Below are positions 1 through 64,000 of a stretch of DNA of 64,000 bases, piece after piece. Under the pieces are notes generated by a model. It worked only from the letters and a program-made list of their open reading frames with translations. It ran no database searches and was not told where the DNA came from. The position numbers and the translations under genes are program-made. This stretch comes from an uncultured Spirochaetales bacterium (GTDB lineage: Bacteria; Spirochaetota; Spirochaetia; Sphaerochaetales; Sphaerochaetaceae). How positions within the stretch are numbered: position 1 is the stretch's first letter; the number at the start of each line of letters is the position of its first letter. The stretch is from assembly GCA_949288415.1 (NCBI GenBank), contig CASEKE010000009.1, positions 1 through 64,000 of the forward strand, given 5' to 3'.

Positions 1-431
1 TTTGCAAGTTTTTCTCCATCCCTGCTTAGGGCAATGCTGTCGAGAGTGCTGAAATATGAGGGATTGGATGTAACTATGCTCAATCCTTCGATATAGCTTT
101 CGCTTGCTATATAGTTTGCGAGAATTGCAGTAATTTTTTCACGCTTCTCATATTCTTCGTAGCTTGCGTCAGAGTAGTCTTCTGCCAAAAGCGATCTGAT
201 TTCATTGTTGAGAGTGACTCTGAATAGGGCAGAGACTATGCGCGAATGTATCTCTTCCAATTGATAGCTTAGGCTGCTTAAGTTTGCTTCCATGAAAGAG
301 GTTGCATCTTTCTTGATTACAAAGGCCGAGTACAGAGTGATTGTTGCAGTGAAAATACAGACAAAAATAATGATTGTCAGTGTGATACTAAGAAAAATCT
401 TGTGCTGTATCGAACCTTCTTTTTTCTGCAT
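1..431 (-). CDS. Membrane sensor protein, N-terminal fragment (left edge)
   Basis: The reading frame is open from an ATG at 431 to the window edge, giving about 143 residues with no stop. The N-terminus is short and basic, followed by one long hydrophobic segment (residues about 12-38). A polar, helical extracytoplasmic region with several acidic and serine-rich stretches follows. This is the architecture of the front end of a YesM-like two-component sensor kinase or a methyl-accepting chemotaxis receptor with a Cache-type sensor. The kinase or signalling domain would lie outside the window, so the class is inferred. Another ATG at 435 in a different frame hits a stop at once, which supports the 431 start. 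The coding sequence is noticeably AT-rich compared with the rest of the window. Confidence 0.6.
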   Translation of the reverse strand, partial: MQKKEGSIQHKIFLSITLTIIIFVCIFTATITLYSAFVIKKDATSFMEANLSSLSYQLEEIHSRIVSALFRVTLNNEIRSLLAEDYSDASYEEYEKREKITAILANYIASESYIEGLSIVTSNPSYFSTLDSIALSRDGEKLA

Positions 432-517
432 GCATCGCCTTTCGTTTTTAAAATTGTAGGAACATATGGCTTTTTAGTCTAGAGAAAAAAGGTTTACCAT
501 GTATCCTTGCAAATAGA

Positions 518-784
518 TCAAAGTGCTGTTAAAAGCTTTTTGAATATGGAATTAACTTCTAATAACGTTGTTCCTTCTTGGATATTTGCATCAATAGGGA
601 TTGCTCCAATGTCGGTTTTTGGTTTCATGCGATATTGAAAAATGCAGTTCCGTGTCGTTCGGCAACGAAGCATATTATCGCATTTTCCAAAATATGCGCT
701 AACTTGACCCATTTGATGCTGCTGTATCTCTTCGGGCAATTTCATTTCATGGAAGCGGGAAAGACCGCAATATGTGCAAAGCAT
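518..784 (-). CDS. Uncharacterised 88-residue ORF, doubtful
   Basis: The frame has a GGGGAAGG stretch about 11 nt upstream of its ATG and a TTGACA-like element further upstream. It lies in the 460-base gap between the sensor fragment and the AraC gene, in AT-rich DNA. The product has five cysteines, including a CxxC near the start, and no domain I recognise. It could be a small real gene, a remnant of a decayed gene, or chance. An overlapping plus-strand frame (578-877) is equally uncharacterised. Nothing else was seen in 432-891. Confidence 0.2.
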   Translation of the reverse strand: MLCTYCGLSRFHEMKLPEEIQQHQMGQVSAYFGKCDNMLRCRTTRNCIFQYRMKPKTDIGAIPIDANIQEGTTLLEVNSIFKKLLTAL

Positions 785-891
785 CAGATTGCAGACCTTC
801 CCCGAACAATGCTATCGGTTTTAAATCTATGCCACATTGTCAATGAAAAATGGAATACTAGATCTTCAGATGCCTAACTGTTTTTTCAAGC

Positions 892-1761
892 TCATTGTTT
901 TCGCTTCGTGACAGGTATCCATACTTCGCTATATGCATAGTTGTCCCTTTCCGGATCGATTTTTGCAAACAGGAACGACAGCGAGAGTGCCAGTTCGTAG
1001 TCGGAAGAAAGAAACCATTCGCCGTATATCCGTGCCATGGTGTTCTGCATGGTGCTCGGATATTCGCCTTCGCTTGGAAATACGGCCCAAGTATGTGCTT
1101 CCATCGGATATGTTTCCAATCCGGCTCCGATATCCTTTTTTGTGGTGAGAACTCCTATCATGTGGGTAAGGTATCCTTCCTCCTTCATGAAGCTGGTGTC
1201 CGAATCGTACGATATGTTTACAACCTCGTAGGGCATGATATCCTGCAGCCTATGCATTTCCGCCTTCTGGACGTCCGTTATGCTTTCTGCCAGTTTCACT
1301 ATTTCCATGTTCACGCCTTCGAACTGCATAGGTACCCGTCTGCTGACTCCGGCAAAAACAAACGCCGGCATCTCCACGATTCTGTATTCCATAAATCTAC
1401 CTCCTGAAGTCCTGACTTCAAAATTCATCCTGGGGTAAGTGCTGCACTTTCTCATTTTCTGGACTTCCGACGGAAGCATACCGCTCCAGTTCTTGAAAGC
1501 CCTGGCAAAACCGTCGACGGACCTGTAGCCATACTGGAATGCCACATCGATCACTTTTGCTCCCTGCAGCAGACGTCTGTTCGCTTCCGACAGTCTTCTG
1601 TTCTTTATGTATTCGGCAAGCGTGATACCTGAAAGGGCATGAAATACCTTCATGAATTGACAAGCCGGACATTCGATATTGTCAAGCACTTCATGCGCCA
1701 GGTTTTCATCTTCCAGATGTTCTTCTATATATTTCATTGCCTTGTTCAGTTCTTCTACCAT
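892..1761 (-). CDS. AraC-family regulator with GyrI-like effector domain
   Basis: The product has 289 residues. Residues 1-105 form a double helix-turn-helix of the AraC/XylS type, including the conserved second-helix pattern around VAFQYGYRSVDGFARAFK and then the LPSE element. Residues about 120-285 look like a GyrI/BmrR-type small-molecule binding domain (AraC effector-binding), ending in a typical VWIPV strand. This order, DNA-binding domain first and effector domain second, is that of the Rob/BltR-like subfamily of drug- or metabolite-responsive regulators. It stands alone, with no transporter beside it, so its target is unknown. No clear Shine-Dalgarno precedes the ATG. Confidence 0.85.
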   Translation of the reverse strand: MVEELNKAMKYIEEHLEDENLAHEVLDNIECPACQFMKVFHALSGITLAEYIKNRRLSEANRRLLQGAKVIDVAFQYGYRSVDGFARAFKNWSGMLPSEVQKMRKCSTYPRMNFEVRTSGGRFMEYRIVEMPAFVFAGVSRRVPMQFEGVNMEIVKLAESITDVQKAEMHRLQDIMPYEVVNISYDSDTSFMKEEGYLTHMIGVLTTKKDIGAGLETYPMEAHTWAVFPSEGEYPSTMQNTMARIYGEWFLSSDYELALSLSFLFAKIDPERDNYAYSEVWIPVTKRKQ

Positions 1762-2091
1762 TGCTCTATGCCTATCGATAATATGTATATCACGTCGGAG
1801 GAATGAATACTCGACATTTCTATGCGTCGGGAGTCGGTTCCTGTCATTTTTTTATGTAGATATAGGAAAATCATGAATGATGGGGTAAGGTCTCCGTCGG
1901 TATTGATACGATCGTAATCCGGGAGGCCGACGAATTATTTCGCAAAAGAAACGCATGTAGCGGAAATTTTGTTTTGGCCATGAGGGATGACGTGCGTCAT
2001 CGGAAATCGGAAATGCGCGTTTTTTCGAATGCCGCGGATATCACGGCGGCAAGATACCGGACGGCCTGGTGCGTCGCATGGTTGCGTACGC
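1762..2091. other. Non-coding gap, nothing recognised
   Basis: About 330 bases between the AraC start and the terminator of the isomerase gene. The short frames here are not supported by composition or motifs. The AraC promoter must lie at the left end, but no convincing -35/-10 pair stands out. Confidence 0.5.
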
Positions 2092-2136
2092 AAAAAAAAT
2101 GGGCTACCGTCAAGTCGATTCGACTTTCCGATAGCC
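2092..2136 (-). terminator. Intrinsic terminator of the rpiB-like gene
   Basis: On the minus strand, GGCTA pairs with TAGCC and the inner AAGTC pairs with GACTT, followed by eight consecutive T residues. It sits 14 bases after the isomerase stop codon. Confidence 0.8.
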
Positions 2137-2149
2137 TTCGGAATCATCC

Positions 2150-2788
2150 TTACTTTACAAGGGCCTTTACGTAGTTCGCCAATTCCGAATCATCGCAGCT
2201 TGCTTCGAAGTATTTCTTGAAGTTTTCGCCGGAGAGCGTCTCCTTGACGAAATCCTGGTCGAGATTCTTCAGAATGTAAAGCATGTCGGTATGTGTGATC
2301 TTCTTGACTCCGTCGAGAATCTTCTTGTTCCTCTGCTCCGGGACGACTCTGTCCTTCGGGTATCCGTTTCCGCCTGGGGCGACGAAGAGCTGGTCGAAGA
2401 TGTTCTTCAGCCTGAGCTCGGAACCCCATCCCATTCCCTTCGCATAGGGGATGGCGATAGCGTTTCCGTCATTGATCTGCATGAACATGTATGCATCTTC
2501 CGGGTCCACCACATGTCCGCAGAGCGTTCCTGGAAAAGCGTTGAGTGCAAGCATCGCACCTTCTCCTGTTCCGCAGCCTGTAACGACAAAATCTACAGCC
2601 TTGGTATTCAGAAGTATAGCGGCAAGCAGTCCGGCCTTTACGTATGTCAGCTGACATGCATCGGAAGAGGAGTACATACCGTAGTTCACGACTTCGTGGC
2701 CATATTTTCCAGCCACTTCCTTGAGGCATTCATAGACCAGCGGGTTCTTGTCCGCCTGGCTGTTTTCCATGATAAGACCAATTTTCAT
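2150..2788 (-). CDS. RpiB/LacA/LacB-family sugar-phosphate isomerase
   Basis: The product has 212 residues, longer than classical RpiB (about 150) because of a helical C-terminal tail. It belongs to the RpiB/LacAB superfamily of aldose-ketose phosphate isomerases. The N-terminal strand MKIGLIMEN is followed by the family glycine-rich loop GCGTGEG at residues 71-77, which holds the catalytic cysteine position and the anion hole. An NDGNAIAIP strand follows. The substrate cannot be assigned. Related longer members are annotated as generic sugar-phosphate isomerases in carbohydrate loci, but none of the adjacent genes is a kinase or PTS. The AAGAGA just before the ATG is a weak ribosome binding site. 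Confidence 0.82.
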   Translation of the reverse strand: MKIGLIMENSQADKNPLVYECLKEVAGKYGHEVVNYGMYSSSDACQLTYVKAGLLAAILLNTKAVDFVVTGCGTGEGAMLALNAFPGTLCGHVVDPEDAYMFMQINDGNAIAIPYAKGMGWGSELRLKNIFDQLFVAPGGNGYPKDRVVPEQRNKKILDGVKKITHTDMLYILKNLDQDFVKETLSGENFKKYFEASCDDSELANYVKALVK

Positions 2789-2940
2789 TTCTCTTAACCT
2801 ACCATAAAAAGTTTATCTGATGATATTTTAATTATTTATTGGATATGCATCAAGGAAATACTTCGATTTTTCCATGTCGAATACTTGCGGTCTGCCTAAG
2901 AATGCGATCTTTGAGCGTATCCATCCGATAGGCATCAAGG

Positions 2941-3822
2941 TCATTCGTAGTACGGAATCAGGTTGATTCCCTGCACCGGAATATGCGCGATTGCGATCGA
3001 TCTGGGAAAAAGGCTGTAGAAGGTGTTGCCGACTTTTATTACAGTCTTTCCGGAAATCGTTTCGACTTCTGCGTCGAATCCCTTTGAACGCAGGAACGCG
3101 ACGACCGCCTCTCTCCTGGTTCCGGAGTCCGTCCCCAGTATTACGGTATCGATGAATATGCTTGTTCTTCTGCTGAGATACGGAAAAAGCAGGCTAACGC
3201 CCTCAAGGTATGGATTGCGGAACATGTCGTTCTTCGCTTTCACGGCTCTTGCAGCAAAATTCCTTGCCCTGTTCGTAAACGATATGGAGAACAGGCATCT
3301 GCAGATTTCGTCTTGCTCTGCCAACCTTTCCATTCTGTTTTTGATGCGCATCTGTTCGCTCTGGGTGAATATGTCGTGCAGTATGCAGGCTTCCCTCATC
3401 AGGACGAACAGTGCGGCATCGCTATAGTTCGGGGCCGTTTCTTCCAGCATCGCATGACGAACTCCTTCGGCTATATTCCTGTATGATGCCTCGTCCGTCG
3501 AGTACTCGTAGATTTCGATGCCGGCAGTATAATAGTTTATGTCGCAAGACAGGATGCTGAGCTTTCTTTTCATGGTTCCATCGGAAAAAAGAATCGATGC
3601 GATATCGGCTTCCGCCTTTTTGGCGGAGCGTATTCCGAGTCTGGCTATGCTTTCCCTCGCTTCCTGTATTTCCTGCAATGTCGTATTCCTTTTTTCAAGT
3701 GCAGGAGATAGAACGGATGCAGCCGCAATCGCCATCAGGACTGCCTTTTTTCCTTCAGTGAGCCTATCGGCATTCTGCGTATCGAGACCTAGCAAGGCTA
3801 TCCGTTTTTCCAGTATGGCCAT
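2941..3822 (-). CDS. Unknown 293-residue helical protein
   Basis: I do not recognise this protein. A good ribosome binding site (GAGGAAAG, 5 nt from the ATG) supports the start. The sequence has no signal peptide and no long membrane span. The first ~200 residues are strongly helical and alanine-rich. The last ~90 form a mixed alpha/beta region with alternating hydrophobic strands (around TVILGTDSGT, TVIKVGNTFY and SIAIAHIPV). That C-terminal part could be a small ligand-binding or restriction-fold-like domain, but this is a guess. It lies alone between the isomerase gene and a divergent GH4 pseudogene, and about 160 bases separate the two divergent starts. Confidence 0.7.
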   Translation of the reverse strand: MAILEKRIALLGLDTQNADRLTEGKKAVLMAIAAASVLSPALEKRNTTLQEIQEARESIARLGIRSAKKAEADIASILFSDGTMKRKLSILSCDINYYTAGIEIYEYSTDEASYRNIAEGVRHAMLEETAPNYSDAALFVLMREACILHDIFTQSEQMRIKNRMERLAEQDEICRCLFSISFTNRARNFAARAVKAKNDMFRNPYLEGVSLLFPYLSRRTSIFIDTVILGTDSGTRREAVVAFLRSKGFDAEVETISGKTVIKVGNTFYSLFPRSIAIAHIPVQGINLIPYYE

Positions 3823-3984
3823 TTTGTCTTTCCTCGATATAATACTTGTTTCCCGATTTCCTGTTTGTCAATTGATTTTTCCTGTATCCGGAATGACTTT
3901 GGCTGGTCCGGTACAAAAGGAAGTTGCCATTTGAATATTGAAGTTTTCCCATGGCGCGGTCGATGATTCCATATCGGGAGGGCC

Positions 3985-4658
3985 ATGAACGAGAGATGTC
4001 GACATATGTATCATAGGCGGTGGGGAAGTCAATGGGCGATACAGTTCATGAAGGATCTTGCCGCCTGCAAGGATGTCAGGGTAACAGTGAAGCTTTACGA
4101 CATCGACGTGACGCGGCAGAGGAGAATGTGTCCTTCTGCGAAATGATCATGGCATTGAACGATTGCGATAGATTCTCTGTTTCGGCCTGCTCGGATTTCG
4201 GCAATGCTCTTGAAGGGACCGACATTGTCGTTGCCTCGATAGAGCCTGGACGTACCGACTGCCGGTATGGAGGCCTTGTGCTTCCGGAAAGATACGGAAT
4301 ACTCCAGTCCGTGGGGGAATACGACCGGGGCCGGGGGAAATCATGCGTACACGACGGCAGTTCCGTTGTTCGTCGAATTCGCGAAAGCCATAGAAAGGTG
4401 CGGTCCCGATGACTGGGGGATCAACTATACCAATTCGATGACGCTCTGCACCGCAACGTTGTTCGTGGGATTTCCGGAATAAAGGCCATGGAATGCTGCA
4501 TCCGCGGCGTCCTGCAGATGACGCTTGATACGATCGTTTCAAATGATGACGAGGCGCTCGTCAAGGCATTCCTTTCCGATCCGCTCATTAGACTTCCCCG
4601 TACAAAGGCGAGAGAACTTTTCGATTCGATGCGCGATGCCTGCAGGCTCGTGTACTGA
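3985..4658 (+). pseudogene. Decayed glycoside hydrolase family 4 gene
   Basis: Pieces of a GH4 (NAD-dependent alpha-glucosidase/6-phospho-glycosidase) enzyme can be read across three frames. They are, in order: the nucleotide-binding start ICIIGGG; the segment FMKDLAACKD...VKLYDIDVTR; the segment SACSDFGNALEGTDIVVASIEPG; the family hallmarks NTTGAGG and INYTNSMTLCT; then GIKAMECC; and finally the typical C-terminal tail with LSDPLIRLP and RELFDSM. At least four frameshifts separate these pieces, at about 4001-4030, 4112-4140, 4313-4317 and 4476. Most are in or next to runs of G. About 200 codons are missing between GIKAMECC and the tail, since intact GH4 enzymes have about 430-460 residues. 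The gene cannot make a functional enzyme. Confidence 0.85.
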
Positions 4659-4817
4659 TAGATGCCAATGCGTCGAGCGATGCTGTAGGCCTGCATTGAG
4701 AAAAGTCGTTGTGGTATGCTACCATTGTCATGTACGATCGCAGTTTTCATGCCCTGCCATGCGTCGCGGCGGAAAGTCTTTTCGATCGGAATCTTCTCTG
4801 CCTGGAGGCATTCAATT

Positions 4818-5621
4818 ATGCTGTCGAGTCAATTCATGCGCATCGTGCTCGGCATACTGGTCCCGTTCGTCGGAACAACGGCCGGTGCAGCGTGTGTATT
4901 CTTCATGAAGGGTGCAATGAACGAGAGGCTCCAGAAGTTTCTTCTTGGGTTTGCCTCCGGTGTGATGGTTGCCGCTTCGATATGGTCTCTCATAGTCCCT
5001 GCAATCGAGGCGTCCTCTTCCATGGGGCGTCTTTCATTCATACCTGCCGCAATAGGTACGGCTGTAGGAATCGCATTCCTTCTCGTTCTCGACGAGATTA
5101 TCCCACATCTGCATATCGGGTCGGACTGCCCGGAAGGCAGCGGGGGAAAGTGTTCGAAGATGCGCAGGACGACCATGCTCTGTCTGGCTGTCACGTTGCA
5201 TAACATTCCCGAGGGGCTGGCCACCGGAGTGGTGTTTGCCGGAGTTCTCGCAGGAGAGCCCGGAATCACTATGGCCGGAGCATTGGCGCTTTCCATCGGC
5301 ATAGCGATACAGAATTTCCCGGAGGGAGCGGTAATCTCCATGCCACTTGCTGGGGAAGGCGAGGGCAGGAAAAAGGCCTTCGTTCTCGGAATGCTCTCAG
5401 GTACGGTCGAGCCGGTTGCCGCCCTCGTCACGGTATTCATGGCAGGCTTCATAACGCCGTTGCTCCCTTATTTTCTCTCTTTTGCAGCTGGGGCGATGCT
5501 GTACGTGGTTGTCGAGGAACTGATTCCGGAGGCGTCCTCCAACGAACATAGCAATGTCGGTCCGATAGGATTCGGTCTGGGATTCATCCTGATGATGATC
5601 CTCGACGTCGCGCTTGGATGA
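4818..5621 (+). CDS. ZIP-family divalent metal transporter
   Basis: The 267-residue inner-membrane protein belongs to the ZIP family (GufA/ZupT-like), which brings zinc, iron or manganese into the cytoplasm. About eight hydrophobic segments are visible. The two conserved metal-binding helices are present: TLHNIPEGLATGVVF around residue 130 and IGIAIQNFPEGAVIS around residue 165. These carry the HNxPEG and QNxPEG motifs of the transport site. The ATG at 4818 is chosen because GGAGG lies 9 nt upstream. The frame is open further upstream, but that part lacks hydrophobic character. The gene overlaps or abuts the next gene, so the two are probably co-transcribed. Confidence 0.9.
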   Translation: MLSSQFMRIVLGILVPFVGTTAGAACVFFMKGAMNERLQKFLLGFASGVMVAASIWSLIVPAIEASSSMGRLSFIPAAIGTAVGIAFLLVLDEIIPHLHIGSDCPEGSGGKCSKMRRTTMLCLAVTLHNIPEGLATGVVFAGVLAGEPGITMAGALALSIGIAIQNFPEGAVISMPLAGEGEGRKKAFVLGMLSGTVEPVAALVTVFMAGFITPLLPYFLSFAAGAMLYVVVEELIPEASSNEHSNVGPIGFGLGFILMMILDVALG

Positions 5622-5637
5622 AAAAGGGCTCTCCCAT

Positions 5638-6318
5638 ATGCGTGCAGTGAAAGGTCAGATGTCGGAGGCATTCGCGACTGTCGCATTCCTTTCCGTTTCT
5701 GGAGGTCTGCAGGATGCCTATACGTATGTATCTCGCGGGAAGGTGTTCGCAAATGCCCAGACAGGCAACATCGTCCTTCTTGCGCAAGGCATATGCGAGG
5801 GAAGATGGGATCTTGCTCTGCATTATCTGGTACCGCTGCTGTGTTTTTCTCTCGGGATTGCGGCGGCGGAGATCATAAGAGAGAATCTCAAGAAAGCTGA
5901 ACGCATACACTGGCGGCAGATAGTTCTCCTTTGCGAGATTCTTCTGCTTCTTGCGGTAGGCTTCGTTCCCCGCTCTCTGGATGTCCTGGCGAATGCCATG
6001 GTTTCGTTTTCCTGTGCCATGCAGGTCCAGGCGTTCCGTAAGGTGGACGGATATGCATTTGCAAGCACGATGTGCATAGGAAACATAAGAAGCTGCATGG
6101 ATTCGCTTTGTGCGTATTGCAGGACTCGCGACAGACGAAACCTTTCCAAGGCCGTACGCTATTTCGGCGTCATATTTCTTTTTGCCCTCGGTGCGGCGAT
6201 CGGCGTGACGATGTACGAGTGGTTCGGAATCAGGACTATCTGGGCTTCATGCTTGCTTCTTTCCGCCGGCTTTGTCCTGATGTTCATAAAGAGCGAGGTG
6301 GAAAAGAAGAGTGTCTAG
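5638..6318 (+). CDS. DUF1275 (YoaK-type) membrane protein
   Basis: About 226 residues with six predicted membrane helices. The family signature appears near the N-terminus: GGLQDAYTYVSRGKVFANAQTGNIVLL, split here as GGLQDAYTY and FANAQTGNIV. Function is unknown for the family, although members often sit next to transporters. The start is uncertain. The ATG at 5638 is used, a TTG at 5614 overlaps the ZIP stop region, and an ATG at 5659 has a better AAAGG upstream. The gene follows the ZIP gene without a gap and overlaps the start of the esterase pseudogene, so this looks like a small operon. Confidence 0.82.
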   Translation: MRAVKGQMSEAFATVAFLSVSGGLQDAYTYVSRGKVFANAQTGNIVLLAQGICEGRWDLALHYLVPLLCFSLGIAAAEIIRENLKKAERIHWRQIVLLCEILLLLAVGFVPRSLDVLANAMVSFSCAMQVQAFRKVDGYAFASTMCIGNIRSCMDSLCAYCRTRDRRNLSKAVRYFGVIFLFALGAAIGVTMYEWFGIRTIWASCLLLSAGFVLMFIKSEVEKKSV

Positions 6319-7242
6319 ACCCGGTTACTCATCGTATGCCGAAGGTACGAGGCTCGTCAGTAGTCTGGCAGGCATTCTTCTGCCTGACTTCACGCCTCGG
6401 ACGACCGGACTCTACGAGGCTTCTGGAAAGATATCGGCACACTTTCCTATCAGGGGTGCGGAGAAATCGTCCATAGCGCGTCCCGATGGGACAAAGATGG
6501 CCATCAGGATCTTCCGCCCCGGACAGGATGGGAAAAAACACCCGGCATTTCTTTTCCTCCACGGAGGGGGTATGCCTTTGGAAGCACGTTCTTTGCACGG
6601 AACATGATCCGCCTGCTATCGTCCTCCTTTTCCGCTCTTGTGATTTCCCCTGAATACAGGCTTTCGCGCCAATACCCGTTTCCGGCAGCTTTGGACGATG
6701 CATTTCTCGCGTTGGAATACATTGTCGCCATGAAGGACAAATTCGACTTGGATGCAGATAGGATCGCTGTGGCGGGGGAGAGTGTCGGCGGCGGACTTGC
6801 CGCAGCAGTCGCGCTCCGCGCCCGCGACTTGGGAATGGATGATATCTCGCTGCAGGTGCTTGTATATCCGATGCTTGACGATCGGCCGACATCGAGCAGC
6901 AGCGACAACTCGTCGCCGTTCTGGAACAGCGTCGGCAATCGCACCGCATGGGATATGTACCTTGCCGGCTGCGAGGCCTCGCCGTATTCCTCGCCTGCCA
7001 GGGCGACCGATCTTTCTTCTCTTCCTCCGGCTGTCGGTTATGTCGGCAGTCTTGATCCTTTCCTTTGCGAGGACGTTTCATATTTTGAAGCGCTGGAAAA
7101 GGCCGGGGTTGAAATCCGGTTCTCCGTCTACGACGGATGTTGCCATGCCTTCGATTCCGTCTCCGGCAATAGGATGGCAAGAAAGGCACATGCATTTCTT
7201 GTGTCGTCGGTCGGCGAGTTCTGGGGAATTCCGTCATCCTGA
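6311..7242 (+). pseudogene. HSL-type esterase/lipase with one frameshift
   Basis: Two frames together encode one alpha/beta-hydrolase of the hormone-sensitive-lipase family. The first frame (GTG 6311, behind GAGGTGG) runs into the oxyanion-hole motif HGGG and then stops at 6607. The second frame continues exactly where the family would, with YAFGS, PEYRLS and the nucleophile elbow GESVGGG. The acid follows in GSLDPF and the base in CHAFDS, ending at 7242. The break lies at the run of five G residues at 6566-6570: adding one G restores a single ~310-residue enzyme. All catalytic residues survive, so this is either a very young pseudogene, a slippage-tolerant gene, or a base-call error. Confidence 0.8.
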
Positions 7243-7291
7243 TCGCACTGCGCGGTACAAGGTGGGGCTTCAATTACGTCATCCATGATGC

Positions 7292-7303
7292 TATCATGGC
7301 TGT
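7292..7303 (+). promoter_or_regulatory. -10 box directly before ung (leaderless start)
   Basis: TATCAT at 7292-7297 is separated from the ATG by only 6 nt, and there is no Shine-Dalgarno sequence. Transcription would begin at or next to the start codon. Confidence 0.5.
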
Positions 7304-7963
7304 ATGATCAATGTAGGAAACGATTGGCAGCCTCTGTTCGATGTGGAACAGGGCAAACCGTATTATCTCGAGCTCCGGGCATTTCTGAAGAACGAGTACC
7401 GAACTAAAAGAATATATCCTCCCATGAACGAGATATTCAATGCTTTCTGCCTTACTTCGTTCGCCGACACGAAGGTCGTCATAGTAGGACAGGATCCGTA
7501 CCATGAGGAGTACCAGGCGATGGGGCTTTCTTTCTCTGTGCGGGAAGGGGTGGAGGAGCCGCCGTCGCTCAAGAACATCCATCAGGAGATAATCTCCGAG
7601 GACGTGGAGCAGGGGCCCTGGTCCAGCGATCTTTCGCGATGGGCCAGACAGGGGGTGCTTCTTCTCAACAGCACACTTACGGTCGAGGCTCATCGTGCGG
7701 CCTCGCATGCGAACCATGGTTGGGAGGTCTTCACGGACAATGCGATCCGTGCGCTCGGTGTCGACGAGAGGCCGAAGGTCTTCATGCTCTGGGGCAGCTA
7801 TGCAAGGAGCAAGAAGGCACTCATATCGTCCCCTGTACATCTGATCCTCGAGTCCGCCCATCCAAGTCCGTTGAGCGCATACCGCGGTTTTTTCGGGAAC
7901 GGTCACTTCAGGCGATGCAACGATTTTCTGCGTTCCACCGGCCAGAGCCCGATAGTCTGGTAG
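7304..7963 (+). CDS. ung: Uracil-DNA glycosylase
   Basis: The 219-residue enzyme removes uracil from DNA at the start of base-excision repair. The family 1 active-site motif GQDPYH occurs at residues 62-67 (catalytic Asp64, His67). The leucine-loop motif HPSPLSAYRGFFG occurs near residue 186, and the uracil-binding Asn is in LLLNSTLTV. Length and order are standard for Ung. It is a single gene, with a probable leaderless start and its own terminator. Confidence 0.97.
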   Translation: MINVGNDWQPLFDVEQGKPYYLELRAFLKNEYRTKRIYPPMNEIFNAFCLTSFADTKVVIVGQDPYHEEYQAMGLSFSVREGVEEPPSLKNIHQEIISEDVEQGPWSSDLSRWARQGVLLLNSTLTVEAHRAASHANHGWEVFTDNAIRALGVDERPKVFMLWGSYARSKKALISSPVHLILESAHPSPLSAYRGFFGNGHFRRCNDFLRSTGQSPIVW

Positions 7964-7964
7964 A

Positions 7965-8003
7965 AAAAAAGAAGGAAGGGATCTGCCCCTTCCTTACTTT
8001 TTC
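7965..8003. terminator. Bidirectional terminator between ung and the ABC exporter
   Basis: AAGGAAGGG (7972-7980) pairs with CCCTTCCTT (7987-7995). A T-run follows on the plus strand, and an A-run on the other side gives T residues for the minus strand. It separates convergent genes. Confidence 0.8.
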
Positions 8004-8008
8004 CCGTG

Positions 8009-9883
8009 TTATGCCTGCTTGCCTGTGTAGAGCTTTGCGTATACTCCTTTCTTTGCCAGCAGTTCCTCGTGGGTGCCTCGTTCTATGATTCTGCCTTGGT
8101 CGAGGACCATGATGCAGTCTGCGTTCTTGACCGTCGAGAGCCTATGTGCAATCACGAACGTGGTTCTTCCCCTCATTAGTGCGTCCATTCCGTCCTGGAC
8201 AAGCTTTTCTGTCCTCGTGTCGATCGAACTGGTGGCTTCGTCGAGTATGAGCACGGGAGGATCTGCCAGCGCGGCTCTTGCGATCGAGAGCAGTTGGCGC
8301 TGTCCCTGCGACAGGTTTGCGCCGTCACCTGTCAGCATAGTGTCGTACCCGTTCGGCAGTCTCGTTATGAACGAGTCGGCATTTGCGAGTTTTGCGGCTT
8401 TGATGCATTCCTCGTCGCTTGCTTCCAGCCTGCCGTAGCGAATGTTCTCCATGACCGTTCCGGTGAATAGGTGCGTATCCTGGAGAACCATTCCGAGCGA
8501 ACGCCTCAGATCCGGTTTCTTGATTTTGTTGATGTTGATTCCGTCGTAGCGTATTTTTCCGTCGGCAATGTCGTAGAATCTGTTGATCAGGTTCGTGATA
8601 GTCGTCTTTCCCGCTCCTGTAGGACCGACGAATGCTATCTTCTGGCCGCTCTTGGCGTACATGCTTATGTCATGCAGCACGATGTGATTCTCTTCGTACC
8701 CGAAATCGACTCCGAGGAAGACTACCTCTCCTTTCTGCGGTGCGTACGTCACCGATCCGTCGGCTTTATGCGGGTGTCTCCAGGCCCATTCTCCGGTTCT
8801 TTCCGAGCTTTCGGTTATCTCTTCGTTTCCCGTCGTCTTTGCATTCACGAGCTCGACATACCCGTCGTCCTTCTCGCTCTCTTCGTCCATCAGTGCGAAT
8901 ATCCTCTTTGCTCCGGCTGCGGCTGTGATGACGAAGTTCACCTGGTTGCTTATCTGGGTTATAGGCTGCGTGAATCCCTTGTTCAGTCCGACGAACGTGA
9001 CGACTGTGCCGAGTGTGACTCCTGCAAGCCCTCTGATGCCGAGGATTGCGCCTACGATTGCCACGATGGCGTAGCTGAGCCAGCCGATGTTCGCGTTCAC
9101 AGGCATTAGCATGTTCGCATATGTGTTGGCCTTGTCTGCGCTGTCCCTGAGTTCGTCGTTGATCTTTCCGAAGTCCTTTTTCGCCTGTTCCTCATGGCAG
9201 AAGACCTTGACGACCTTCTGTCCGTCCAGCATCTCCTCGATGAAGCCGTCGACTATGCCGAGATTTCTCTGCTGTGCCACGTAGTAGCGGCTGCTCTTCG
9301 ATGAGAATGTCAGTGACACGGTGACCATCACGACGGCGGTCAGCAGCGATATAACCGACAGTGCAGGGTTTATCCACAGCATGACGATTATGTTTGCAAT
9401 CATCGTTATCACGGAGTTGACCAACTGCGGTATGCTCTGTCCCATCAGTTGCCTCAACGTGTCTATGTCGTTCGTGTAGACGCTCATGATGTCTCCGTGG
9501 GCATGTGTATCGAAGTACTTGATCGGAAGAGTCTCCATCTTCGAGAAAAGGTCCTTTCTAAGCTTGTTCATCGTACCCTGTCCGATGTTGACCATGATTC
9601 TGTTGTACATGTATGCGGACGCGATTCCTATGACGCATACCACTGCCAGCTTGACCAGTCTTGCATTCAGTGCCGAAAAGTCATGCGAGCCGGCTTGAAG
9701 CATAGGCGTTATATAGTCGTCGATTAGCGACTGCGAGAACGAGGATGCCGTAACAGTCACTGCAGCCGAGATGACGATTCCTGCAATGACGAGCAGAAAA
9801 AGGTATCTGTAGTTCTTCAGCATGTAGGAAACTACGCGCTTGAGTACGGCTGCCGCTTCCTTTCTGTCTATTTTCTCTCTCAT
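8009..9883 (-). CDS. ABC exporter half-transporter, catalytically complete subunit
   Basis: The 624-residue protein has an N-terminal six-helix exporter domain (about residues 20-330) and a C-terminal ATPase. The ATPase has Walker A GPTGAGKTT, signature LSQGQ, Walker B LILDEATS with the catalytic Glu, and the switch His in IAHRLS. It overlaps the stop of the upstream half-transporter by 4 nt, so the two form a heterodimer of the MdlAB/BmrCD/TM287-288 type. A polar insertion of about 60 residues between the two domains is longer than usual. The substrate is unknown; drugs, lipids or peptides are all possible. Confidence 0.93.
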   Translation of the reverse strand: MREKIDRKEAAAVLKRVVSYMLKNYRYLFLLVIAGIVISAAVTVTASSFSQSLIDDYITPMLQAGSHDFSALNARLVKLAVVCVIGIASAYMYNRIMVNIGQGTMNKLRKDLFSKMETLPIKYFDTHAHGDIMSVYTNDIDTLRQLMGQSIPQLVNSVITMIANIIVMLWINPALSVISLLTAVVMVTVSLTFSSKSSRYYVAQQRNLGIVDGFIEEMLDGQKVVKVFCHEEQAKKDFGKINDELRDSADKANTYANMLMPVNANIGWLSYAIVAIVGAILGIRGLAGVTLGTVVTFVGLNKGFTQPITQISNQVNFVITAAAGAKRIFALMDEESEKDDGYVELVNAKTTGNEEITESSERTGEWAWRHPHKADGSVTYAPQKGEVVFLGVDFGYEENHIVLHDISMYAKSGQKIAFVGPTGAGKTTITNLINRFYDIADGKIRYDGININKIKKPDLRRSLGMVLQDTHLFTGTVMENIRYGRLEASDEECIKAAKLANADSFITRLPNGYDTMLTGDGANLSQGQRQLLSIARAALADPPVLILDEATSSIDTRTEKLVQDGMDALMRGRTTFVIAHRLSTVKNADCIMVLDQGRIIERGTHEELLAKKGVYAKLYTGKQA

Positions 9884-11628
9884 TTCTCGTCTCCTTTCTC
9901 GTCGAAATCCCCGGCTCCTCCCTGCTGGGACTCGTAGATGTCCTTGTATATCTCGTTGGTTGCGAGAAGGTTCTCATGGGTGTCGAAGGCATTGACACGT
10001 CCTTCGTCGAGTACGAGTATTCTGTCCGCATCTGCGATGCTGGATATCCTCTGGGCGATTATTATCTTTGTCGTTCCGGGAATGTATTCCCTGAAAGCCT
10101 TTCTTATCCTCTGATCCGTTGCAGTATCAACGGCGCTCGTCGAGTCGTCGAGTATCAGAATCTTCGGCTTCCTAAGCAGCGCCCTTGCTATGCAGAGCCT
10201 CTGTTTCTGTCCTCCGGAGACATTTGCTCCGCCTCTCTCTATCCTTGTGTCATATCCGTCGGGAAAGCGGTCAATGAACTCGTCTGCGGCAGCTGCCCTG
10301 CATGCCGTCTCGCATTCCTCTTTGGTCGCATCTTCTTTACCCCATCTCAGATTCTCGAGTATCGTTCCGGAGAAAAGAGTGTTCTTCTGCAGAACTACGG
10401 CAACGTTCTTTCTAAGCGTATCGAGGTCGTACATCCTCACGTCCAGCCCGCCGACGAGGACCTCTCCGCTCTTGACGTCGTAGAGCCTGCTTATCAGATT
10501 CACGAGACTGGTCTTTCCGGAACCCGTACCTCCGATTATTCCTATCGTCTCTCCGGATGCGATATGGATGTCGATGTCCGAGAGCACGTCTTTTCCTGTG
10601 CCAGTCTTGTACGAGAAGGTCACATGGTTGAAATCCACTGAGCCGTCCTTGATTTCGTAGACGGGGTCCTTAGGTTCGGCCAGATCGCTGTTCTCGTCGA
10701 GAACCTCGCTTATTCTCCTTACGCTTGCAAGTGACATCGTGATCATTACAACGACCATCGAAAGCATCATCAGGCTCATGAGAAGCGACATGATGTAGCT
10801 GAAGAGACTTGTAAGCTCTCCGGTGGTAAGCTCTCCCGCGACGATCTGCTTCGCGCCGAGCCAGGATACCATTATTATGCAGAAGTATATGGCGACCATC
10901 ATCGCAGGGTTGTTGAGGGCAAGCAGTCCTTCGGCCTTGACGAACAGACGGTATATGTTGTCGCTGGCTTTTGCGAACTTCTTCTTCTCGTAGTCCTCCC
11001 TTACGAACGACTTGACGACCCTTATCGCGGTCACGTTCTCCTGCACGCTTGCATTCAGGTCGTCGTACTTTTTGAACACGCGCGAGAATATCCTCATAGT
11101 GATGACCATGATCGTTCCAAGCGCAATCACCAGAAATACAAGTGCGATCAGGAACGTGAGGCTCAGCTTCACGCTTATCATGAGGCACATGACGTAGCTG
11201 AAAATCAACGTGAGTGGGGAGCGGACCGCCATGCGGATTACCATCATGAACGCGTTCTGTACGTTCGTGATGTCCGTCGTCATTCTGGTCACCAGGCCAG
11301 GCACGCTGAACTTGTCTATGTTCGAGAACGAGAATGTCTGGATTTTGCCGTATATGTTCTCTCTCAGATTTGCCGCGAAACCGGACGACGCCTTTGCCGC
11401 GAACCGTCCTGCCGTAGCTCCGAATATCAGCGATAGGAATGCGAATACGACCATCACCAGGCCATAGCGATATACTGCGGGAAGGTCGGCTTTTTCGAGC
11501 CCACGGTCGATTATTAGGCTGGTCATGAACGGAAGAAGAATCTCCATTATCACTTCCAGCGTGGACATTGCTATGCATGCCAACGTGTCCTTTCTGTATT
11601 TTCCGAGGCATGACAATACTTTTTTCAT
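9880..11628 (-). CDS. ABC exporter half-transporter, degenerate-site subunit
   Basis: The 582-residue partner has the same layout: six membrane helices (about residues 15-310) and then the ATPase. Walker A is GGTGSGKTS and the signature is VSGGQ. Walker B reads LILDDST, with Asp in place of the catalytic Glu, and the switch His is replaced by Gln (IIAQRIS). These are the changes expected for the subunit that forms the non-hydrolysing site in heterodimeric exporters. It is the first gene of the pair and the downstream gene overlaps it by 4 nt. The ribosome binding site GGAGG lies just before the ATG. A LysR regulator gene diverges from it across about 200 bases. Confidence 0.93.
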   Translation of the reverse strand: MKKVLSCLGKYRKDTLACIAMSTLEVIMEILLPFMTSLIIDRGLEKADLPAVYRYGLVMVVFAFLSLIFGATAGRFAAKASSGFAANLRENIYGKIQTFSFSNIDKFSVPGLVTRMTTDITNVQNAFMMVIRMAVRSPLTLIFSYVMCLMISVKLSLTFLIALVFLVIALGTIMVITMRIFSRVFKKYDDLNASVQENVTAIRVVKSFVREDYEKKKFAKASDNIYRLFVKAEGLLALNNPAMMVAIYFCIIMVSWLGAKQIVAGELTTGELTSLFSYIMSLLMSLMMLSMVVVMITMSLASVRRISEVLDENSDLAEPKDPVYEIKDGSVDFNHVTFSYKTGTGKDVLSDIDIHIASGETIGIIGGTGSGKTSLVNLISRLYDVKSGEVLVGGLDVRMYDLDTLRKNVAVVLQKNTLFSGTILENLRWGKEDATKEECETACRAAAADEFIDRFPDGYDTRIERGGANVSGGQKQRLCIARALLRKPKILILDDSTSAVDTATDQRIRKAFREYIPGTTKIIIAQRISSIADADRILVLDEGRVNAFDTHENLLATNEIYKDIYESQQGGAGDFDEKGDEK

Positions 11629-11824
11629 GATGTTCCTCCTGGAGGGATCGAGTTGAAAAACATTCCGGGACCGAAACCTTCAGCGACGCAGGCCGCATCT
11701 GTCCCGGAACGTATGTTTCTCTTTGGATATAACAAAAAAAAGGTTGCTAGGGAAATTGATTTTTGTTATATTCAATAAAAATTTTTTATAGATGAATTAT
11801 ATAGCTGTTTCTCAAGGAGTATTG

Positions 11825-12703
11825 ATGAACACTATTCAGTTGAAGAGTTTCATGGCTGTTGCCAACTTTCTGAATTTTTCCCGGGCCGCAGATCACATGT
11901 GCCTGACTCAGCCTGCAATCAGCCATCAGATAGGTTCCTTGGAGGATGAGCTTGGGGTCAAACTTTTCTCCAGGACAAGCAAAAATGTGCGACTCACTGA
12001 CGAAGGAAGCCAGTTCATGCACTATGCGGAAGAGATGCTCAGGATCGAAGGACTTTCGAAGGCGAGGATGAAATCGATTTCATTGAAAACCAGCAGAAAG
12101 ATATCGATCGGAGTCCACAATACGTTCGAGTTGAGATTGTTGGAGCCTGTCCTGAGAATGTGCCTTGAGGACGATCCCGATCTCGTTCCAATAATACGGA
12201 TGATGCCTTTCGATTCCCTTGAAAGCATGCTTCTTGATGGAAACATGGATCTCATTTTCTCCTTCACACAGCCAAAGGACAGAAATCTGCGGCTACGCGA
12301 AGTAATCAAAGCGGAGATATCTGCAATGTTGAATCCGACGAATTCTCTGGCAAGCCGAAGCTTCATTGCGATAGACGATCTCAGAGGTGCGGGCAGGATA
12401 GCCACATGCATGCCTCCTTATTGTCCTGACGAAATCTTCCATATCCAGGGACGGATGCTCGAGACTAAGGATCCCGACGACGTAATTATCGCCGACAATC
12501 TTGAGGTATTGGAATCGCTGGTTGCGACAGGATATGCCTTTGCTTGCGTAATCGACATAAAGACGGCAAGAAAAACGGGAATAGCGTACGTACCGATCAA
12601 GGATGTTCCGATGCTGCCTTTCGGCGTCCTTGTCAGAAAGAATGATAGGAGTACTGTCCTCGACGATTTCATATTGCGATTGTCTGAAAGTCTGCAGGGG
12701 TGA
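11825..12703 (+). CDS. LysR-family transcriptional regulator
   Basis: The 292-residue protein has a winged helix-turn-helix at residues 1-60, with the LysR pattern FLNFSRAADHMCLTQPAIS, followed by LGVKLFSRT. A periplasmic-binding-like effector domain runs from about residue 90. The ATG at 11825 is preceded by AAGGAG, and an in-frame ATG 33 bases earlier lacks a ribosome binding site. It is divergent from the ABC exporter, which is the classical arrangement for a LysR protein controlling its neighbour, but regulation of the exporter is inference. Confidence 0.9.
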   Translation: MNTIQLKSFMAVANFLNFSRAADHMCLTQPAISHQIGSLEDELGVKLFSRTSKNVRLTDEGSQFMHYAEEMLRIEGLSKARMKSISLKTSRKISIGVHNTFELRLLEPVLRMCLEDDPDLVPIIRMMPFDSLESMLLDGNMDLIFSFTQPKDRNLRLREVIKAEISAMLNPTNSLASRSFIAIDDLRGAGRIATCMPPYCPDEIFHIQGRMLETKDPDDVIIADNLEVLESLVATGYAFACVIDIKTARKTGIAYVPIKDVPMLPFGVLVRKNDRSTVLDDFILRLSESLQG

Positions 12704-12821
12704 ATATTGCGATGTCGAAATGCCAGCTCATTGGCATCGTACAGAATTAACTTTGTTGCGGACGGTCGCTGAAAGATTCTTCCATGCCAATGGCGGGAAG
12801 GATGTAGAGCAGTGAAAAAAT

Positions 12822-12846
12822 GATCCCGCGAAAGGCGGGATCTTTC
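12822..12846 (+). terminator. Hairpin after the LysR gene
   Basis: GATCCCGC pairs with GCGGGATC around a GAAAG loop, followed by a short T-stretch. The weak T-tract makes its efficiency uncertain. Confidence 0.6.
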
Positions 12847-12904
12847 GTAAGCGGAAGATGCATCGATGCTCGAGACCGTCTAAAGTCATTCTTTCAGTTT
12901 CCAT

Positions 12905-13441
12905 CTACAGATCGAAGCGATACGAACCGCCTAAATAGCAGGAGCCATGCAGTACCGTAGCCGCTTTCCCTGCCACCGATATGCCCACTGATCCTGCAAT
13001 GCCGAAGTTCAGGCCGAAATCCATCGCTTCGGAGAAATACTTGGTTGCTCCGATGTCGACTCCGGCGCCAAGCCATACCGAATTGTTTCCGTCATCACCG
13101 GCTCGTCTCGAGTAGCTCTTGCCCGTGGCAAGACCTGTCGTGATGTCGAGTGTGAACAGTCCTGGAAGCTCGATGTCGAAGAGGGCTCCAACTATTATGT
13201 CGGATACGGAACGACCGTCGGGAATCGAGAAGGTCATGTCGAACCTGTAGCCGGGGCCTATGGACAATCGAGTTCCAGCGATGGGGAAGGTGAACCCCAT
13301 ATTGTTGTAGAAACCGAGATTGAATTCCTTGTTCAGACTGTCGGTTCCGCCGGACAGCCCGAAACTCATGACGTTCCTTGCGGAGAGCATGGAGGAGAAA
13401 ATCACCATGCAACATAGAAATACCGTGATTCTTTTTTTCAT
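12905..13441 (-). CDS. Small outer-membrane beta-barrel protein
   Basis: The 178-residue protein has a clear signal peptide (basic MKKR, hydrophobic core, cleavage near SARN, about residue 23). Alternating glycine-rich amphipathic strands follow, and the protein ends in an aromatic/hydrophobic strand (YRFDL), a typical barrel C-terminal signature. This resembles small porin/OmpA-like barrels found in spirochaetes. The family is not identified. It is a single gene upstream of nothing obvious, with the argD stop behind it. The start appears leaderless. Confidence 0.65.
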   Translation of the reverse strand: MKKRITVFLCCMVIFSSMLSARNVMSFGLSGGTDSLNKEFNLGFYNNMGFTFPIAGTRLSIGPGYRFDMTFSIPDGRSVSDIIVGALFDIELPGLFTLDITTGLATGKSYSRRAGDDGNNSVWLGAGVDIGATKYFSEAMDFGLNFGIAGSVGISVAGKAATVLHGSCYLGGSYRFDL

Positions 13442-13453
13442 GGTGGTATTATA
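13442..13453 (-). promoter_or_regulatory. -10 box directly before the barrel gene (leaderless start)
   Basis: A perfect TATAAT (13453-13448 on the minus strand) is followed by six bases and then the ATG. There is no Shine-Dalgarno sequence. Confidence 0.55.
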
Positions 13454-13507
13454 TCACGGCGTTTCGCTCCGTCAATCGATTGTTTCTCCGGCCTGTCCCT
13501 GCAACTT

Positions 13508-14692
13508 TCAACGCCTTCCGAGAACCTTTCGCAGAATTTCCAGTCCTCTGTCAATCTCGTCCTTTGAAATCACCAGCGGGGGAAGGAGTCTCAGAGTGTC
13601 TTTTCCTGCAGTCAGGGCAAGAAGCCCTTCCGTCTGCAACTCGTCCTTGACCTCGGCATGCGTCTTTCCCTTGATTCCGACACCGATCATGAGTCCCATT
13701 CCACGTACTCCGGCGATGTACGGACTGTCGATTGCCTCGATTGCCTTTTTGAGATAGTCGCCTTTTTCCTTGACGCTTTCGATGAATTCCGGCGTCAGAG
13801 TGTCGACCACTACGTTCGCTGCCGCAGCTGCCATCGGGTTTCCTCCGAATGTAGATCCGTGTGTACCGTATCCGAGCGTATCCTTGGCCTTGGATCCTGC
13901 AATGAAACCTCCGAACGGCATTCCTCCAGCGATTCCTTTCGCGAACGAGACGACATCCGGCTTTATCCCGTAGTTCTGGTAACAGAAGAACGCGCCTGTC
14001 CTGCCGATTCCGGTCTGCACTTCATCGATCAGAAGGAGCCAGTCGTTCCTGTAGCAGAGATCGGCGACGGCTTTGACGTAATCCTTGTCGAGCGGATTGA
14101 CTCCACCCTCTCCTTGGATCAGTTCTACCATTACTGCGCAGACATCGTTCCCAGCGGCCTTGCCGAGGCTCTCGATGTCATTGGCCTCGGCGTAGCGGAA
14201 GCCCTCCGTGAACGGATTGAAGAACTCGTGGAAATGTTTCTGACCGGTGGCCTTGAGCGTCGTTATCGTCCTTCCGTGGAACGAGTTCACAAGTGTGATG
14301 ATCGTGCTTCTTCCTTCTCCGTACTTGTCGTACGAGTACTTCCTTGCGATCTTTATCATCCCTTCGTTGGCTTCGGCTCCGGAATTTGCGAAGAATACTC
14401 TCTCTAGCCCCGATCTCTCGACAAGCTTTCTGGCCAGTTCGACGCAGGGCTCGCTGTAGTACAGGTTGGATATGTGGCCGAGCTTCTTTGCCTGGTCGTA
14501 TATGGCCTTTGCCCATTTCTCGTTTCCGTATCCAAGCGAGCATACGCCGATGCCGGAGGTGAAGTCGATGTAGCTTTTTTCGTCCTTATCTATGACCGTC
14601 GCACCCTTTCCGCTTTCTATCGCGATGGGATTGCGCTTGTATGTGTGCATGATGAACTCGTCGTCCGCCTTGAATATCTCTTCCTTCGTCAT
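13508..14692 (-). CDS. argD: Acetylornithine aminotransferase
   Basis: The 394-residue class III PLP aminotransferase converts N-acetylglutamate semialdehyde to N-acetylornithine. Visible features are the cofactor-binding region NSGAEANEGMIKIAR, the Asp in LLIDEVQTG, and the Schiff-base lysine in VSFAKGIAGG. The start at 14692 is chosen because GGAGG lies just upstream; the frame is open earlier but runs into argB coding sequence. It is the last gene of the arginine cluster and begins 11 bases after argB. Confidence 0.93.
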   Translation of the reverse strand: MTKEEIFKADDEFIMHTYKRNPIAIESGKGATVIDKDEKSYIDFTSGIGVCSLGYGNEKWAKAIYDQAKKLGHISNLYYSEPCVELARKLVERSGLERVFFANSGAEANEGMIKIARKYSYDKYGEGRSTIITLVNSFHGRTITTLKATGQKHFHEFFNPFTEGFRYAEANDIESLGKAAGNDVCAVMVELIQGEGGVNPLDKDYVKAVADLCYRNDWLLLIDEVQTGIGRTGAFFCYQNYGIKPDVVSFAKGIAGGMPFGGFIAGSKAKDTLGYGTHGSTFGGNPMAAAAANVVVDTLTPEFIESVKEKGDYLKKAIEAIDSPYIAGVRGMGLMIGVGIKGKTHAEVKDELQTEGLLALTAGKDTLRLLPPLVISKDEIDRGLEILRKVLGRR

Positions 14693-14703
14693 TGCTGGTC
14701 CTC

Positions 14704-15567
14704 CTACCAGATCATCGTTCCGATTCCAGCATCCGACAGTACCTCGATGAGAATCGAATGCGGAATTCTTCCGTCCAGGATATGGGCTCTCTGTATCCCG
14801 CACTGTACCGCTTCAACGCAGCAGTCGATCTTCGGGATCATTCCCCCTGCAATCACGCCTTCATCCTTGAGGATAGGCACATCCGACGGATGGATTCTCG
14901 AGATCAATGTCTCTTCGTCGTTCCTGTCGCGCAGCACTCCGCGTGTGTCTGTCAGCAGTATGAGCTTTTCTGCCTTGAGCGCTATCGCTATCTTTGCTGC
15001 TGCAGTATCTGCGTTGATGTTGTAACTCGTCTCTGCATCCATGCCCTGTGCCACGGTCGAGATTATAGGGATGAAACCGCTGTCTATTGCGCTTCTGATC
15101 GGGGATGGGTCCACCTTGACAATGTCTCCGACAAGCCCGTAGTCGATTCCGTCCTCCTCGTGCCTGACCGCCTTGAGCATTCCGCCGTCAAGTCCGCAGA
15201 GACCAATGGCGGCTCCGCCTGCGCGGTTCAGAATGTCCACGAGATTTTTGTTGACCTTGCCGCAGAGCACCATCTGTACGACGTTCATCGTCTCGTCGTC
15301 CGTGTATCTCAGGCCGTTGACGAACCTGCTTTCCTTGCCGATCTTCTTGAGCACTTCGCTTATCTCGGGACCGCCTCCGTGGACCACGACGACGTTTATC
15401 CCGACAAGCTTTAAAAGGATGATGTCGCTGATGACCGCTTTTCTCAGCTCGGCGCTTATCATCGCGTTGCCGCCGTATTTGATCACCACGGTCTTTCCGC
15501 TGTATTCCTGGATATATGGCAGTGCCTCCACAAGTACCTGAGCCCTGTCCTGATATGAGAGATTCAT
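14704..15567 (-). CDS. argB: Acetylglutamate kinase
   Basis: The 287-residue amino-acid kinase phosphorylates N-acetylglutamate. Motifs seen are the phosphate-binding VIKYGGNAM near residue 30, VVVHGGGPEIS near residue 60, YNINADTAA for substrate binding, and GGMIPKI near residue 245. The start has AAGGAG eight nucleotides upstream. The N-terminal helix before the kinase core is present (DRAQVLVEALPYIQEY), which in other bacteria goes with hexameric, arginine-inhibited enzymes. It sits between argJ and argD with 11-base gaps, so it is clearly co-transcribed. Confidence 0.95.
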   Translation of the reverse strand: MNLSYQDRAQVLVEALPYIQEYSGKTVVIKYGGNAMISAELRKAVISDIILLKLVGINVVVVHGGGPEISEVLKKIGKESRFVNGLRYTDDETMNVVQMVLCGKVNKNLVDILNRAGGAAIGLCGLDGGMLKAVRHEEDGIDYGLVGDIVKVDPSPIRSAIDSGFIPIISTVAQGMDAETSYNINADTAAAKIAIALKAEKLILLTDTRGVLRDRNDEETLISRIHPSDVPILKDEGVIAGGMIPKIDCCVEAVQCGIQRAHILDGRIPHSILIEVLSDAGIGTMIW

Positions 15568-15578
15568 CCCTATGCTCC

Positions 15579-16805
15579 TTATGTCCTGTACTCTCCGTTG
15601 ATGCGGATGTAGTCGTAGGTTATGTCGCAGCCCCAGCATGTGCAGCTCGAATCGCCTTCGCCCATGTGGATGATTATCTCGACTTCGCTCTCGCTGAGGA
15701 TTTTCTTTGCTTCTGCCTCGTCGAAGAGCAGTCCCTTGCCGTTTCTGCAGACCTCTATGTCTCCGGCGGCCGATGCGAAGTGCACTGTCACCTTGTCCGG
15801 ATCGAAGTTCTCTCCGGAGTAGCCCATGGCACAGAGAACTCTTCCCCAGTTCGCGTCCGCGCCGAATATCGCGGCCTTGGTGAGGGTGGAGGAGATCACG
15901 CTCTTGGAGATCGTCTCAGCCTGGAGTTCGCTGGAGGCTCCGTCGACTGTGCAGGTGATGAGATGCTTGGCTCCTTCTCCGTCCTTTGCCATCTTTCTCG
16001 CCAGTGCGATCGAAAGAGCCTTCAGTGCTGCAACGAATACCTCGTAGTCGGCGTTCTTCTCGGTTATCTCGTCGTTTCCGGCGCTGCCGTTCGCAAGGAC
16101 GAGGCATGTGTCGTTCGTGGACGTGTCGCCGTCGACGCTTATTCTGTTGAAGCTGACTTTCACAGTCTCCAGCAGAGCTTCCTTGATCATTTCGGACGAG
16201 ATTGCCGCATCGGTAGTGATGAAGCATAGCATCGTACCCATGTTGGGATGTATCATTCCCGAACCCTTGGCTATGCCTCCCATCCTGACTGTCTTTCCAC
16301 CAATCACGGTCTCGAGCGCGACTTCCTTCTTGATCGTGTCCGTCGTCATTATCGCATGGGCAGCTGCGTCGCTTGCCTCGTCTGTGTCGGACAGCTTCGA
16401 GTAAAGCTCGTCGATGCCGTTCTCGATTGCCGATATCCTCAGTTCCTGTCCTATGACGCCTGTGGATGCCACAAGCACGTCGTCGCTGTTGCAACCTACG
16501 ACCTTTGCTGCAAGAGCGCACATTCTTTCCGCATTCTCTATTCCGTTGGGTGCGCATGCATTGGCGTTCCCGCTGTTCGCGATTACGCATACGGCCTTGC
16601 CGTTCTCCAGGTGCTTTCTCGTCACCAGGATCGGGGCGGCCTTCACCACGTTCTTTGTGAACACCGCAGACGCGGTGCACGGCCTTTTCGACACGATGAG
16701 CGCAAGGTCCTTCTTCTCTACCTTGTGGCTCTTGACTCCGACATGTATTCCTGCGGCGAGGAAGTCCTTCGCCGCCGTGATTCCTCCGGAAATGAAACTA
16801 GTCAT
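15579..16805 (-). CDS. argJ: Ornithine acetyltransferase (glutamate N-acetyltransferase)
   Basis: The 408-residue Ntn-type enzyme transfers the acetyl group from N-acetylornithine to glutamate, recycling it in the cyclic arginine pathway. The self-cleavage site is visible at MIHPNMGTML, with Thr as the new N-terminal nucleophile; most family members have Ala rather than Gly before it. The oxyanion-hole Thr-Gly pair is in LVASTGVIG, and the usual C-terminal TYDYIRINGEYRT is present. Its presence means the cell does not need a separate argE. A bifunctional (argA-like) activity is possible but cannot be told from sequence. Confidence 0.95.
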   Translation of the reverse strand: MTSFISGGITAAKDFLAAGIHVGVKSHKVEKKDLALIVSKRPCTASAVFTKNVVKAAPILVTRKHLENGKAVCVIANSGNANACAPNGIENAERMCALAAKVVGCNSDDVLVASTGVIGQELRISAIENGIDELYSKLSDTDEASDAAAHAIMTTDTIKKEVALETVIGGKTVRMGGIAKGSGMIHPNMGTMLCFITTDAAISSEMIKEALLETVKVSFNRISVDGDTSTNDTCLVLANGSAGNDEITEKNADYEVFVAALKALSIALARKMAKDGEGAKHLITCTVDGASSELQAETISKSVISSTLTKAAIFGADANWGRVLCAMGYSGENFDPDKVTVHFASAAGDIEVCRNGKGLLFDEAEAKKILSESEVEIIIHMGEGDSSCTCWGCDITYDYIRINGEYRT

Positions 16806-16831
16806 CTTCCTATATCTCCAGCTATCGTTGA

Positions 16832-17767
16832 TCAGATGTTCAGCCCCGAGGTTGCCTCGAAGCCCAGCATTATGTTCATGTTCTCCACGGCCGCGCCCGA
16901 TGCTCCCTTGCCGAGATTGTCGAAGAGCGCGGTGATCGTGAACTGTTCGTCGTTCCCTGCGAGGATCAGCTCGAGGCGATCCGAATCCGCAAGCGCATTG
17001 GAATAAATCTTTCCGTCAGCGATTTTCTCCGATACCGACACGACGTACGAGTTTTCGTAATAGGAATACAACCTGTCGTGGATTTCTTCAAGGGACGAGA
17101 CCCCCTTGAGATCGGAAATCCTAAACGGCACGGTCGTCGCCATTCCCTTGAAGTAGTCGTCCACTATCGGTGTGAATATCGGCTTCGTCTCCAGACCGCA
17201 GATCTTCTGCATCTCCGGAAGGTGCTTGTGGTTCTGGCCAAGCCCATACAGGGCGGGACTGGACAGAAAAGGTGACCTGTCGGATCTGGAGTATTCGGCT
17301 ATCATCTTCTTTCCGCCGCCGGAATATCCTGTAAGAGAGAACGCCGAAAGCTGTGCCGTCCTCTCCAGAAGTCCCATCTTAGTCAGCGGGTATACGATGC
17401 TTATGAATCCGGTCGCATGGCAACCCGGATTCGCGACTCGGAGTCCGTTTCTTATCCTCTGCTCGAAATCGCTTCCCAGCTCGGGAAATCCGTATGCCCA
17501 TCCCGGATCGGTCCTGTGGGCCGTTGAGGCATCGATTACCTTGACGCCTTTCTTTTCGACCAGACCTGCAGCCTCGATGGCCGCGCTGTCGGGAAGGCAG
17601 AGGAACACGAGGTCCGCACTGTTGATGCACTTCCTCCTTTCCTCCCTGTCCTTTCTCTTCTCGTCGTCGATGAGAAGCAGGTCTATGTCGTTTCTTCCGG
17701 CGAGGCGCTCGTATATCTCGAGCCCCGTCGTACCTTCCTTTCCGTCTATGTAGACTACCGGCTTCAT
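16832..17767 (-). CDS. argC: N-acetyl-gamma-glutamyl-phosphate reductase, short type
   Basis: The 311-residue protein is the short (type 2) form of the NADP-dependent enzyme. It begins with VYIDGKEGTTGLEIYERL, the dinucleotide-binding signature of this subtype, and contains the catalytic cysteine in VANPGCHATGF near residue 118. Type 1 enzymes are about 345 residues and start differently. It overlaps the argH stop codon by 4 nt. Confidence 0.94.
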   Translation of the reverse strand: MKPVVYIDGKEGTTGLEIYERLAGRNDIDLLLIDDEKRKDREERRKCINSADLVFLCLPDSAAIEAAGLVEKKGVKVIDASTAHRTDPGWAYGFPELGSDFEQRIRNGLRVANPGCHATGFISIVYPLTKMGLLERTAQLSAFSLTGYSGGGKKMIAEYSRSDRSPFLSSPALYGLGQNHKHLPEMQKICGLETKPIFTPIVDDYFKGMATTVPFRISDLKGVSSLEEIHDRLYSYYENSYVVSVSEKIADGKIYSNALADSDRLELILAGNDEQFTITALFDNLGKGASGAAVENMNIMLGFEATSGLNI

Positions 17768-19149
17768 CTGTTATTCCTCTTTTCTATGAATGCATCGAGC
17801 TCGGCTATCTGGCGCGTCGTCTCCGCAACTGCTGGTCCGCCATAGCTGCTCCTGCCTTCCATGCATGTCATAAGGTCTATTGCCTTGTATACATCGTCCT
17901 CGAACAGGGGACAGGCATTTCTCAGCTCCTCCAAGGTAAGCTCCTCGAGCAGCTTCCCTTTCTCGGTAGCATAGTACACGAGCTTCCCCGTGACCGTGTA
18001 TGCATCCCTGAACGGCAGGCCCTTCTTCGTCAGATAGTCCGCAAGATCCGTGGCGTTGATGAATCCCTTGCCTGCGGCGGAGCGCATGTTCGCTCCTATT
18101 ACCTTCATCGTATCGAGCATGCCTGTGAATACAGGAAGGCACATCTTGACGGTATCGAGGGCATCGAATACAGCCTCCTTGTCCTCCTGCATGTCCTTGT
18201 TGTAGGCCAGGGGAAGTGCCTTCATCGTGGTGAGCAGGGATATGAGATCTCCGTATACTCTTCCTGTCTTGCCCCTGACGAGCTCCGCGACGTCGGGGTT
18301 CTTCTTCTGCGGCATTATGGAACTGCCTGTCGAGTATGCGTCATCGAGTTCTATGAACTTGAACTCCCAGCTGCACCACATGATGATCTCCTCCGAGAAG
18401 CGGGATAGATGCATCATGAGTATGGACAGCGCGCTCATTGTCTCGAGCGCATAGTCCCTGTCGCTGACTCCGTCCAGGCTGTTGGACATGGGCCGGTCGA
18501 ATCCGAGTTCCTTTGCGGTCATCATTCTGTCGATCGGATATGTGGTCCCGGCGAGAGCCCCGGATCCGAGAGGAGATTCGTTCATGCGTACCGATGCATC
18601 CTCGAGCCTTGTCACATCCCTTTCCAGCATCGAGGCGTAGGCCAGAAGGTGCTGGCTGAACGATATCGGCTGGGCTCTCTGCAGATGGGTATAGCCAGGC
18701 ATGACAGTCTCCTGGTGAAGTTTGGCCTTCTTGGACAGTACCTTGAGAAGGTCGACGATCTTTCCTTCGATGTCCTTTATCTCGTGTCTCATGTACAGTC
18801 TGAGATCCAGAGCCACCTGGTCGTTCCTGCTTCTTGCCGTATGAAGTCTCTTGCCGGCATCCCCGATCTTCTCCGTAAGGAGCTTTTCCACGTTCATGTG
18901 GATGTCCTCGCTATCCCTCGAAAGCTCGGCTTTTCCGCTCTCGATATCGGAAAGGACTTCGAGAAGCCCGGTTCTTATCGCCTCTTCGTCGTCCTTGGAG
19001 ATTATGCCGCAGACTGCGAGCATCTTCGCATGGGCAAGGGAACCTTTTATGTCTTCCCTGTAGAGCCTCGCATCGAAGTCGATGGAGGAGTTGAAATCGT
19101 TTACGAGTGTGTCTGTCTCCTTCTGAAAGCGTCCGCCCCAGAGCTTCAT
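17764..19149 (-). CDS. argH: Argininosuccinate lyase
   Basis: The 461-residue fumarase-superfamily enzyme cleaves argininosuccinate to arginine and fumarate. It starts MKLWGGRFQKETD, the family hallmark, contains TARSRNDQVALDLRLY, and has the catalytic loop GSSIMPQKKNPDVAEL near residue 280. Full length. It follows argG after a 57-base spacer holding a stable hairpin, and overlaps argC. Confidence 0.96.
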   Translation of the reverse strand: MKLWGGRFQKETDTLVNDFNSSIDFDARLYREDIKGSLAHAKMLAVCGIISKDDEEAIRTGLLEVLSDIESGKAELSRDSEDIHMNVEKLLTEKIGDAGKRLHTARSRNDQVALDLRLYMRHEIKDIEGKIVDLLKVLSKKAKLHQETVMPGYTHLQRAQPISFSQHLLAYASMLERDVTRLEDASVRMNESPLGSGALAGTTYPIDRMMTAKELGFDRPMSNSLDGVSDRDYALETMSALSILMMHLSRFSEEIIMWCSWEFKFIELDDAYSTGSSIMPQKKNPDVAELVRGKTGRVYGDLISLLTTMKALPLAYNKDMQEDKEAVFDALDTVKMCLPVFTGMLDTMKVIGANMRSAAGKGFINATDLADYLTKKGLPFRDAYTVTGKLVYYATEKGKLLEELTLEELRNACPLFEDDVYKAIDLMTCMEGRSSYGGPAVAETTRQIAELDAFIEKRNNR

Positions 19150-19171
19150 GGCAATCCCCCTATGCAGAATT

Positions 19172-19196
19172 TCAAAGCGGCGAATTTCTTCGCCGC
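19172..19196 (-). other. Hairpin between argG and argH
   Basis: On the minus strand GCGGCGAA pairs with TTCGCCGC around a GAAA tetraloop. The following T-stretch is weak, so this is more likely a partial terminator or an mRNA-processing/stability element inside the arginine operon. Confidence 0.5.
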
Positions 19197-19206
19197 ATCA
19201 TTGTTT

Positions 19207-20424
19207 TCAAAGCTTTCCCTCGTCCCTCAGTGCAAGGATCGTATCGGGCAATCCCCAGAGATTTATGAAGCCTGTCGCATCTCCCTGGTTGTAGTCGCTC
19301 TCCTGGAAGGTGACGATGTTCTCGCTGTAAAGAGTCTCAGGCGAGGTGACTCCGCTTGTGATGATGTTGCCTTTGTAGAGCTTGAGCTTCACTTCTCCTG
19401 TGACGTGTTTCTGCGTCTCGAAAGCGAATGCCTGCAGAGCCTCCCTGAGCGGTGTGAACCACTTTCCGTTGTAAACGAGATCCGCGAAGTCCACAGAGAG
19501 CTTCTTCTTCATGTGCGCGGTATCCTTGTCTATCGTAATCATCTCGAGCACCTCGTGCGCCCTGTAGAGGATCGTTCCGCCGGGAGTCTCGTATACTCCT
19601 CTGTCCTTCATTCCGGTCATCCTGTTCTCGACGATGTCGAGAAGTCCGATTCCGTTGCGGCCTCCGATCTCGTTGAGCTTCTCGATGATCTTGCTTGCCT
19701 TCATCTTCTCTCCATCGAGCGCGACCGGCCAGCCTTTCTCGAACGTGAGTGTGACATATTCGCTCTTGTCGGGCGCTGCAGCTGGGCTTACTCCCATTTC
19801 GAGGAAACCGGGCTTATCGTACTGCGGTTCGGAAGCCGGATCCTCGAGGTCCAGACCCTCGTGGGAAAGATGCCAGAGGTTCTTGTCCTTGGAATAGCTC
19901 GTCTCCCTGGAAATCTTGAGCGGTACGTTGTGTGCCTCCGCATAGTCGATCTCCTCGTTTCTGCTCTTGATGTTCCACTCTCTCCAAGGAGCAATGATCT
20001 CCATCTCAGGCGCGAATCTCTTTATTGCGAGCTCGAATCTGATCTGGTCGTTTCCTTTTCCGGTGCAGCCGTGTGCGATGGCGTCGGCTCCCTCTTTCTT
20101 CGCAATATCCACAAGGCCCTTTGCTATGACGGGTCTGGCGAACGCCGTTCCGAGAAGATAGTCTTCGTACTTCGCTCCCATCATCATGGACGGGATGATG
20201 ACGCCGTCGACCATTTCATCGACGAGATCCATGACATAGAGCTTAGACGCTCCGGTCTTCTTCGCTTTCTCCTCGAGTCCTTCCAGTTCATCGTTCTGTC
20301 CTACGTTGCCGGCTACTGCGACGATCTCGGGATTGTCGTAGTTTTCCTTGAGCCATGGAATGATGATCGATGTATCCAAGCCGCCCGAATAGGCAAGCAC
20401 GATCTTGTTTATCTTCTTTTTCAT
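19207..20424 (-). CDS. argG: Argininosuccinate synthase
   Basis: The 405-residue enzyme joins citrulline and aspartate with ATP. The PP-loop AYSGGLDTS is at residues 11-19, and the motifs [14 protein letters not shown] and [14 protein letters not shown] are present. The start at 20424 is set by GGGAGGAAAC just upstream; the frame is open further back but crosses the promoter. It is the first gene of the arginine operon in the window. The next step upstream in the pathway (argF, ornithine carbamoyltransferase) is not here. Confidence 0.96.
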
Positions 20425-20458
20425 TGTTTCCTCCCGAAAAAACGAGTTGTTTTTTACC

Positions 20459-20515
20459 ATGCATATTTTATGCATATTTGATGCATAAATATCAATACCT
20501 TTGCATAAATATTCG
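20459..20515 (-). promoter_or_regulatory. ARG-box-like repeats at the argG promoter
   Basis: ATGCATA-TTT-TATGCAT (20459-20475) is a perfect inverted repeat. A further ATGCATA follows at 20481-20487, and TGCATAAATATTCG at 20502-20515 matches the general ARG box TGAAT-N4-ATTCA in 12 of 14 positions. They overlap a minus-strand TTGATA/CATAAA promoter for argG. Binding by an ArgR/AhrC-type repressor is inferred; no argR gene is in the window. Confidence 0.6.
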
Positions 20516-20640
20516 TAACATTTTTGAAATAATCTGTTTTGACGCTATTTTTTATACAATATTGCAAAAATGCATATATATAATCCGGCATTGTGCATGT
20601 CTATTGACAGGCGAGGCGGTTTCGCCACATCATTATCCAA

Positions 20641-20691
20641 AGCAAAGGCGCTCGCCATGGGAATACCAGGGTGGGCGCCTTTCTCTTTTTT
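20641..20691 (+). promoter_or_regulatory. pyrG leader: hexaloop hairpin and attenuator terminator
   Basis: A 13-bp stem with two G-T pairs (20644-20656 with 20670-20682) is followed by CTCTTTTTT and sits directly before the pyrG ribosome binding site, so it can only act on pyrG. Its 5' arm overlaps a small hairpin, AGC-[AAAGGC]-GCT at 20641-20652, whose loop has A1 and G4. A second loop, AGGGTG (20668-20673), has only a 2-bp CC/GG stem. TTGACA at 20604-20609 with CATCAT/CATTAT about 18-21 bases later may be the promoter. An upstream TATAAT at 20579-20584 is an alternative. Confidence 0.6.
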
Positions 20692-20709
20692 CATGCGGGA
20701 GGAAGCAGA

Positions 20710-22311
20710 ATGAGAAAGCATATCTTCATCACCGGCGGAGTGGTGTCGGGCCTCGGCAAGGGCATTGTGGCGGCAAGCCTGGGAATGCTGCTGAAGGCTC
20801 GCGGATTCAGGGTCGCCGCGCAGAAGCTGGATCCATATATGAACGTGGATCCCGGTACCATGAGTCCGTACCAGCACGGAGAAGTGTTCGTGACGGAGGA
20901 CGGGAGCGAGACCGATCTCGACCTCGGACACTACGAGAGGTTCATCGACGAGGACCTGAACAGGTTCTCAAATCTGACGAGCGGAAGAATATACAAGAGC
21001 GTGATCGACAGGGAGCGCAGGGGTGAATATCTGGGGCAGACGGTACAGATAATCCCCCATGTGACCAACGAGATAAAGAACGCGATATTCTCCCTCGGTC
21101 GCGAGACCGGGGCGGAGATAGTGATAACCGAGATAGGCGGGACGATAGGCGATATCGAGAGCCAGCCGTTTCTGGAGGCTACCAGGGAGATAAGGACGGA
21201 ACTCGGCAGGGAGGACACGCTTTTCGTCCATGTGGTGCTCGTTCCATACCTGAAGTGTTCGTTGGAGCACAAGACGAAACCCGCGCAGCACAGCGTCCAT
21301 GAACTGCAGGGCATGGGTATAATGCCGGATGTGATAATCGCCAGATCCGACGAGGTGCTTGGGGACGAGATCCTTTCGAAGCTCGCGCTTTTCTGCAATG
21401 CGGACCGACAGGGGATAATCGCGGAGGAGACTCTGGACAGCATATACAAGGTTCCTGTGCAGCTTTACGACCGTGGACTGGACGCTTACGTGATGAAAAG
21501 GCTCTCCCTCCCGTCCCGTGAAATCGATCTATCCTCTTGGAAGGCGATGCTGGACAGGATGGACTTGGCAAGGGCCGACGTCGAGATCGCCATAGTCGGA
21601 AAGTATACTGCATTGCACGATGCATATCTTTCGGTGATCGAAAGCCTCAAGCATGCGGGAATAGCTCTCGGGGCCAGGGTACATATCAGATGGGTGGAGA
21701 GCGAGGCTGTGGAAAAGGACGGCGCAGAATGCCACCTTTCCGATGTCGATGCGATACTCGTGCCCGGAGGATTTGGTCAGAGAGGCATGGAAGGAATGGT
21801 CGAAGCCGCATGCTATGCCCGAAAGAATGACGTGCCTTATTTCGGAATTTGCCTAGGAATGCAGATTGCCGTCATCGAGGTCGCCCGCGATCTCGCCGGA
21901 CTGGATGGCGCTAACTCTAGGGAATTCGATCCCGATACTCCGTATCCTGTGATCGACTTGATGGAGGACCAGGAAAAGACGGGCGAAAAGGGCGGTACGA
22001 TGCGCCTCGGATCGTATCCGTGCAGAGTCGTCGAAGGCACACTGCTGCATAGGTTATACGGAAAGGCGGAAACGGCGGAGCGGCACAGACACAGGTACGA
22101 GGTGTCACGCCGGTTCAGAAAGGCCCTTTCGGATGCAGGTGTCGTGTTCTCGGGGCTCAGTCCGGACGGTACCCTCGTAGAGGCTATGGAGATTCCTGCG
22201 AACCGGTTCTTCGTGGCGGTGCAGTTCCATCCCGAGTTCAAGAGCCGTCCGAACCGGCCGCATCCGATCTTCCTCGGCTTCGTTGAAAGCGCGCTGAGCC
22301 ATCGCACATGA
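20710..22311 (+). CDS. pyrG: CTP synthase
   Basis: The 533-residue enzyme aminates UTP to CTP using glutamine. The N-terminal synthetase domain has the P-loop SGLGKG at residues 13-18, KLDPYMNVDPGTM and EIGGTIGDIES. The C-terminal class I amidotransferase domain has the nucleophile Cys381 in GICLGMQ and the His507/Glu509 pair in QFHPEFKSRP. The start follows GGGAGGAAGC. It is a single gene with divergent argG upstream. The leader terminator implies that expression is set by antitermination. Confidence 0.96.
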   Translation: MRKHIFITGGVVSGLGKGIVAASLGMLLKARGFRVAAQKLDPYMNVDPGTMSPYQHGEVFVTEDGSETDLDLGHYERFIDEDLNRFSNLTSGRIYKSVIDRERRGEYLGQTVQIIPHVTNEIKNAIFSLGRETGAEIVITEIGGTIGDIESQPFLEATREIRTELGREDTLFVHVVLVPYLKCSLEHKTKPAQHSVHELQGMGIMPDVIIARSDEVLGDEILSKLALFCNADRQGIIAEETLDSIYKVPVQLYDRGLDAYVMKRLSLPSREIDLSSWKAMLDRMDLARADVEIAIVGKYTALHDAYLSVIESLKHAGIALGARVHIRWVESEAVEKDGAECHLSDVDAILVPGGFGQRGMEGMVEAACYARKNDVPYFGICLGMQIAVIEVARDLAGLDGANSREFDPDTPYPVIDLMEDQEKTGEKGGTMRLGSYPCRVVEGTLLHRLYGKAETAERHRHRYEVSRRFRKALSDAGVVFSGLSPDGTLVEAMEIPANRFFVAVQFHPEFKSRPNRPHPIFLGFVESALSHRT

Positions 22312-22344
22312 AAGAAAAGGCCTTGCCGCATATCCGGCAGGGCC
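22312..22344 (-). terminator. Terminator of the glnN-asnB operon
   Basis: GGCC-TTGCC pairs with GGCAG-GGCC (22319-22344). The T-run TTTTC lies on the minus-strand side, directly after the asnB stop. It may also slow transcripts leaving pyrG. Confidence 0.75.
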
Positions 22345-22346
22345 GC

Positions 22347-23927
22347 TCACGTTCCGCTTTTGCCATAGTTCGAAAGGTATCTTGCCGAAGGATCTCCGGT
22401 GTCGCAGCCCTTCCACTTCCTGTTGGGCATCCAGTAGTCCGCTATCAGTCTCTCCTGTCCGGGGTAATGCCTGTCGAATATCTGCCTGTAAAGCAGCGAT
22501 TCCTTCGTGAACGGAGGACAGTACGAATATCCAGCCTTGTATCTATCGAATTCCTCGTCCGTATAGAAGGCCTCCGCGTATGCCTTCAATATGTCTACCA
22601 TAGAGTGGCCTACTGCATCGGAGAACGCGGCTTTTTCTCTCATCAGGATATCGTGCGGAAGATAGTCTCCCTCCTCGAATGCTTTCCTGAGCAGATACTT
22701 CCCAATGCCGTATGTGTTCATCTTCCTTTCGGGGGAAAGCGCCATGACGTACCGGACGAATCCTATGTCGCCGAACGGAACCCTGGCTTCGAGAGAGTTC
22801 GCCGATATGCAGCGGTCTGCCCTCAGTACGTCGTACATGTTCAGTTCCCGGACCCGTTTCTCCGCTTCCGCCTGGAATTCCTCGGCCGAAGGTGCGAAGT
22901 CCGTATACTTGTAGCCGAAGAGCTCGTCCGATACCTCGCCTGTGAGAAGCACCTTTATGTCCGTATGCTCGTGGATGTATCTGCATACGAGGTACATTCC
23001 GATGCTCGCCCTGATCGTTGTAATGTCCCAGGACCCGAGGATGCCTATTACTTCATCGAGCACGTCGAGTACGTCGTCCTTGTCCATTCTGATTTCCGTA
23101 TGCTCGGTCCCGAGGTATGTCGCGACCCTTCTTGCATATCCCAGGTCGATGGGATCGGTATCCATGCCGATCGAGAACGTTCTTATGGTCCGTCCGCTCT
23201 CTCTCGCCGCAACAGCGCACACAAGCGACGAGTCGAGGCCGCCAGAAAGGAGAAATCCGGTCGGAACGTCCGATCTGAGGCGTTTGACCACTCCTTCCAC
23301 GAGATGTTCCCGTATCTTGGCAGCTGCCGTTTCCGCGCTGTCTTTTACGATGTTTTCCGGACTGGAGATGTCCATGTAGCAGACGAATCTCCCGTCCTTC
23401 CAGTAGTGTCCCGGAGGAAATGGCATTATCCGGCTGCATAGGTCGAGCAGATTCCTCGGCTCGCTTGCAAATGCGATCATGCCGTCTTCGTCGTAGCCGT
23501 AGTAGAGCGGTCTGATTCCTATCGGGTCCCTTGCCGCCACCGCCTCCGCCGTACTGCCGTCGTATATGACCATCGCAAATTCCGCATCCAGCATCGCGAA
23601 CATGTCGGTCCCGTATTCCTCATATAGCGGAAGAATTACCTCGCAGTCCGAATTGCCGCTGAACTCGTATCGACCTTCAAGACTTTTCCGTATTTTCTCG
23701 AATCCATATATCTCCCCGTTGCAGATCACACTCCTCCTGCCGAGGCAAAACGGCTGCATGCCTTTCTCGTCGGGGCCCATTATCGCAAGCCTCTCGAAGC
23801 CGAGGAACGCATCGCCCTCGGTCATGACTCTTTCCATGTCCGGACCTCTGTATGCCGTTCTTCTGAGATGTTTCGTGAAGGCTTCCAGATCGAGCCTCCG
23901 CCCTTTGTAGAACATTATCGAACACAT
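22347..23927 (-). CDS. asnB: Glutamine-hydrolysing asparagine synthetase
   Basis: The 526-residue protein starts MCSIMFYKG, so Cys2 is the class II amidotransferase nucleophile after Met removal. Residues 1-200 form the glutaminase domain with CNGEIYGFEKI and the SDCEVIL glutamine-binding motif. Residues 210-526 form the ATP-pyrophosphatase domain with LLSGGLDSSLV near residue 228. It is close to the AsnB type of proteobacteria in length and start. It lies 15 bases behind glnN, so asparagine and glutamine synthesis are co-transcribed and likely share the glnN leader control. Confidence 0.93.
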   Translation of the reverse strand: MCSIMFYKGRRLDLEAFTKHLRRTAYRGPDMERVMTEGDAFLGFERLAIMGPDEKGMQPFCLGRRSVICNGEIYGFEKIRKSLEGRYEFSGNSDCEVILPLYEEYGTDMFAMLDAEFAMVIYDGSTAEAVAARDPIGIRPLYYGYDEDGMIAFASEPRNLLDLCSRIMPFPPGHYWKDGRFVCYMDISSPENIVKDSAETAAAKIREHLVEGVVKRLRSDVPTGFLLSGGLDSSLVCAVAARESGRTIRTFSIGMDTDPIDLGYARRVATYLGTEHTEIRMDKDDVLDVLDEVIGILGSWDITTIRASIGMYLVCRYIHEHTDIKVLLTGEVSDELFGYKYTDFAPSAEEFQAEAEKRVRELNMYDVLRADRCISANSLEARVPFGDIGFVRYVMALSPERKMNTYGIGKYLLRKAFEEGDYLPHDILMREKAAFSDAVGHSMVDILKAYAEAFYTDEEFDRYKAGYSYCPPFTKESLLYRQIFDRHYPGQERLIADYWMPNRKWKGCDTGDPSARYLSNYGKSGT

Positions 23928-23942
23928 GTGCTTCTCCTCCTT

Positions 23943-26033
23943 TCATCGTACGGAGAACATCAGCTCACCGTAGCTGGGCAGTGGCCAGAATTCCTTCGAC
24001 GTCAGGCTCTCTGCCGCATCCGCGGCTTCCCTGAGCCTGTCCATCGACGGTATTAGATCCTCTGCTATCTCCGTGGCCTGGGCCGCCTTGTCGCCGATGG
24101 CTTTGATCCTGGCGATCTTGGCCTGCATCGCCCTCGCATTCTCGTCGATCCTTTCCTCCGCGTCCGTCAGCTCCTCTATAAGTCTTTCCTCATAGCTGCA
24201 TGATCCAGTTCCTGTATCTTTCCTTCTGAGAAGTCTTTCCAGAAACAAGTCAAGCTGGTGTCCGACGGCCGGGAGTATCATCCGCCTAGCCATATCGATC
24301 ATCGTGGCGGCTTCTATCAGTACCGTCCTGGAATAGTTCTCAAGCGTTATTTCGGTCCTTGATTCAAGCTCCGCCAACGAGTATATCCCGGACTCTGTGA
24401 GCATCTTCACGTTCTTTTCGTCCAAAAGATGCACGATGGCTTCCGGAGTGGTCCTCATCTCGAGCAATCCCCGTCTTTTCGCCTCTGACTTCCAAGACTC
24501 GTCGTACCCGTTGCCGTTGAAGATTATCCTCCTGTGCTTTCGTATGGTCTCCCTTATCAGAACCCTGAGCTCCGCATCGAAGTTCTCTGCTGCCTCGAGC
24601 CTATCGGCAAATATCCTGAGGGAATTTGCCACGGCGCTGTTGAGCATGATGTTGGCGCAGGCGATGCTGTTGGATGATCCGAGCATGCGGAATTCGAACT
24701 TGTTTCCCGTGAAAGCGAACGGGCTGGTCCTGTTTCTGTCGGTTGTATCCTTCTGGAAGCGAGGCAGTACGTCGGCCCCTAGCATCATCTGTACTTTTCC
24801 ATGCCCTTTGTATGGCCTGTCGTCCGCGATCGAATCGAGTATCTCCATGAGTTCCTCTCCGACGAATATCGAGACTATCGCCGGGGGCGCCTCGTTTGCT
24901 CCGAGCCTGTGGTCGTTTCCCGCCGTCGCGACGGACAGCCTCAGAAGATCCTGATAGTCGTCGACAGCCTTGATCACTGCAGAGAGAAACAGCAAAAACT
25001 GCGCATTCTCGTACGGTGTATCGCCGGGAGAGAGCAGGTTGATTCCTGTATCGGTGGCAATCGACCAGTTGTTGTGTTTTCCCGATCCGTTGACTCCCTT
25101 GAAGGGTTTCTCGTGCAGCAGGCACACGAGACCGTGGCGTGAGGCTATCTTCTGCAGCATCTCCATGGTCAGCTGGTTCTGGTCGCATGCCCTGTTTGTC
25201 GTCGTGAAGATCGGTGCAAGCTCGTGCTGTGCCGGTGCAACTTCGTTGTGCTCGGTCTTGGCGAGGATGCCAAGTTTCCATAGTTCCTCGTCGACATCCT
25301 CCATGAATGCCTTGACCCGGGGTTTTATGGAACCGAAGTAGTGGTCCTCCAGTTCCTGCCCCTTGGGACTCATAGCTCCGAAAAGGGTCCTTCCCGTGTA
25401 GATGAGATCCGGACGTCTTATGTAGAGTTCCTCGTCTATCAGAAAGTATTCCTGTTCCGCTCCGACGGACGTCACCACGTGCTTTGCATCTGTATTTCCG
25501 AAAAGACGCAGTATGCGCAGGGCTTCCCTGCCGAGAGCTTCCATGCTTCTCAGCAGCGGCGTCTTCTTGTCCAATGCCTCACCGCCATACGAACAGAATG
25601 CGGTAGGGATGTAGAGCGTCCTGTCCTTTATGAACGCATAGCTCGTCGGGTCCCATGCCGTATATCCCCTGGCTTCGAACGTGGCCCTTAGCCCTCCGGA
25701 CGGGAACGAGGATGCGTCAGGTTCGCCCTTGATCAACTCTTTTCCGGAGAATTCCATTATCACTCCGCCGTCAGGGGAAGGCGCGATGAAGCTCTCGTGT
25801 TTTTCGGCGGTTATGCCTGTAAGCGGCTGGAACCAGTGGGTAAAGTGGGTCGCTCCATGTTCTATTGCCCATTCCTTCATTGTATTTGCTACCGAGTTCG
25901 CAACATTTATATCTAATTTCATTCCATTTTCGATGGTATTTTCCAGCGATTTGAAAACTTGAGAGGACAATCTTGCCCTCATTTCGCGCAGATCGAACAC
26001 GAGGGAACCGAAAGATTCAGGGACGCTTTTCAT
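23943..26033 (-). CDS. glnN: Type III glutamine synthetase
   Basis: The 696-residue enzyme has the length of GSIII (about 700, versus 350-470 for types I and II). It makes glutamine from glutamate, ammonia and ATP as a large dodecamer. GSIII-specific features are [41 protein letters not shown] and the [12 protein letters not shown] glycine loop. The start at 26033 follows AAGGAGGAAG. Immediately upstream lie a leader terminator and a TTGACA/TAAAAG promoter. It diverges from the glutamate synthase operon. A second, type I enzyme is encoded in that operon. Confidence 0.95.
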
Positions 26034-26053
26034 TTTTTCTTCCTCCTTGAAGC

Positions 26054-26110
26054 AAAAAAAAAGACAAGGAATCCTGGCCATGGCCCAAGACATCCTTGTC
26101 TACATGTCTT
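26054..26110 (-). promoter_or_regulatory. glnN leader: hexaloop hairpin and attenuator terminator
   Basis: On the minus strand the terminator pairs AGACAAGGA (26101-26093) with TCCTTGTCT (26070-26062) and is followed by eight T. Its 5' arm is also part of a small hairpin AGAC-[AAGGAT]-GTCT (26101-26088) whose loop has A1 and G4. An alternative 7-bp hairpin, AAGACAT with ATGTCTT (26110-26104 with 26093-26087), would also block the terminator. The promoter is TTGACA (26142-26137) with TAAAAG 18 bases on. A clear second A1/G4 hairpin was not found. Confidence 0.6.
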
Positions 26111-26157
26111 GACTTTTACTCCCTAAAGCTTTTGCGTGTCAAGCCGTTTTCCATCGA

Positions 26158-26250
26158 TTGACAAAAAGCATTGCAAGGAAGTAGGATGCGAAAAACGGGC
26201 AAGGACGCTCATTTCAGGGTAGAACTCTGAAGTGACGTCCTTTTTTCTTT
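26158..26250 (+). promoter_or_regulatory. Glutamate synthase leader: dual hexaloops and attenuator
   Basis: The promoter is TTGACA (26158-26163), an 18-bp spacer and TAGGAT. The leader then holds GGGC-[AAGGAC]-GCTC (26197-26210) and, two bases later, TTC-[AGGGTA]-GAA (26213-26224). Both six-base loops have A1 and G4, the ANTAR target pattern. Overlapping both is a 16-bp terminator stem with one bulged C (26201-26217 with 26227-26242), followed by TTTTCTTTT. The ribosome binding site AAGGGGG and ATG come directly after. Confidence 0.68.
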
Positions 26251-26268
26251 TCCAAGGGGGTAGTAGCC

Positions 26269-27360
26269 ATGCAGAAAGAGGGAACGATCAGAATTCCGGC
26301 CGGGTGCGCAATCGCTGCAATGATATCGAGGAAAGGAAGGAAGATGGACGGAGGAACGATTGCACGTTCGATGAAGACAATGCATGAAAGGTCGAACGGG
26401 CTTGGCGGCGGCTTTGCCGGGTACGGGATATATCCGGAGTACAGGGACTGCTATGCCTTCCACATTTTCTTCAACGGCCGAGCGGAGAGGAAGGACACCG
26501 AAGTCTTTCTGAAAGAAAAATTCGACATTGTGAAAAGCGAGCTTCTGAGGACGCGGAAGACGAAGAAGATAACGGACGAGCCGGTGATATGGCGATATTT
26601 CCTTCTTCCGCTGCGGTCAAAGCTCGCCGAGAGCCAGAAGAGCGAGGACGATTTCGTCGCGGAGGCCGTGACGCGGATCAATACGTTCCATCACGGAGCG
26701 TACGTGTTCTCGAGCGGAAAGGACATGGGGGTGTTCAAGGCAGTCGGATATCCGGAGGATGTAGGGGAGTTCTATCGTCTGGACGAGTACGAGGCATATT
26801 CCTGGACGGCTCATGGGAGATATCCCACGAACACTCCAGGATGGTGGGCCGGATCCCATCCTTTCTCCCTTCTGGACTTTTCGGTCGTGCACAATGGAGA
26901 GATATCTAGCTACGATGCGAATCGCCGCTTCGTGGAGATGTTCGGATACAGGTGCAATCTGAAAACGGACACTGAGGTCATGACGTACATGATGGACTAC
27001 CTCATAAGGAGAGAAGGCCTTACCGTAAGGGAAGCCGCCTGCGTCATCGCGGCTCCATTCTGGTCCACGATAGAGAAAAAGGAGAAGAGAGAAGCCGAGG
27101 TCCTGAAGTATCTCAGGATGCGCTTTCCATCCCTTCTTGTCACAGGTCCGTTCTCGATCATATTCGCTTTTACAGGCGGCCTCATGGCGCTGAACGACCG
27201 TCTAAAGCTCCGTGGCCTCGTTGCCGGCAGCAACGATGACATGGTGTATATTGCGAGCGAGGAAGCCGCTCTTTTTGCGATGGACAATGCGGTTTCCGAC
27301 ATCGTCCATCCGCGAGGGGGAGAACCTTTCATAGTCGAAGTGGAGGAGAAAGCCATATGA
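26269..27360 (+). CDS. Glutamate synthase, glutamine amidotransferase subunit (split type)
   Basis: The 363-residue protein matches the class II amidotransferase domain that is the N-terminal third of bacterial GltB but is a separate gene in archaea, Thermotogae and some clostridia. It releases ammonia from glutamine. The catalytic Cys is residue 13 (AGCAIAAM), not residue 2, so a 12-residue leader must be removed. NGLGGGFAGYGIYPEY, HGRYPTNTPGWW and VVHNGEISSYDANR follow the family pattern. It overlaps the next gene by 4 nt and is the first gene of the operon, behind the ANTAR-type leader. Confidence 0.9.
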   Translation: MQKEGTIRIPAGCAIAAMISRKGRKMDGGTIARSMKTMHERSNGLGGGFAGYGIYPEYRDCYAFHIFFNGRAERKDTEVFLKEKFDIVKSELLRTRKTKKITDEPVIWRYFLLPLRSKLAESQKSEDDFVAEAVTRINTFHHGAYVFSSGKDMGVFKAVGYPEDVGEFYRLDEYEAYSWTAHGRYPTNTPGWWAGSHPFSLLDFSVVHNGEISSYDANRRFVEMFGYRCNLKTDTEVMTYMMDYLIRREGLTVREAACVIAAPFWSTIEKKEKREAEVLKYLRMRFPSLLVTGPFSIIFAFTGGLMALNDRLKLRGLVAGSNDDMVYIASEEAALFAMDNAVSDIVHPRGGEPFIVEVEEKAI

Positions 27361-28865
27361 TTGCAGGTCTTGATTACATCAAACCGGAATACGAGGTCGT
27401 GAGGAAGAGTTCCTGCATCCTTTGCGGCCGATGCGTCAGGGAATGCGCCGCAGGTGTCCACTCTGTCGTGAAGGATTCAAAAGCCATAGTCTCCGACGAC
27501 TCGAAGTGCGTCGCATGCCAGAGGTGTGCAGCATTCTGTCCCGTGGGGGCGCTCAGGATAGAGAAGGTAAAAGTGGGCATGAAGGAGGACGGGAACTGGA
27601 ATTCGTCGCTGCTTAGGCAGAACATCCTGCAGGCATCCAGCGGAGGAATACTGCTTTCATCCATGGGCAGCAGAAGTTCGGTTCCCGTATATTTCGACCG
27701 CCTGACCATCAATGCGAGCCAGGTCACAAACCCTCCGATCGATCCATTGAGGGAGCCTATGGAGACGGCTGTCAATCTCGGACGGAGGAATGTCGCAACA
27801 AAGAGAAACGAATCCGGCAGGCTAGTACCCGATCTACCGCCGTATATCCATCTTTCAATGCCGCTGATGTTCTCGGCGATGAGCTATGGCAGCATCAGCA
27901 AAAATGCACATATCGCTCTGGCAGGCGCAGCGGAGGAGCTCGGGATCATGTACAATACCGGCGAGGGCGGCCTGATCGACGATCTGGTGCGCTACGGCGG
28001 CAATACCGTAGTCCAGGTGGCCTCCGGCAGATTCGGGGTCCATCCCGGATATCTGAGGGCCGGAGCGGCGATCGAGATCAAGATGGGGCAGGGGGCAAAG
28101 CCCGGCATCGGCGGCCATCTTCCCGGGTCGAAGATAGTCGGGGACATCGCCCGCACCAGGATGATTCCCGAGCGTTCGGATGCGATCTCTCCGGCACCAC
28201 ATCACGACATATATTCCATAGAGGATCTCAGGATGCTGGTCTCTTCGCTCAAGGAGGCGACAGGCTACGAAAAGCCTGTAATAGTCAAAGTGGCGGCCGT
28301 AAACAACATTGCTGCGATCGCAAGCGGGATAGCCCGAAGCGGTGCCGACATCATTGCGATCGACGGAGCAAGAGGTGGAACGGGAGCTGCCCCGACCAGG
28401 GTAAGGGACAATGTGGGAATCCCGATAGAGCTCGCGATCGCTTCCGTCGATCAGCGGCTCAGGGAGGAAAGGATAAGGGACAGAGTCTCCATAGTGGCGG
28501 GAGGAAGCATAAGGAGTTCGGCGGATGTCGTGAAGGCCCTCTGTCTGGGTGCGGACTGCTGCTATGTTGCAACTGCCGCATTGATTGCGATGGGGTGCCA
28601 TCTCTGCCGTAGCTGCATGGGCGGAAATTGCTCGTGGGGAATCGCAACGCAGCGGCCGGACCTTGTTTCGAGGCTCGACCCCAAGGTCGCCAAGGAACGC
28701 TTGGTTAGGCTTATGCGAGCATGGCAGAGGGAGATAAAGGAGTTCATGGGATGCCTTGGAATAAACTCAATAGAAGCTCTTGTAGGCAATCGTGCAATGT
28801 TGCGCGCCGTCGGAATGACGGAGAGAGAACTTGAAGTTCTCGGTGTCCTGCAGGCCGGGGAATAG
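27357..28865 (+). CDS. Glutamate synthase, FMN-binding subunit with ferredoxin domain
   Basis: The 502-residue protein has two 4Fe-4S clusters at the N-terminus (Cys20, 23, 26, 30 and Cys50, 53, 56, 60) and then the FMN-binding glutamate synthase barrel (about residues 100-490). Motifs seen are MSYGSISKNAHIALA, NTGEGG, GRFGVHPGYL, KMGQGAKPG, GARGGTGAAP and the 3Fe-4S-type cysteines in CHLCRSCMGGNC. It makes glutamate from 2-oxoglutarate with ammonia delivered by the amidotransferase subunit. Built-in ferredoxin clusters suggest reduced ferredoxin as a possible electron donor; no gltD is present here. Confidence 0.92.
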   Translation: MIAGLDYIKPEYEVVRKSSCILCGRCVRECAAGVHSVVKDSKAIVSDDSKCVACQRCAAFCPVGALRIEKVKVGMKEDGNWNSSLLRQNILQASSGGILLSSMGSRSSVPVYFDRLTINASQVTNPPIDPLREPMETAVNLGRRNVATKRNESGRLVPDLPPYIHLSMPLMFSAMSYGSISKNAHIALAGAAEELGIMYNTGEGGLIDDLVRYGGNTVVQVASGRFGVHPGYLRAGAAIEIKMGQGAKPGIGGHLPGSKIVGDIARTRMIPERSDAISPAPHHDIYSIEDLRMLVSSLKEATGYEKPVIVKVAAVNNIAAIASGIARSGADIIAIDGARGGTGAAPTRVRDNVGIPIELAIASVDQRLREERIRDRVSIVAGGSIRSSADVVKALCLGADCCYVATAALIAMGCHLCRSCMGGNCSWGIATQRPDLVSRLDPKVAKERLVRLMRAWQREIKEFMGCLGINSIEALVGNRAMLRAVGMTERELEVLGVLQAGE

Positions 28866-28874
28866 GAGCGATTT

Positions 28875-29594
28875 ATGAAGGAAATAGACGCAAAGGATAT
28901 CGATTACAGAAATTTGAATGAAATGATCCGCAGTTCAGAGGACAAGGAAGTACGGCTTACAAATGTCCTTGGGCAACGCTTCATAGGAACTGCGCTGGCA
29001 AGCGGAACCATTTATGTGGAAGGAATCCCTGGTCCGGCCATGGGAAGCTATCTGGACGGCGGTTGCATATTTGCCTGCTTGGACGCCTCCGATGCCATCG
29101 GAGATACGATGAACGATGGGCAGATCGTCGTATCAGGTTCGGTCGGCGATGTCACCGGGTATGCGATGAGAGGCGGACGGATATTCATCGGAAAAGATGC
29201 CGGATATCGGGTCGGGATACACATGAAGGAGTACGGCGACAAGATTCCTTCCATAGTCATAGGCGGGAATGCAGGAAGCTTCCTTGCCGAGTATCAGGCA
29301 GGCGGGCTGATTGTCGTGCTTTCGCTCTACGGCGGCGAGAAACTTGGTTTCTTCCCCTGCACAGGCATGCATGGGGGAAGAGTCTATGTGAGGGGAGGCG
29401 TAGATCGCTCCCTTTTCCCGGACTACGTGTCCATACGGATTGCCTCGAAGGCCGATATGGAGCCGATTATTTCGCTGCTGGTGGATTTTGCCTCTTTCTT
29501 TTCGTATGCCCTGGATGATATCCTGTCGGAGGAATTCACTTTGATCGAGCCTATGGAGACGGATGTGTACGGCGGTCTCTATGTGGCCGACTAG
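28875..29594 (+). CDS. Glutamate synthase, GXGXG-domain subunit
   Basis: The 239-residue protein is the C-terminal beta-helix (GXGXG) domain of GltB as a separate gene. Its glycine-rich repeats are visible as GNAGSF, GGRIFIGKDAGYRVG, GGLIVVLSLYGG and GMHGGRVYVRGG. The domain is structural in the complete enzyme. It follows the FMN subunit by 9 bases, and the ribosome binding site GGAG precedes the ATG. Together the three genes make one complete alpha subunit. Confidence 0.92.
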   Translation: MKEIDAKDIDYRNLNEMIRSSEDKEVRLTNVLGQRFIGTALASGTIYVEGIPGPAMGSYLDGGCIFACLDASDAIGDTMNDGQIVVSGSVGDVTGYAMRGGRIFIGKDAGYRVGIHMKEYGDKIPSIVIGGNAGSFLAEYQAGGLIVVLSLYGGEKLGFFPCTGMHGGRVYVRGGVDRSLFPDYVSIRIASKADMEPIISLLVDFASFFSYALDDILSEEFTLIEPMETDVYGGLYVAD

Positions 29595-29602
29595 GAGGGA
29601 AT

Positions 29603-30817
29603 ATGACCGGTTATACGAAGGAGGAAGTGCTTGAATACGTACGCGACGAGGACGTGAAATTCGTACGCCTTGCGTTCAGCGATGCCTATGGAGTACAGAA
29701 AAACGTTTCGATAATGGCCCAGGAGCTGGAGAGAGCATTCGAATGCGGCATCGCAATAGACGGCTCAGCCATCCCCGGGTTCGGGCATCTGGTAGAGTCC
29801 GATCTTCTCCTGTTCCCGGATCCGGCCACGCTTTCCGTCCTGCCCTGGAGGCCCGAGCACGGGAAGGTCGTGAGAATGTATTCCGAGGTCAGGTATCCCG
29901 ACGGACGCGTGTTCGAGTGCGATTCCAGAAGTCTTCTGAAGAGTGCCGTGGCAGATGCCGAAGCTTCCGGATACGAGTTCACTTTCGGCTCCGAGCTTGA
30001 GTTCTACCTGTTCCTTCTGGACGAGCATGGCGAACGTACATCCGTTCCGCAGGACAGGGCCACCTATATGGACATAGCCCCCGAGGACAAGGGAGAAAAC
30101 GTCAGACGCGAAGTATGTCTCACGCTGGAAAGGATGGGAATAAAGCCGGAGAGCAGCCATCATGAGGAAGGACCGGGACAGAACGAGATAGATTTCCGCT
30201 ATTCCGATGCGCTGTCCGCGGCGGACGATGCCTTCACGTTCAAGGCCGTGGTTAGCACGATTGCAGGTCGCAACGGTCTGTACGCCGATTTTTCTCCGCG
30301 CCCTCTTGCCGACCACCCCGGAAACGGATATCACATCAACCTCTCTCTTGCGGAAGGTGCCGACGATGAGGCGATCGGCCATATGATAGCAGGTCTCATG
30401 AGGCGGATCAGGGAGATCTCGCTGTTCCTCGATCCATGCGAGGAGTCCTACTCGCGTCTGGGACGCGACAAGGCGCCATCCTGGATATCCTGGTCCAGGG
30501 GAAACCGTTCGCAGCTCATCCGCGTTCCATATGCGGAGGGGGAGTACCACAGAGTGGAACTGAGAAGTCCCGACCCCGGAGTCAATTTCTACCTCGTCTT
30601 TTCGCTCGTGATCAGGGCGGCCCTGGAAGGACTCGAGCAGAAGCTTGCAGTTCCGGCAAGCCTCGATTGCGACCTTTACAAGGCTCCGAAGGAAATTCTC
30701 GATGGCCTTTCCCGCCTCCCTCTATCTCTGGACGAGGCCAGGAAGGAAGCCATGTCGAGCGGCTTCGTCGAAAAGTATGTTCCCAAGGCCCTGCTCGAGG
30801 CGTATCTGGCCAGGTAG
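29603..30817 (+). CDS. glnA: Type I glutamine synthetase
   Basis: The 404-residue enzyme has the compact length of GSI-alpha-like proteins (no adenylylation loop insert). It has the N-terminal beta-grasp domain (residues 1-100) with DGSAIPGFG, then the catalytic domain. Motifs seen are GSELEFYLF, HHEEGPGQNEIDF, GNGYHINLSL (ATP-binding), NRSQLIRVPY and VELRSPDPGVNFYL. It is co-transcribed with the split glutamate synthase (8-base gap) and ANTAR genes, which gives a complete GS-GOGAT cycle in one operon. Control by adenylylation is unlikely because the tyrosine-bearing loop is not seen. Confidence 0.93.
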   Translation: MTGYTKEEVLEYVRDEDVKFVRLAFSDAYGVQKNVSIMAQELERAFECGIAIDGSAIPGFGHLVESDLLLFPDPATLSVLPWRPEHGKVVRMYSEVRYPDGRVFECDSRSLLKSAVADAEASGYEFTFGSELEFYLFLLDEHGERTSVPQDRATYMDIAPEDKGENVRREVCLTLERMGIKPESSHHEEGPGQNEIDFRYSDALSAADDAFTFKAVVSTIAGRNGLYADFSPRPLADHPGNGYHINLSLAEGADDEAIGHMIAGLMRRIREISLFLDPCEESYSRLGRDKAPSWISWSRGNRSQLIRVPYAEGEYHRVELRSPDPGVNFYLVFSLVIRAALEGLEQKLAVPASLDCDLYKAPKEILDGLSRLPLSLDEARKEAMSSGFVEKYVPKALLEAYLAR

Positions 30818-30829
30818 GAGAATTTCTGC

Positions 30830-31423
30830 ATGGACCTCAGAGAACGGATATACAGCGTACTGATCGTCTGCTCGAACGAAAGCTACAGGCTTTCGCTCCG
30901 TTCTCTTCTCTCGTCGTCCGAATACGGACCGGTGGATGCGGAATCGAGCCTTTCGAATGCCAGGCGGATTCTTCTCGAGAAGGACTACGACATCGTCATA
31001 GTCGACCATCCTGATGCCCTAGGAGATGCAATCGGATTCGCCTGCGACGAGTCTGACGGCAATTCCACGATCCTCGTGCTTGTTCCCGCGTCGGAATACG
31101 ACGATTCGTTCTCTCGCCTGATGGAAAACGGCGTGTTCGCAGTCTCGAAGCCTCTTTCCCGGACTTCTTTCCTGCGTTGCATGGACATGATGAGGACCGT
31201 CCGCATAAGGCTCGGTCGTGCCGAGAGGATCACCGAGAGCCTGGAGGAGAAGATGGCAGAACTGAGGGCTGTTTCACGGGCGAAACTGCTGCTGATGGAG
31301 AAGACCGGGCTTGGGGAGGAGGCGGCCCACCGTCATCTGGAGAAGCTTGCCATGAACAACGGACTGAGCAAGATCGAGGTCGCGCGGCTCGTCATAGACA
31401 AATTCGGCCGGAAAAATTTTTGA
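30830..31423 (+). CDS. ANTAR-domain antiterminator with receiver-like domain
   Basis: The 197-residue protein has a receiver-like fold at residues 1-125 and an ANTAR RNA-binding domain at about 141-192 (MAELRAVSRAKLLLMEKTG, then AAHRHLEKLAMNNG and IEVARLVID). ANTAR proteins bind paired hairpins with six-base loops in nascent leaders and stop terminators from forming. The receiver keeps the phospho-acceptor Asp position (IVIVDHPD) and the Lys (VSKPLSR), but the usual acidic pair after strand 1 is replaced (VLIVCSNE). It may therefore not be controlled by ordinary phosphorylation. It lies 12 bases after glnA. Similar glnA-linked ANTAR genes (NitR/GlnR type) are known in clostridia. Confidence 0.9.
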   Translation: MDLRERIYSVLIVCSNESYRLSLRSLLSSSEYGPVDAESSLSNARRILLEKDYDIVIVDHPDALGDAIGFACDESDGNSTILVLVPASEYDDSFSRLMENGVFAVSKPLSRTSFLRCMDMMRTVRIRLGRAERITESLEEKMAELRAVSRAKLLLMEKTGLGEEAAHRHLEKLAMNNGLSKIEVARLVIDKFGRKNF

Positions 31424-31490
31424 TGTTTCGTAGTTGTGTTAACTTGTAATTCGGCCTTAGACTGTAATTGAAGATAGGAAAATCGATCAG

Positions 31491-31526
31491 AAGGGGGAAG
31501 GAAGGATTCTGAAAGCCTTCCGGACA
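31491..31526 (+). promoter_or_regulatory. Hairpin holding the likely ribosome binding site of the ABC operon
   Basis: The purine-rich GGGGGAAGGAAGG stretch lies more than 20 nt before the ATG at 31527. Part of it (GGAAGG) can pair with CCTTCC at 31516-31521. Either the hairpin brings the site near the start, or translation begins at a non-ATG codon such as CTG 31509. Confidence 0.3.
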
Positions 31527-32621
31527 ATGCAGATGGATATCAGACTCGACGGTCTCACTAAGACCTTCACCTCCAAGGACAGGACCGAGACGATAGCGGT
31601 CAACAATCTCTCCGTGACGATTCCGAGCGGACATCTCGTCGGGCTTCTGGGGCCTTCCGGGTGCGGAAAAAGCACGACTCTTTTCCTGCTGGCAGGATTG
31701 CACGCCCCGACCAGCGGAAAAATATACTTCGGAGACGAGGATGTCACGATGCTGCCCCCCGAGAAGCGCGGCATAGGTCTCGTTTTCCAGAACTATGCGC
31801 TCTATCCCCACATGACGGTCTATGAGAACATCGCATTCCCGCTTCGCAACAGCAAAAGCTTCAAGGAGAAACATCCGGCGGCGGCAGAGAGACGGGAAGA
31901 GATAGACAGGATAGTCAAGAACACCGCCAGAATCGTGGCCATCGAGGAACTTCTGGACAGAAAGCCATCTCAGCTTTCAGGGGGCCAGCAGCAGCGTGTC
32001 GCCATAGCCCGTGCAATCGCAAAGCAGCCCAAGGTCCTTCTTCTTGACGAGCCGCTGTCCAATCTCGATGCCAGGCTCAGGATACAGACCCGCGAGGAGA
32101 TAAGGCGCATACAGCAGGCTACAGGGATCACCACAGTATTCGTGACGCATGACCAGGAGGAGGCCCTCAGCATAACCGACGAGATAATCGTCATGAAGGA
32201 CGGCATCGTGCAGCAGGTGGCAGAGCCTCAGGAGACCTATGTGCATCCGGCGAACGTGTTCGTGGCGCAGTTCCTCGGAAATCCTCCCATCAACATGATA
32301 GATGCCGACATAAGGGGCGGCAAGGTGATCATAAACGGCGAAGAAGCCTTCGATACCTCTCTTGCGGACGGGAGCTACAAGGTCGGAATCAGGCCTGAGA
32401 GCTTCATTCTGGCCTCGGATGGCGGCTTCGAGGCGACAATCGATTTCAAGGCTACCGTCGGGCGCGATTTCCAGGTGCGATTCGACATGAACGGCAAGTA
32501 CAGCGAAGCCTTGATAGAATCCGACAACAGGATAGAGGTAGGGGACAAGGTTCGCTTCGTCCCTAAGATGAGCGGAGTGCATATCTTCTCCGCAGACGGA
32601 AACAGGATAGAGGAATGGTAG
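31527..32621 (+). CDS. ABC importer ATPase, MsmK/UgpC type
   Basis: The 364-residue ATPase energises a CUT1 sugar-type importer. Walker A GPSGCGKST is near residue 45, followed by the Q-loop FQNYALYPH, signature LSGGQQQR, Walker B LLLDEPLSNLD and switch VTHDQEEAL. A C-terminal TOBE/regulatory beta-barrel from about residue 245 is typical of MalK-like proteins. It is the first gene in an ATPase-permease-permease-binding protein operon. The start could also be the ATG at 31533. Confidence 0.93.
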   Translation: MQMDIRLDGLTKTFTSKDRTETIAVNNLSVTIPSGHLVGLLGPSGCGKSTTLFLLAGLHAPTSGKIYFGDEDVTMLPPEKRGIGLVFQNYALYPHMTVYENIAFPLRNSKSFKEKHPAAAERREEIDRIVKNTARIVAIEELLDRKPSQLSGGQQQRVAIARAIAKQPKVLLLDEPLSNLDARLRIQTREEIRRIQQATGITTVFVTHDQEEALSITDEIIVMKDGIVQQVAEPQETYVHPANVFVAQFLGNPPINMIDADIRGGKVIINGEEAFDTSLADGSYKVGIRPESFILASDGGFEATIDFKATVGRDFQVRFDMNGKYSEALIESDNRIEVGDKVRFVPKMSGVHIFSADGNRIEEW

Positions 32622-33502
32622 GACAAAATCGGACAAGGACTTTCTTCAGGGCGATGCTCTATCTGCTTCCGGCTCTTGCGATCATCGCGGTGTTTGTGAT
32701 TTTCCCGATGTTCCATACTGTCAGGATGAGCTTGTTCGAAAGCTTCAACATATTCGACAAGACGGGCGAAGGGTTCGGCCTCGAGAGCTATAGGAAGGTC
32801 ATCTCCGATCCGAATTTCCACAAGGCTCTCGCAAACACGTTCATATATGCGATAGTCACCGTTCCCGTCTCGATTGCGATATCGCTCGTGATAGCGGTCC
32901 TGCTCAACAGCGGCATACGCGGTTCGAAGTTCTTCCAGACTGCGTATTTCCTTCCGTACGTGACCAACGCGATCGCGATAGGGCTGGCTTTCCGCTTCAT
33001 CTTCCACAGCGAATTCGGCATCTTCAACAAGTTCCTCGGAGTTTTCGGCATAGACGCCATCCAGTGGCTGAACGATCCGGACTATGCGATGATAACGCTA
33101 TGCATCTTCGGAATCTGGTCGGCCCTTGCTTTCAAGATAGTCATTTTCCTGGCAGGACTTCAGGATATCGATCCGCAGCTCTATCAGGCTGCGCGGATCG
33201 ATGAGGCGAGCAAGTGGAAGATGTTCACCAAGATCACGATTCCGCAGCTGGGACCGATATTGGCGTACCAGTTCGTAATCGCGACCATCGGTGCGTTCAA
33301 GGCATATGTAGAGGTCGTCGGCCTGTTCGGCGATGACGGACCTCTCCATGCGGCGACGACGATGGTATACTATATGTACGACAAGTTCTATGGGGCGAAC
33401 AAGTATACGATCGCCGCTGCCAGCGGCGTGATCATGTTCATGATCATCATGGTCTTCACATTCATCCAGCTGCGCCTCAGCAACAGGAAGACGGACAGGT
33501 AG
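32615..33502 (+). CDS. CUT1 ABC importer permease 1 (UgpA/MsmF type)
   Basis: The 295-residue inner-membrane protein has six predicted helices and the EAA loop in the second half (YQAARIDEASKWKMFTKITIPQ, broken here after KWKMF), which contacts the ATPase. It overlaps the ATPase gene by 7 bases. The partner permease follows after 8 bases. Confidence 0.92.
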   Translation: MVGQNRTRTFFRAMLYLLPALAIIAVFVIFPMFHTVRMSLFESFNIFDKTGEGFGLESYRKVISDPNFHKALANTFIYAIVTVPVSIAISLVIAVLLNSGIRGSKFFQTAYFLPYVTNAIAIGLAFRFIFHSEFGIFNKFLGVFGIDAIQWLNDPDYAMITLCIFGIWSALAFKIVIFLAGLQDIDPQLYQAARIDEASKWKMFTKITIPQLGPILAYQFVIATIGAFKAYVEVVGLFGDDGPLHAATTMVYYMYDKFYGANKYTIAAASGVIMFMIIMVFTFIQLRLSNRKTDR

Positions 33503-33510
33503 GAGGGGAG

Positions 33511-34353
33511 ATGGACGAAAACAGGATAGAAAGCAGATGGATACGGGCAGTTGTGTTCGTTCTCCTTCTCATCGGAGCCGTATTCATGCTCTTCCCGTTC
33601 TTCTGGATGATCTCCGGGTCGTTCAAGACGCTCCGGGAGATCACGAGTCCCGAGATAATATGGTGGCCGGAGAAGATGCAGTGGCACAACTATGTCGAGG
33701 TTCTGACGATGAAGTCAAATCCGTTCGGAATCTATTTCAAGAACTCGATCATAGTCTCGGTCGCCAACACCGTGTTCACGCTTTTCACGACGATTCTCGG
33801 AGCATTCGCTTTCTCCCGGCTGGAATTCAAGGGAAGGGACAAGCTGTTTTCCTGTCTGTTGGCGACGATGATGGTACCTTCCCAGATGTACCTGATAACC
33901 AACTTCATATCGATTACAAAGATGGGACTGTACGATACGCTGTGGGCACAGATACTTCCGTACACTGCGAGCGTATTCTACATATATCTTCTCAGACAGT
34001 TCTTCAACCGCATACCGGATCAGATATATCTTGCCGCCAAAGTCGACGGATGTTCCGACTGGAAGTACCTATGGAAGATGATGGTGCCTAACTCCAAAAG
34101 CAGTCTTGTCACCATAGCCCTTTTCAATTTCATCGCGAGCTGGAATGCGTATCTATGGCCGTTGCTGGTGACTGGAAGGATCGACAGGCGAGTCCTCTCG
34201 ATAGGATTGCAGTACTTCGCGAGCGACGCAGGAGTCGACTACCATCTGATGATGGCGGGTGCGACGATCGTCGTGATGCCTCTTATCCTGATTTACCTCG
34301 TATTCCAGAAGTACATAATTCAGGGCATTGCCCGCGGAGGACTCAAAGGATAG
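33511..34353 (+). CDS. CUT1 ABC importer permease 2 (UgpE/MsmG type)
   Basis: The 280-residue protein has six predicted helices, opening with the typical FPFFWMISGSFKT segment. It carries the EAA loop AAKVDGCSDWKYLWKMMVP and ends GIARGGLKG, the normal C-terminus of this subfamily. It forms the translocation pore with the preceding gene product. The ribosome binding site is AGGAGGGG. Confidence 0.92.
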   Translation: MDENRIESRWIRAVVFVLLLIGAVFMLFPFFWMISGSFKTLREITSPEIIWWPEKMQWHNYVEVLTMKSNPFGIYFKNSIIVSVANTVFTLFTTILGAFAFSRLEFKGRDKLFSCLLATMMVPSQMYLITNFISITKMGLYDTLWAQILPYTASVFYIYLLRQFFNRIPDQIYLAAKVDGCSDWKYLWKMMVPNSKSSLVTIALFNFIASWNAYLWPLLVTGRIDRRVLSIGLQYFASDAGVDYHLMMAGATIVVMPLILIYLVFQKYIIQGIARGGLKG

Positions 34354-34398
34354 CTGTAAAAACGGACATTGTCCAAAAAGATAGAAAGGAGATCTTAT

Positions 34399-35718
34399 AT
34401 GAAAAAAACTTTGTTTTTCTTCCTGATCATTGCTCTTTCCGTTGTTGCAGTCTTCGCAGCAGGAAGCAAGGAGCAGGCAGCGACCGTCCTATCGGGCGAG
34501 ATAACTGCAGAGGATCTGAAAAATGCACACATCACGCTCGAGCTCTGGCATGCCCAGACGGACGAGAACGGCATCGCTCTCGACAAGGTTGTGGAGCTTT
34601 TCAATTCCACGAATCCGTACGGAATAACCGTCAACGCCACCTGCCAGGGAGGATATACCGACTGCCATACCAAGATTCTCAGCGCTCTTGCGGCCGGAAC
34701 TCCCCCGAACATCGGTCAGGCCTACAACAACAATATGATGACCTACATGCCGAGCGGCAAGCTGATGGTGCTCGATGACTACCTTACGGACGACTTCGGA
34801 ATCGACCAGGCTACGCTCGCCGAGGTAGTTCCGTCGTATCTCGAGGAGAACAGGTCGTTCCCCGACGGAAAGACATACGCCACCAGTCTTGGCAAGTCCA
34901 CCGAGGTCATGTTCTACAACAAGACTTTCTTCGACGAGCATGGACTTGAAGTCCCGACGACGTTCGAGGAGCTTGCCGAAGTGGCAAAGAAGATTTCCGA
35001 GATCACAGGAAAGCCTGCAGTCGGTTTCGACTCCATGGACAATCTCGGAATCTACGGTCCCGTCAACTTCGGTGCCAAGTATGCGGATACTCAAGGACAC
35101 CTGTACCTTTTCGATGACGAGTATATCGACAGCACCATGGCCTTCTACGAATGGTGGCAGAAGGGCATAAAGGAAGGGTACTTCAGAACAGCCGGCGAGG
35201 ATCGCTACTGCTCCGGACCGTTCAGCAACGGCAACATCATAGTATATATCGGCTCATCTGCCGGAACCGCGTACATTCTTCCTGAGGGATTCGAGGCCGC
35301 CGTGGCCTACAATCCTGTAGGACCCAATCCTGCCGTAATCCAGCAGGGCGGAAACTTCTGCGGTTTTGCCACAGGTGATGAGCTTACCGATCTTGCCGCC
35401 AGCATCTTCCTCGAGTATATGTACGATCCCGAGGCATCCGGACTCTATGCCGCAAACACGGGCTATGCCCCGTCAAACAAGCTCGGCGTCGAGACCGAGG
35501 CTTACAAGGCTTCCATCGCAGCCGGCGGGATCGGACCTGCCGCAAAGGATGTCAGCGCCTCGTATCCTGACGGATATCTCGCATACGATCCGGTGTTCGA
35601 GAACAGCTACGAGACCAGACAGGCACTTGCCGACATCGTCGAAGGAATCGCACTTGACAAAAATGCCGACATCGCAGCTCTGATCGAGCAGGCAAAGAAC
35701 AATATCGCGGCACTTTGA
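34399..35718 (+). CDS. CUT1 ABC importer solute-binding protein (UgpB-like)
   Basis: The 439-residue periplasmic protein starts MKKTLFFFL with a signal peptide ending FAAGSKEQ. There is no lipobox cysteine. The mature part is a cluster-B binding protein: LELWHAQTDENG at the start, AAGTPPNIGQAYNNNM, and aromatic-rich C-terminal lobe segments such as FYEWWQKGIKEGYF. It resembles the sn-glycerol-3-phosphate/oligosaccharide binding group. The ligand is not identifiable, and no glycosidase or kinase is linked. The start is set by AAGGAGATC upstream. Confidence 0.9.
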   Translation: MKKTLFFFLIIALSVVAVFAAGSKEQAATVLSGEITAEDLKNAHITLELWHAQTDENGIALDKVVELFNSTNPYGITVNATCQGGYTDCHTKILSALAAGTPPNIGQAYNNNMMTYMPSGKLMVLDDYLTDDFGIDQATLAEVVPSYLEENRSFPDGKTYATSLGKSTEVMFYNKTFFDEHGLEVPTTFEELAEVAKKISEITGKPAVGFDSMDNLGIYGPVNFGAKYADTQGHLYLFDDEYIDSTMAFYEWWQKGIKEGYFRTAGEDRYCSGPFSNGNIIVYIGSSAGTAYILPEGFEAAVAYNPVGPNPAVIQQGGNFCGFATGDELTDLAASIFLEYMYDPEASGLYAANTGYAPSNKLGVETEAYKASIAAGGIGPAAKDVSASYPDGYLAYDPVFENSYETRQALADIVEGIALDKNADIAALIEQAKNNIAAL

Positions 35719-35738
35719 CGCACTTGTCGTGCATCAAG

Positions 35739-35768
35739 AAAGGTCACTCTCCGGGGTGACCTTTTCCT
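35739..35768 (+). terminator. Terminator of the CUT1 importer operon
   Basis: AAAGGTCAC pairs with GTGACCTTT around a TCTCCGGG loop, and the T-rich TTTTCC follows. Confidence 0.8.
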
Positions 35769-35806
35769 TTGTGCATCTCTTTGATGAAAAATACCCCGGC
35801 AACGGG

Positions 35807-35819
35807 TATAATCCGGTAT
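35807..35819 (+). promoter_or_regulatory. -10 box directly before the nrnA-like gene (leaderless start)
   Basis: A perfect TATAAT at 35807-35812 is followed by 7 nt and the ATG at 35820. No Shine-Dalgarno sequence is present. Confidence 0.6.
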
Positions 35820-36749
35820 ATGAACGCATTTGATATCATCGAAAATGAGAGCGGAAGATTTTCCAGCATCGTCATAATCGGCCATATCCAGCCGGATGGG
35901 GACTGCATCGGATCTTCGCTGGGGCTGAAGTATCTGCTCAAGGACAACTACGGACTGGATGCGACCGTAGTGAACCAGAGAATAGAACGTTTCGATTTCC
36001 TCGGTACGTGGACCCTTCCCGGCAACGTGGACTATTCGGATGCATTTGTCATCCATGTGGACAATTCGACGAGAGACAGAAGTGCCGATGTGCCGTTCAT
36101 CGACGCTCCTGCAATACTGAAGATAGACCATCATCTTGTGGTTGACAGCTATGGCACGTGGAATGTCGAGGAGATAGTATCCTCCTGCTCGGAGATAATC
36201 GCCAGACACGCGATCGAGAAAGGCCTCAGGATAGGCCAGGATGCGGCAAGAGCACTATATGCGGGCATGGTTACGGATACCGGGCGCTTCGCCTATCCGT
36301 CGGTCGACTCTACCACGTTCAGAGTGGCGGCGACGTTGCTTGAGTCGGGCTTCGACATGCCTGATCTGATTTCCCGTATACAGGTGCGCAGTCCGGAGAG
36401 CGTCGGCTATATGGGATACGTCTATTCCTCTATGAAGATCAGCAGTGGCGGAGTGGTCTGGCTGTATGTCGCGCAGGACGTCATAGACCGATTCGGCCTG
36501 ACTCCCGACAAGGTCAGCGAGGCCCTGTCGTGCATGCGGGACATCGAAGGCCATCCGATCCAGGTACTGTTCGCGGATCTCGATGGGCTGATAAGAGTCG
36601 AGTTCCGTTCGGACAGGATAGACATTGTGGATGTTGCACGTAGATTCGGCGGGGGCGGCCATGCGTTTGCCTGCGGAGCACGCCTTGCATCTCCTTCCGA
36701 CATTCCGCTTGTCGTGGAGGCGCTCGAGGCCTACATGCCTAAAGTCTGA
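35820..36749 (+). CDS. NrnA-like DHH/DHHA1 phosphoesterase
   Basis: The 309-residue protein is of the bifunctional oligoribonuclease/pAp phosphatase type, which degrades nanoRNA to mononucleotides and removes 3' phosphate from pAp. The DHH domain has GHIQPDGDCIGS at residues 21-32, the metal-binding KIDHH near residue 100 and GMVTDTGRF. The DHHA1 domain ends with the substrate-binding GGGGHAFACGA near residue 280. An in-frame upstream ATG exists, but the -10 box argues for the 35820 start. It converges on cadD, with which it overlaps by 11 bases. Confidence 0.9.
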   Translation: MNAFDIIENESGRFSSIVIIGHIQPDGDCIGSSLGLKYLLKDNYGLDATVVNQRIERFDFLGTWTLPGNVDYSDAFVIHVDNSTRDRSADVPFIDAPAILKIDHHLVVDSYGTWNVEEIVSSCSEIIARHAIEKGLRIGQDAARALYAGMVTDTGRFAYPSVDSTTFRVAATLLESGFDMPDLISRIQVRSPESVGYMGYVYSSMKISSGGVVWLYVAQDVIDRFGLTPDKVSEALSCMRDIEGHPIQVLFADLDGLIRVEFRSDRIDIVDVARRFGGGGHAFACGARLASPSDIPLVVEALEAYMPKV

Positions 36750-37296
36750 GAAGCACGGCGAGGCCGACTGCGATGAAGATCGCCGGAACGAGGAATCGTC
36801 CGGCCTTTGTCGACAACTTTTGCGCGATTGCGGTTTCTGACAGCTTCGATGCCGTGAGGCACCATAGCGCAAGCATGGCTGCGAAAACTGCCACTGTAGC
36901 CAGTATTTCCTTTCTTTCCATCGTCGCGAACACAGGCGTCCACACACCTACGTTGTCCCCTCCCGCCGAAATCGAGATTGCCGTTACCTGGAGCCAACCC
37001 GTTCCGGCTTCCGGCTTTTCCTCTCTGTCGTCCTTTCCTTTCACCAGCATAAAGACGGCAAGCAGAATCGGGATCAGTCCGAGATAGCGGGTCCTGTATT
37101 CGAGGACTGATGCAAGCTCTGTTCCCGCTATGGCGGAGAGAGCGAAAAGCACGGCCAGTCCCAGAGCCTGTCCTGCAATGATTGCTGTCTTTTCCTTTTT
37201 GTTGCGTGCTTGCATGAAAAGTACGGAAAGAAACAGTAGATCGTCGATGTCTGTGCCTACGAAAATCGCCGCAGCGACAGTTATTGTCCCTGTCAT
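36739..37296 (-). CDS. CadD-type cadmium/cation resistance transporter
   Basis: The 185-residue inner-membrane protein has about five or six helices and fits the CadD family (cadmium resistance transporter, LysE superfamily). It begins MTGTITVAAAIFVGTDIDDLLFL, with the family acidic pattern TDIDDL, and contains an SAGGDNVGVWTPVFA segment with the conserved DN. The substrate could be cadmium or another divalent cation. The start at 37296 follows AGGGGAT; the longer open frame upstream lacks membrane character. It ends inside the last codons of the convergent nrnA-like gene. Confidence 0.82.
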   Translation of the reverse strand: MTGTITVAAAIFVGTDIDDLLFLSVLFMQARNKKEKTAIIAGQALGLAVLFALSAIAGTELASVLEYRTRYLGLIPILLAVFMLVKGKDDREEKPEAGTGWLQVTAISISAGGDNVGVWTPVFATMERKEILATVAVFAAMLALWCLTASKLSETAIAQKLSTKAGRFLVPAIFIAVGLAVLLRL

Positions 37297-37407
37297 TATC
37301 CATCCCCTGGAAGGAACTTTAGCATCAGGGGCCGAAAGCTTCAATGAAACATATGGAAAAACGGAGATTTTTGATATAGAATCTCGAACGTACAGGAGGT
37401 GTGTGGG

Positions 37408-38205
37408 ATGGAACGTACCGAAGGGGTTGCCGATACTATTTTCATTCCTCTTTTCGCACGTTGCTACGTTTCCGAGCACTTTCCCGAATACTTCTTCGAC
37501 GAAAAGGCTCTCTCCCTCAAAAGCGAGATTCCCGCGGAAGGCAGAATCGACGAGTATTTGCAACTTGTTTCTGCTTCCAGACATCGCATCTCTGACGGCT
37601 TGGTACGAAGTTTCATATCCCAGTACGGATTGGCAAACATAGTGCTCCTGGGTTGTGGTCTGGATACGATGAATTTCAGACTCGGCAGTTCGGAGGCCCA
37701 TTTTTACGAAATCGATCTTGAAAATGTCATAGAGCGGAGGAGAAACGTGCTCGGGGAGTGCGGAAACGAGACGCTCATAGGATGCGACATGTTCTCATTT
37801 TCCTGGAGAGACGAGATCGCAAGGCGTACTCCCACGCTGTTCGTGGCATCGGAGGTGTTCGAGTACTTCCCTCACGAGAAGCTTGTACAGTTCATAAGGA
37901 AACTCTCTTCTCTGTTTCCCGGAAGTGAGCTAGTGTTCGATGCAACCGATAGCCGCGGACTTTCCCGGATCAGGAAGACTGTCAGAAAAAACGGGAACGA
38001 CAGTGCAATGATGTACTTCTTTGTCGACGATGCCGATTCATTCGCATATGAATGTGGAGCGGTGCTGCTCGATGAGCTTCCGCTCTTTGCCGACGCCAGG
38101 GAAATGCTTGCAGGCAAGCTGAAGTTCGGCACGAGGATCCGCATGAGATATGCGGACGAGATGGATATGTTCAAGATGATCCATTTCGGACTTGTCTCGA
38201 AGTAG
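37408..38205 (+). CDS. SAM-dependent methyltransferase, LCM family
   Basis: The 265-residue protein resembles the leucine-carboxyl-methyltransferase/PPM family of small-molecule methyltransferases. The SAM-binding loop VLLGCGLDTMNFRLG lies near residue 80, followed by the acidic EIDLENVIERR, and ASEVFEYFP marks motif IV. The start ATG sits 8 nt after AGGAGG. The substrate is unknown. Bacterial relatives act on polyketide intermediates or amino-acid-like compounds, but no biosynthetic genes surround it. Confidence 0.8.
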   Translation: MERTEGVADTIFIPLFARCYVSEHFPEYFFDEKALSLKSEIPAEGRIDEYLQLVSASRHRISDGLVRSFISQYGLANIVLLGCGLDTMNFRLGSSEAHFYEIDLENVIERRRNVLGECGNETLIGCDMFSFSWRDEIARRTPTLFVASEVFEYFPHEKLVQFIRKLSSLFPGSELVFDATDSRGLSRIRKTVRKNGNDSAMMYFFVDDADSFAYECGAVLLDELPLFADAREMLAGKLKFGTRIRMRYADEMDMFKMIHFGLVSK

Positions 38206-38210
38206 GAGAG

Positions 38211-38238
38211 GCTTTCCGGTCCGGAACGCATTTTTTTC
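38211..38238 (+). terminator. Hairpin and T-run after the methyltransferase gene
   Basis: TTCC pairs with GGAA around a GGTCC loop, with an outer G-C pair on each side, then seven T. The stem is short but the T-tract is good. Confidence 0.55.
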
Positions 38239-38327
38239 TCTTGGAGCATCACGTTTTTTGTCTTTTATGCGTTCCACATGGACCTTGTTATGTTAGAATC
38301 AGAAAAAACCTTTACCAGGGAGATAAC

Positions 38328-40379
38328 ATGAAGAAGGAATATGAAGTTCTCTTCACGCCGTGGAAGATCGGCAATGTGGAGATAAAGAACCGTTTCGTCC
38401 AGACATCGATGGGCGGAACCTCGATATTCGGTTGGATGGAACCGAACCACTTCGACGAGGAGGCGGCGCGCTTTCTGCTCGAGAGGGCAAAGAACGACTG
38501 TGGCCTGATCCTTCCAGGCATTGCGCCGATCCGCGATACCATGGGCGGCAAATGGCTTTATCAGGGAAAGGGCAAATTCCGGAAACTTGCAAAATACATG
38601 GACGAGTTCCATCGGACCGGTGCAAAGATGTTCGTTCAGCTTACCGCCGGGTTCGGTCGTTCGATGGCGATCAACGACCTGATGGTGCTCTTGATGAGGC
38701 ACAAGGTCCTCGGATTTCTGGCAAAGCCGATATTCGACATGGACTTCATCACCGCTAGCGCATCCGCAACTCCAAACCGATGGGCGGACGGGTGTCCTTC
38801 GAAGCCGATGACGAAAGCCCAGATAGAAAAGATCGTCGAGGCGTTCGCCAGGACGGCAAAGCTTTGCAAGGATGCGGGCGTGGACGGAGTCGAGATCCAT
38901 GCGGTCCACGAAGGATACACTCTGGACCAGTTTGCGATGAAGTACACAAACCAGAGGCAGGACGAGTACGGCGGAAGCCTCGAAAACAGGCTGCGTTTCG
39001 CAATCGACATCGTCAAGGCGATAAAGAAGGAGTGCGGAAAGGATTATCCGGTCACTCTTCGCTATTCGGTGGTCTCGAAGACCAAGGGGTTCCGTCAGGG
39101 CGCCGTCCCGGGAGAGGAATACACCGAAGTAGGACGTGACATGGAGGAAAGCGAGAAGGCTGCGAGGATGCTCCAGGAGGCGGGGTACGACATGCTCAAC
39201 TGCGACAACGGAACTTACGATGCATGGTACTGGGCGCATCCCCCGGTATACATGCCCGAGAACTGCAACCTTGCCGAGGTCGAGCATATCAGGAAGTTTG
39301 TCGACATACCTGTAGTTTGTGCCGGAAAGATGACTCCCGAGGTTGCTGCAAAGGCGATAAGCGAGGGCAGGATCGATGCGATGGGCGTCGCAAGGCAATT
39401 CCTTGTGGATCCCGAGTGGATCACCAAGCTGAAGGAGGGCAGGGAAGAAGACATCAAGCCCTGCATCAACTGCCACAATGCATGCTTCACGATGGCCAAG
39501 CATGGAAACAGCGCGAACGACCAGGATCTCATGGATGCCATCCACATGTCGCGTTGCGCCCTTACGCCCGAGACCATGCAGTCCCGCAAGTACAGGATCG
39601 TCAGAACGACTCGTCCGCGGAGCGTGGCGATCATAGGCGGAGGCATAGGGGGAATGGAGTCCGCCATCGTCCTGAAGAAGAGAGGACACAACCCTGTGAT
39701 CTACGAAAAAAGCGATAGGCTTGGAGGAGTGTTCATCGAGGCAGCCTCGTTCTCTTTCAAGAATCATGACAGGCAGCTGATAGCCTGGTACAGAAACGAG
39801 ATCGCGAAGCTGGGGATAGAAGTACATCTGAACACGGAGATAAAGGACGTCTCCGCATTGAAGGAGGACGAGGTCATCGTCGCAACGGGAGCAAAGCCTA
39901 ACAGACCTAGAATCAAGGGACTTGAGAAGGCCACGGAAGCCACGGATTTCCTGAGAGGAAAGGAAGTCGGAGAGAACGTGATCGTGATCGGAGGAGGACT
40001 TACCGGATGCGAGATAGCGTACGAGCTCTCGCTCCAGGGCAAGAAGCCTACGATCGTCGAGATGAAGGACGATCTCGTCCCTGTAAAGGGTGTCTGCCTT
40101 GCAAACTCGTCGTTTCTCAGAGAGGCTCTTGCCTTCAGAAAGGTCCCCGTGCACCTTGAGACGACGCTCCTTGAGATCGAAGACGACGGAGTCCTTGTCA
40201 GGGACAAGAGCGGGAAATCCTTCGAGATCAAAGGGGACGATGTCATCGTCTCCCTTGGCTACCATCCGTCTCCGGTCGCACCGAAAAGCAGGCGCGTCCA
40301 TCTTGTCGGAGATGCCGACAGAGTAGGCAACCTGCGTACGGTCATCTGGCGTGCTTGGGACGTTGCGATGAAGATATGA
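38328..40379 (+). CDS. Old-yellow-enzyme/FAD oxidoreductase (enoate reductase type)
   Basis: The 683-residue protein has the three parts of 2,4-dienoyl-CoA reductase and BaiCD/BaiH-like enoate reductases. These are an FMN TIM barrel (residues 1-370, with GVDGVEIHAVHEGYTLDQF and DEYGGSLENRLRF), a 4Fe-4S cysteine set (CINCHNACF near 395 and a later SRCAL), and FAD/NAD domains with IIGGGIGGMESAI near 430 and VIGGGLTGCEIA near 555. Such enzymes reduce activated C=C bonds in unsaturated acids, steroids or plant compounds. It is a single gene; TAGAAT upstream and GGGAG before the ATG fit a standard promoter and start. Confidence 0.9.
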   Translation: MKKEYEVLFTPWKIGNVEIKNRFVQTSMGGTSIFGWMEPNHFDEEAARFLLERAKNDCGLILPGIAPIRDTMGGKWLYQGKGKFRKLAKYMDEFHRTGAKMFVQLTAGFGRSMAINDLMVLLMRHKVLGFLAKPIFDMDFITASASATPNRWADGCPSKPMTKAQIEKIVEAFARTAKLCKDAGVDGVEIHAVHEGYTLDQFAMKYTNQRQDEYGGSLENRLRFAIDIVKAIKKECGKDYPVTLRYSVVSKTKGFRQGAVPGEEYTEVGRDMEESEKAARMLQEAGYDMLNCDNGTYDAWYWAHPPVYMPENCNLAEVEHIRKFVDIPVVCAGKMTPEVAAKAISEGRIDAMGVARQFLVDPEWITKLKEGREEDIKPCINCHNACFTMAKHGNSANDQDLMDAIHMSRCALTPETMQSRKYRIVRTTRPRSVAIIGGGIGGMESAIVLKKRGHNPVIYEKSDRLGGVFIEAASFSFKNHDRQLIAWYRNEIAKLGIEVHLNTEIKDVSALKEDEVIVATGAKPNRPRIKGLEKATEATDFLRGKEVGENVIVIGGGLTGCEIAYELSLQGKKPTIVEMKDDLVPVKGVCLANSSFLREALAFRKVPVHLETTLLEIEDDGVLVRDKSGKSFEIKGDDVIVSLGYHPSPVAPKSRRVHLVGDADRVGNLRTVIWRAWDVAMKI

Positions 40380-40435
40380 TAGGGGCTTTCCTTGCATCGC
40401 ATTCGATGAAAATTGTATGAATATATCCGAAAAAA

Positions 40436-40478
40436 CGCAGGAGACGAGGAGCGCATCCTCTCTCCTGCGAGTTTTTTT
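40436..40478 (+). terminator. Strong terminator after the enoate-reductase-like gene
   Basis: CGCAGGAGA pairs with TCTCCTGCG, and inner GAGGA pairs with TCCTC around a GCGCA loop. Seven T follow. Confidence 0.9.
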
Positions 40479-40502
40479 ATACGCATGAATAGATTGGTAT
40501 GT

Positions 40503-40514
40503 TATCATTGACGT
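40503..40514 (+). promoter_or_regulatory. -10 box directly before the nucleoside ABC ATPase (leaderless start)
   Basis: TATCAT at 40503-40508 is followed by 6 nt and the ATG at 40515. There is no Shine-Dalgarno sequence. Confidence 0.5.
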
Positions 40515-42062
40515 ATGGAATGCAATGAGACATTTAAAAAAGCATGTGCCATCGAGATGAGAGGAATCACCAAGTGTTTCGGCCAGGTGGTAGCCAATGA
40601 CGGCATAGATCTGGAGATTCGCTACGGGGAGATCCTTGCGCTTCTTGGCGAGAACGGAAGCGGGAAGACCACGTTGATGAATATGCTTTCCGGAATATAC
40701 CAACCGGATAGCGGCCAGATACTGGAGGACGGAAAACCGATCTACATACGTTCTCCTAAGGATGCCTACGAGCATGGAATAGGAATGATCCATCAGCACT
40801 ACAAGCTGGTGGAGGTGTTCACTGCAGCGCAGAACATCATCCTCGGACTCGACGAGGAGAAGCTGGATCTGGACCAGACCAATGCCAAGGTGGCGGAAAT
40901 CTGCGAGCGCTACGGCTTCGACATCGATCCTGTGAAGAAGGTCTACGACATGTCGGTCTCGCAGAAGCAGACGGTCGAGATCGTCAAGGTCCTCTACCGC
41001 GGGGCTAGGATACTCGTCCTGGACGAGCCGACCGCGGTGCTGACTCCGCAGGAGACGACCAAGCTGTTCAAGGTCCTCAGGAACATGAAGGCAGACGGAA
41101 AGGCCATAATCATCATCACTCACAAGCTCCATGAGGTCATGGACGTATCGGACAAGGTGGCCGTGCTCAGGAAGGGCAGGTACATCGGAACCGTCGAGAC
41201 ATCCGAGACAAATCCGCAGGCTCTGACGGACATGATGGTCGGACACGCCGTGTCGCTGAACATAGACAGGCCTCTTTATCCCGACCCGAAGGACAAGCTG
41301 GTAGTCAGCGGCCTTACATGCATAGACGAGGAAGGGATCACTAAACTCGAGGACGTATCGTTCACTGCAAGGACCGGAGAGATACTTGGAATAGCCGGGA
41401 TCTCGGGCTCCGGCCAGAAGGAGCTTCTCGAGGCGATAACCGGTCTTTGCCCGGTAAAGGAAGGCAGCGTAAGCTTCATCGGATCCGACGGAAAGACTAC
41501 GGAGCTCATCGGGAAGACACCGATGCAGATAAGGAAGACGGGTGTCGGAATGGCGTTCGTTCCGGAAGATAGGCTCGGAATGGGGCTTGTCGGTTCCATG
41601 GGCATGACGGGCAACATGATGCTCAGATCATGGAAGAACGGAAAGGGAGTTCTTTTGAAAAAGAAGGACCCGGAAGCTCTTGCGAACAGGATATGGAAGG
41701 AACTCGAGGTAGTGACCCCGGGAGTGGAATTCCCTGTGAGAAAGCTCTCCGGCGGAAACGTCCAGAAGGTTCTCGTCGGCAGGGAGATATCCCGTGAGCC
41801 GGAGGTCCTCATGACGGCATACGCCGTTCGCGGACTTGATATCAACACGTCTTACACGATATACAATCTTCTCACCGAGCAGAAGATGAAAGGCGTCGCA
41901 GTAGTCTATGTGGGCGAGGGCCTCGATGTCCTGCTTGAGCTTGCGGACAGGATACTCGTGCTATGCGGAGGACGGGTAAGCGGAATCGTGGATGCCCGGA
42001 CCGCTACCAAGGAGGAGATAGGTCTGATGATGACGCATCTGCATGCAAAGGAGGGTGAATGA
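40515..42062 (+). CDS. ABC importer ATPase, simple-sugar/nucleoside (BMP) type, two NBDs
   Basis: The 515-residue protein carries two fused ATPase domains. The first has Walker A GENGSGKTT near residue 50, the signature variant VSQKQ and Walker B LVLDEPTAVL. The second (from about residue 260) has GISGSGQKE in place of a true Walker A, signature LSGGN and Walker B LMTAYAVRGLD, so it is degenerate. This is normal for the RbsA/NupA group. It overlaps the permease gene by 4 nt. With the BMP-type binding protein downstream, nucleosides or purine-like compounds are the likely cargo. Confidence 0.93.
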   Translation: MECNETFKKACAIEMRGITKCFGQVVANDGIDLEIRYGEILALLGENGSGKTTLMNMLSGIYQPDSGQILEDGKPIYIRSPKDAYEHGIGMIHQHYKLVEVFTAAQNIILGLDEEKLDLDQTNAKVAEICERYGFDIDPVKKVYDMSVSQKQTVEIVKVLYRGARILVLDEPTAVLTPQETTKLFKVLRNMKADGKAIIIITHKLHEVMDVSDKVAVLRKGRYIGTVETSETNPQALTDMMVGHAVSLNIDRPLYPDPKDKLVVSGLTCIDEEGITKLEDVSFTARTGEILGIAGISGSGQKELLEAITGLCPVKEGSVSFIGSDGKTTELIGKTPMQIRKTGVGMAFVPEDRLGMGLVGSMGMTGNMMLRSWKNGKGVLLKKKDPEALANRIWKELEVVTPGVEFPVRKLSGGNVQKVLVGREISREPEVLMTAYAVRGLDINTSYTIYNLLTEQKMKGVAVVYVGEGLDVLLELADRILVLCGGRVSGIVDARTATKEEIGLMMTHLHAKEGE

Positions 42063-43153
42063 TGTCGGCAGAATCCAGGATTCCATTGGTAAGACTTGCC
42101 AGACGGACGGATGTCGGCCCCAGAAAGGCCTGGCTGATCCGTGTCGGTTCCATAGTGTTCGCCCTGATTCTGGGCTTCATTCCGATGCTACTGACAAAGA
42201 CGAATCCGATTTCGGCATACGAGGTGATAATCCAGGGATCCCTCTCCAGGCCGATATACGTGAAGCAGACCATAAAGATCGCAATTCCTTTGCTCGGATG
42301 CGCATTGGCGATTGCTCCCTGCTTCAAGATGCGTTTCTGGAACATCGGAGCGGAAGGACAGATCACCATGGGAGCCGTATTCTCGTCCTATTTCGCGCTT
42401 TTCTGGGCGGACAGAATACCGCATGTACCGCTTCTTGCGATCATGTTCATCTCAGGTGCCTTGGCAGGTGGCCTCTGGGCGCTGATTCCGGCATTCTTCA
42501 AGGCGCGTTGGAATACCAATGAAACGCTGTTCACGCTTATGATGAACTACATAGCCATCGGCATCGTGGCCTGGCTGCAGGGTGGCCCTTGGGAAGGCCG
42601 CAAGGGAAGTCAGATCATACCGATGTTCAACAACAACGCCCGTCTGCCGTCCGTGTTCGGAATCCACTGCGGATGGATCATCGTGCTTGTTTTGGTCGTA
42701 CTCATGTACATATACATGAACAAGACCAAGCAGGGGTTCGAGATTGCCGTCATAGGAGACTCGGTCAACACTGCACGCTATGCGGGAATGAACGTGGGAT
42801 ACATCATAATGCGCACGATGTTCCTTTCCGGAGCTATCAGCGGCATCGTCGGTTTCATTACCGTAGCCGGAGCCAATTATACGCTGTACAGCGGCGTTGC
42901 CAACGGGGTAGGATTCACTTCGATAACTGTCGCCTGGCTCTCGCAGCTGAATTCGTTCGCGATGATCGCAATCTCAATGATTCTTGCGATCCTGGAAAAG
43001 GGAGCCAATACTCTGCAGACGAGAATGCAGGTCCCGACGTCCATTGCCGACATAATCACGGGCATCCTGCTGTTCTGCATGCTCAGCAGCGAGTTCTTCA
43101 TCAACTATCGCCTCATATTCAGGGGAAAAAACGAAAAGGAGGCTGAGGTATGA
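42059..43153 (+). CDS. BMP-type ABC importer permease 1
   Basis: The 364-residue inner-membrane protein has about nine or ten helices and matches the NupP/YufP-like permeases of nucleoside importers. A conserved ETLFTLMMNYIA segment and the GDSVNTARYAGMNVG loop are visible. The second contacts the ATPase. It overlaps its neighbours on both sides by 4 nt. Confidence 0.92.
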   Translation: MMSAESRIPLVRLARRTDVGPRKAWLIRVGSIVFALILGFIPMLLTKTNPISAYEVIIQGSLSRPIYVKQTIKIAIPLLGCALAIAPCFKMRFWNIGAEGQITMGAVFSSYFALFWADRIPHVPLLAIMFISGALAGGLWALIPAFFKARWNTNETLFTLMMNYIAIGIVAWLQGGPWEGRKGSQIIPMFNNNARLPSVFGIHCGWIIVLVLVVLMYIYMNKTKQGFEIAVIGDSVNTARYAGMNVGYIIMRTMFLSGAISGIVGFITVAGANYTLYSGVANGVGFTSITVAWLSQLNSFAMIAISMILAILEKGANTLQTRMQVPTSIADIITGILLFCMLSSEFFINYRLIFRGKNEKEAEV

Positions 43154-44133
43154 GCGCATTCATTGCATTGATAGTCGCGGCGGTGACGTTCGGCACCGTC
43201 CTGATGTACGGTACGCTCGGGGAGATACTCACGGAGAAATCCGGAAACCTCAATCTCGGAGTCGAAGGAATAATGTATATGGGTGGAGCGTTCGGCCTTG
43301 CCGGAGCGTTCTATTACGAGAAGGTCGCAGGAACTGCCGTCAACGGTCCGCTGGCAATAGCAATAGCAATACTCTGTGCGTTCCTTGCCGGAATGGTGGC
43401 ATCCCTGATATACAGCTTCCTTACGATAACGTTGAGGACCAATCAGAACGTCACGGGCCTGGCACTGGCGATATTCGGTACCGGTATAGGACAGTTCGTA
43501 GGCGAATACATGCGAGTGAGCGAGAAGGGCTATGTGGCTCTCAGCAACCACCTCAAAGATGCTTTTTCGGCAACCATCTTCCCTTCGTTCCTTGTGAATA
43601 TCCCATTCCTCGGCAAGATTCTTTTCTCGCATACAGTGTTCTTCTATCTGGCCGTGGTCATTGCGGTGCTGATGCATCTGTTCCTGAACAAGACCAGATA
43701 TGGTCTTTACCTCACCGCTGTCGGTGAATCGCCGTCCACCTCCGATGCAGCCGGCATCAACATAACAAAGTACAAGTATCTGGCTACTGTGATAGGTGGA
43801 GGAATTTCTGCAATCGGTGGAATGGTGTACATAATGACCACTGCCGGATGCGTATGGAACCACGAAGGACTTTCCGGGGTAGGCTGGCTTGCCGTAGCTC
43901 TGGTCATCTTCTGCATATGGCGCCCCCTGAATGCGATCTGGGGTTCCATAGTCTTCGGTGCGATGATGATCATGTACCTCAGGGTTACCCTTCCGTTCAT
44001 ACCGACGGAGCTGTACAAGATCCTGCCTTATATCGTGACGGTCATAGTCCTGATAATAACCAGCATACGCAACAGCAGGGACAAACAGCCGCCGGCTTCG
44101 CTCGGACTCAACTATTTCAGGGAAGAACGCTGA
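43150..44133 (+). CDS. BMP-type ABC importer permease 2
   Basis: The 327-residue partner permease (NupQ/YufQ-like) contains GEILTEKSGNLNLGVEGIM near the start, the family hallmark, and GESPSTSDAAGINI as the ATPase-contact loop. About eight or nine helices. It is the last gene before a terminator; the binding protein has its own promoter. Confidence 0.93.
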   Translation: MSAFIALIVAAVTFGTVLMYGTLGEILTEKSGNLNLGVEGIMYMGGAFGLAGAFYYEKVAGTAVNGPLAIAIAILCAFLAGMVASLIYSFLTITLRTNQNVTGLALAIFGTGIGQFVGEYMRVSEKGYVALSNHLKDAFSATIFPSFLVNIPFLGKILFSHTVFFYLAVVIAVLMHLFLNKTRYGLYLTAVGESPSTSDAAGINITKYKYLATVIGGGISAIGGMVYIMTTAGCVWNHEGLSGVGWLAVALVIFCIWRPLNAIWGSIVFGAMMIMYLRVTLPFIPTELYKILPYIVTVIVLIITSIRNSRDKQPPASLGLNYFREER

Positions 44134-44149
44134 CAAATTTTTCATTCGC

Positions 44150-44174
44150 AAGGCAGGCTCGTCCTGCCTTTTTT
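44150..44174 (+). terminator. Terminator after the BMP-type permeases
   Basis: AAGGCAGG pairs with CCTGCCTT around CTCGT, then six T. It separates the transport core from the binding-protein gene. Confidence 0.88.
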
Positions 44175-44241
44175 CATTTCCTTTCCGGAATTGCGGACCA
44201 TATGAGCGGAAAAAAATATCGTTGATTTGGCCCTTATATGA

Positions 44242-44275
44242 TATAATATCATCAAGGCCCGGTTTCTTCGGGACC
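44242..44275 (+). promoter_or_regulatory. Promoter and leader stem-loop of the BMP binding protein
   Basis: TATAAT at 44242-44247 is a good -10. The leader folds GGCCCG with CGGGaCC (44256-44275, one bulge) directly before AAAGGAG. There is no T-tract, so it is a stability or translation element rather than a terminator. Confidence 0.5.
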
Positions 44276-44290
44276 TGAAAGGAGTAACAC

Positions 44291-45523
44291 ATGAAGAAAT
44301 TGCTTACTTTTGTTTTCGTAGCTTTCTGTGCCGTCACGGTCATTTTTGCCGGCGGTTCCAGCGAGACGGCTACGGCGGCAGCTCCTGCTGCGGATACAAA
44401 CACTGTCAAGGTCGGATTGCTCTGCATCGGCGATGAGAACGATCAGGGATACACCTACAACTTCATCCGCGGAAGAGACGAAGCCACAGAGCTCCTCAAG
44501 GCTGACGGAATCAACGTCGAATGGGTCACGAAGTACAACGTGAGGGAAGATTCCTCCTGCGTAGATGCCAACATCGAGGCTGCAGAGGAAGGTTGCCAGA
44601 TAATCATCAACAACAGCTATGGTTTCGAGCCGTACATGCTCGAGGTCGTAGACGAGTATCCTGACATCGAGTTCATCAGCTGCACCAACTGTGCATCCGT
44701 GTTCGACGGCAGGGACAACACCCATAACGCTTTTGCGGATATCTATGAGGGCAGATACGTTGCCGGCGTCGTTGCAGGACTCAAGCTCCAGCAGATGATC
44801 GACGAAGGTACCATCACTCCTGAGCAGGCGATAATCGGTTATGTAGGTGCATACTCGTTCGCAGAGGTCATCTCAGGTTTCACGTCCTACTATCTTGGTG
44901 CCAAGTCAGTATGTCCGTCCGTCACGATGCTCGTATCGTTCGTAGGTTCCTGGTCCGATGCCACTGCCGAGTCCGACGCTGCTCTCGCACTTGCGGACAG
45001 AGGTTGCGTGATGATCAGCCAGCACTCCGACAACACGACCCCTGCGACCGCTGCGCAGTCCAAGGGCGTATTCCATACCGGATACAACAACGACATGACC
45101 GGAATCGCTCCTCAGGCTTCCCTCATCTCCACGAGAATCGACTGGGGTATCTACTTCTACGAGGCGATCAAGGCTTATGTCGAAGGTAACGAGATTCCGC
45201 AGGACTGGTGCAAGGGCATGGCAGAAGGCGCTGTCGTCATGACAGAGCTCAACGAGGCTATCGCAGCTCCTGGAACCAAGGAGAAGATGGATGAGGTCAT
45301 CGCAGCCATCTCGGACGGATCGATCGAAGTTTTCGATACCAGCACATTCACGGTCGGAGGAGAACCCCTTACTCATGCATTCGCTCTCGATCTCGACGGA
45401 GATTTCACGGCAGAGACGGAGGAAGCGGTATACGATGGTGCTTTCCACGAATCCGAATTCCAGTCCGCACCGTACTTCACGGCTCAGATCGATGGAATCA
45501 CATGGCTCAATTCCGCATATTGA
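44291..45523 (+). CDS. BMP-family (PnrA-like) substrate-binding protein
   Basis: The 410-residue periplasmic protein starts MKKLLTFVF with a signal ending FAGGSSET and no lipobox cysteine. The mature part matches the BMP/PnrA (Med) family of purine-nucleoside-type receptors. It shows VGLLCIGDENDQGYTYNFIRG at the ligand site (broken here after NDQGY), the IINNSYGFEPYM segment, a FISCTNC strand, and VFHTGYNNDMTGIAPQA (inner part). It has its own promoter, which probably gives a large excess over the membrane components. Guanosine, inosine or similar nucleosides are likely ligands by family. Confidence 0.92.
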   Translation: MKKLLTFVFVAFCAVTVIFAGGSSETATAAAPAADTNTVKVGLLCIGDENDQGYTYNFIRGRDEATELLKADGINVEWVTKYNVREDSSCVDANIEAAEEGCQIIINNSYGFEPYMLEVVDEYPDIEFISCTNCASVFDGRDNTHNAFADIYEGRYVAGVVAGLKLQQMIDEGTITPEQAIIGYVGAYSFAEVISGFTSYYLGAKSVCPSVTMLVSFVGSWSDATAESDAALALADRGCVMISQHSDNTTPATAAQSKGVFHTGYNNDMTGIAPQASLISTRIDWGIYFYEAIKAYVEGNEIPQDWCKGMAEGAVVMTELNEAIAAPGTKEKMDEVIAAISDGSIEVFDTSTFTVGGEPLTHAFALDLDGDFTAETEEAVYDGAFHESEFQSAPYFTAQIDGITWLNSAY

Positions 45524-45544
45524 TCGGAACATGCCTGAACGACG

Positions 45545-45577
45545 ACAAGACCGGATTGCTCCGGTCTTGTTTTTTTA
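45545..45577 (+). terminator. Terminator of the BMP binding-protein gene
   Basis: ACAAGACCGG pairs with CCGGTCTTGT, followed by a run of T. It also faces the end of the convergent winged-helix gene. Confidence 0.9.
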
Positions 45578-45581
45578 CATG

Positions 45582-45884
45582 TCAGTGCTTTCTGAGGGAG
45601 TCGAATACCTTTTCCATTTCGTCGATGTAGGAAAAAAGCGCGATTCTGCCTTTCTCTGTGATTCGGACTCTAGTCTGCGGACGTCGTCCGCCCGTCTGCC
45701 TGCTTGTTTCGACGAATCCTTCCTCCGTGAGTCGTCTGAGCTGTATCGAGAGATTGCCTGCGGTGAAAGAGAATCGTTTCTTCAATTCGCTGAACGTCTC
45801 GGTCCTGTCCTCCGACTCGGCCAGGCTTACCAGTATCATGAGCCGTGCACGTTCATGTATGACCTTGAACTGGTTGTCTTCCAT
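45582..45884 (-). CDS. Small winged-helix transcriptional regulator
   Basis: The 100-residue protein is a single winged helix of the MarR/HTH_34-like kind. FSELKKRFSFTAGNLSIQL is the helix-turn-helix, and QTRVRITEKGR is the wing. There is no ligand domain. The start at 45884 overlaps the stop of the membrane-protein gene (TGATG). As the last gene of a seven-gene envelope-transport operon it is probably its regulator, which is inference. Homologues commonly pair with membrane proteins of unknown function in this way. Confidence 0.82.
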   Translation of the reverse strand: MEDNQFKVIHERARLMILVSLAESEDRTETFSELKKRFSFTAGNLSIQLRRLTEEGFVETSRQTGGRRPQTRVRITEKGRIALFSYIDEMEKVFDSLRKH

Positions 45885-46522
45885 CAGCTCTTTCCTTCCC
45901 AGAGGATCGACAGTCCCAGAAAGAGAAGCAGCAGGCCAAGTCCTACGGCAATCCACAGTTCCATCGATCCCGTATAGAACAGCGCGGACGCCACTGCTGT
46001 CAGCATCGCCAGAATTCCCGAGAATCTGTAGGAGTACGATTTGAGCGTCATGCCGTAATGCAGCAGCATGGCTCCGGTCCCGGAAAAAAGGAGCGGGTAG
46101 GCAAGCCATGGCTGTCCGGACCTCCAAGATACCAGAAGCGAGATTGCCGCCGTGCATCCTGCAAGGATATATCCTGCATCGATCAGCTCCTTTATGAACG
46201 GCATGCGTAGAAACTGCTGATAGCCGATCTTTTCGCCGTTTCTGCCGGCCTTGGCGCTGAAGATGTCAAGTTTCCTCTTTCCGCAGAACAGACAGTCCAA
46301 GACTATTGCAACGGCGAGAATCGTTCCCGCGTGGCTCTTGTCCTTGAATAGACTGTATAGTGCCAGCGCAATGCAGAAGAACATGGCTTGGACTATGCAT
46401 AGACGACCGAATGACGGTGAAAGGAATATTCGTCTGAGCTTCGGCCTGCCGCTCTCGAGCACGTTCCTCATCTCCCTTATGTCTTCGATCGCCTGCGTTA
46501 TTTCGTTCTCGTCGTAAAGCAC
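45884..46522 (-). CDS. Membrane protein of unknown function paired with the regulator
   Basis: The 212-residue protein has a charged N-terminal stretch (about 45 residues) and about six hydrophobic segments, the last ending LLLLFLGLSILWEGKS. I recognise no family signature. It lies between the barrel gene and the winged-helix gene, with a 12-base gap upstream and a 1-base overlap downstream. It may act as a membrane sensor or anti-regulator for the winged-helix protein, by analogy with other such pairs. Confidence 0.7.
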   Translation of the reverse strand: MLYDENEITQAIEDIREMRNVLESGRPKLRRIFLSPSFGRLCIVQAMFFCIALALYSLFKDKSHAGTILAVAIVLDCLFCGKRKLDIFSAKAGRNGEKIGYQQFLRMPFIKELIDAGYILAGCTAAISLLVSWRSGQPWLAYPLLFSGTGAMLLHYGMTLKSYSYRFSGILAMLTAVASALFYTGSMELWIAVGLGLLLLFLGLSILWEGKS

Positions 46523-46534
46523 TTTCGTCCTCCG

Positions 46535-47581
46535 TCAGAATCTTGCCTGCATGCCGAGACTCGCAGTCAGTGCCGCCTCTTCGTAGTCAGAGTAGGATAC
46601 CGAGCACTTGATGTCCACGCCGTCGACCATCAGGAACGATGCCGAAGCACCCAGTGCGTAGCCGAATCCGGCAGAACCGAATTCCAGCGGAGCGAAGAGG
46701 CTGACCGAAGTGCGGCTTCCGATCCCGACCGTGTATGCCGGAAGTAGATGGTATTTCCCCGCTTCGAAATCTAGCAGCGAGCACAGAAACACGTTCATGG
46801 GGTAGGAGTTTCCCTCTTCTGCCTCGACGCTGAAGCTCTTTGAGATGTTTATCAGCGCTTTTGCGTCGTCTGGGGCAGAGAATGTGGATTCCACTCCCAG
46901 CACGACGTCTAGAAACAGATTCATGTCGATCAGTGCCGATGCCTTGTGGACATTGGAGAAATCGTAGCTGTAGGAGACTCTGGCTTCCTTGAAGAATCTG
47001 TCGTCGAAAGAGGCCGACAGCATGGCTGCGAGTTTTTCTTTTCCTGTATCCGTATCGAACGGTGGAACGAATGCTATGTCGGCTTTCACGATGTCTCCGA
47101 AGCTCTGTGAGGCGGAGACGATCCATGTGGAACGACCTTTGTCCTTTCCTATCTCCTCGTTCGAGAAGTCGTCAAGGAACAGCGTGTCCCCGATGCGATA
47201 GTACGATCCCATGCCCCATGAAACAGGAATGCGTCCTGCGGTCAGACTCATCATGCCGTCGTTGAAAGACGGGAATCGGAACTTCACGTATGCCTTTTCA
47301 AGGTTGAAGCCCTTTTTCAGCGTGTGCGAAAGCAATTCTTCCGCCTTTTCGTCGGTGGAACGGAAGAACATGTAGGTTCCTTCCGCTTCTGCCTTCAGAT
47401 CTTCCGACGAGAAGAGTACGGAGAACCGCGGTTCGGCGACATATGCCGATACCCATCCTCCGAGACTGTCGGCGTTCATGAAGACGGCATCCAGATCGAC
47501 CCCGCCCTTGAACGAAACAGATGCGATCAGTGATATCGGCAACAGTATCATCGTCAGTGCTGCAGCAACCTTCTTTACCAT
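46535..47581 (-). CDS. Outer-membrane beta-barrel protein of the Lol-like operon
   Basis: The 348-residue protein starts MVKKVAAAL with a signal peptide cut near IASVSF. The rest alternates amphipathic strands and turns, with VKFRFPSFNDGMMSLTAGRIPVS (the start of a porin-like strand pair) and a C-terminal strand ending MQARF, a terminal Phe typical of barrels. It resembles DUF1302-like or porin-like barrels. The start at 47581 has AAGGAGG upstream and overlaps the end of the LolA-like gene. In context it is the outer-membrane end of the transport operon. Confidence 0.75.
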   Translation of the reverse strand: MVKKVAAALTMILLPISLIASVSFKGGVDLDAVFMNADSLGGWVSAYVAEPRFSVLFSSEDLKAEAEGTYMFFRSTDEKAEELLSHTLKKGFNLEKAYVKFRFPSFNDGMMSLTAGRIPVSWGMGSYYRIGDTLFLDDFSNEEIGKDKGRSTWIVSASQSFGDIVKADIAFVPPFDTDTGKEKLAAMLSASFDDRFFKEARVSYSYDFSNVHKASALIDMNLFLDVVLGVESTFSAPDDAKALINISKSFSVEAEEGNSYPMNVFLCSLLDFEAGKYHLLPAYTVGIGSRTSVSLFAPLEFGSAGFGYALGASASFLMVDGVDIKCSVSYSDYEEAALTASLGMQARF

Positions 47582-48309
47582 GACAGTTCCTCCTTGCTGA
47601 ATAGTCCATCGTCTATTTCTCCGTCGAAATCGAACTCGAGTATCGTAACGGTACTGTAGTTGTCTTTCTTGACGGAGTTCTCCACCTTCATGTACGTAGG
47701 ATATATTATACCATCGGTCTCGACGTACCTGTCGTAGAAAATCTCTTTGAGAAGCTTTCCGCTCCTGGAGAAGAGCCTTGATCGCAGCGGTACAAAGCGT
47801 TCGCAGTCCACGAGGACTTCCTGTTTCTGATAGGTCTCCGAGAGGGATTTCGCATTGAAAAGAATTCTGTAGCAACTGATTCCGTTGTAGTCTTCCGTTC
47901 CTTCGAGGCTGTAGTCGTATCTTTCGTCGAATTCGTCGTTTCCCGTGAGGTCCTCGTACGAGAAGTCCGAACCCAGAAAAGACTCTTTGAGTCCGGAACT
48001 CGACAGCCTTATCGTCTCGTCCGCATCGGGGTAGTAGATGTAGATGTCGTCACTGAGCCGGAGTATCTTCTGCCCTCTGTCAGGTCCGTCCGTGACTATC
48101 AGAAGCGTATCCCCGTCCGCGTTCCGATACGTGTCGAATTCGGACCTCAGCGTACCGAACCTGTCCGTGTTTTCCAGATACGCATGCAGGTATGCGTCCT
48201 CTACGTCCATGGCCTTTTCCATGCGGTCCACTATTTCCTTCGCATCCATTGCCGACAGGATTCCCGCCGTAAATACCAGCATCGAAAGGACCGAAAACAT
48301 CCTCTTCAT
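47575..48309 (-). CDS. LolA-like outer-membrane lipoprotein-sorting protein
   Basis: The 244-residue periplasmic protein has a signal peptide (MKRMFSVLSMLVFTAGILSA) and then a LolA/LolB-type half-barrel. The expected N-terminal helix DAKEIVDRMEKAMD is followed by curved antiparallel strands carrying the acidic/aromatic pattern of the uncharacterised LolA-like family found next to FtsX permeases. It probably carries a hydrophobic cargo (lipoprotein or lipid) across the periplasm. The ATG at 48309 lies 6 nt after GGAGGA. The arrangement recalls, from memory, the TP0786-TP0789 cluster of Treponema pallidum. Confidence 0.82.
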   Translation of the reverse strand: MKRMFSVLSMLVFTAGILSAMDAKEIVDRMEKAMDVEDAYLHAYLENTDRFGTLRSEFDTYRNADGDTLLIVTDGPDRGQKILRLSDDIYIYYPDADETIRLSSSGLKESFLGSDFSYEDLTGNDEFDERYDYSLEGTEDYNGISCYRILFNAKSLSETYQKQEVLVDCERFVPLRSRLFSRSGKLLKEIFYDRYVETDGIIYPTYMKVENSVKKDNYSTVTILEFDFDGEIDDGLFSKEELSW

Positions 48310-48311
48310 CG

Positions 48312-49538
48312 TCAATCCTCCTCCCTGAGGGCGTTAGCAACCTCAATTTTTCTTATCCTGTACGTGGCCAGGAACGCGGCAAGGACTGCGACTGCAAGAC
48401 CTGTCGCGGTTATCGCGGCCAGCATGGGAAGCCCGATTTCCGGATAAAGCATGTTGGAGAAGTTCCATCCCTGTACGGCTTCTCCTCCCAATGCGTTCAG
48501 GTCCAGTCCTACGCTGTCGATCAGGGCCAGCGTAGCTGCGCCGGCAACTCCTGCCGCAAGGGTTCCGAACAGCGATATGATCGCCGCTTCGATTACGAAT
48601 TGGATTATCACGGTGCTTCTTCGGAAACCGAATGCTATCATCGTGCCGATTTCCTTCTTCCTTTCCAGTACGCACATCATTGTAGTATTGAAGATCAGTG
48701 TCGAGGATATCAGGAAGAACAGCAGTTCTACTATGGCGTAGGTTGTGTCGAAGAGGGGAATGAAAGAGTATGCCATCGAGCTGTCCTTCCAGTAGTCTAT
48801 CCGGAGATTCTCGGCATCCAGAGCTTCTTTGATTGCCGAAAGGTATTTTTCCTCGTCCTCGTTGCCGTCGCAGGTAACGAGTATTTCCAGTGCTCCTTTT
48901 TCCATTCTGCATAGTCTGGATAGGACATCGAGAGGCACGATTACCGTATCTGCATTCAAATCTGCGCTCGAGAAGGCTATTTCGCCCGTTATGTCGAACG
49001 TCGCCGCGTTTGTCGACGAGGTCGTCGTCCGGACCATGAGAGTAATTCTGTCCCCGACCGAGAGTCCGAGCCTGGATAGCAGGCGAGTCGTCGCTGCAAT
49101 CTCCTTTTTTCCGTTTTCAGGCAGTCTTCCGGCAATCAGCTTCGTCCCGCCGTCGCTCGTATATGCGGACTTCCCGATCTCTACGCCTACTGCAAAGGCG
49201 GTTTCGAGTTCTCCGTCCAGGTATGCATATACTCCTGTCTTTATCAATGCCTCCGCATGTATGGCTGGATCGAGATCTTCGATGGCTGCAATCTTTTCAT
49301 CCACATTGTCGATGTTGAACTGCAGAGGCATGAGATCCTCGTTTTCGAGATATGTCCTGTCCGCGATTCTGAAATCCCCCGTTACGTACTTTTTCTCGTT
49401 CTCGATCATGTCGTCGATCATGGTCTCGCAGATCGATACCAGCAGTATTATGATGTAGACGGCCAGAAATATCGAAAATGCAGTAAGAATGGTCCTTTTC
49501 CTGTTCCTGCCTATGTTTCTGAAAGCAAGCCCGATCAT
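48312..49538 (-). CDS. FtsX/LolC-like ABC permease 2
   Basis: The 408-residue protein has one N-terminal membrane helix (about residues 15-40, after FRNIGRNRKRT), a ~230-residue periplasmic domain and three C-terminal helices. This is the MacB/LolCE/FtsX layout. The cytoplasmic ERKKEIGTMIAFGFRRS coupling segment near residue 290 is typical. It uses mechanical movement to lift substrates from the inner membrane. It is followed by the LolA-like gene, with ribosome binding site and stop nearly overlapping. Confidence 0.9.
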   Translation of the reverse strand: MIGLAFRNIGRNRKRTILTAFSIFLAVYIIILLVSICETMIDDMIENEKKYVTGDFRIADRTYLENEDLMPLQFNIDNVDEKIAAIEDLDPAIHAEALIKTGVYAYLDGELETAFAVGVEIGKSAYTSDGGTKLIAGRLPENGKKEIAATTRLLSRLGLSVGDRITLMVRTTTSSTNAATFDITGEIAFSSADLNADTVIVPLDVLSRLCRMEKGALEILVTCDGNEDEEKYLSAIKEALDAENLRIDYWKDSSMAYSFIPLFDTTYAIVELLFFLISSTLIFNTTMMCVLERKKEIGTMIAFGFRRSTVIIQFVIEAAIISLFGTLAAGVAGAATLALIDSVGLDLNALGGEAVQGWNFSNMLYPEIGLPMLAAITATGLAVAVLAAFLATYRIRKIEVANALREED

Positions 49539-49539
49539 G

Positions 49540-50802
49540 CTAACCCCTCCTTAGGAGTTCCGCTATCTCCTCTTTTCCAGCTTTCCTGGATGGAATGTAG
49601 GCGAATAGCGCGGAAAGAAGTATGGCAATGAGAGGAATGCCGACGAAGCTTCCGGCATTCCAGGCGGAGTACATTGCCAGGCTGATCCTGTAGCCTATTT
49701 CGACTCCTTCGGGAATCAATGAGGAGAGGTCTATTCCGTAGTGGGAAATAGGGTAGTTGACCAGAGCTGCGATCGCGATGCCAACGGCAGAACCGATCAC
49801 TCCGGATACCGTACCTTCCAGAACGAATAGCCTGCATACCGCTTTCCGCGAGAATCCCATGGCTCGCAGCATCGCATTCTCCTTTCCTCGTTCCATCACG
49901 GCCATCAGCATGGTGTTCGTTATTCCTGCCGACGCTATCAGAAACAGGAAGAAAAGCATTATGTACGAGGTTCCCTTTTTGCTGTTCATTATCGCAACTA
50001 CATCCTCGTTGGATTCCTGCCATGACAGTATTTCCACTTCATCGTCCTGTCCTATCAGCCGTTCCACGTCCTTCTTTGTCCCGTCGTCCATGCCCGAATT
50101 CGTTCCTGTTGCGATGGCTATTTCCGTAACTGCTCCGTCAAGGACCAGGATCGGGTCCAGTACGTCGTATGAAATGAAAGCCATTTTTGAATTAACTGTC
50201 GGATTGCCCGTGGTTGCGATGCCCTTCACGACGATATCCCAGGTCTCCTGGAAGCCATGTCCGCTCTTGCAGCTTATTGTGACGATCGAACCTAAGGCGA
50301 GTCCTAGCCTGTCGGCAAGCGCCGATCCGACTACTATGCCGTCATCGTTTTCTTTCAGCCATGAGCCGTCCGTTACGGACGATGCAGTGCGGAATGTCGT
50401 ACCGTCCGCTTCGGCGTCCGTGGCGACTAGGATGGCTGTCGTATACACATCGAGGCCGCTTTCCTCGTCGTAGTGTATGAACTCGGCTCCCGTCAGGTAT
50501 CGCGGTACGTGACGGATGCCTTCGTCTGCAAGGGCATCGGATATCCTTTCCTTCGTCTCCCTGTCGATCGTCAGGTCTGTCGGAAGTTCGTCCGCCTTAT
50601 CGGAATATCCTTTCGCATGTATAGTCAGATCGCCTGATTCGAAATCCAGCAGATTTCTCGTCGACTGCTCCGAGATTCCTGCAATCAAGGCATCCACCAG
50701 TATCGATACGGCAACGGACAGAGCTATCGCCGATATCGTGACCGCCGAACGGATGCGGTATCTTTTTATGTTCTTCAACGCCATGAAGCAGAGCGTCAGC
50801 AT
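49540..50802 (-). CDS. FtsX/LolE-like ABC permease 1
   Basis: The 420-residue protein has the same layout as its neighbour: N-terminal helix after KNIKRYRIRS, a large periplasmic domain, and three C-terminal helices with the coupling segment ERGKENAMLRAMGFSRK. Only one base separates it from the second permease gene. The pair would form a heterodimer, as in LolCE. Confidence 0.9.
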   Translation of the reverse strand: MLTLCFMALKNIKRYRIRSAVTISAIALSVAVSILVDALIAGISEQSTRNLLDFESGDLTIHAKGYSDKADELPTDLTIDRETKERISDALADEGIRHVPRYLTGAEFIHYDEESGLDVYTTAILVATDAEADGTTFRTASSVTDGSWLKENDDGIVVGSALADRLGLALGSIVTISCKSGHGFQETWDIVVKGIATTGNPTVNSKMAFISYDVLDPILVLDGAVTEIAIATGTNSGMDDGTKKDVERLIGQDDEVEILSWQESNEDVVAIMNSKKGTSYIMLFFLFLIASAGITNTMLMAVMERGKENAMLRAMGFSRKAVCRLFVLEGTVSGVIGSAVGIAIAALVNYPISHYGIDLSSLIPEGVEIGYRISLAMYSAWNAGSFVGIPLIAILLSALFAYIPSRKAGKEEIAELLRRG

Positions 50803-51491
50803 GTTTCATCTCCTACGATTCTGCCGTCGCTGAGACTTATTATCCTCCTGACGCTGGAAAGGACCTGCTCGTCGTGGGACGAGTAGAGCACCGTCAGTCC
50901 GTATTTCTCGTTGAGCATCCTCATCAGATCCAGTATCATGCGGCCGTTCCTGCTGTCGAGGTTCGCCGTAGGTTCGTCTGCCAGAATCAGTTTCGGTTTC
51001 CTGACGACCGCCCTTGCTATTGCGACCCTCTGCTGCTGACCACCGGAGAGTTCTCCCGGCTTTCTCCATTCGCATCCTTCGAGTCCTACATCCTTGAGGA
51101 TTTCCATGCAGGCTCCATGCATGTCGTGCATGCCGAGTTCACGGCGCTCCGACCTTCCGAACATCCTGAATGCCAGTTCCACGTTCTCATATGCCGTAAG
51201 GACGGGGATCAGATTGTAGTTCTGGAAAACGAAGCCGAGGTTGTGCTTCCTGAACGAGGTCTTTTCCTTCTCGTCCATCTCTTTCAGGCTTTTTCCGTCG
51301 AATACTATGTCTCCGTCGCTTATGCTGTCCAAGGTCCCTATGAGGTTGAGAAGAGTAGTCTTTCCCGATCCGGATGCTCCAGAAAGAGCTGTGATCTCTC
51401 CTTTGGAAATCTCCATGTCGATGCCGTCGAGCGCCGTGACCGTCTCCACGCCTGTCCTGTAGATTTTTTTGAGTTTGATCGTCCTTATCAT
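50796..51491 (-). CDS. LolD/MacB-like ABC ATPase
   Basis: The 231-residue ATPase has Walker A GASGSGKTT near residue 40, Q-loop FQNYNLIPVL, signature LSGGQQQR, Walker B LILADEPTANLD and the switch His in SSHDEQ. These are the features of the LolD/MacB/FtsE group. It is the first gene of the minus-strand operon and overlaps the first permease by 7 bases. The start at 51491 is preceded by a purine-rich GGGGGAAAC. Confidence 0.92.
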   Translation of the reverse strand: MIRTIKLKKIYRTGVETVTALDGIDMEISKGEITALSGASGSGKTTLLNLIGTLDSISDGDIVFDGKSLKEMDEKEKTSFRKHNLGFVFQNYNLIPVLTAYENVELAFRMFGRSERRELGMHDMHGACMEILKDVGLEGCEWRKPGELSGGQQQRVAIARAVVRKPKLILADEPTANLDSRNGRMILDLMRMLNEKYGLTVLYSSHDEQVLSSVRRIISLSDGRIVGDETC

Positions 51492-51654
51492 TTTCCCGTT
51501 TCCCCCTGCGACGATGGCCGGATGGACCTTCGACCGCAATTTAAGTTTATGGCATAAACCTAACTTCTGTCAAATCGGGATGTTTTGCCATGCGATTGTA
51601 TTCATTTCCCACGCTTGGTATAATCGCAGTCGTCCAGGGAGGTTGCTGTCCGAG

Positions 51655-53022
51655 ATGCAGAGCGAAGAGAGCGGACGGGTTTTCGAGGAGCTTCCCGTAG
51701 CTGAGGCGCTGCGGGTCATGATCGTTCCGACCGTGATGAGTCAGCTCATAGTCCTCATGTACAACATGGCCGATACGTTCTTCGTCGGTAGGACCGGAAA
51801 TCCGTACATGGTGGCATCCACCTCTCTAGTTCTCCCCGTATTCAACATGACGCTGTGCCTTGCCGGACTTGCAGGGGTAGGTGGTGGTGCGCTGGTATCC
51901 CGCCTGCTCGGACGCGGCATGACCGAAGAGGCATCGAAGGTCTCCTCGTTTTCAATCTATCTTGCCCTGGCTGTCGCGGCACTGTTCTCCCTGCTCGTGC
52001 TGGTGTTCCTCGATCCTCTGCTTTCCGCTCTCGGGGCAAGCGGAAACACGATGGAATACTCTCGGCAGTATGCACTTTGCGTCATTGTCGCGGGAGGAAT
52101 CCCGAACGTCCTATCGAACGTCCTATCGAATCTGATAAGAAGCGTCGGACGATCGAAGGAAGCCGGACGCGGAATAATGTTCGGCGGACTGCTGAACATC
52201 GTACTCGATCCGATATTCATGTTTCTGATCATGCCTGACGGATATGAAGTGCTCGGGGCAGGTATTGCGACCTGTCTTTCATCGTGCATGACATGCGTAT
52301 ACTTCTTTGCAGTCATGTTCCGCATCAGAAAGAATTCCGTCGTTTCGTTCCGGTTTGCGGGAATGCCTCTGATGAAATCGGTATCCGCGATCTTTTCGGT
52401 CGGCATCCCGTCTGCTGTGGCGACATTGCTTTTCGATCTGGACTATGTCGTGATCGACAGGCTCATGTCCGGTTACAGCGATTTTGCCCTCGCCGCCATA
52501 GGGGTAGTACTAAAGGTCGAACGTCTGCCGTTGAACATAGGAGTCGGCATATGCCAGGGCATGATGCCTCTTGTTGCATACTGCTTTTCTTCCGGAAACA
52601 GAAAGCGGATGGACAGGGCCATCGGGTTGTCGCTGCGTACCGGTCTTGTCGCAGCCGCGGTAAGCATAGTGTTTTACGAGCTGTTCGCAAGACAGCTGAT
52701 CATGCTTTTCATCAAGGATGAAACGACGATAGCCATGGCGACGGTATTTCTCAGGATAAGGGTACTCGCGACGCCGCTCATGTTCTCCAGTTTCTTTACC
52801 GTGTACCTTTTCCAGGCTTTCGGCATGGGGCGCAAATCTCTTCTCCTCGGCATCATGAGATGGCTCGTGTTCAATATACCCATGCTTTTCATACTGGATT
52901 GCCTTGTCGGCATGTACGGTCTGGTTCTGTCCCAGATTGTCGCCGATACGCTCACAGTGATATTCTCGATACACACGTACAGGCGATTCAAGCCTTGTGC
53001 CGCTAGTCCTGTTGTCTCCTGA
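51655..53022 (+). CDS. MATE-family efflux transporter
   Basis: The 455-residue inner-membrane protein has twelve predicted helices in two similar halves and the NorM/DinF-type opening PTVMSQLIVLMYNMADTFFVG (first half shown). Conserved segments such as LGASGNT and GIPSAVATLL fit the DinF-like branch common in gut bacteria. It exports drugs or metabolites in exchange for sodium or protons. A TATAAT at 51619-51624 and AGGGAGG before the ATG support promoter and start. It diverges from the Lol-like operon. Confidence 0.92.
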   Translation: MQSEESGRVFEELPVAEALRVMIVPTVMSQLIVLMYNMADTFFVGRTGNPYMVASTSLVLPVFNMTLCLAGLAGVGGGALVSRLLGRGMTEEASKVSSFSIYLALAVAALFSLLVLVFLDPLLSALGASGNTMEYSRQYALCVIVAGGIPNVLSNVLSNLIRSVGRSKEAGRGIMFGGLLNIVLDPIFMFLIMPDGYEVLGAGIATCLSSCMTCVYFFAVMFRIRKNSVVSFRFAGMPLMKSVSAIFSVGIPSAVATLLFDLDYVVIDRLMSGYSDFALAAIGVVLKVERLPLNIGVGICQGMMPLVAYCFSSGNRKRMDRAIGLSLRTGLVAAAVSIVFYELFARQLIMLFIKDETTIAMATVFLRIRVLATPLMFSSFFTVYLFQAFGMGRKSLLLGIMRWLVFNIPMLFILDCLVGMYGLVLSQIVADTLTVIFSIHTYRRFKPCAASPVVS

Positions 53023-53057
53023 CGATTCTTTTTTCACCGTTCGAGGACTTTAGGGTT

Positions 53058-53070
53058 TATAATCCGAAGT
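53058..53070 (+). promoter_or_regulatory. -10 box directly before the amidase gene (leaderless start)
   Basis: TATAAT at 53058-53063, 7 nt, then the ATG at 53071. No Shine-Dalgarno sequence is present. Confidence 0.6.
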
Positions 53071-54090
53071 ATGATGAATGGATTAGGATGCACAAGCTTC
53101 TCATGGAGCACCAAGGATCGGCGCAATCTGCTTGGCCGTACATACGATATGTTCGGAAATCTGGATGCGAACAGGATTTCCGTCGTGAACGAGGGTTATG
53201 GACTCTCGCTGTCTCCGGATGGATCGCGGAAAGTAGCGATCAGACGTCCATTTCTTTCCATGAGCGTGGTGGGTACGACCGCATCTCCGGTCTTCGTGGA
53301 CGGAATCAACATCGACGGCCTCATGGGATGTCTGCTGAATTTCCCCGGATTCGGATGTTTCGATACCAACAAGGAAGACGATTGCGTGGATATCTATCCC
53401 GGGAGCTTCCTGGGCTACATACTCGGTACCTGCTCGTCTGTCGATGAGGCAGTCCGGGTTATGAAGAAAGTAAACATGACATCAGAGAAGGTCTATGGAA
53501 GCATAATGAGCGTGCATTACATCTTCTCGGACAGAACGGGAGAGACAATTGTCGTCGAACCTGTCGATGGAGGTCTTGCCGTGCATAGGAATACCATAGG
53601 TGTCATGGCCAACAGTCCCGACTATATGTGGCAGATGACGAATCTGAGGAATTACATCGCGATAAGCCCCGTGCATACTCCTCCTTCATACATCGCGGGC
53701 GAGGAGTTTTCTGCGATAGGAGAGGGAACCGGAGGCATGTTCGGGCTCCCCGGCGGATATTCTTCTCCTTCCCGTTTCGTCCGGATTGCATTGGCGAAGA
53801 CTTTCTGCCCCATGGGGAGCGATGAGACGGATGGTGTACGAAGGATGTTCCAGGCGTTCTCCTGCGTGACTATTCCTGAAGGCTTTTTGCGCAGGAGCCC
53901 CGAAAGCGAGGATTCCGAACAGACTCTGTGCACAAGCGTGATGTGCTCGGAAAGCATGACGTATTACTTTTCGCCTTTTACGGACAGGAGAATCACTGCA
54001 ATAAGGCTGCAGGATGCCCTGTCAGGGCACAAGGATCCGATATCCTACATAGACATACCGCGGAAGGAGGATATCTCGTTCATCTCATGA
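53071..54090 (+). CDS. Choloylglycine-hydrolase-family amidase (bile salt hydrolase/penicillin V acylase type)
   Basis: The 339-residue Ntn hydrolase shows the family start CTSFSWSTKDRRNLLGRTYD, with Cys7 as the expected nucleophile after removal of six residues (MMNGLG). The usual Gram-positive enzymes begin directly with Met-Cys. Other family sites are Asp in RTYDMF, FPGFGCFDTN near residue 95 and MANSPDYMWQ with the conserved Asn near residue 180. It cleaves linear amide bonds such as conjugated bile salts, penicillin V or acyl-homoserine lactones; the substrate cannot be told from sequence. There is no export signal, so it is cytoplasmic. A single gene. Confidence 0.88.
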   Translation: MMNGLGCTSFSWSTKDRRNLLGRTYDMFGNLDANRISVVNEGYGLSLSPDGSRKVAIRRPFLSMSVVGTTASPVFVDGINIDGLMGCLLNFPGFGCFDTNKEDDCVDIYPGSFLGYILGTCSSVDEAVRVMKKVNMTSEKVYGSIMSVHYIFSDRTGETIVVEPVDGGLAVHRNTIGVMANSPDYMWQMTNLRNYIAISPVHTPPSYIAGEEFSAIGEGTGGMFGLPGGYSSPSRFVRIALAKTFCPMGSDETDGVRRMFQAFSCVTIPEGFLRRSPESEDSEQTLCTSVMCSESMTYYFSPFTDRRITAIRLQDALSGHKDPISYIDIPRKEDISFIS

Positions 54091-54113
54091 GGCCATGAAG
54101 GTCAAGGAGAGTC

Positions 54114-54156
54114 GAAAAAAATGCCGCATCATGTCCGATGCGGCATCTTTCTTTTC
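54114..54156. terminator. Bidirectional terminator between the amidase and the amino acid importer
   Basis: ATGCCGCATC pairs with GATGCGGCAT around ATGTCC. T-rich sequence follows on the plus strand, and six A on the other side serve the minus strand. Confidence 0.9.
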
Positions 54157-54166
54157 CGGAAAAGGA

Positions 54167-55669
54167 TCATTCTATTTCCTTTATTCCATTCAGTATTCTG
54201 TCCTTCTTCCTTCTCTTGGGATCGATCGAATGTTCTACCCACGTGACGATCCTCGTCAGGATCGCCGATATGACGAAGTACATGATCGCCGTCACGATGA
54301 GAGGGAAGAACGCCTCGTACGTTCGGCTCCTGACAAGATCGCTTATCTTCGTGAGATCCAGAACGGCTATGTAGCCTACGACCGAGGTTTCCTTTATGAG
54401 CGTGACCACCTCGTTGCGGTAGATTGGCAGGAAGTGCTGCGCGGCCTGCGGAAGTATGATTCTGAAGAAGCTCTGATGCTCCGAGTATCCAAGTGCCGTG
54501 GAGGCTTCGAACTGTCCTTTGCCTATTGCGTTGCAGCCCACTCTCAGCATGTCGATCATGGAACATGCGAACATCAGAGAAAATCCTACTACCGACACCC
54601 ATGTGCCGCTGAGCTTGGAAGATCCGAACACGATGTAGTATAGAATCATCAGCAACAGGACCGTGGGCATGCCGTGTATCAGCCAGAGGAACACGTTCGT
54701 ACCTCCGTTCATTATCTTGTTACCCTTCCTGCAGAGCATGAAAATGCAGAATCCGAGGACGGTACCTGCAAGAATCGAAGTCACAGTGATCAGTACAGTA
54801 ACTCCTGCACCCTGCACGAACAGCTTCCATCTGGACTCCCTCAGGAACGTTTTCTCGAAGCTCTGTCCAAGTTTTTCGAAGAAACCGAGGGCCGACTCGT
54901 CCTCGCCGAGGACGACAAGACGTATCGGGGTGGAGTAGTAGATGTCGGAAAGCGTTCCCGTCTCGTTTCTCTCCTCGCTGACTACGATGTTCATTCCTAT
55001 GTCGTATTTGCCGCTTTCAACTCCGGGCGCTATCGCTTCGAAAGGAACTTCGAAGAATTCGGGCGTGTAGCCGTATTCCCTGGCGAAGCGGCAGATGAAA
55101 TCGACGTCGAATCCTGAGATGTTGCCGTTGCTTATGAACGAGAATGGTTCATAACCGCCTTCGACCGCAATAGCTATGGTACCGTTCTCGCCTGTGAACC
55201 CAGTGATGTCGCACGTGTCGTTCACAGGGTCGAAGTCGGCGATCCAGTAGTCGTAGAGCTCGTCCAGAAGTCCGTTCTCATTGCTTTCCCTGATGAATGC
55301 GTTGAGCTCCGACAGAATCCTGTCCTGCCGATCGTTGTTTCCTATGATGCAGGTTGCGTTTATGTACCCGGCAGGCTCGTCCAGTACGGCAAGATCGGGA
55401 TGGTTCTTCTTCTGGACTCCGTAGCTGACTTCCTCGATGAGATACGCATCTATCTTGCCGGACTTGAGGGCAAGGATCATGTCGTTGGGCATCGTGTAGT
55501 ACTGTATCGTGCTGGAAGGGACCCTGTCCTTTATGAGTTCCTCGTAGAGGACTGCCGTCTGTACGCCGATATTGTGCCCGTCGAGATCCTCGATGGTCTC
55601 GAATTCGGCTGCCGTGGCGACAGAGACGACGCAGATGAGCATGACCAATATGGCAAACAGCTTTTTCAT
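54167..55669 (-). CDS. Polar amino acid ABC importer: permuted binding domain fused to permease
   Basis: The 500-residue protein starts with a signal peptide (residues 1-21). Residues 24-142 match the second half of a polar amino acid binding protein (IEDLDGHNIGVQTA through ELYDYW). Residues 162-255 match the first half (GTIAIAVEGGYEPFSF, SGFDVDFICRFA). The two lobes are thus in swapped order. A HisM/GlnP-type permease follows (about residues 285-490), with the ATPase-contact motif EASTALGYSEHQSFFRIILPQ near residue 395. The binding domain lies tethered outside the inner membrane. It follows the ATPase gene by two bases. The ligand is a polar amino acid by family. Confidence 0.87.
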   Translation of the reverse strand: MKKLFAILVMLICVVSVATAAEFETIEDLDGHNIGVQTAVLYEELIKDRVPSSTIQYYTMPNDMILALKSGKIDAYLIEEVSYGVQKKNHPDLAVLDEPAGYINATCIIGNNDRQDRILSELNAFIRESNENGLLDELYDYWIADFDPVNDTCDITGFTGENGTIAIAVEGGYEPFSFISNGNISGFDVDFICRFAREYGYTPEFFEVPFEAIAPGVESGKYDIGMNIVVSEERNETGTLSDIYYSTPIRLVVLGEDESALGFFEKLGQSFEKTFLRESRWKLFVQGAGVTVLITVTSILAGTVLGFCIFMLCRKGNKIMNGGTNVFLWLIHGMPTVLLLMILYYIVFGSSKLSGTWVSVVGFSLMFACSMIDMLRVGCNAIGKGQFEASTALGYSEHQSFFRIILPQAAQHFLPIYRNEVVTLIKETSVVGYIAVLDLTKISDLVRSRTYEAFFPLIVTAIMYFVISAILTRIVTWVEHSIDPKRRKKDRILNGIKEIE

Positions 55670-55671
55670 CC

Positions 55672-56784
55672 TTACTCCTCCTCGATCCATTTGAAACGTA
55701 TGGAGATCAGATGCTCGTAACCCATCGGATCCCCTTCGATGTCGTCCTGACGCACTTCCGTGGTCGGTTCCGCAAGAAGGCTCTGGAACAGGTGGCTGCC
55801 GGAGGTGTAGACATCGAACTTTTCGCCTTTGTAGCAGATCAGCATGGAGAGTATGTCGAGCTTCTCCGAGTATTCGACCTTGACAAGTATGTCCGGCACT
55901 TCCGAATTGGAGGCGATGTTGTTTATGCAGATTTCTTCCAGCGACAGCGTCAGCTTGCTGAGACGTTCCGCCTCGATAAGCAGCTTCTCGCCGTAGGCCA
56001 GGAGCTCCTCGTTCATTGCCTCGATGTCGAAGTCGGTCGAGTCTATCTTGTATGTGAGCGAGGTCAGTCTCTGGATGAATTTCTTGGTCATCTCCTTCTT
56101 CGGATGCTCGAATATCTGCTTCGGCGTTCCATCTTCGTATATGTACCCGTCGTACATGAACAGTATCCTGTTGGAGATCTTTCTTGCAAAATCCATCTCA
56201 TGCGTCACGATCATCATCGTCCTGCCGGTCTTTGCAAGCATCTTTATTACGGATTGGACTTCCCCGATCATCGACGGGTCGAGAGCGGACGTTGGCTCGT
56301 CGAACAGAATGATGTCCGGATCCATCGCGAGCGTCCTGGCTATGGCTATTCTCTGCTGCTGACCGCCGGAGAGTTCATCCGGGTATGCGAATACCTTGGA
56401 TGCCAGTCCTACCTGCTGAAGCAGGTACATGGCCTTGTCGTATGCCTCCTGGCGGCTTCTTCCGAGAAGCGTGATCTGTGGATTCATGATGTTCTCGATT
56501 ATCGTGAGATGCCCGAACAAGTTGAACGACTGGAACACCATGCCCATCTTCTTCCGGATCTCGTTGAGATTGCATCCACTTTCCGTGATGTCCTGTCCAT
56601 CGACAATGATGTTTCCGGAAGTCGGCTCCGTGAGCATGTTGATGCAGCGGAGAAGGGTGGACTTGCCTGTTCCTGACGGCCCGATGATCGATATCACATC
56701 TCCGTCGTTGATCGTGACATTGATGTCCTTCAGCGGGATGGTATCGTCATCAAATACTTTTCTTAGGTGCTTAATCTCTATCAT
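55672..56784 (-). CDS. Polar amino acid ABC ATPase with C-terminal GHKL-like extension
   Basis: Residues 1-245 are a standard GlnQ/HisP ATPase: Walker A GPSGTGKST at 35-43, signature LSGGQ at 138-142, Walker B IILFDEP at 158-164, switch VTHEMDFA at 193-200. Residues 250-370 are an extra domain absent from ordinary GlnQ (about 240-250 residues). It resembles a degenerate RsbW-like GHKL ATPase fold: SLEEICINNIA at 281-291 fits the N-box, and ICYKGEKFD at 316-324 fits the G1 strand without its Asp. The glycine lid is missing, so ATP binding there is doubtful and a regulatory role is more likely. It is the first gene of a two-gene operon with AGGAGAG before the ATG. Confidence 0.88.
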   Translation of the reverse strand: MIEIKHLRKVFDDDTIPLKDINVTINDGDVISIIGPSGTGKSTLLRCINMLTEPTSGNIIVDGQDITESGCNLNEIRKKMGMVFQSFNLFGHLTIIENIMNPQITLLGRSRQEAYDKAMYLLQQVGLASKVFAYPDELSGGQQQRIAIARTLAMDPDIILFDEPTSALDPSMIGEVQSVIKMLAKTGRTMMIVTHEMDFARKISNRILFMYDGYIYEDGTPKQIFEHPKKEMTKKFIQRLTSLTYKIDSTDFDIEAMNEELLAYGEKLLIEAERLSKLTLSLEEICINNIASNSEVPDILVKVEYSEKLDILSMLICYKGEKFDVYTSGSHLFQSLLAEPTTEVRQDDIEGDPMGYEHLISIRFKWIEEE

Positions 56785-57045
56785 CGCACTCTCCTGAAAA
56801 AATGACGGAAACTATTACAGATCAAGAAAATCTATCACGTAACCACGTCTTTATACACAATTTCAAACATTTAGGCTAGCCGCAATATGGCCATATGGCG
56901 GAAAAGGGCGACAATTGTATGCCTGTAATGCCTTTTCCCGAAATTGTTCAAGGCCCTCAGAAATGGAAACCGGACGGATTCGAGCCTACTGCGACCGTAC
57001 CTTTGGGCGGCACTTTTCCCCATGACAGATGCCAGGTGTCTTCAA
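56785..57045. other. Gap between the importer and the orphan protein
   Basis: It holds the importer promoter (minus-strand TATAAA near 56850) and an ATATGGCCATAT palindrome at 56884-56895 of unknown meaning. No gene was seen. Confidence 0.4.
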
Positions 57046-57351
57046 TCATGGTATATATCGGACGAAGCCGTCGTCCGACAGATAGTACTCGTACCCGTTG
57101 GCAAGCAGCAGTATATGCCTGTGGCAGGTCGCTGCGTCTCCTCGCCCTCCTGGACCGTCGAACCGCCCCATGTACTGGAGATCTCCAGACCTGGGTCTCC
57201 TGCAGTATACAGTCAGTGTCCTTTCCAGAAGCTTCACGTTTGCCGAAAGGAAATCGAATACGGCCTTCGCGAGGGAATCGGCCATGTCGGAAAAGTCGTA
57301 GTAGCGATGGATTGCATTGTCGAGAAGCAGCAGTTCATATCTGTATATCAT
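57046..57351 (-). CDS. Orphan 101-residue protein
   Basis: The product is unrecognised. It starts MIYRYELLLLDNAIHRYYDF, is rich in Tyr, Arg and Leu, and ends with a GYEYYLSDDGFVRYIP segment that looks like a beta-hairpin. There are no membrane spans and no signal peptide. The only supporting evidence is a TATAAG -10 element six bases before the ATG, matching the leaderless pattern of other genes here. It lies between the amino acid importer and the alpha-glucosidase, transcribed in the same direction as both. Confidence 0.45.
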   Translation of the reverse strand: MIYRYELLLLDNAIHRYYDFSDMADSLAKAVFDFLSANVKLLERTLTVYCRRPRSGDLQYMGRFDGPGGRGDAATCHRHILLLANGYEYYLSDDGFVRYIP

Positions 57352-57363
57352 GCTATTCTTATA
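57352..57363 (-). promoter_or_regulatory. -10 box directly before the orphan gene (leaderless start)
   Basis: TATAAG (57363-57358 on the minus strand), six bases, then ATG. No Shine-Dalgarno sequence. Confidence 0.4.
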
Positions 57364-57420
57364 GCCCGGAAAACGGATATATGAAGAGCTTCTTTCCTGT
57401 GGTGCCAGGTTTCCGTCATC

Positions 57421-59073
57421 CTATCTTCTTTCCAGGAGAAACGCTTCATACGGCTTCAGGACCATGCTTTCTTGTGCGCTTCTTTTGCCGTTTGAAATGA
57501 CCGACATCCAATTGCCTGCCGGCAGGGAGTACCTCCGTGGGCTGTCCGAGAAGTTCAGAAGAACCAGAAATTCCTTGCCGTATCCCATTCTCGAGAATGC
57601 GAATATGCAATCGTCGCCTGTGTTGTGGAATTCCATGCTTCCTCTTCTCAGACATGGCTCTTTTTTCCTTATTTCGATCAGTTTCCGGTAGAAGGAGAGT
57701 ATGGATTCATCGTCAGCCAGAGAACTTTCGACGTTTATCGTACGATAGTTCCCGTTGATTTCCAGCCATGGTTTCCCTGTCGTGAAGCCCGCGCCCTCTT
57801 CGTTTTTCCATTGCATCGGAGTTCTCGCATTGTCCCTGCTGATTGCGGCGGCTATGCGCAGTGCCTCCTCCTCCGACTTTCCTTCGAGCAATGCCGTACG
57901 ATAGGCGTTTCTCGTATCTATGTCATTGTAGCAGCCGATCGAAGGGTAGTGCACGTCCGTCATACCGATCTCCTCCCCCTGGAAGATGAAAGGCGTTCCG
58001 GGCAGCGTCTGCATGAGCATGGCCAACATCTTTGCCGAGTCGATCCTGTACGTTGTGTCGTTCCCATATAGCGAGACCTGTCTGGGCTTGTCGTGGTTGG
58101 AAAGGAATCGGGCCCACCAGCCGTCGTCCTTCATAGTTTCATATGACGCGACGATGTCTCTCTTCATCTTGGCGGGGGACCAAGTCCCGATCTCGACTAT
58201 CGGAGGAACGAACGGTATCGCCATCTTGAATTCCTTCCTATCCTCGCTGCAGTAGTCGCGGTAGTCGGAAAGCTTCTTTATGTTGACTTCTCCGACTGCG
58301 AATGCATCGTACTCGTCCAGGATTCGGCATATGTCCTTTATTATGGCGTGTGTACCGGGCCTGTTCGAGATGGCATCCATGTCAAGCGCATATCCTTCGG
58401 CGTTGAGCGTGTTCGTCGAATCGCAGAAGTCGCCTTTGTCCAGATAGCTTATTGCGTCCACTCTGAAGCCGTCCACTCCGAAGTCGAGCCAGCGCCTTAT
58501 CATGGCGAAGATGCTCTTTCTCACTCCTTCGCTTTTCCAGTTCAGATCGGGTTGCTCCTTTGCGAACATGTGAAGATAGTACTGTCCCCTTTCCTCGCAG
58601 TATTCCCATGCGCTGCCGCCGAAGCAAGACGCCCAGTTGTTCGGTTCCTTACCGTCCTTGGGGTCTTTCCAGATGTAATAGTCGCTGTATTGTCCGGTAC
58701 GCGATTTTCTCGATTCCCTGAACCATTCGTGGAAACTGGATGTATGGTTAACCACCAGATCCATTATGAGGCAGATTCCCCGTCCATGTGCCTCGTCCCT
58801 AAGCCTTTCAAGATCCTCGATCGTCCCGAATACGGGATCGATGCGATCGTAGTCGGCTATGTCGTAACCGTTGTCGTAGCAGGGGGAGACATATATGGGG
58901 GAGAGCCATATGGCATCGATTCCCAGTTTCTCCAGATAGTCGAGCTTCGAGATTATGCCCGGAAGATCGCCTATTCCGTCCCCGTTAGAATCCATGAAGC
59001 TTTTCGGATAGATCTGGTAGATTTCCAGATCCTTGAACCAGTCCTTGCTTCTTTTTTCCCTTGTATGTTCCAT
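57421..59073 (-). CDS. GH13 alpha-glucosidase (oligo-1,6-glucosidase type)
   Basis: The 550-residue cytoplasmic enzyme hydrolyses alpha-1,6 or alpha-1,4 glucosidic bonds in short oligosaccharides such as isomaltose, or trehalose-6-phosphate in some relatives. GH13 regions are all present: DLVVNHTS, GFRVDAIS with the nucleophile Asp near residue 205, AVGEVN with the acid Glu near 260, and FLSNHDKPR. The QIYPKSFMDSNGDGIGDL start is typical of subfamilies 29/31. The start at 59073 follows GGGAGGGG, and the open frame before it is non-coding. It is a single gene; no sugar transporter is adjacent. Confidence 0.93.
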   Translation of the reverse strand: MEHTREKRSKDWFKDLEIYQIYPKSFMDSNGDGIGDLPGIISKLDYLEKLGIDAIWLSPIYVSPCYDNGYDIADYDRIDPVFGTIEDLERLRDEAHGRGICLIMDLVVNHTSSFHEWFRESRKSRTGQYSDYYIWKDPKDGKEPNNWASCFGGSAWEYCEERGQYYLHMFAKEQPDLNWKSEGVRKSIFAMIRRWLDFGVDGFRVDAISYLDKGDFCDSTNTLNAEGYALDMDAISNRPGTHAIIKDICRILDEYDAFAVGEVNIKKLSDYRDYCSEDRKEFKMAIPFVPPIVEIGTWSPAKMKRDIVASYETMKDDGWWARFLSNHDKPRQVSLYGNDTTYRIDSAKMLAMLMQTLPGTPFIFQGEEIGMTDVHYPSIGCYNDIDTRNAYRTALLEGKSEEEALRIAAAISRDNARTPMQWKNEEGAGFTTGKPWLEINGNYRTINVESSLADDESILSFYRKLIEIRKKEPCLRRGSMEFHNTGDDCIFAFSRMGYGKEFLVLLNFSDSPRRYSLPAGNWMSVISNGKRSAQESMVLKPYEAFLLERR

Positions 59074-59335
59074 GGTCCCCTCCCTTGTCTGTACCGAGTC
59101 CATCCACTTCGGTTATTATACTTCCTCCGATCGCTCCATGTATATGGAATATGCATAGTTTATCGTAGCGTAGCCATGTCGAATGTACTATAAAAACCTT
59201 CAGAATGCGGACAGCGGTCTTCGTTGCCGTTTTTGACCTAAACCGATTCATAATAGTGTAGTATAAGAATAAATACCTATACAGTAAGCAATTATAAAGA
59301 TTTTCCGAATCCTTTCCGGTATTTCAAATTTAACC

Positions 59336-59405
59336 TTTACAGGTTGCATGACCCATGTTATTATAAAACCTGTAAAAGTGATATCAGTATTCAAAAGTGA
59401 TATCA
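59336..59405 (+). promoter_or_regulatory. TRAP operon promoter with a double operator
   Basis: TTTACA (59336-59341), a 17-bp spacer and TATTAT (59359-59364) form the promoter. Just downstream a 13-bp direct repeat, AAAAGTGATATCA, occurs at 59374-59386 and 59393-59405. Each copy contains the palindrome TGATATCA, with centres 19 bp apart. The position between start point and ribosome binding site suits a repressor, plausibly the GntR protein encoded at the end of the same cluster. The rest of the 352-base gap (59074-59335) is AT-rich with nothing else recognised. Confidence 0.6.
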
Positions 59406-59425
59406 CAAAATAGGAGGAGATTTCA

Positions 59426-60454
59426 ATGAAGAAACTAGCTGTATTCGCACTTGTGATTCTCGTCGCCCTCACAGGTGTCTTTGCAAACGGAAGTTCCGAG
59501 GAAACCGCATCCGGAAGCTCGGACAAGGTCTACACAATCAAGCTCGGCCACACCATGAGCACCGCGCATCCTCGCCACGTCGCACTGCTCGAGTTCGAGA
59601 AGTACGTCGAGGAGAAGACCGATGGAAAGGTCCAGGTGGAACTTTATCCTGCCGGCGTTCTCGGTTCTGAGCCCGATATGCAGGAATCCATGAGAATGGG
59701 TACCCTCGAAGCCTTTGTCGGTGGACCGTTCGACACGATTTCAAAGAAGCTCAATCTGTTCCTCATGCCGTTCTTCTTCGACGACCAGGACGCTCTGATG
59801 AGAGCCGCCAAGAATGAAGAGGTCTTCAATATAATCGCAAGCGATGCAGAGGCCGGCGGACTCAAGGTCCTCGCGATCGGCGACGGCGGTGCAAGACAGA
59901 TCACGAACTCCAAGAGGAGAATAACGAAACCCAGCGACATGAAGGGCCTTAAGCTCAGGACGCCTTCCATCGAGGCGATCATGGTCTGCATGGAAACCCT
60001 TGGCGCTTCGACGGTCTCCATCCCGCTTGCCGATTGCTACATGTCTCTCAAGACAGGTGTCGCCGACGGACAGGAGAACCCGATTGCCACGATCTACGAC
60101 CAGAAGCTCTACGAGGTGCAGGAGTACATCACATATGTAAACTACCAGTATCATCCGGAAGTACTTACGATGAATGCGGCGTTCTACAATTCTCTTCCCG
60201 CAGAGTACCAGCAGATCCTCAGCGATGCGGCATGGATGTTCATCGATCTCGAGAACCAGATCTCTCTCGAGAACGAAGAGGCAAGACTTGCGGAGATGAT
60301 CGACTACGGTTGCGACGTCTACACACCGACAGCCGAGGAGAAGCAGGCTTTCATCGATGCATGCGCTCCTGTGTACGACCATTTCGTAAACACGCTGCAC
60401 TACTTCTCTCAGGAGGAACTGGATCTGGTGAAGTCCCTTGCACAGGGAAATTGA
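59426..60454 (+). CDS. TRAP transporter substrate-binding protein (DctP type)
   Basis: The 342-residue periplasmic protein has a signal ending FANGSSEE and no lipobox cysteine. It matches the DctP family of receptors for carboxylates and sugar acids. Motifs are IKLGHTMSTAHPRH at the start of the mature protein, GMTxx-like GLKLRTPSIE near residue 180 with the conserved Arg that binds the substrate carboxylate, and VADGQENPIATI near residue 215. AGGAGGAG precedes the ATG. It is the first gene of the TRAP-aldolase cluster. Confidence 0.93.
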   Translation: MKKLAVFALVILVALTGVFANGSSEETASGSSDKVYTIKLGHTMSTAHPRHVALLEFEKYVEEKTDGKVQVELYPAGVLGSEPDMQESMRMGTLEAFVGGPFDTISKKLNLFLMPFFFDDQDALMRAAKNEEVFNIIASDAEAGGLKVLAIGDGGARQITNSKRRITKPSDMKGLKLRTPSIEAIMVCMETLGASTVSIPLADCYMSLKTGVADGQENPIATIYDQKLYEVQEYITYVNYQYHPEVLTMNAAFYNSLPAEYQQILSDAAWMFIDLENQISLENEEARLAEMIDYGCDVYTPTAEEKQAFIDACAPVYDHFVNTLHYFSQEELDLVKSLAQGN

Positions 60455-60471
60455 CAGTCTTCCGCTTCGAC

Positions 60472-60499
60472 AAGCCTGGCTGTACGGTCAGGCTTTTTT
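60472..60499 (+). terminator. Partial terminator between binding protein and TRAP permease genes
   Basis: AAGCCTG pairs with CAGGCTT around a ten-base loop, with six T overlapping the stem end. It probably lowers expression of the membrane subunits relative to the binding protein. Confidence 0.7.
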
Positions 60500-60510
60500 A
60501 AGAGGTAAAC

Positions 60511-61041
60511 ATGAATAAACTATTGAAAATCCTGGATGGCATCGTATCGTTTATTCTCATCGTCCTTGTAGGTTTCCTCGCTGTCGGGGTGGCCATAACG
60601 ATCGTTCTGAGATATTTCTTCGGGCTTTCGTTCAGCACTCTGGAGGAGTTCCTCACGATGGCTTTCATCTTCACGACGCTTTTCGGATCCGCTCTCGCGA
60701 TAAGGGAAAGGCAGCATATATCGATAGCTTTCCTCGCCGACAGGTTGGCAGGGGACAGCAGGATCAGAAAGACCATATCCGTGATTCTCGTCGATGCATC
60801 GATCATTTTCGTTTCGGCCGTCATGGTCTACTACTCGTGTAGATGGATCGGGCAGGTAGGATCCTTCGTATCCCCGAACTCCCATCTTCCGATGGCCGTA
60901 TATTACATTTTCGTACCTATAACGTTCGCGCTGACGATATTCTATGCGATCGTGGATATCCTCTCCCGTTTCTTCTCCATAGAGGATTCGAAGAGCGGAT
61001 ATACGACCGATGACGTACTCCCGGAGGAGGAAGAAAAATGA
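60511..61041 (+). CDS. TRAP transporter small permease (DctQ type)
   Basis: The 176-residue inner-membrane protein has four helices in the DctQ arrangement. The family features are FGLSFSTLEEFLTMAFIF near residue 40 and AIRERQHISI near residue 70. A charged C-terminal tail ends the protein. It overlaps the large permease gene by 4 nt. Confidence 0.92.
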   Translation: MNKLLKILDGIVSFILIVLVGFLAVGVAITIVLRYFFGLSFSTLEEFLTMAFIFTTLFGSALAIRERQHISIAFLADRLAGDSRIRKTISVILVDASIIFVSAVMVYYSCRWIGQVGSFVSPNSHLPMAVYYIFVPITFALTIFYAIVDILSRFFSIEDSKSGYTTDDVLPEEEEK

Positions 61042-62315
61042 ATCTTGTACTTCTTTTCGTCGCCTTGGTTGTTTTCATCCTCATTGGAGTACCTATCGGT
61101 TACTCCCTCGGAGGAGCCGGCATAGTATACTTCTTTCTGGAGAATCCGTCGTTCCTGATGAGCGTTCCCCAGAGGGTCTTTGCCGGGTTGAATTCGTTCA
61201 TACTCATCGCAATGCCGCTTTTCATGCTCTCCGGAGAGCTGATGAACCATGGAGGACTCACCAACCGTCTGATCAATTTCGCACTTCTCATCTGCAAGCC
61301 GTTCAGAGGCGGCCTCGGAGAGGTCAACGTCGTCGCATCCATGATCTTCGGCGGAATAACCGGCTCGTCCGTCGCAGACACTTCAGCACTTGGTTCGATC
61401 CTCATCCCGGACATGACGAAGCAGGGATACTCCAAGGAATTCTCGACCGGCATCACCGTGGCTTCTTCCACGGTCGGAATGATAATTCCTCCATCTATTC
61501 CTATGTTGATGTTCGCCATGGTGTCAGGAGTATCTGTAGGCAAGCTATTCATGGGAGGCGTCATACCGGGAATCTGCATCGGAATATTCCAGCTCATCGT
61601 CGTATGGATCTATTCCGAGAAGAAGGGTTACCACAAAATCGAGGCAAAGATCGAGGTTTCCAAGGCCAAGGTCATAGTCGATGGAATCATCGCCTGCCTC
61701 ATGCCTGTGTTCATCCTTGTTTTCACTACGTTCGGAATCACGACGGCAAGCGAGAGCGCCGCGGTAGCAGTCGTCTATTCGCTCATAGTCGGAAAGTTCT
61801 TCTACAAGGAACTCAAGTGGAAGCACATCGTAGCCGCGCTCAAGAAGACTGCGATAATGACAGCAACGATCATGATCATCGGTGGCTTCACTAACGTGTT
61901 TACGTACATACTCGCAATCAAACAGGTCCCTCTTGCGATTGCAACGTTCATCCTGGACTCCAGCATACCGACATGGGTCATCTTCCTGCTGCTCGATATT
62001 CTGGTTCTCGTTCTCGGGACATTCCTCGACGTGGTACCGTGCATCCTTCTCATCGCGCCGATACTTCTTCCCGTGTTCACGACTCTCGGCATGAGCGAGA
62101 TAACGTTCGGAATGATTCTTGTGGTCGGCCTCGCCATCGGTCTTGTGACACCTCCGGTAGGAATGTGCCTGAACGTCGGAAGCAAAATTTCCGGAATGTC
62201 CATTCTGAGCGTATTCAAGGCATCCGCACCTTTCCTCGTGTGCAATCTGTGCGTTCTGCTGATGGTGACTTTCATACCGGCCGTGTCCACATGGCTGCCA
62301 AGTCTTTTGATTTAA
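61038..62315 (+). CDS. TRAP transporter large permease (DctM type)
   Basis: The 425-residue inner-membrane protein has about twelve helices and contains IAMPLFMLSGELM, GGITGSSVADTSALGS and IIPPSIPMLMFAM, all hallmarks of the sodium-coupled transport domain. GTFLDVVPCILLIAPILLPV (shown in part) and VTPPVGMCLNVGS lie in the second half. It works with the DctQ and DctP proteins. Confidence 0.95.
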   Translation: MNLVLLFVALVVFILIGVPIGYSLGGAGIVYFFLENPSFLMSVPQRVFAGLNSFILIAMPLFMLSGELMNHGGLTNRLINFALLICKPFRGGLGEVNVVASMIFGGITGSSVADTSALGSILIPDMTKQGYSKEFSTGITVASSTVGMIIPPSIPMLMFAMVSGVSVGKLFMGGVIPGICIGIFQLIVVWIYSEKKGYHKIEAKIEVSKAKVIVDGIIACLMPVFILVFTTFGITTASESAAVAVVYSLIVGKFFYKELKWKHIVAALKKTAIMTATIMIIGGFTNVFTYILAIKQVPLAIATFILDSSIPTWVIFLLLDILVLVLGTFLDVVPCILLIAPILLPVFTTLGMSEITFGMILVVGLAIGLVTPPVGMCLNVGSKISGMSILSVFKASAPFLVCNLCVLLMVTFIPAVSTWLPSLLI

Positions 62316-62327
62316 GGAGGTAGATAC

Positions 62328-63107
62328 ATGACTTTGAAGGAGAAACTGAAAAAAGGTCCTGTGTTCGGCATAACATGCTATACGGGAATGGCTAGCGTGG
62401 TCGAATGCATCGGGGGATGGGGATACGACTTCGTATACCTCGATCTCGAGCACTCCACAATAGACGGGCTGTGCAATATAGAGAGACTGATCCTTGCGGC
62501 GAAGCACGCTGGTGTCTCTCCGCTCGTACGCGTTTCCGGTCTCCATGACTCGGAGATACGCCAGGTGCTCGAGATGGGAGCCGAGGGAGTCGTAGTTCCT
62601 CATTGCAGGACCCGCAAGGATGTCGAGGAGATAGTGAAGAATGCGAAGTTCCCGCCCATGGGCAGAAGAGGAGGCGAGAGCAACGTGCGCGCCGCGGGCT
62701 TCGGCATAAACGGGTTCTCTTGGACGGAATATACAAAAAAGAGCAACGAGGACACCATGATCATCCCGATGGACGAGGACTTCGAGTTCACCGACAACAT
62801 TGAGGACATCCTGGATGTTGAAGGAATCGATGCCGTCAACTTCGGACCTGTGGATTATGCGCTTTCCGTCGGAGCCGAGGTGGGCTACAAGATTACGGAT
62901 GAAAGGGTCGAGACCGGATATAGGAGACTGCGTGAAGAAGCAGGAAAAAGGGGTATAGGAATAATGGCTCCTGTTGTACCTTCCAAGGAGGAGGATCTCA
63001 GGACCGCCATCGCGCGAGGCATAAATATGCTCATACTTGGAAACGACATGTATCATCTCAATCAGGGACTGAAGGCAGTTGCGGAAGAGGTGCGCAAGGT
63101 AAGGTAA
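62328..63107 (+). CDS. HpcH/HpaI-family 2-keto-3-deoxy acid aldolase
   Basis: The 259-residue class II aldolase barrel splits 2-keto-3-deoxy sugar acids (or 4-hydroxy-2-oxo acids) to pyruvate and an aldehyde. DFVYLDLEHS near residue 40, GAEGVVVPHC near 88, FPPMGRRGG near 108 and the acidic IPMDEDFE around 145 follow the RhmA/HpcH pattern. The VEGIDAVNFGPVDYAL segment completes the site. A good AAGGAGG lies before the ATG. Its place directly after the TRAP permease suggests that the transporter imports a sugar acid that this enzyme helps degrade. Confidence 0.9.
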   Translation: MTLKEKLKKGPVFGITCYTGMASVVECIGGWGYDFVYLDLEHSTIDGLCNIERLILAAKHAGVSPLVRVSGLHDSEIRQVLEMGAEGVVVPHCRTRKDVEEIVKNAKFPPMGRRGGESNVRAAGFGINGFSWTEYTKKSNEDTMIIPMDEDFEFTDNIEDILDVEGIDAVNFGPVDYALSVGAEVGYKITDERVETGYRRLREEAGKRGIGIMAPVVPSKEEDLRTAIARGINMLILGNDMYHLNQGLKAVAEEVRKVR

Positions 63108-63158
63108 TACTTCACATCGAAAGGAATAACCTGTATATTACTTTCAAAGGAACTTGAG

Positions 63159-63887
63159 ATGGCTGAAATCAGTACTACTATATTCGAGGAATTGAAAAGG
63201 GAGATAACGACACTGAAGATCATCCCCGGCGGAAAGATAAGCGAGGCTGAGATATGTGCACGTTTTTCCGTTACACGTCCTCCTGTACGAACTGCGTTCC
63301 AGCGTCTTCAGGATATCGGTCTGATGGAGACCATACCCTACAAGGGTGCCCGGGCGACGCTTATAAGTCTGTCCTCGGTGCACCAGATGATTTTTCTCAG
63401 GACGGCGGTGGAATCGTGGATAATAAGGGATTTCATCGATTCCAAGCCGTCTCCGTTCGAGCTCGAGGAGCTCGAGCACAACATAAGGATGCAGAAACTG
63501 CACGTCGAGGAAAAGGAAGTCGACGAGAAACAGTTCTTCGTCCTGGATTCGGCCATGCACCAGTTCTGGTTCGACAAGATGCGCTGCAGCTGGGTCTGGA
63601 ATCTGATACAGAACGATATCAACTATGAACGCTTCAGGATGCTTGATTTCGTGGGGACGCTCGGCTATCAGGAAATAATAAGCGATCATGTCAAATTGTT
63701 TGCCGCCATAAAGGATGGCGACAAGGACCAGATCACGCCGATTCTCTCCGCACATCTGAATGCCGGACTGAGAAGGATGGGAAATCTGATCCTTACCGAC
63801 TACAAGCAGTACTTCATTCTCGATGACGACGACAACAGCTACTGGGTGGAATACAACAGGAAGATTTCCGGCCTGCTGAGGCGATGA
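63159..63887 (+). CDS. GntR-family regulator with FCD domain
   Basis: The 242-residue protein has an N-terminal winged helix (residues 1-75: LKREITTLKIIPGGKISEAEI, in part, with FSVTRPPVRTAFQRLQDIGL) and a C-terminal all-helical FCD domain. The metal/ligand-binding residues are an Asp-His pair (LDSAMHQFW) and later histidines (SDHVKLF, SAHLNAG). FadR/UxuR-type regulators of this kind respond to sugar acids. It most likely controls the TRAP-aldolase genes through the TGATATCA repeats at 59379-59405. AAAGGAAC precedes the ATG. Confidence 0.9.
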   Translation: MAEISTTIFEELKREITTLKIIPGGKISEAEICARFSVTRPPVRTAFQRLQDIGLMETIPYKGARATLISLSSVHQMIFLRTAVESWIIRDFIDSKPSPFELEELEHNIRMQKLHVEEKEVDEKQFFVLDSAMHQFWFDKMRCSWVWNLIQNDINYERFRMLDFVGTLGYQEIISDHVKLFAAIKDGDKDQITPILSAHLNAGLRRMGNLILTDYKQYFILDDDDNSYWVEYNRKISGLLRR

Positions 63888-63951
63888 CTGTATGGTCATC
63901 CCTCTATAGCTGAAGAAGATTCCTATTCATCACCTAAAGCCGTTTTTGTTG

Positions 63952-63964
63952 TAGAATCTATTCC
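63952..63964 (+). promoter_or_regulatory. -10 box directly before the right-edge gene (leaderless start)
   Basis: TAGAAT at 63952-63957, 7 nt, then ATG. No Shine-Dalgarno sequence. Confidence 0.45.
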
Positions 63965-64000
63965 ATGAAAATAACTTTTCTATCCATCTTTCCGGAATCG
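63965..64000 (+). CDS. trmD: Start of a probable tRNA (guanine-N1)-methyltransferase (right edge)
   Basis: Only 12 codons are in the window. They read MKITFLSIFPES, which matches the very conserved first strand of TrmD (MKxxxLTLFPE). TrmD methylates G37 of tRNAs. The identification rests on this short stretch alone. Confidence 0.45.
   Translation, partial: MKITFLSIFPES

Follow-up and report, generated by a model that had tools for sequence, protein, structure and literature searches.

A single-hexaloop ANTAR attenuator at the 5' end of the mRNA is the probable reading, at roughly four in five, of the leader that precedes the glutamate synthase (glt) operon of an uncultured Spirochaetales bacterium. 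A hexaloop hairpin, conserved among relatives in loop and stem, overlaps the 5' arm of an intrinsic terminator just downstream of a promoter, and the ANTAR protein that would bind it is encoded at the end of the same operon. The preliminary description of this DNA had recognized an ANTAR target and attenuator, which is supported by the identity of the loop, by covariation, by an ANTAR gene in the same operon, by co-occurrence of RNA and protein over 139 genomes and by a nitrogen regulon. The textbook two-loop arrangement that it proposed is given up, since the downstream loop is unconserved and the place of an upstream partner is taken by the promoter.

The window, a stretch of 64,000 nucleotides, carries on its forward strand glutamate synthase as three ORFs (class II amidotransferase, FMN/4Fe-4S Glu_synthase and GXGXG; 26269-29594), the glutamine synthetase gene glnA (29603-30817) and a gene for an ANTAR protein with a degenerate receiver (30830-31423), all assigned by Pfam, the last through PF03861. 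The genes glnN and asnB are oriented opposite to the glt operon. Three leaders of the same kind had been noted in the window, and three, presumably the same ones, were recovered with a covariance model built from 27 leaders, those of glt (26194-26245, plus strand, 28.8 bits), glnN (26057-26104, minus strand) and pyrG (20637-20685, plus strand, 22.7 bits). The second target, glnN, encodes a type III glutamine synthetase on the minus strand (23943-26033, with the start taken as the ATG at 26033; the Pfam GSIII_N match lies on the longer ORF 23943-26093), and its leader bears the hairpin AGAC[AAGGAT]GTCT (26088-26101) on a terminator ending in T9, behind a promoter with -35 TTGACA (26142-26137) and -10 TAAAAG (26118-26113). 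The third target, pyrG, is a CTP synthase gene assigned by Pfam (20710-22311, plus strand), whose leader bears AGC[AAAGGC]GCT (20641-20652), a 3-bp hairpin on a terminator. A fourth model match (17.5 bits), at 57986-58040, falls within a coding gene reading as an alpha-amylase-type enzyme and was dismissed as chance.

In the glt leader, the -35 box TTGACA (26158-26163) and the -10 box TAGGAT (26182-26187) are spaced by 18 nt, and a promoter scan predicts the transcription start at about 26193-26196. The first hairpin, GGGC[AAGGAC]GCTC, follows at 26197-26210 (5' arm 26197-26200, loop 26201-26206, 3' arm 26207-26210), and after a gap of two bases comes a second motif, TTC (26213-26215), AGGGTA (26216-26221) and GAA (26222-26224); the letters, the gap and the positions of both are as first described. 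The intrinsic terminator occupies 26201-26246, with the U-tract at 26241-26246 and a folding energy of -24 to -26 kcal/mol in RNAfold. The terminator itself, with its six T, agrees with the earlier account, while the stem, given there as 16 bp, comes to about 18-19 bp (26201-26242) when the leader 26194-26247 is folded. Since the terminator takes the loop and 3' arm of the first hairpin as its own 5' arm, the two structures exclude each other. A search of the window against Rfam at the gathering threshold gave zero matches. Two A1/G4 hexaloops at most 15 nt apart with an overlapping terminator, sought over the whole window on both strands, gave one match in each of two out of ten shuffles; the pattern is thus uncommon and by itself not decisive.

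Leaders of glt, glnA, glnN and asnB were extracted from about 80 ANTAR loci of the same family as the window genome, and an A1/G4 hexaloop hairpin overlapping the 5' arm of an intrinsic terminator was found in 110 distinct leaders, which are related by descent and hence dependent samples. The scan required A1, G4 and at least 3 bp and favoured A2 among competing hairpins, leaving the closing C-G pair, R5 and Y6 free; all 110 conform to C[AANGRY]G, that is A1, A2, G4, R5 and Y6 closed by C-G. Loop and closing pair agree with AGCAANGRRGCUY, the P2 consensus of EutV, and the element conforms to the published definition of dual-hexaloop ANTAR targets (PMC3369931) in having an A1/G4 hexaloop on a stem of 3 bp or more, A1 and G4 being partly set by construction, and in overlapping an intrinsic terminator.

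The first hairpin stands far above chance in these relatives, as its earlier proposal would have it, and its stem covaries. Paired variants include GGAC/GTCC, CAGC/GCTG, GAAC/GTTC, CAAC/GTTG and TGAGC/GTTCA, and among 30 diverse sequences double changes occur in four of the five stem pairs (41 cells, against 17 ± 4 in shuffles). In the same sequences, 90% of the cells pair, against 31-45% with the partners slid, the innermost three pairs being imposed by the scan rule. In 103 of the 110 leaders, the terminator stem does not include the 5' arm, so that terminator pairing fails to account for the complementarity of this arm. The distance from loop A1 to the U-tract is 21-58 nt. The element is present in 54 of 57 leaders before glt, and the three lacking it have no detected terminator either; many glnA and glnN genes are without it, often, as an uncounted impression from gene maps, in operon-internal positions. 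In three genomes close to the window (L039, L040 and L052), the terminator and hairpin of glt are lost and those of the divergent glnN are retained. The glnN leader of L061 (near 4707-4387, minus strand) has two one-loop attenuators in series, each with its own terminator.

Textbook ANTAR targets have a hairpin P1 located 5-12 nt upstream of P2, and deletion of P1 abolished induction (PMC3369931). The glt leader of the window was first described as a two-loop target in which AGGGTA, at the terminator tip, serves as second loop, and its sequence fits this arrangement. An A1/G4 hexaloop of any kind stands at that place in 14 of 51 glt leaders, which exceeds the shuffles; 13 of the 14 are the terminator tips of one clade (AGAGAT, AGTGAT, AGTGGT and AAAGAT), the remaining one being the window itself. 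Against it, such a loop is missing from the other 37 leaders and broken within that very clade, where close relatives have AGTAAT, AGCAAT or seven-base tips. The TTC[AGGGTA]GAA 12-mer alone is predicted to have no stable fold (0.0 kcal/mol), and its linker is only 2 nt, although shortening to 3 nt already abolished induction in eutP (PMC3369931). Because relatives break the second loop and keep the terminator and the first hairpin, this reading is rejected as very improbable, and TTC[AGGGTA]GAA is, on the comparison with relatives, a 3-bp coincidence in the terminator tip. The alignment of related leaders that had been proposed as a check, with covariation sought in both stems, comes out in favour of the first stem and against the second loop.

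The partner loop could instead lie upstream, with the transcription start farther up. A candidate P1, TTGC[AAGGAA]GTAG (26171-26184), does fold, and its loop resembles the consensus; it has no counterpart in relatives and sits inside the promoter, between the -35 and -10 boxes, where it would stay untranscribed. Relatives have a promoter at the same place. TTGAC occurs 35-55 nt 5' of the loop in 80 of the 110 leaders, against 2.0 ± 1.3 in shuffled sequences and none in an equal stretch farther up, and a -35/-10 pair at that distance in 83 (1.2 when shuffled); no clear promoter is apparent there in a minority of leaders. The position of the box suggests a start of the RNA close to the hairpin. 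In most cases 11-19 nt separate the -10 box from loop A1, so that the predicted start falls near the 5' arm of the hairpin, too close for a P1 to fit in front of it in nearly all leaders. P1-like hairpins themselves are seen upstream in 4 of 110 leaders against 4.7 by chance, so that the upstream hairpin of the dual definition (PMC3369931) does not rise above background. The identical rule, applied as a positive control to the loci of 23 EutV relatives, found P1 at 22 of 25 eut sites (1.7 by chance) and hence detects P1 where it is present. In other spirochaete families, P1-like hairpins occur in 4 of 17 leaders against 1.1 by chance, a small excess that is incompletely explained. An upstream P1 has, in our estimate, about one chance in twenty, and the window leader is, as far as sequence comparison tells, a one-loop element and not a dual one.

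The leader might also be a real attenuator that responds to a different reader than the ANTAR protein, or that works by RNA folding alone, as ANTAR binding is deduced from comparison and five genomes carry the RNA with no detected ANTAR gene. The covariance model, run over 139 genomes of the family at E <= 0.01, matched a leader in 82 of the 87 genomes that have an ANTAR gene, against 5 of the 52 that lack one (Fisher p 1.7e-25, a value too small given shared ancestry). The five exceptions are drafts that are 76-92% complete, and the contig of one (G099), probably also those of G108 and G007 by position, stops before the expected ANTAR site. ANTAR follows directly after glnA in 72 of 80 loci, and the match at 30830-31423 is the sole one detected in the window genome. 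Together with the fit of loop and closing pair to the EutV consensus, this leaves a different reader, or none, highly improbable. That an ordinary terminator carries a chance hexaloop is the least credible account of all, for although short motifs are common and two of the ten shuffles gave a match, it is contradicted by the conservation, by covariation outside the terminator stem and by the ANTAR link.

The window ANTAR protein scores 52.5 bits against PF03861 (curated cut-off 27.3) and groups by sequence with AmiR, Rv1626 and EutV, its best PDB relatives. Of the EutV residues that contact the loop, K149 and E160 are the same in all 79 relatives, and R142 is not conserved. Tyr164 of EutV, which stacks on the flipped G4, is replaced by His in 79 of 79 relatives. 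AmiR (PDB 1qo0) also has His at this position and shares the atypical receiver, but it is regulated by AmiC and has a dual-hairpin target, amiE (PMC3369931). A Pfam search of the window protein found no receiver match, and the combination of acidic pair and acceptor Asp that marks a phosphorylatable receiver of the EutV type is incomplete, as the acidic pair is lost and the acceptor Asp is kept. The acceptor is Asn in 39 of the 79 relatives. With the acidic pair lost and the acceptor so often Asn, these sequences make control by phosphorylation unlikely for much of the group. The degenerate receivers, in the window and in relatives, always occur beside glnA.

For the single-hexaloop attenuator, the following course of events is proposed. 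Transcription would begin at the hairpin (stem-C[AANGRY]G-stem) or a few bases 5' of its stem, and the free RNA would fold into the terminator and stop ahead of the glt operon. We infer that the active ANTAR protein grips the loop of the nascent hairpin and keeps its 3' arm out of the terminator, that antitermination results and, as to the sign and nature of the signal, that the protein is active in nitrogen-limited cells. With the terminator blocked, glt, glnA and the regulator itself would be transcribed, and since the regulator lies inside the operon, the operon would be self-amplifying. The same type of leader would act on glnN and pyrG of the window. As the sole loop is made first and the U-tract lies 21-58 nt beyond it, the protein would have to bind fast enough alone or be brought by another recruiter. 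By analogy with EutV, where antitermination in vivo depends on both loops (PMC3369931), a single loop may be insufficient.

The genes behind such leaders point to a nitrogen regulon comprising GOGAT, glnA, glnN, asnB, pyrG and amt. Model matches away from the ANTAR locus precede 14 glt, 14 asnB, 3 glnN and 1 pyrG gene, further 3 ammonium transporters with a C-terminal PII domain, and one each of a sodium/solute symporter, an M20 peptidase and an ATP-grasp protein. The three transporters with the fused PII domain, each with a one-loop leader upstream, are L274:726-2549, L279:777-2450 and L281:128-1981. Two types of asnB, about 40% or about 60% identical to that of the window, carry the same leader in different genomes, one type in L257, L262, L266, L272, L284, L286, L287 and L289, the other in L254, L259, L261, L270, L277 and L292.

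Comparable leaders with one loop are present in other families of the same class of spirochaetes. The model also found them in Firmicute drafts (Lachnospiraceae, Eubacteriaceae and Selenomonadaceae), before glnN, glt and asnB as identified by BLAST, and before genes that read by eye as amt, glutamate dehydrogenase, dapF and others; the same rule found no P1 in these one-loop leaders, and a Veillonella eut leader, also matched by the model, does have P1. In one Selenomonadaceae draft (L330), two A1/G4 hexaloop terminators stand in series, about 74 nt apart, before an amt-like gene. In Clostridium, a NitR-type ANTAR lies beside glnA; the position next to glnA and the nitrogen targets are alike, and the glnA-linked loci of Lachnospiraceae and Eubacteriaceae analysed here are of the one-loop form. 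From these few genomes, the single-loop form seems to go with glutamine-synthetase-linked ANTARs and not with spirochaetes alone. A bolder proposal, which we put forward tentatively and at somewhat below even odds, is that of a separate and widespread ANTAR class in at least two phyla, in which one hexaloop would be enough because the hairpin is the first RNA made; it would coordinate the whole nitrogen-assimilation regulon, and its ANTAR protein would be regulated through contact with a metabolic partner, such as the adjacently encoded glutamine synthetase or PII, rather than by phosphorylation.

ANTAR control of glutamate synthase genes is already known as a prediction, since the GOGAT genes of Desulfotomaculum were listed as ANTAR substrates in a study that does not mention spirochaetes (PMC3369931). 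The attenuators of a GOGAT regulon are thus shared, but theirs came from a dual-hairpin model and here one hairpin is seen. Compared with the EutV-controlled eut leaders of Enterococcus, Listeria and Clostridium (PMC3369931, PMC8934654), the leaders share the A1/G4 hexaloop, the closing C-G, the overlap with the 5' arm of the terminator, an RR-ANTAR protein and the nitrogen theme. The eut leaders differ in having two loops, both needed, on a 5-12 nt linker and a phosphorylated receiver, whereas here one loop at the predicted mRNA start goes with a degenerate receiver. Closest in form are the single-hexaloop sites of Walshe et al. (the EutX extra loop and sites in Mycobacterium; PMC8934654), which likewise treat one A1/G4 loop as the minimal ANTAR site but are proposed for settings free of the time limit set by a transcribing polymerase, while the single loop here lies on a terminator. 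In published searches for ANTAR targets, two hairpins were built into the model or the curation, so that a one-loop class would have been excluded. One-loop terminator leaders were not found described in the passages covered of the openly available ANTAR and hexaloop literature, nor was a nitrogen-control circuit of this kind in spirochaetes in the literature searched.

Walshe et al. (PMC8934654) found that an EutV dimer engages a single hexaloop at a time, and they proposed that P1 recruits the protein and passes it on to P2. The puzzle stated for EutV is that only one hexaloop is bound at once, yet antitermination needs both. The conserved one-loop terminator leaders suggest that two loops are no general requirement, and, as short templates from nature, they could serve to find out why. 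For the spirochaetes themselves, these leaders point to a nitrogen-control circuit.
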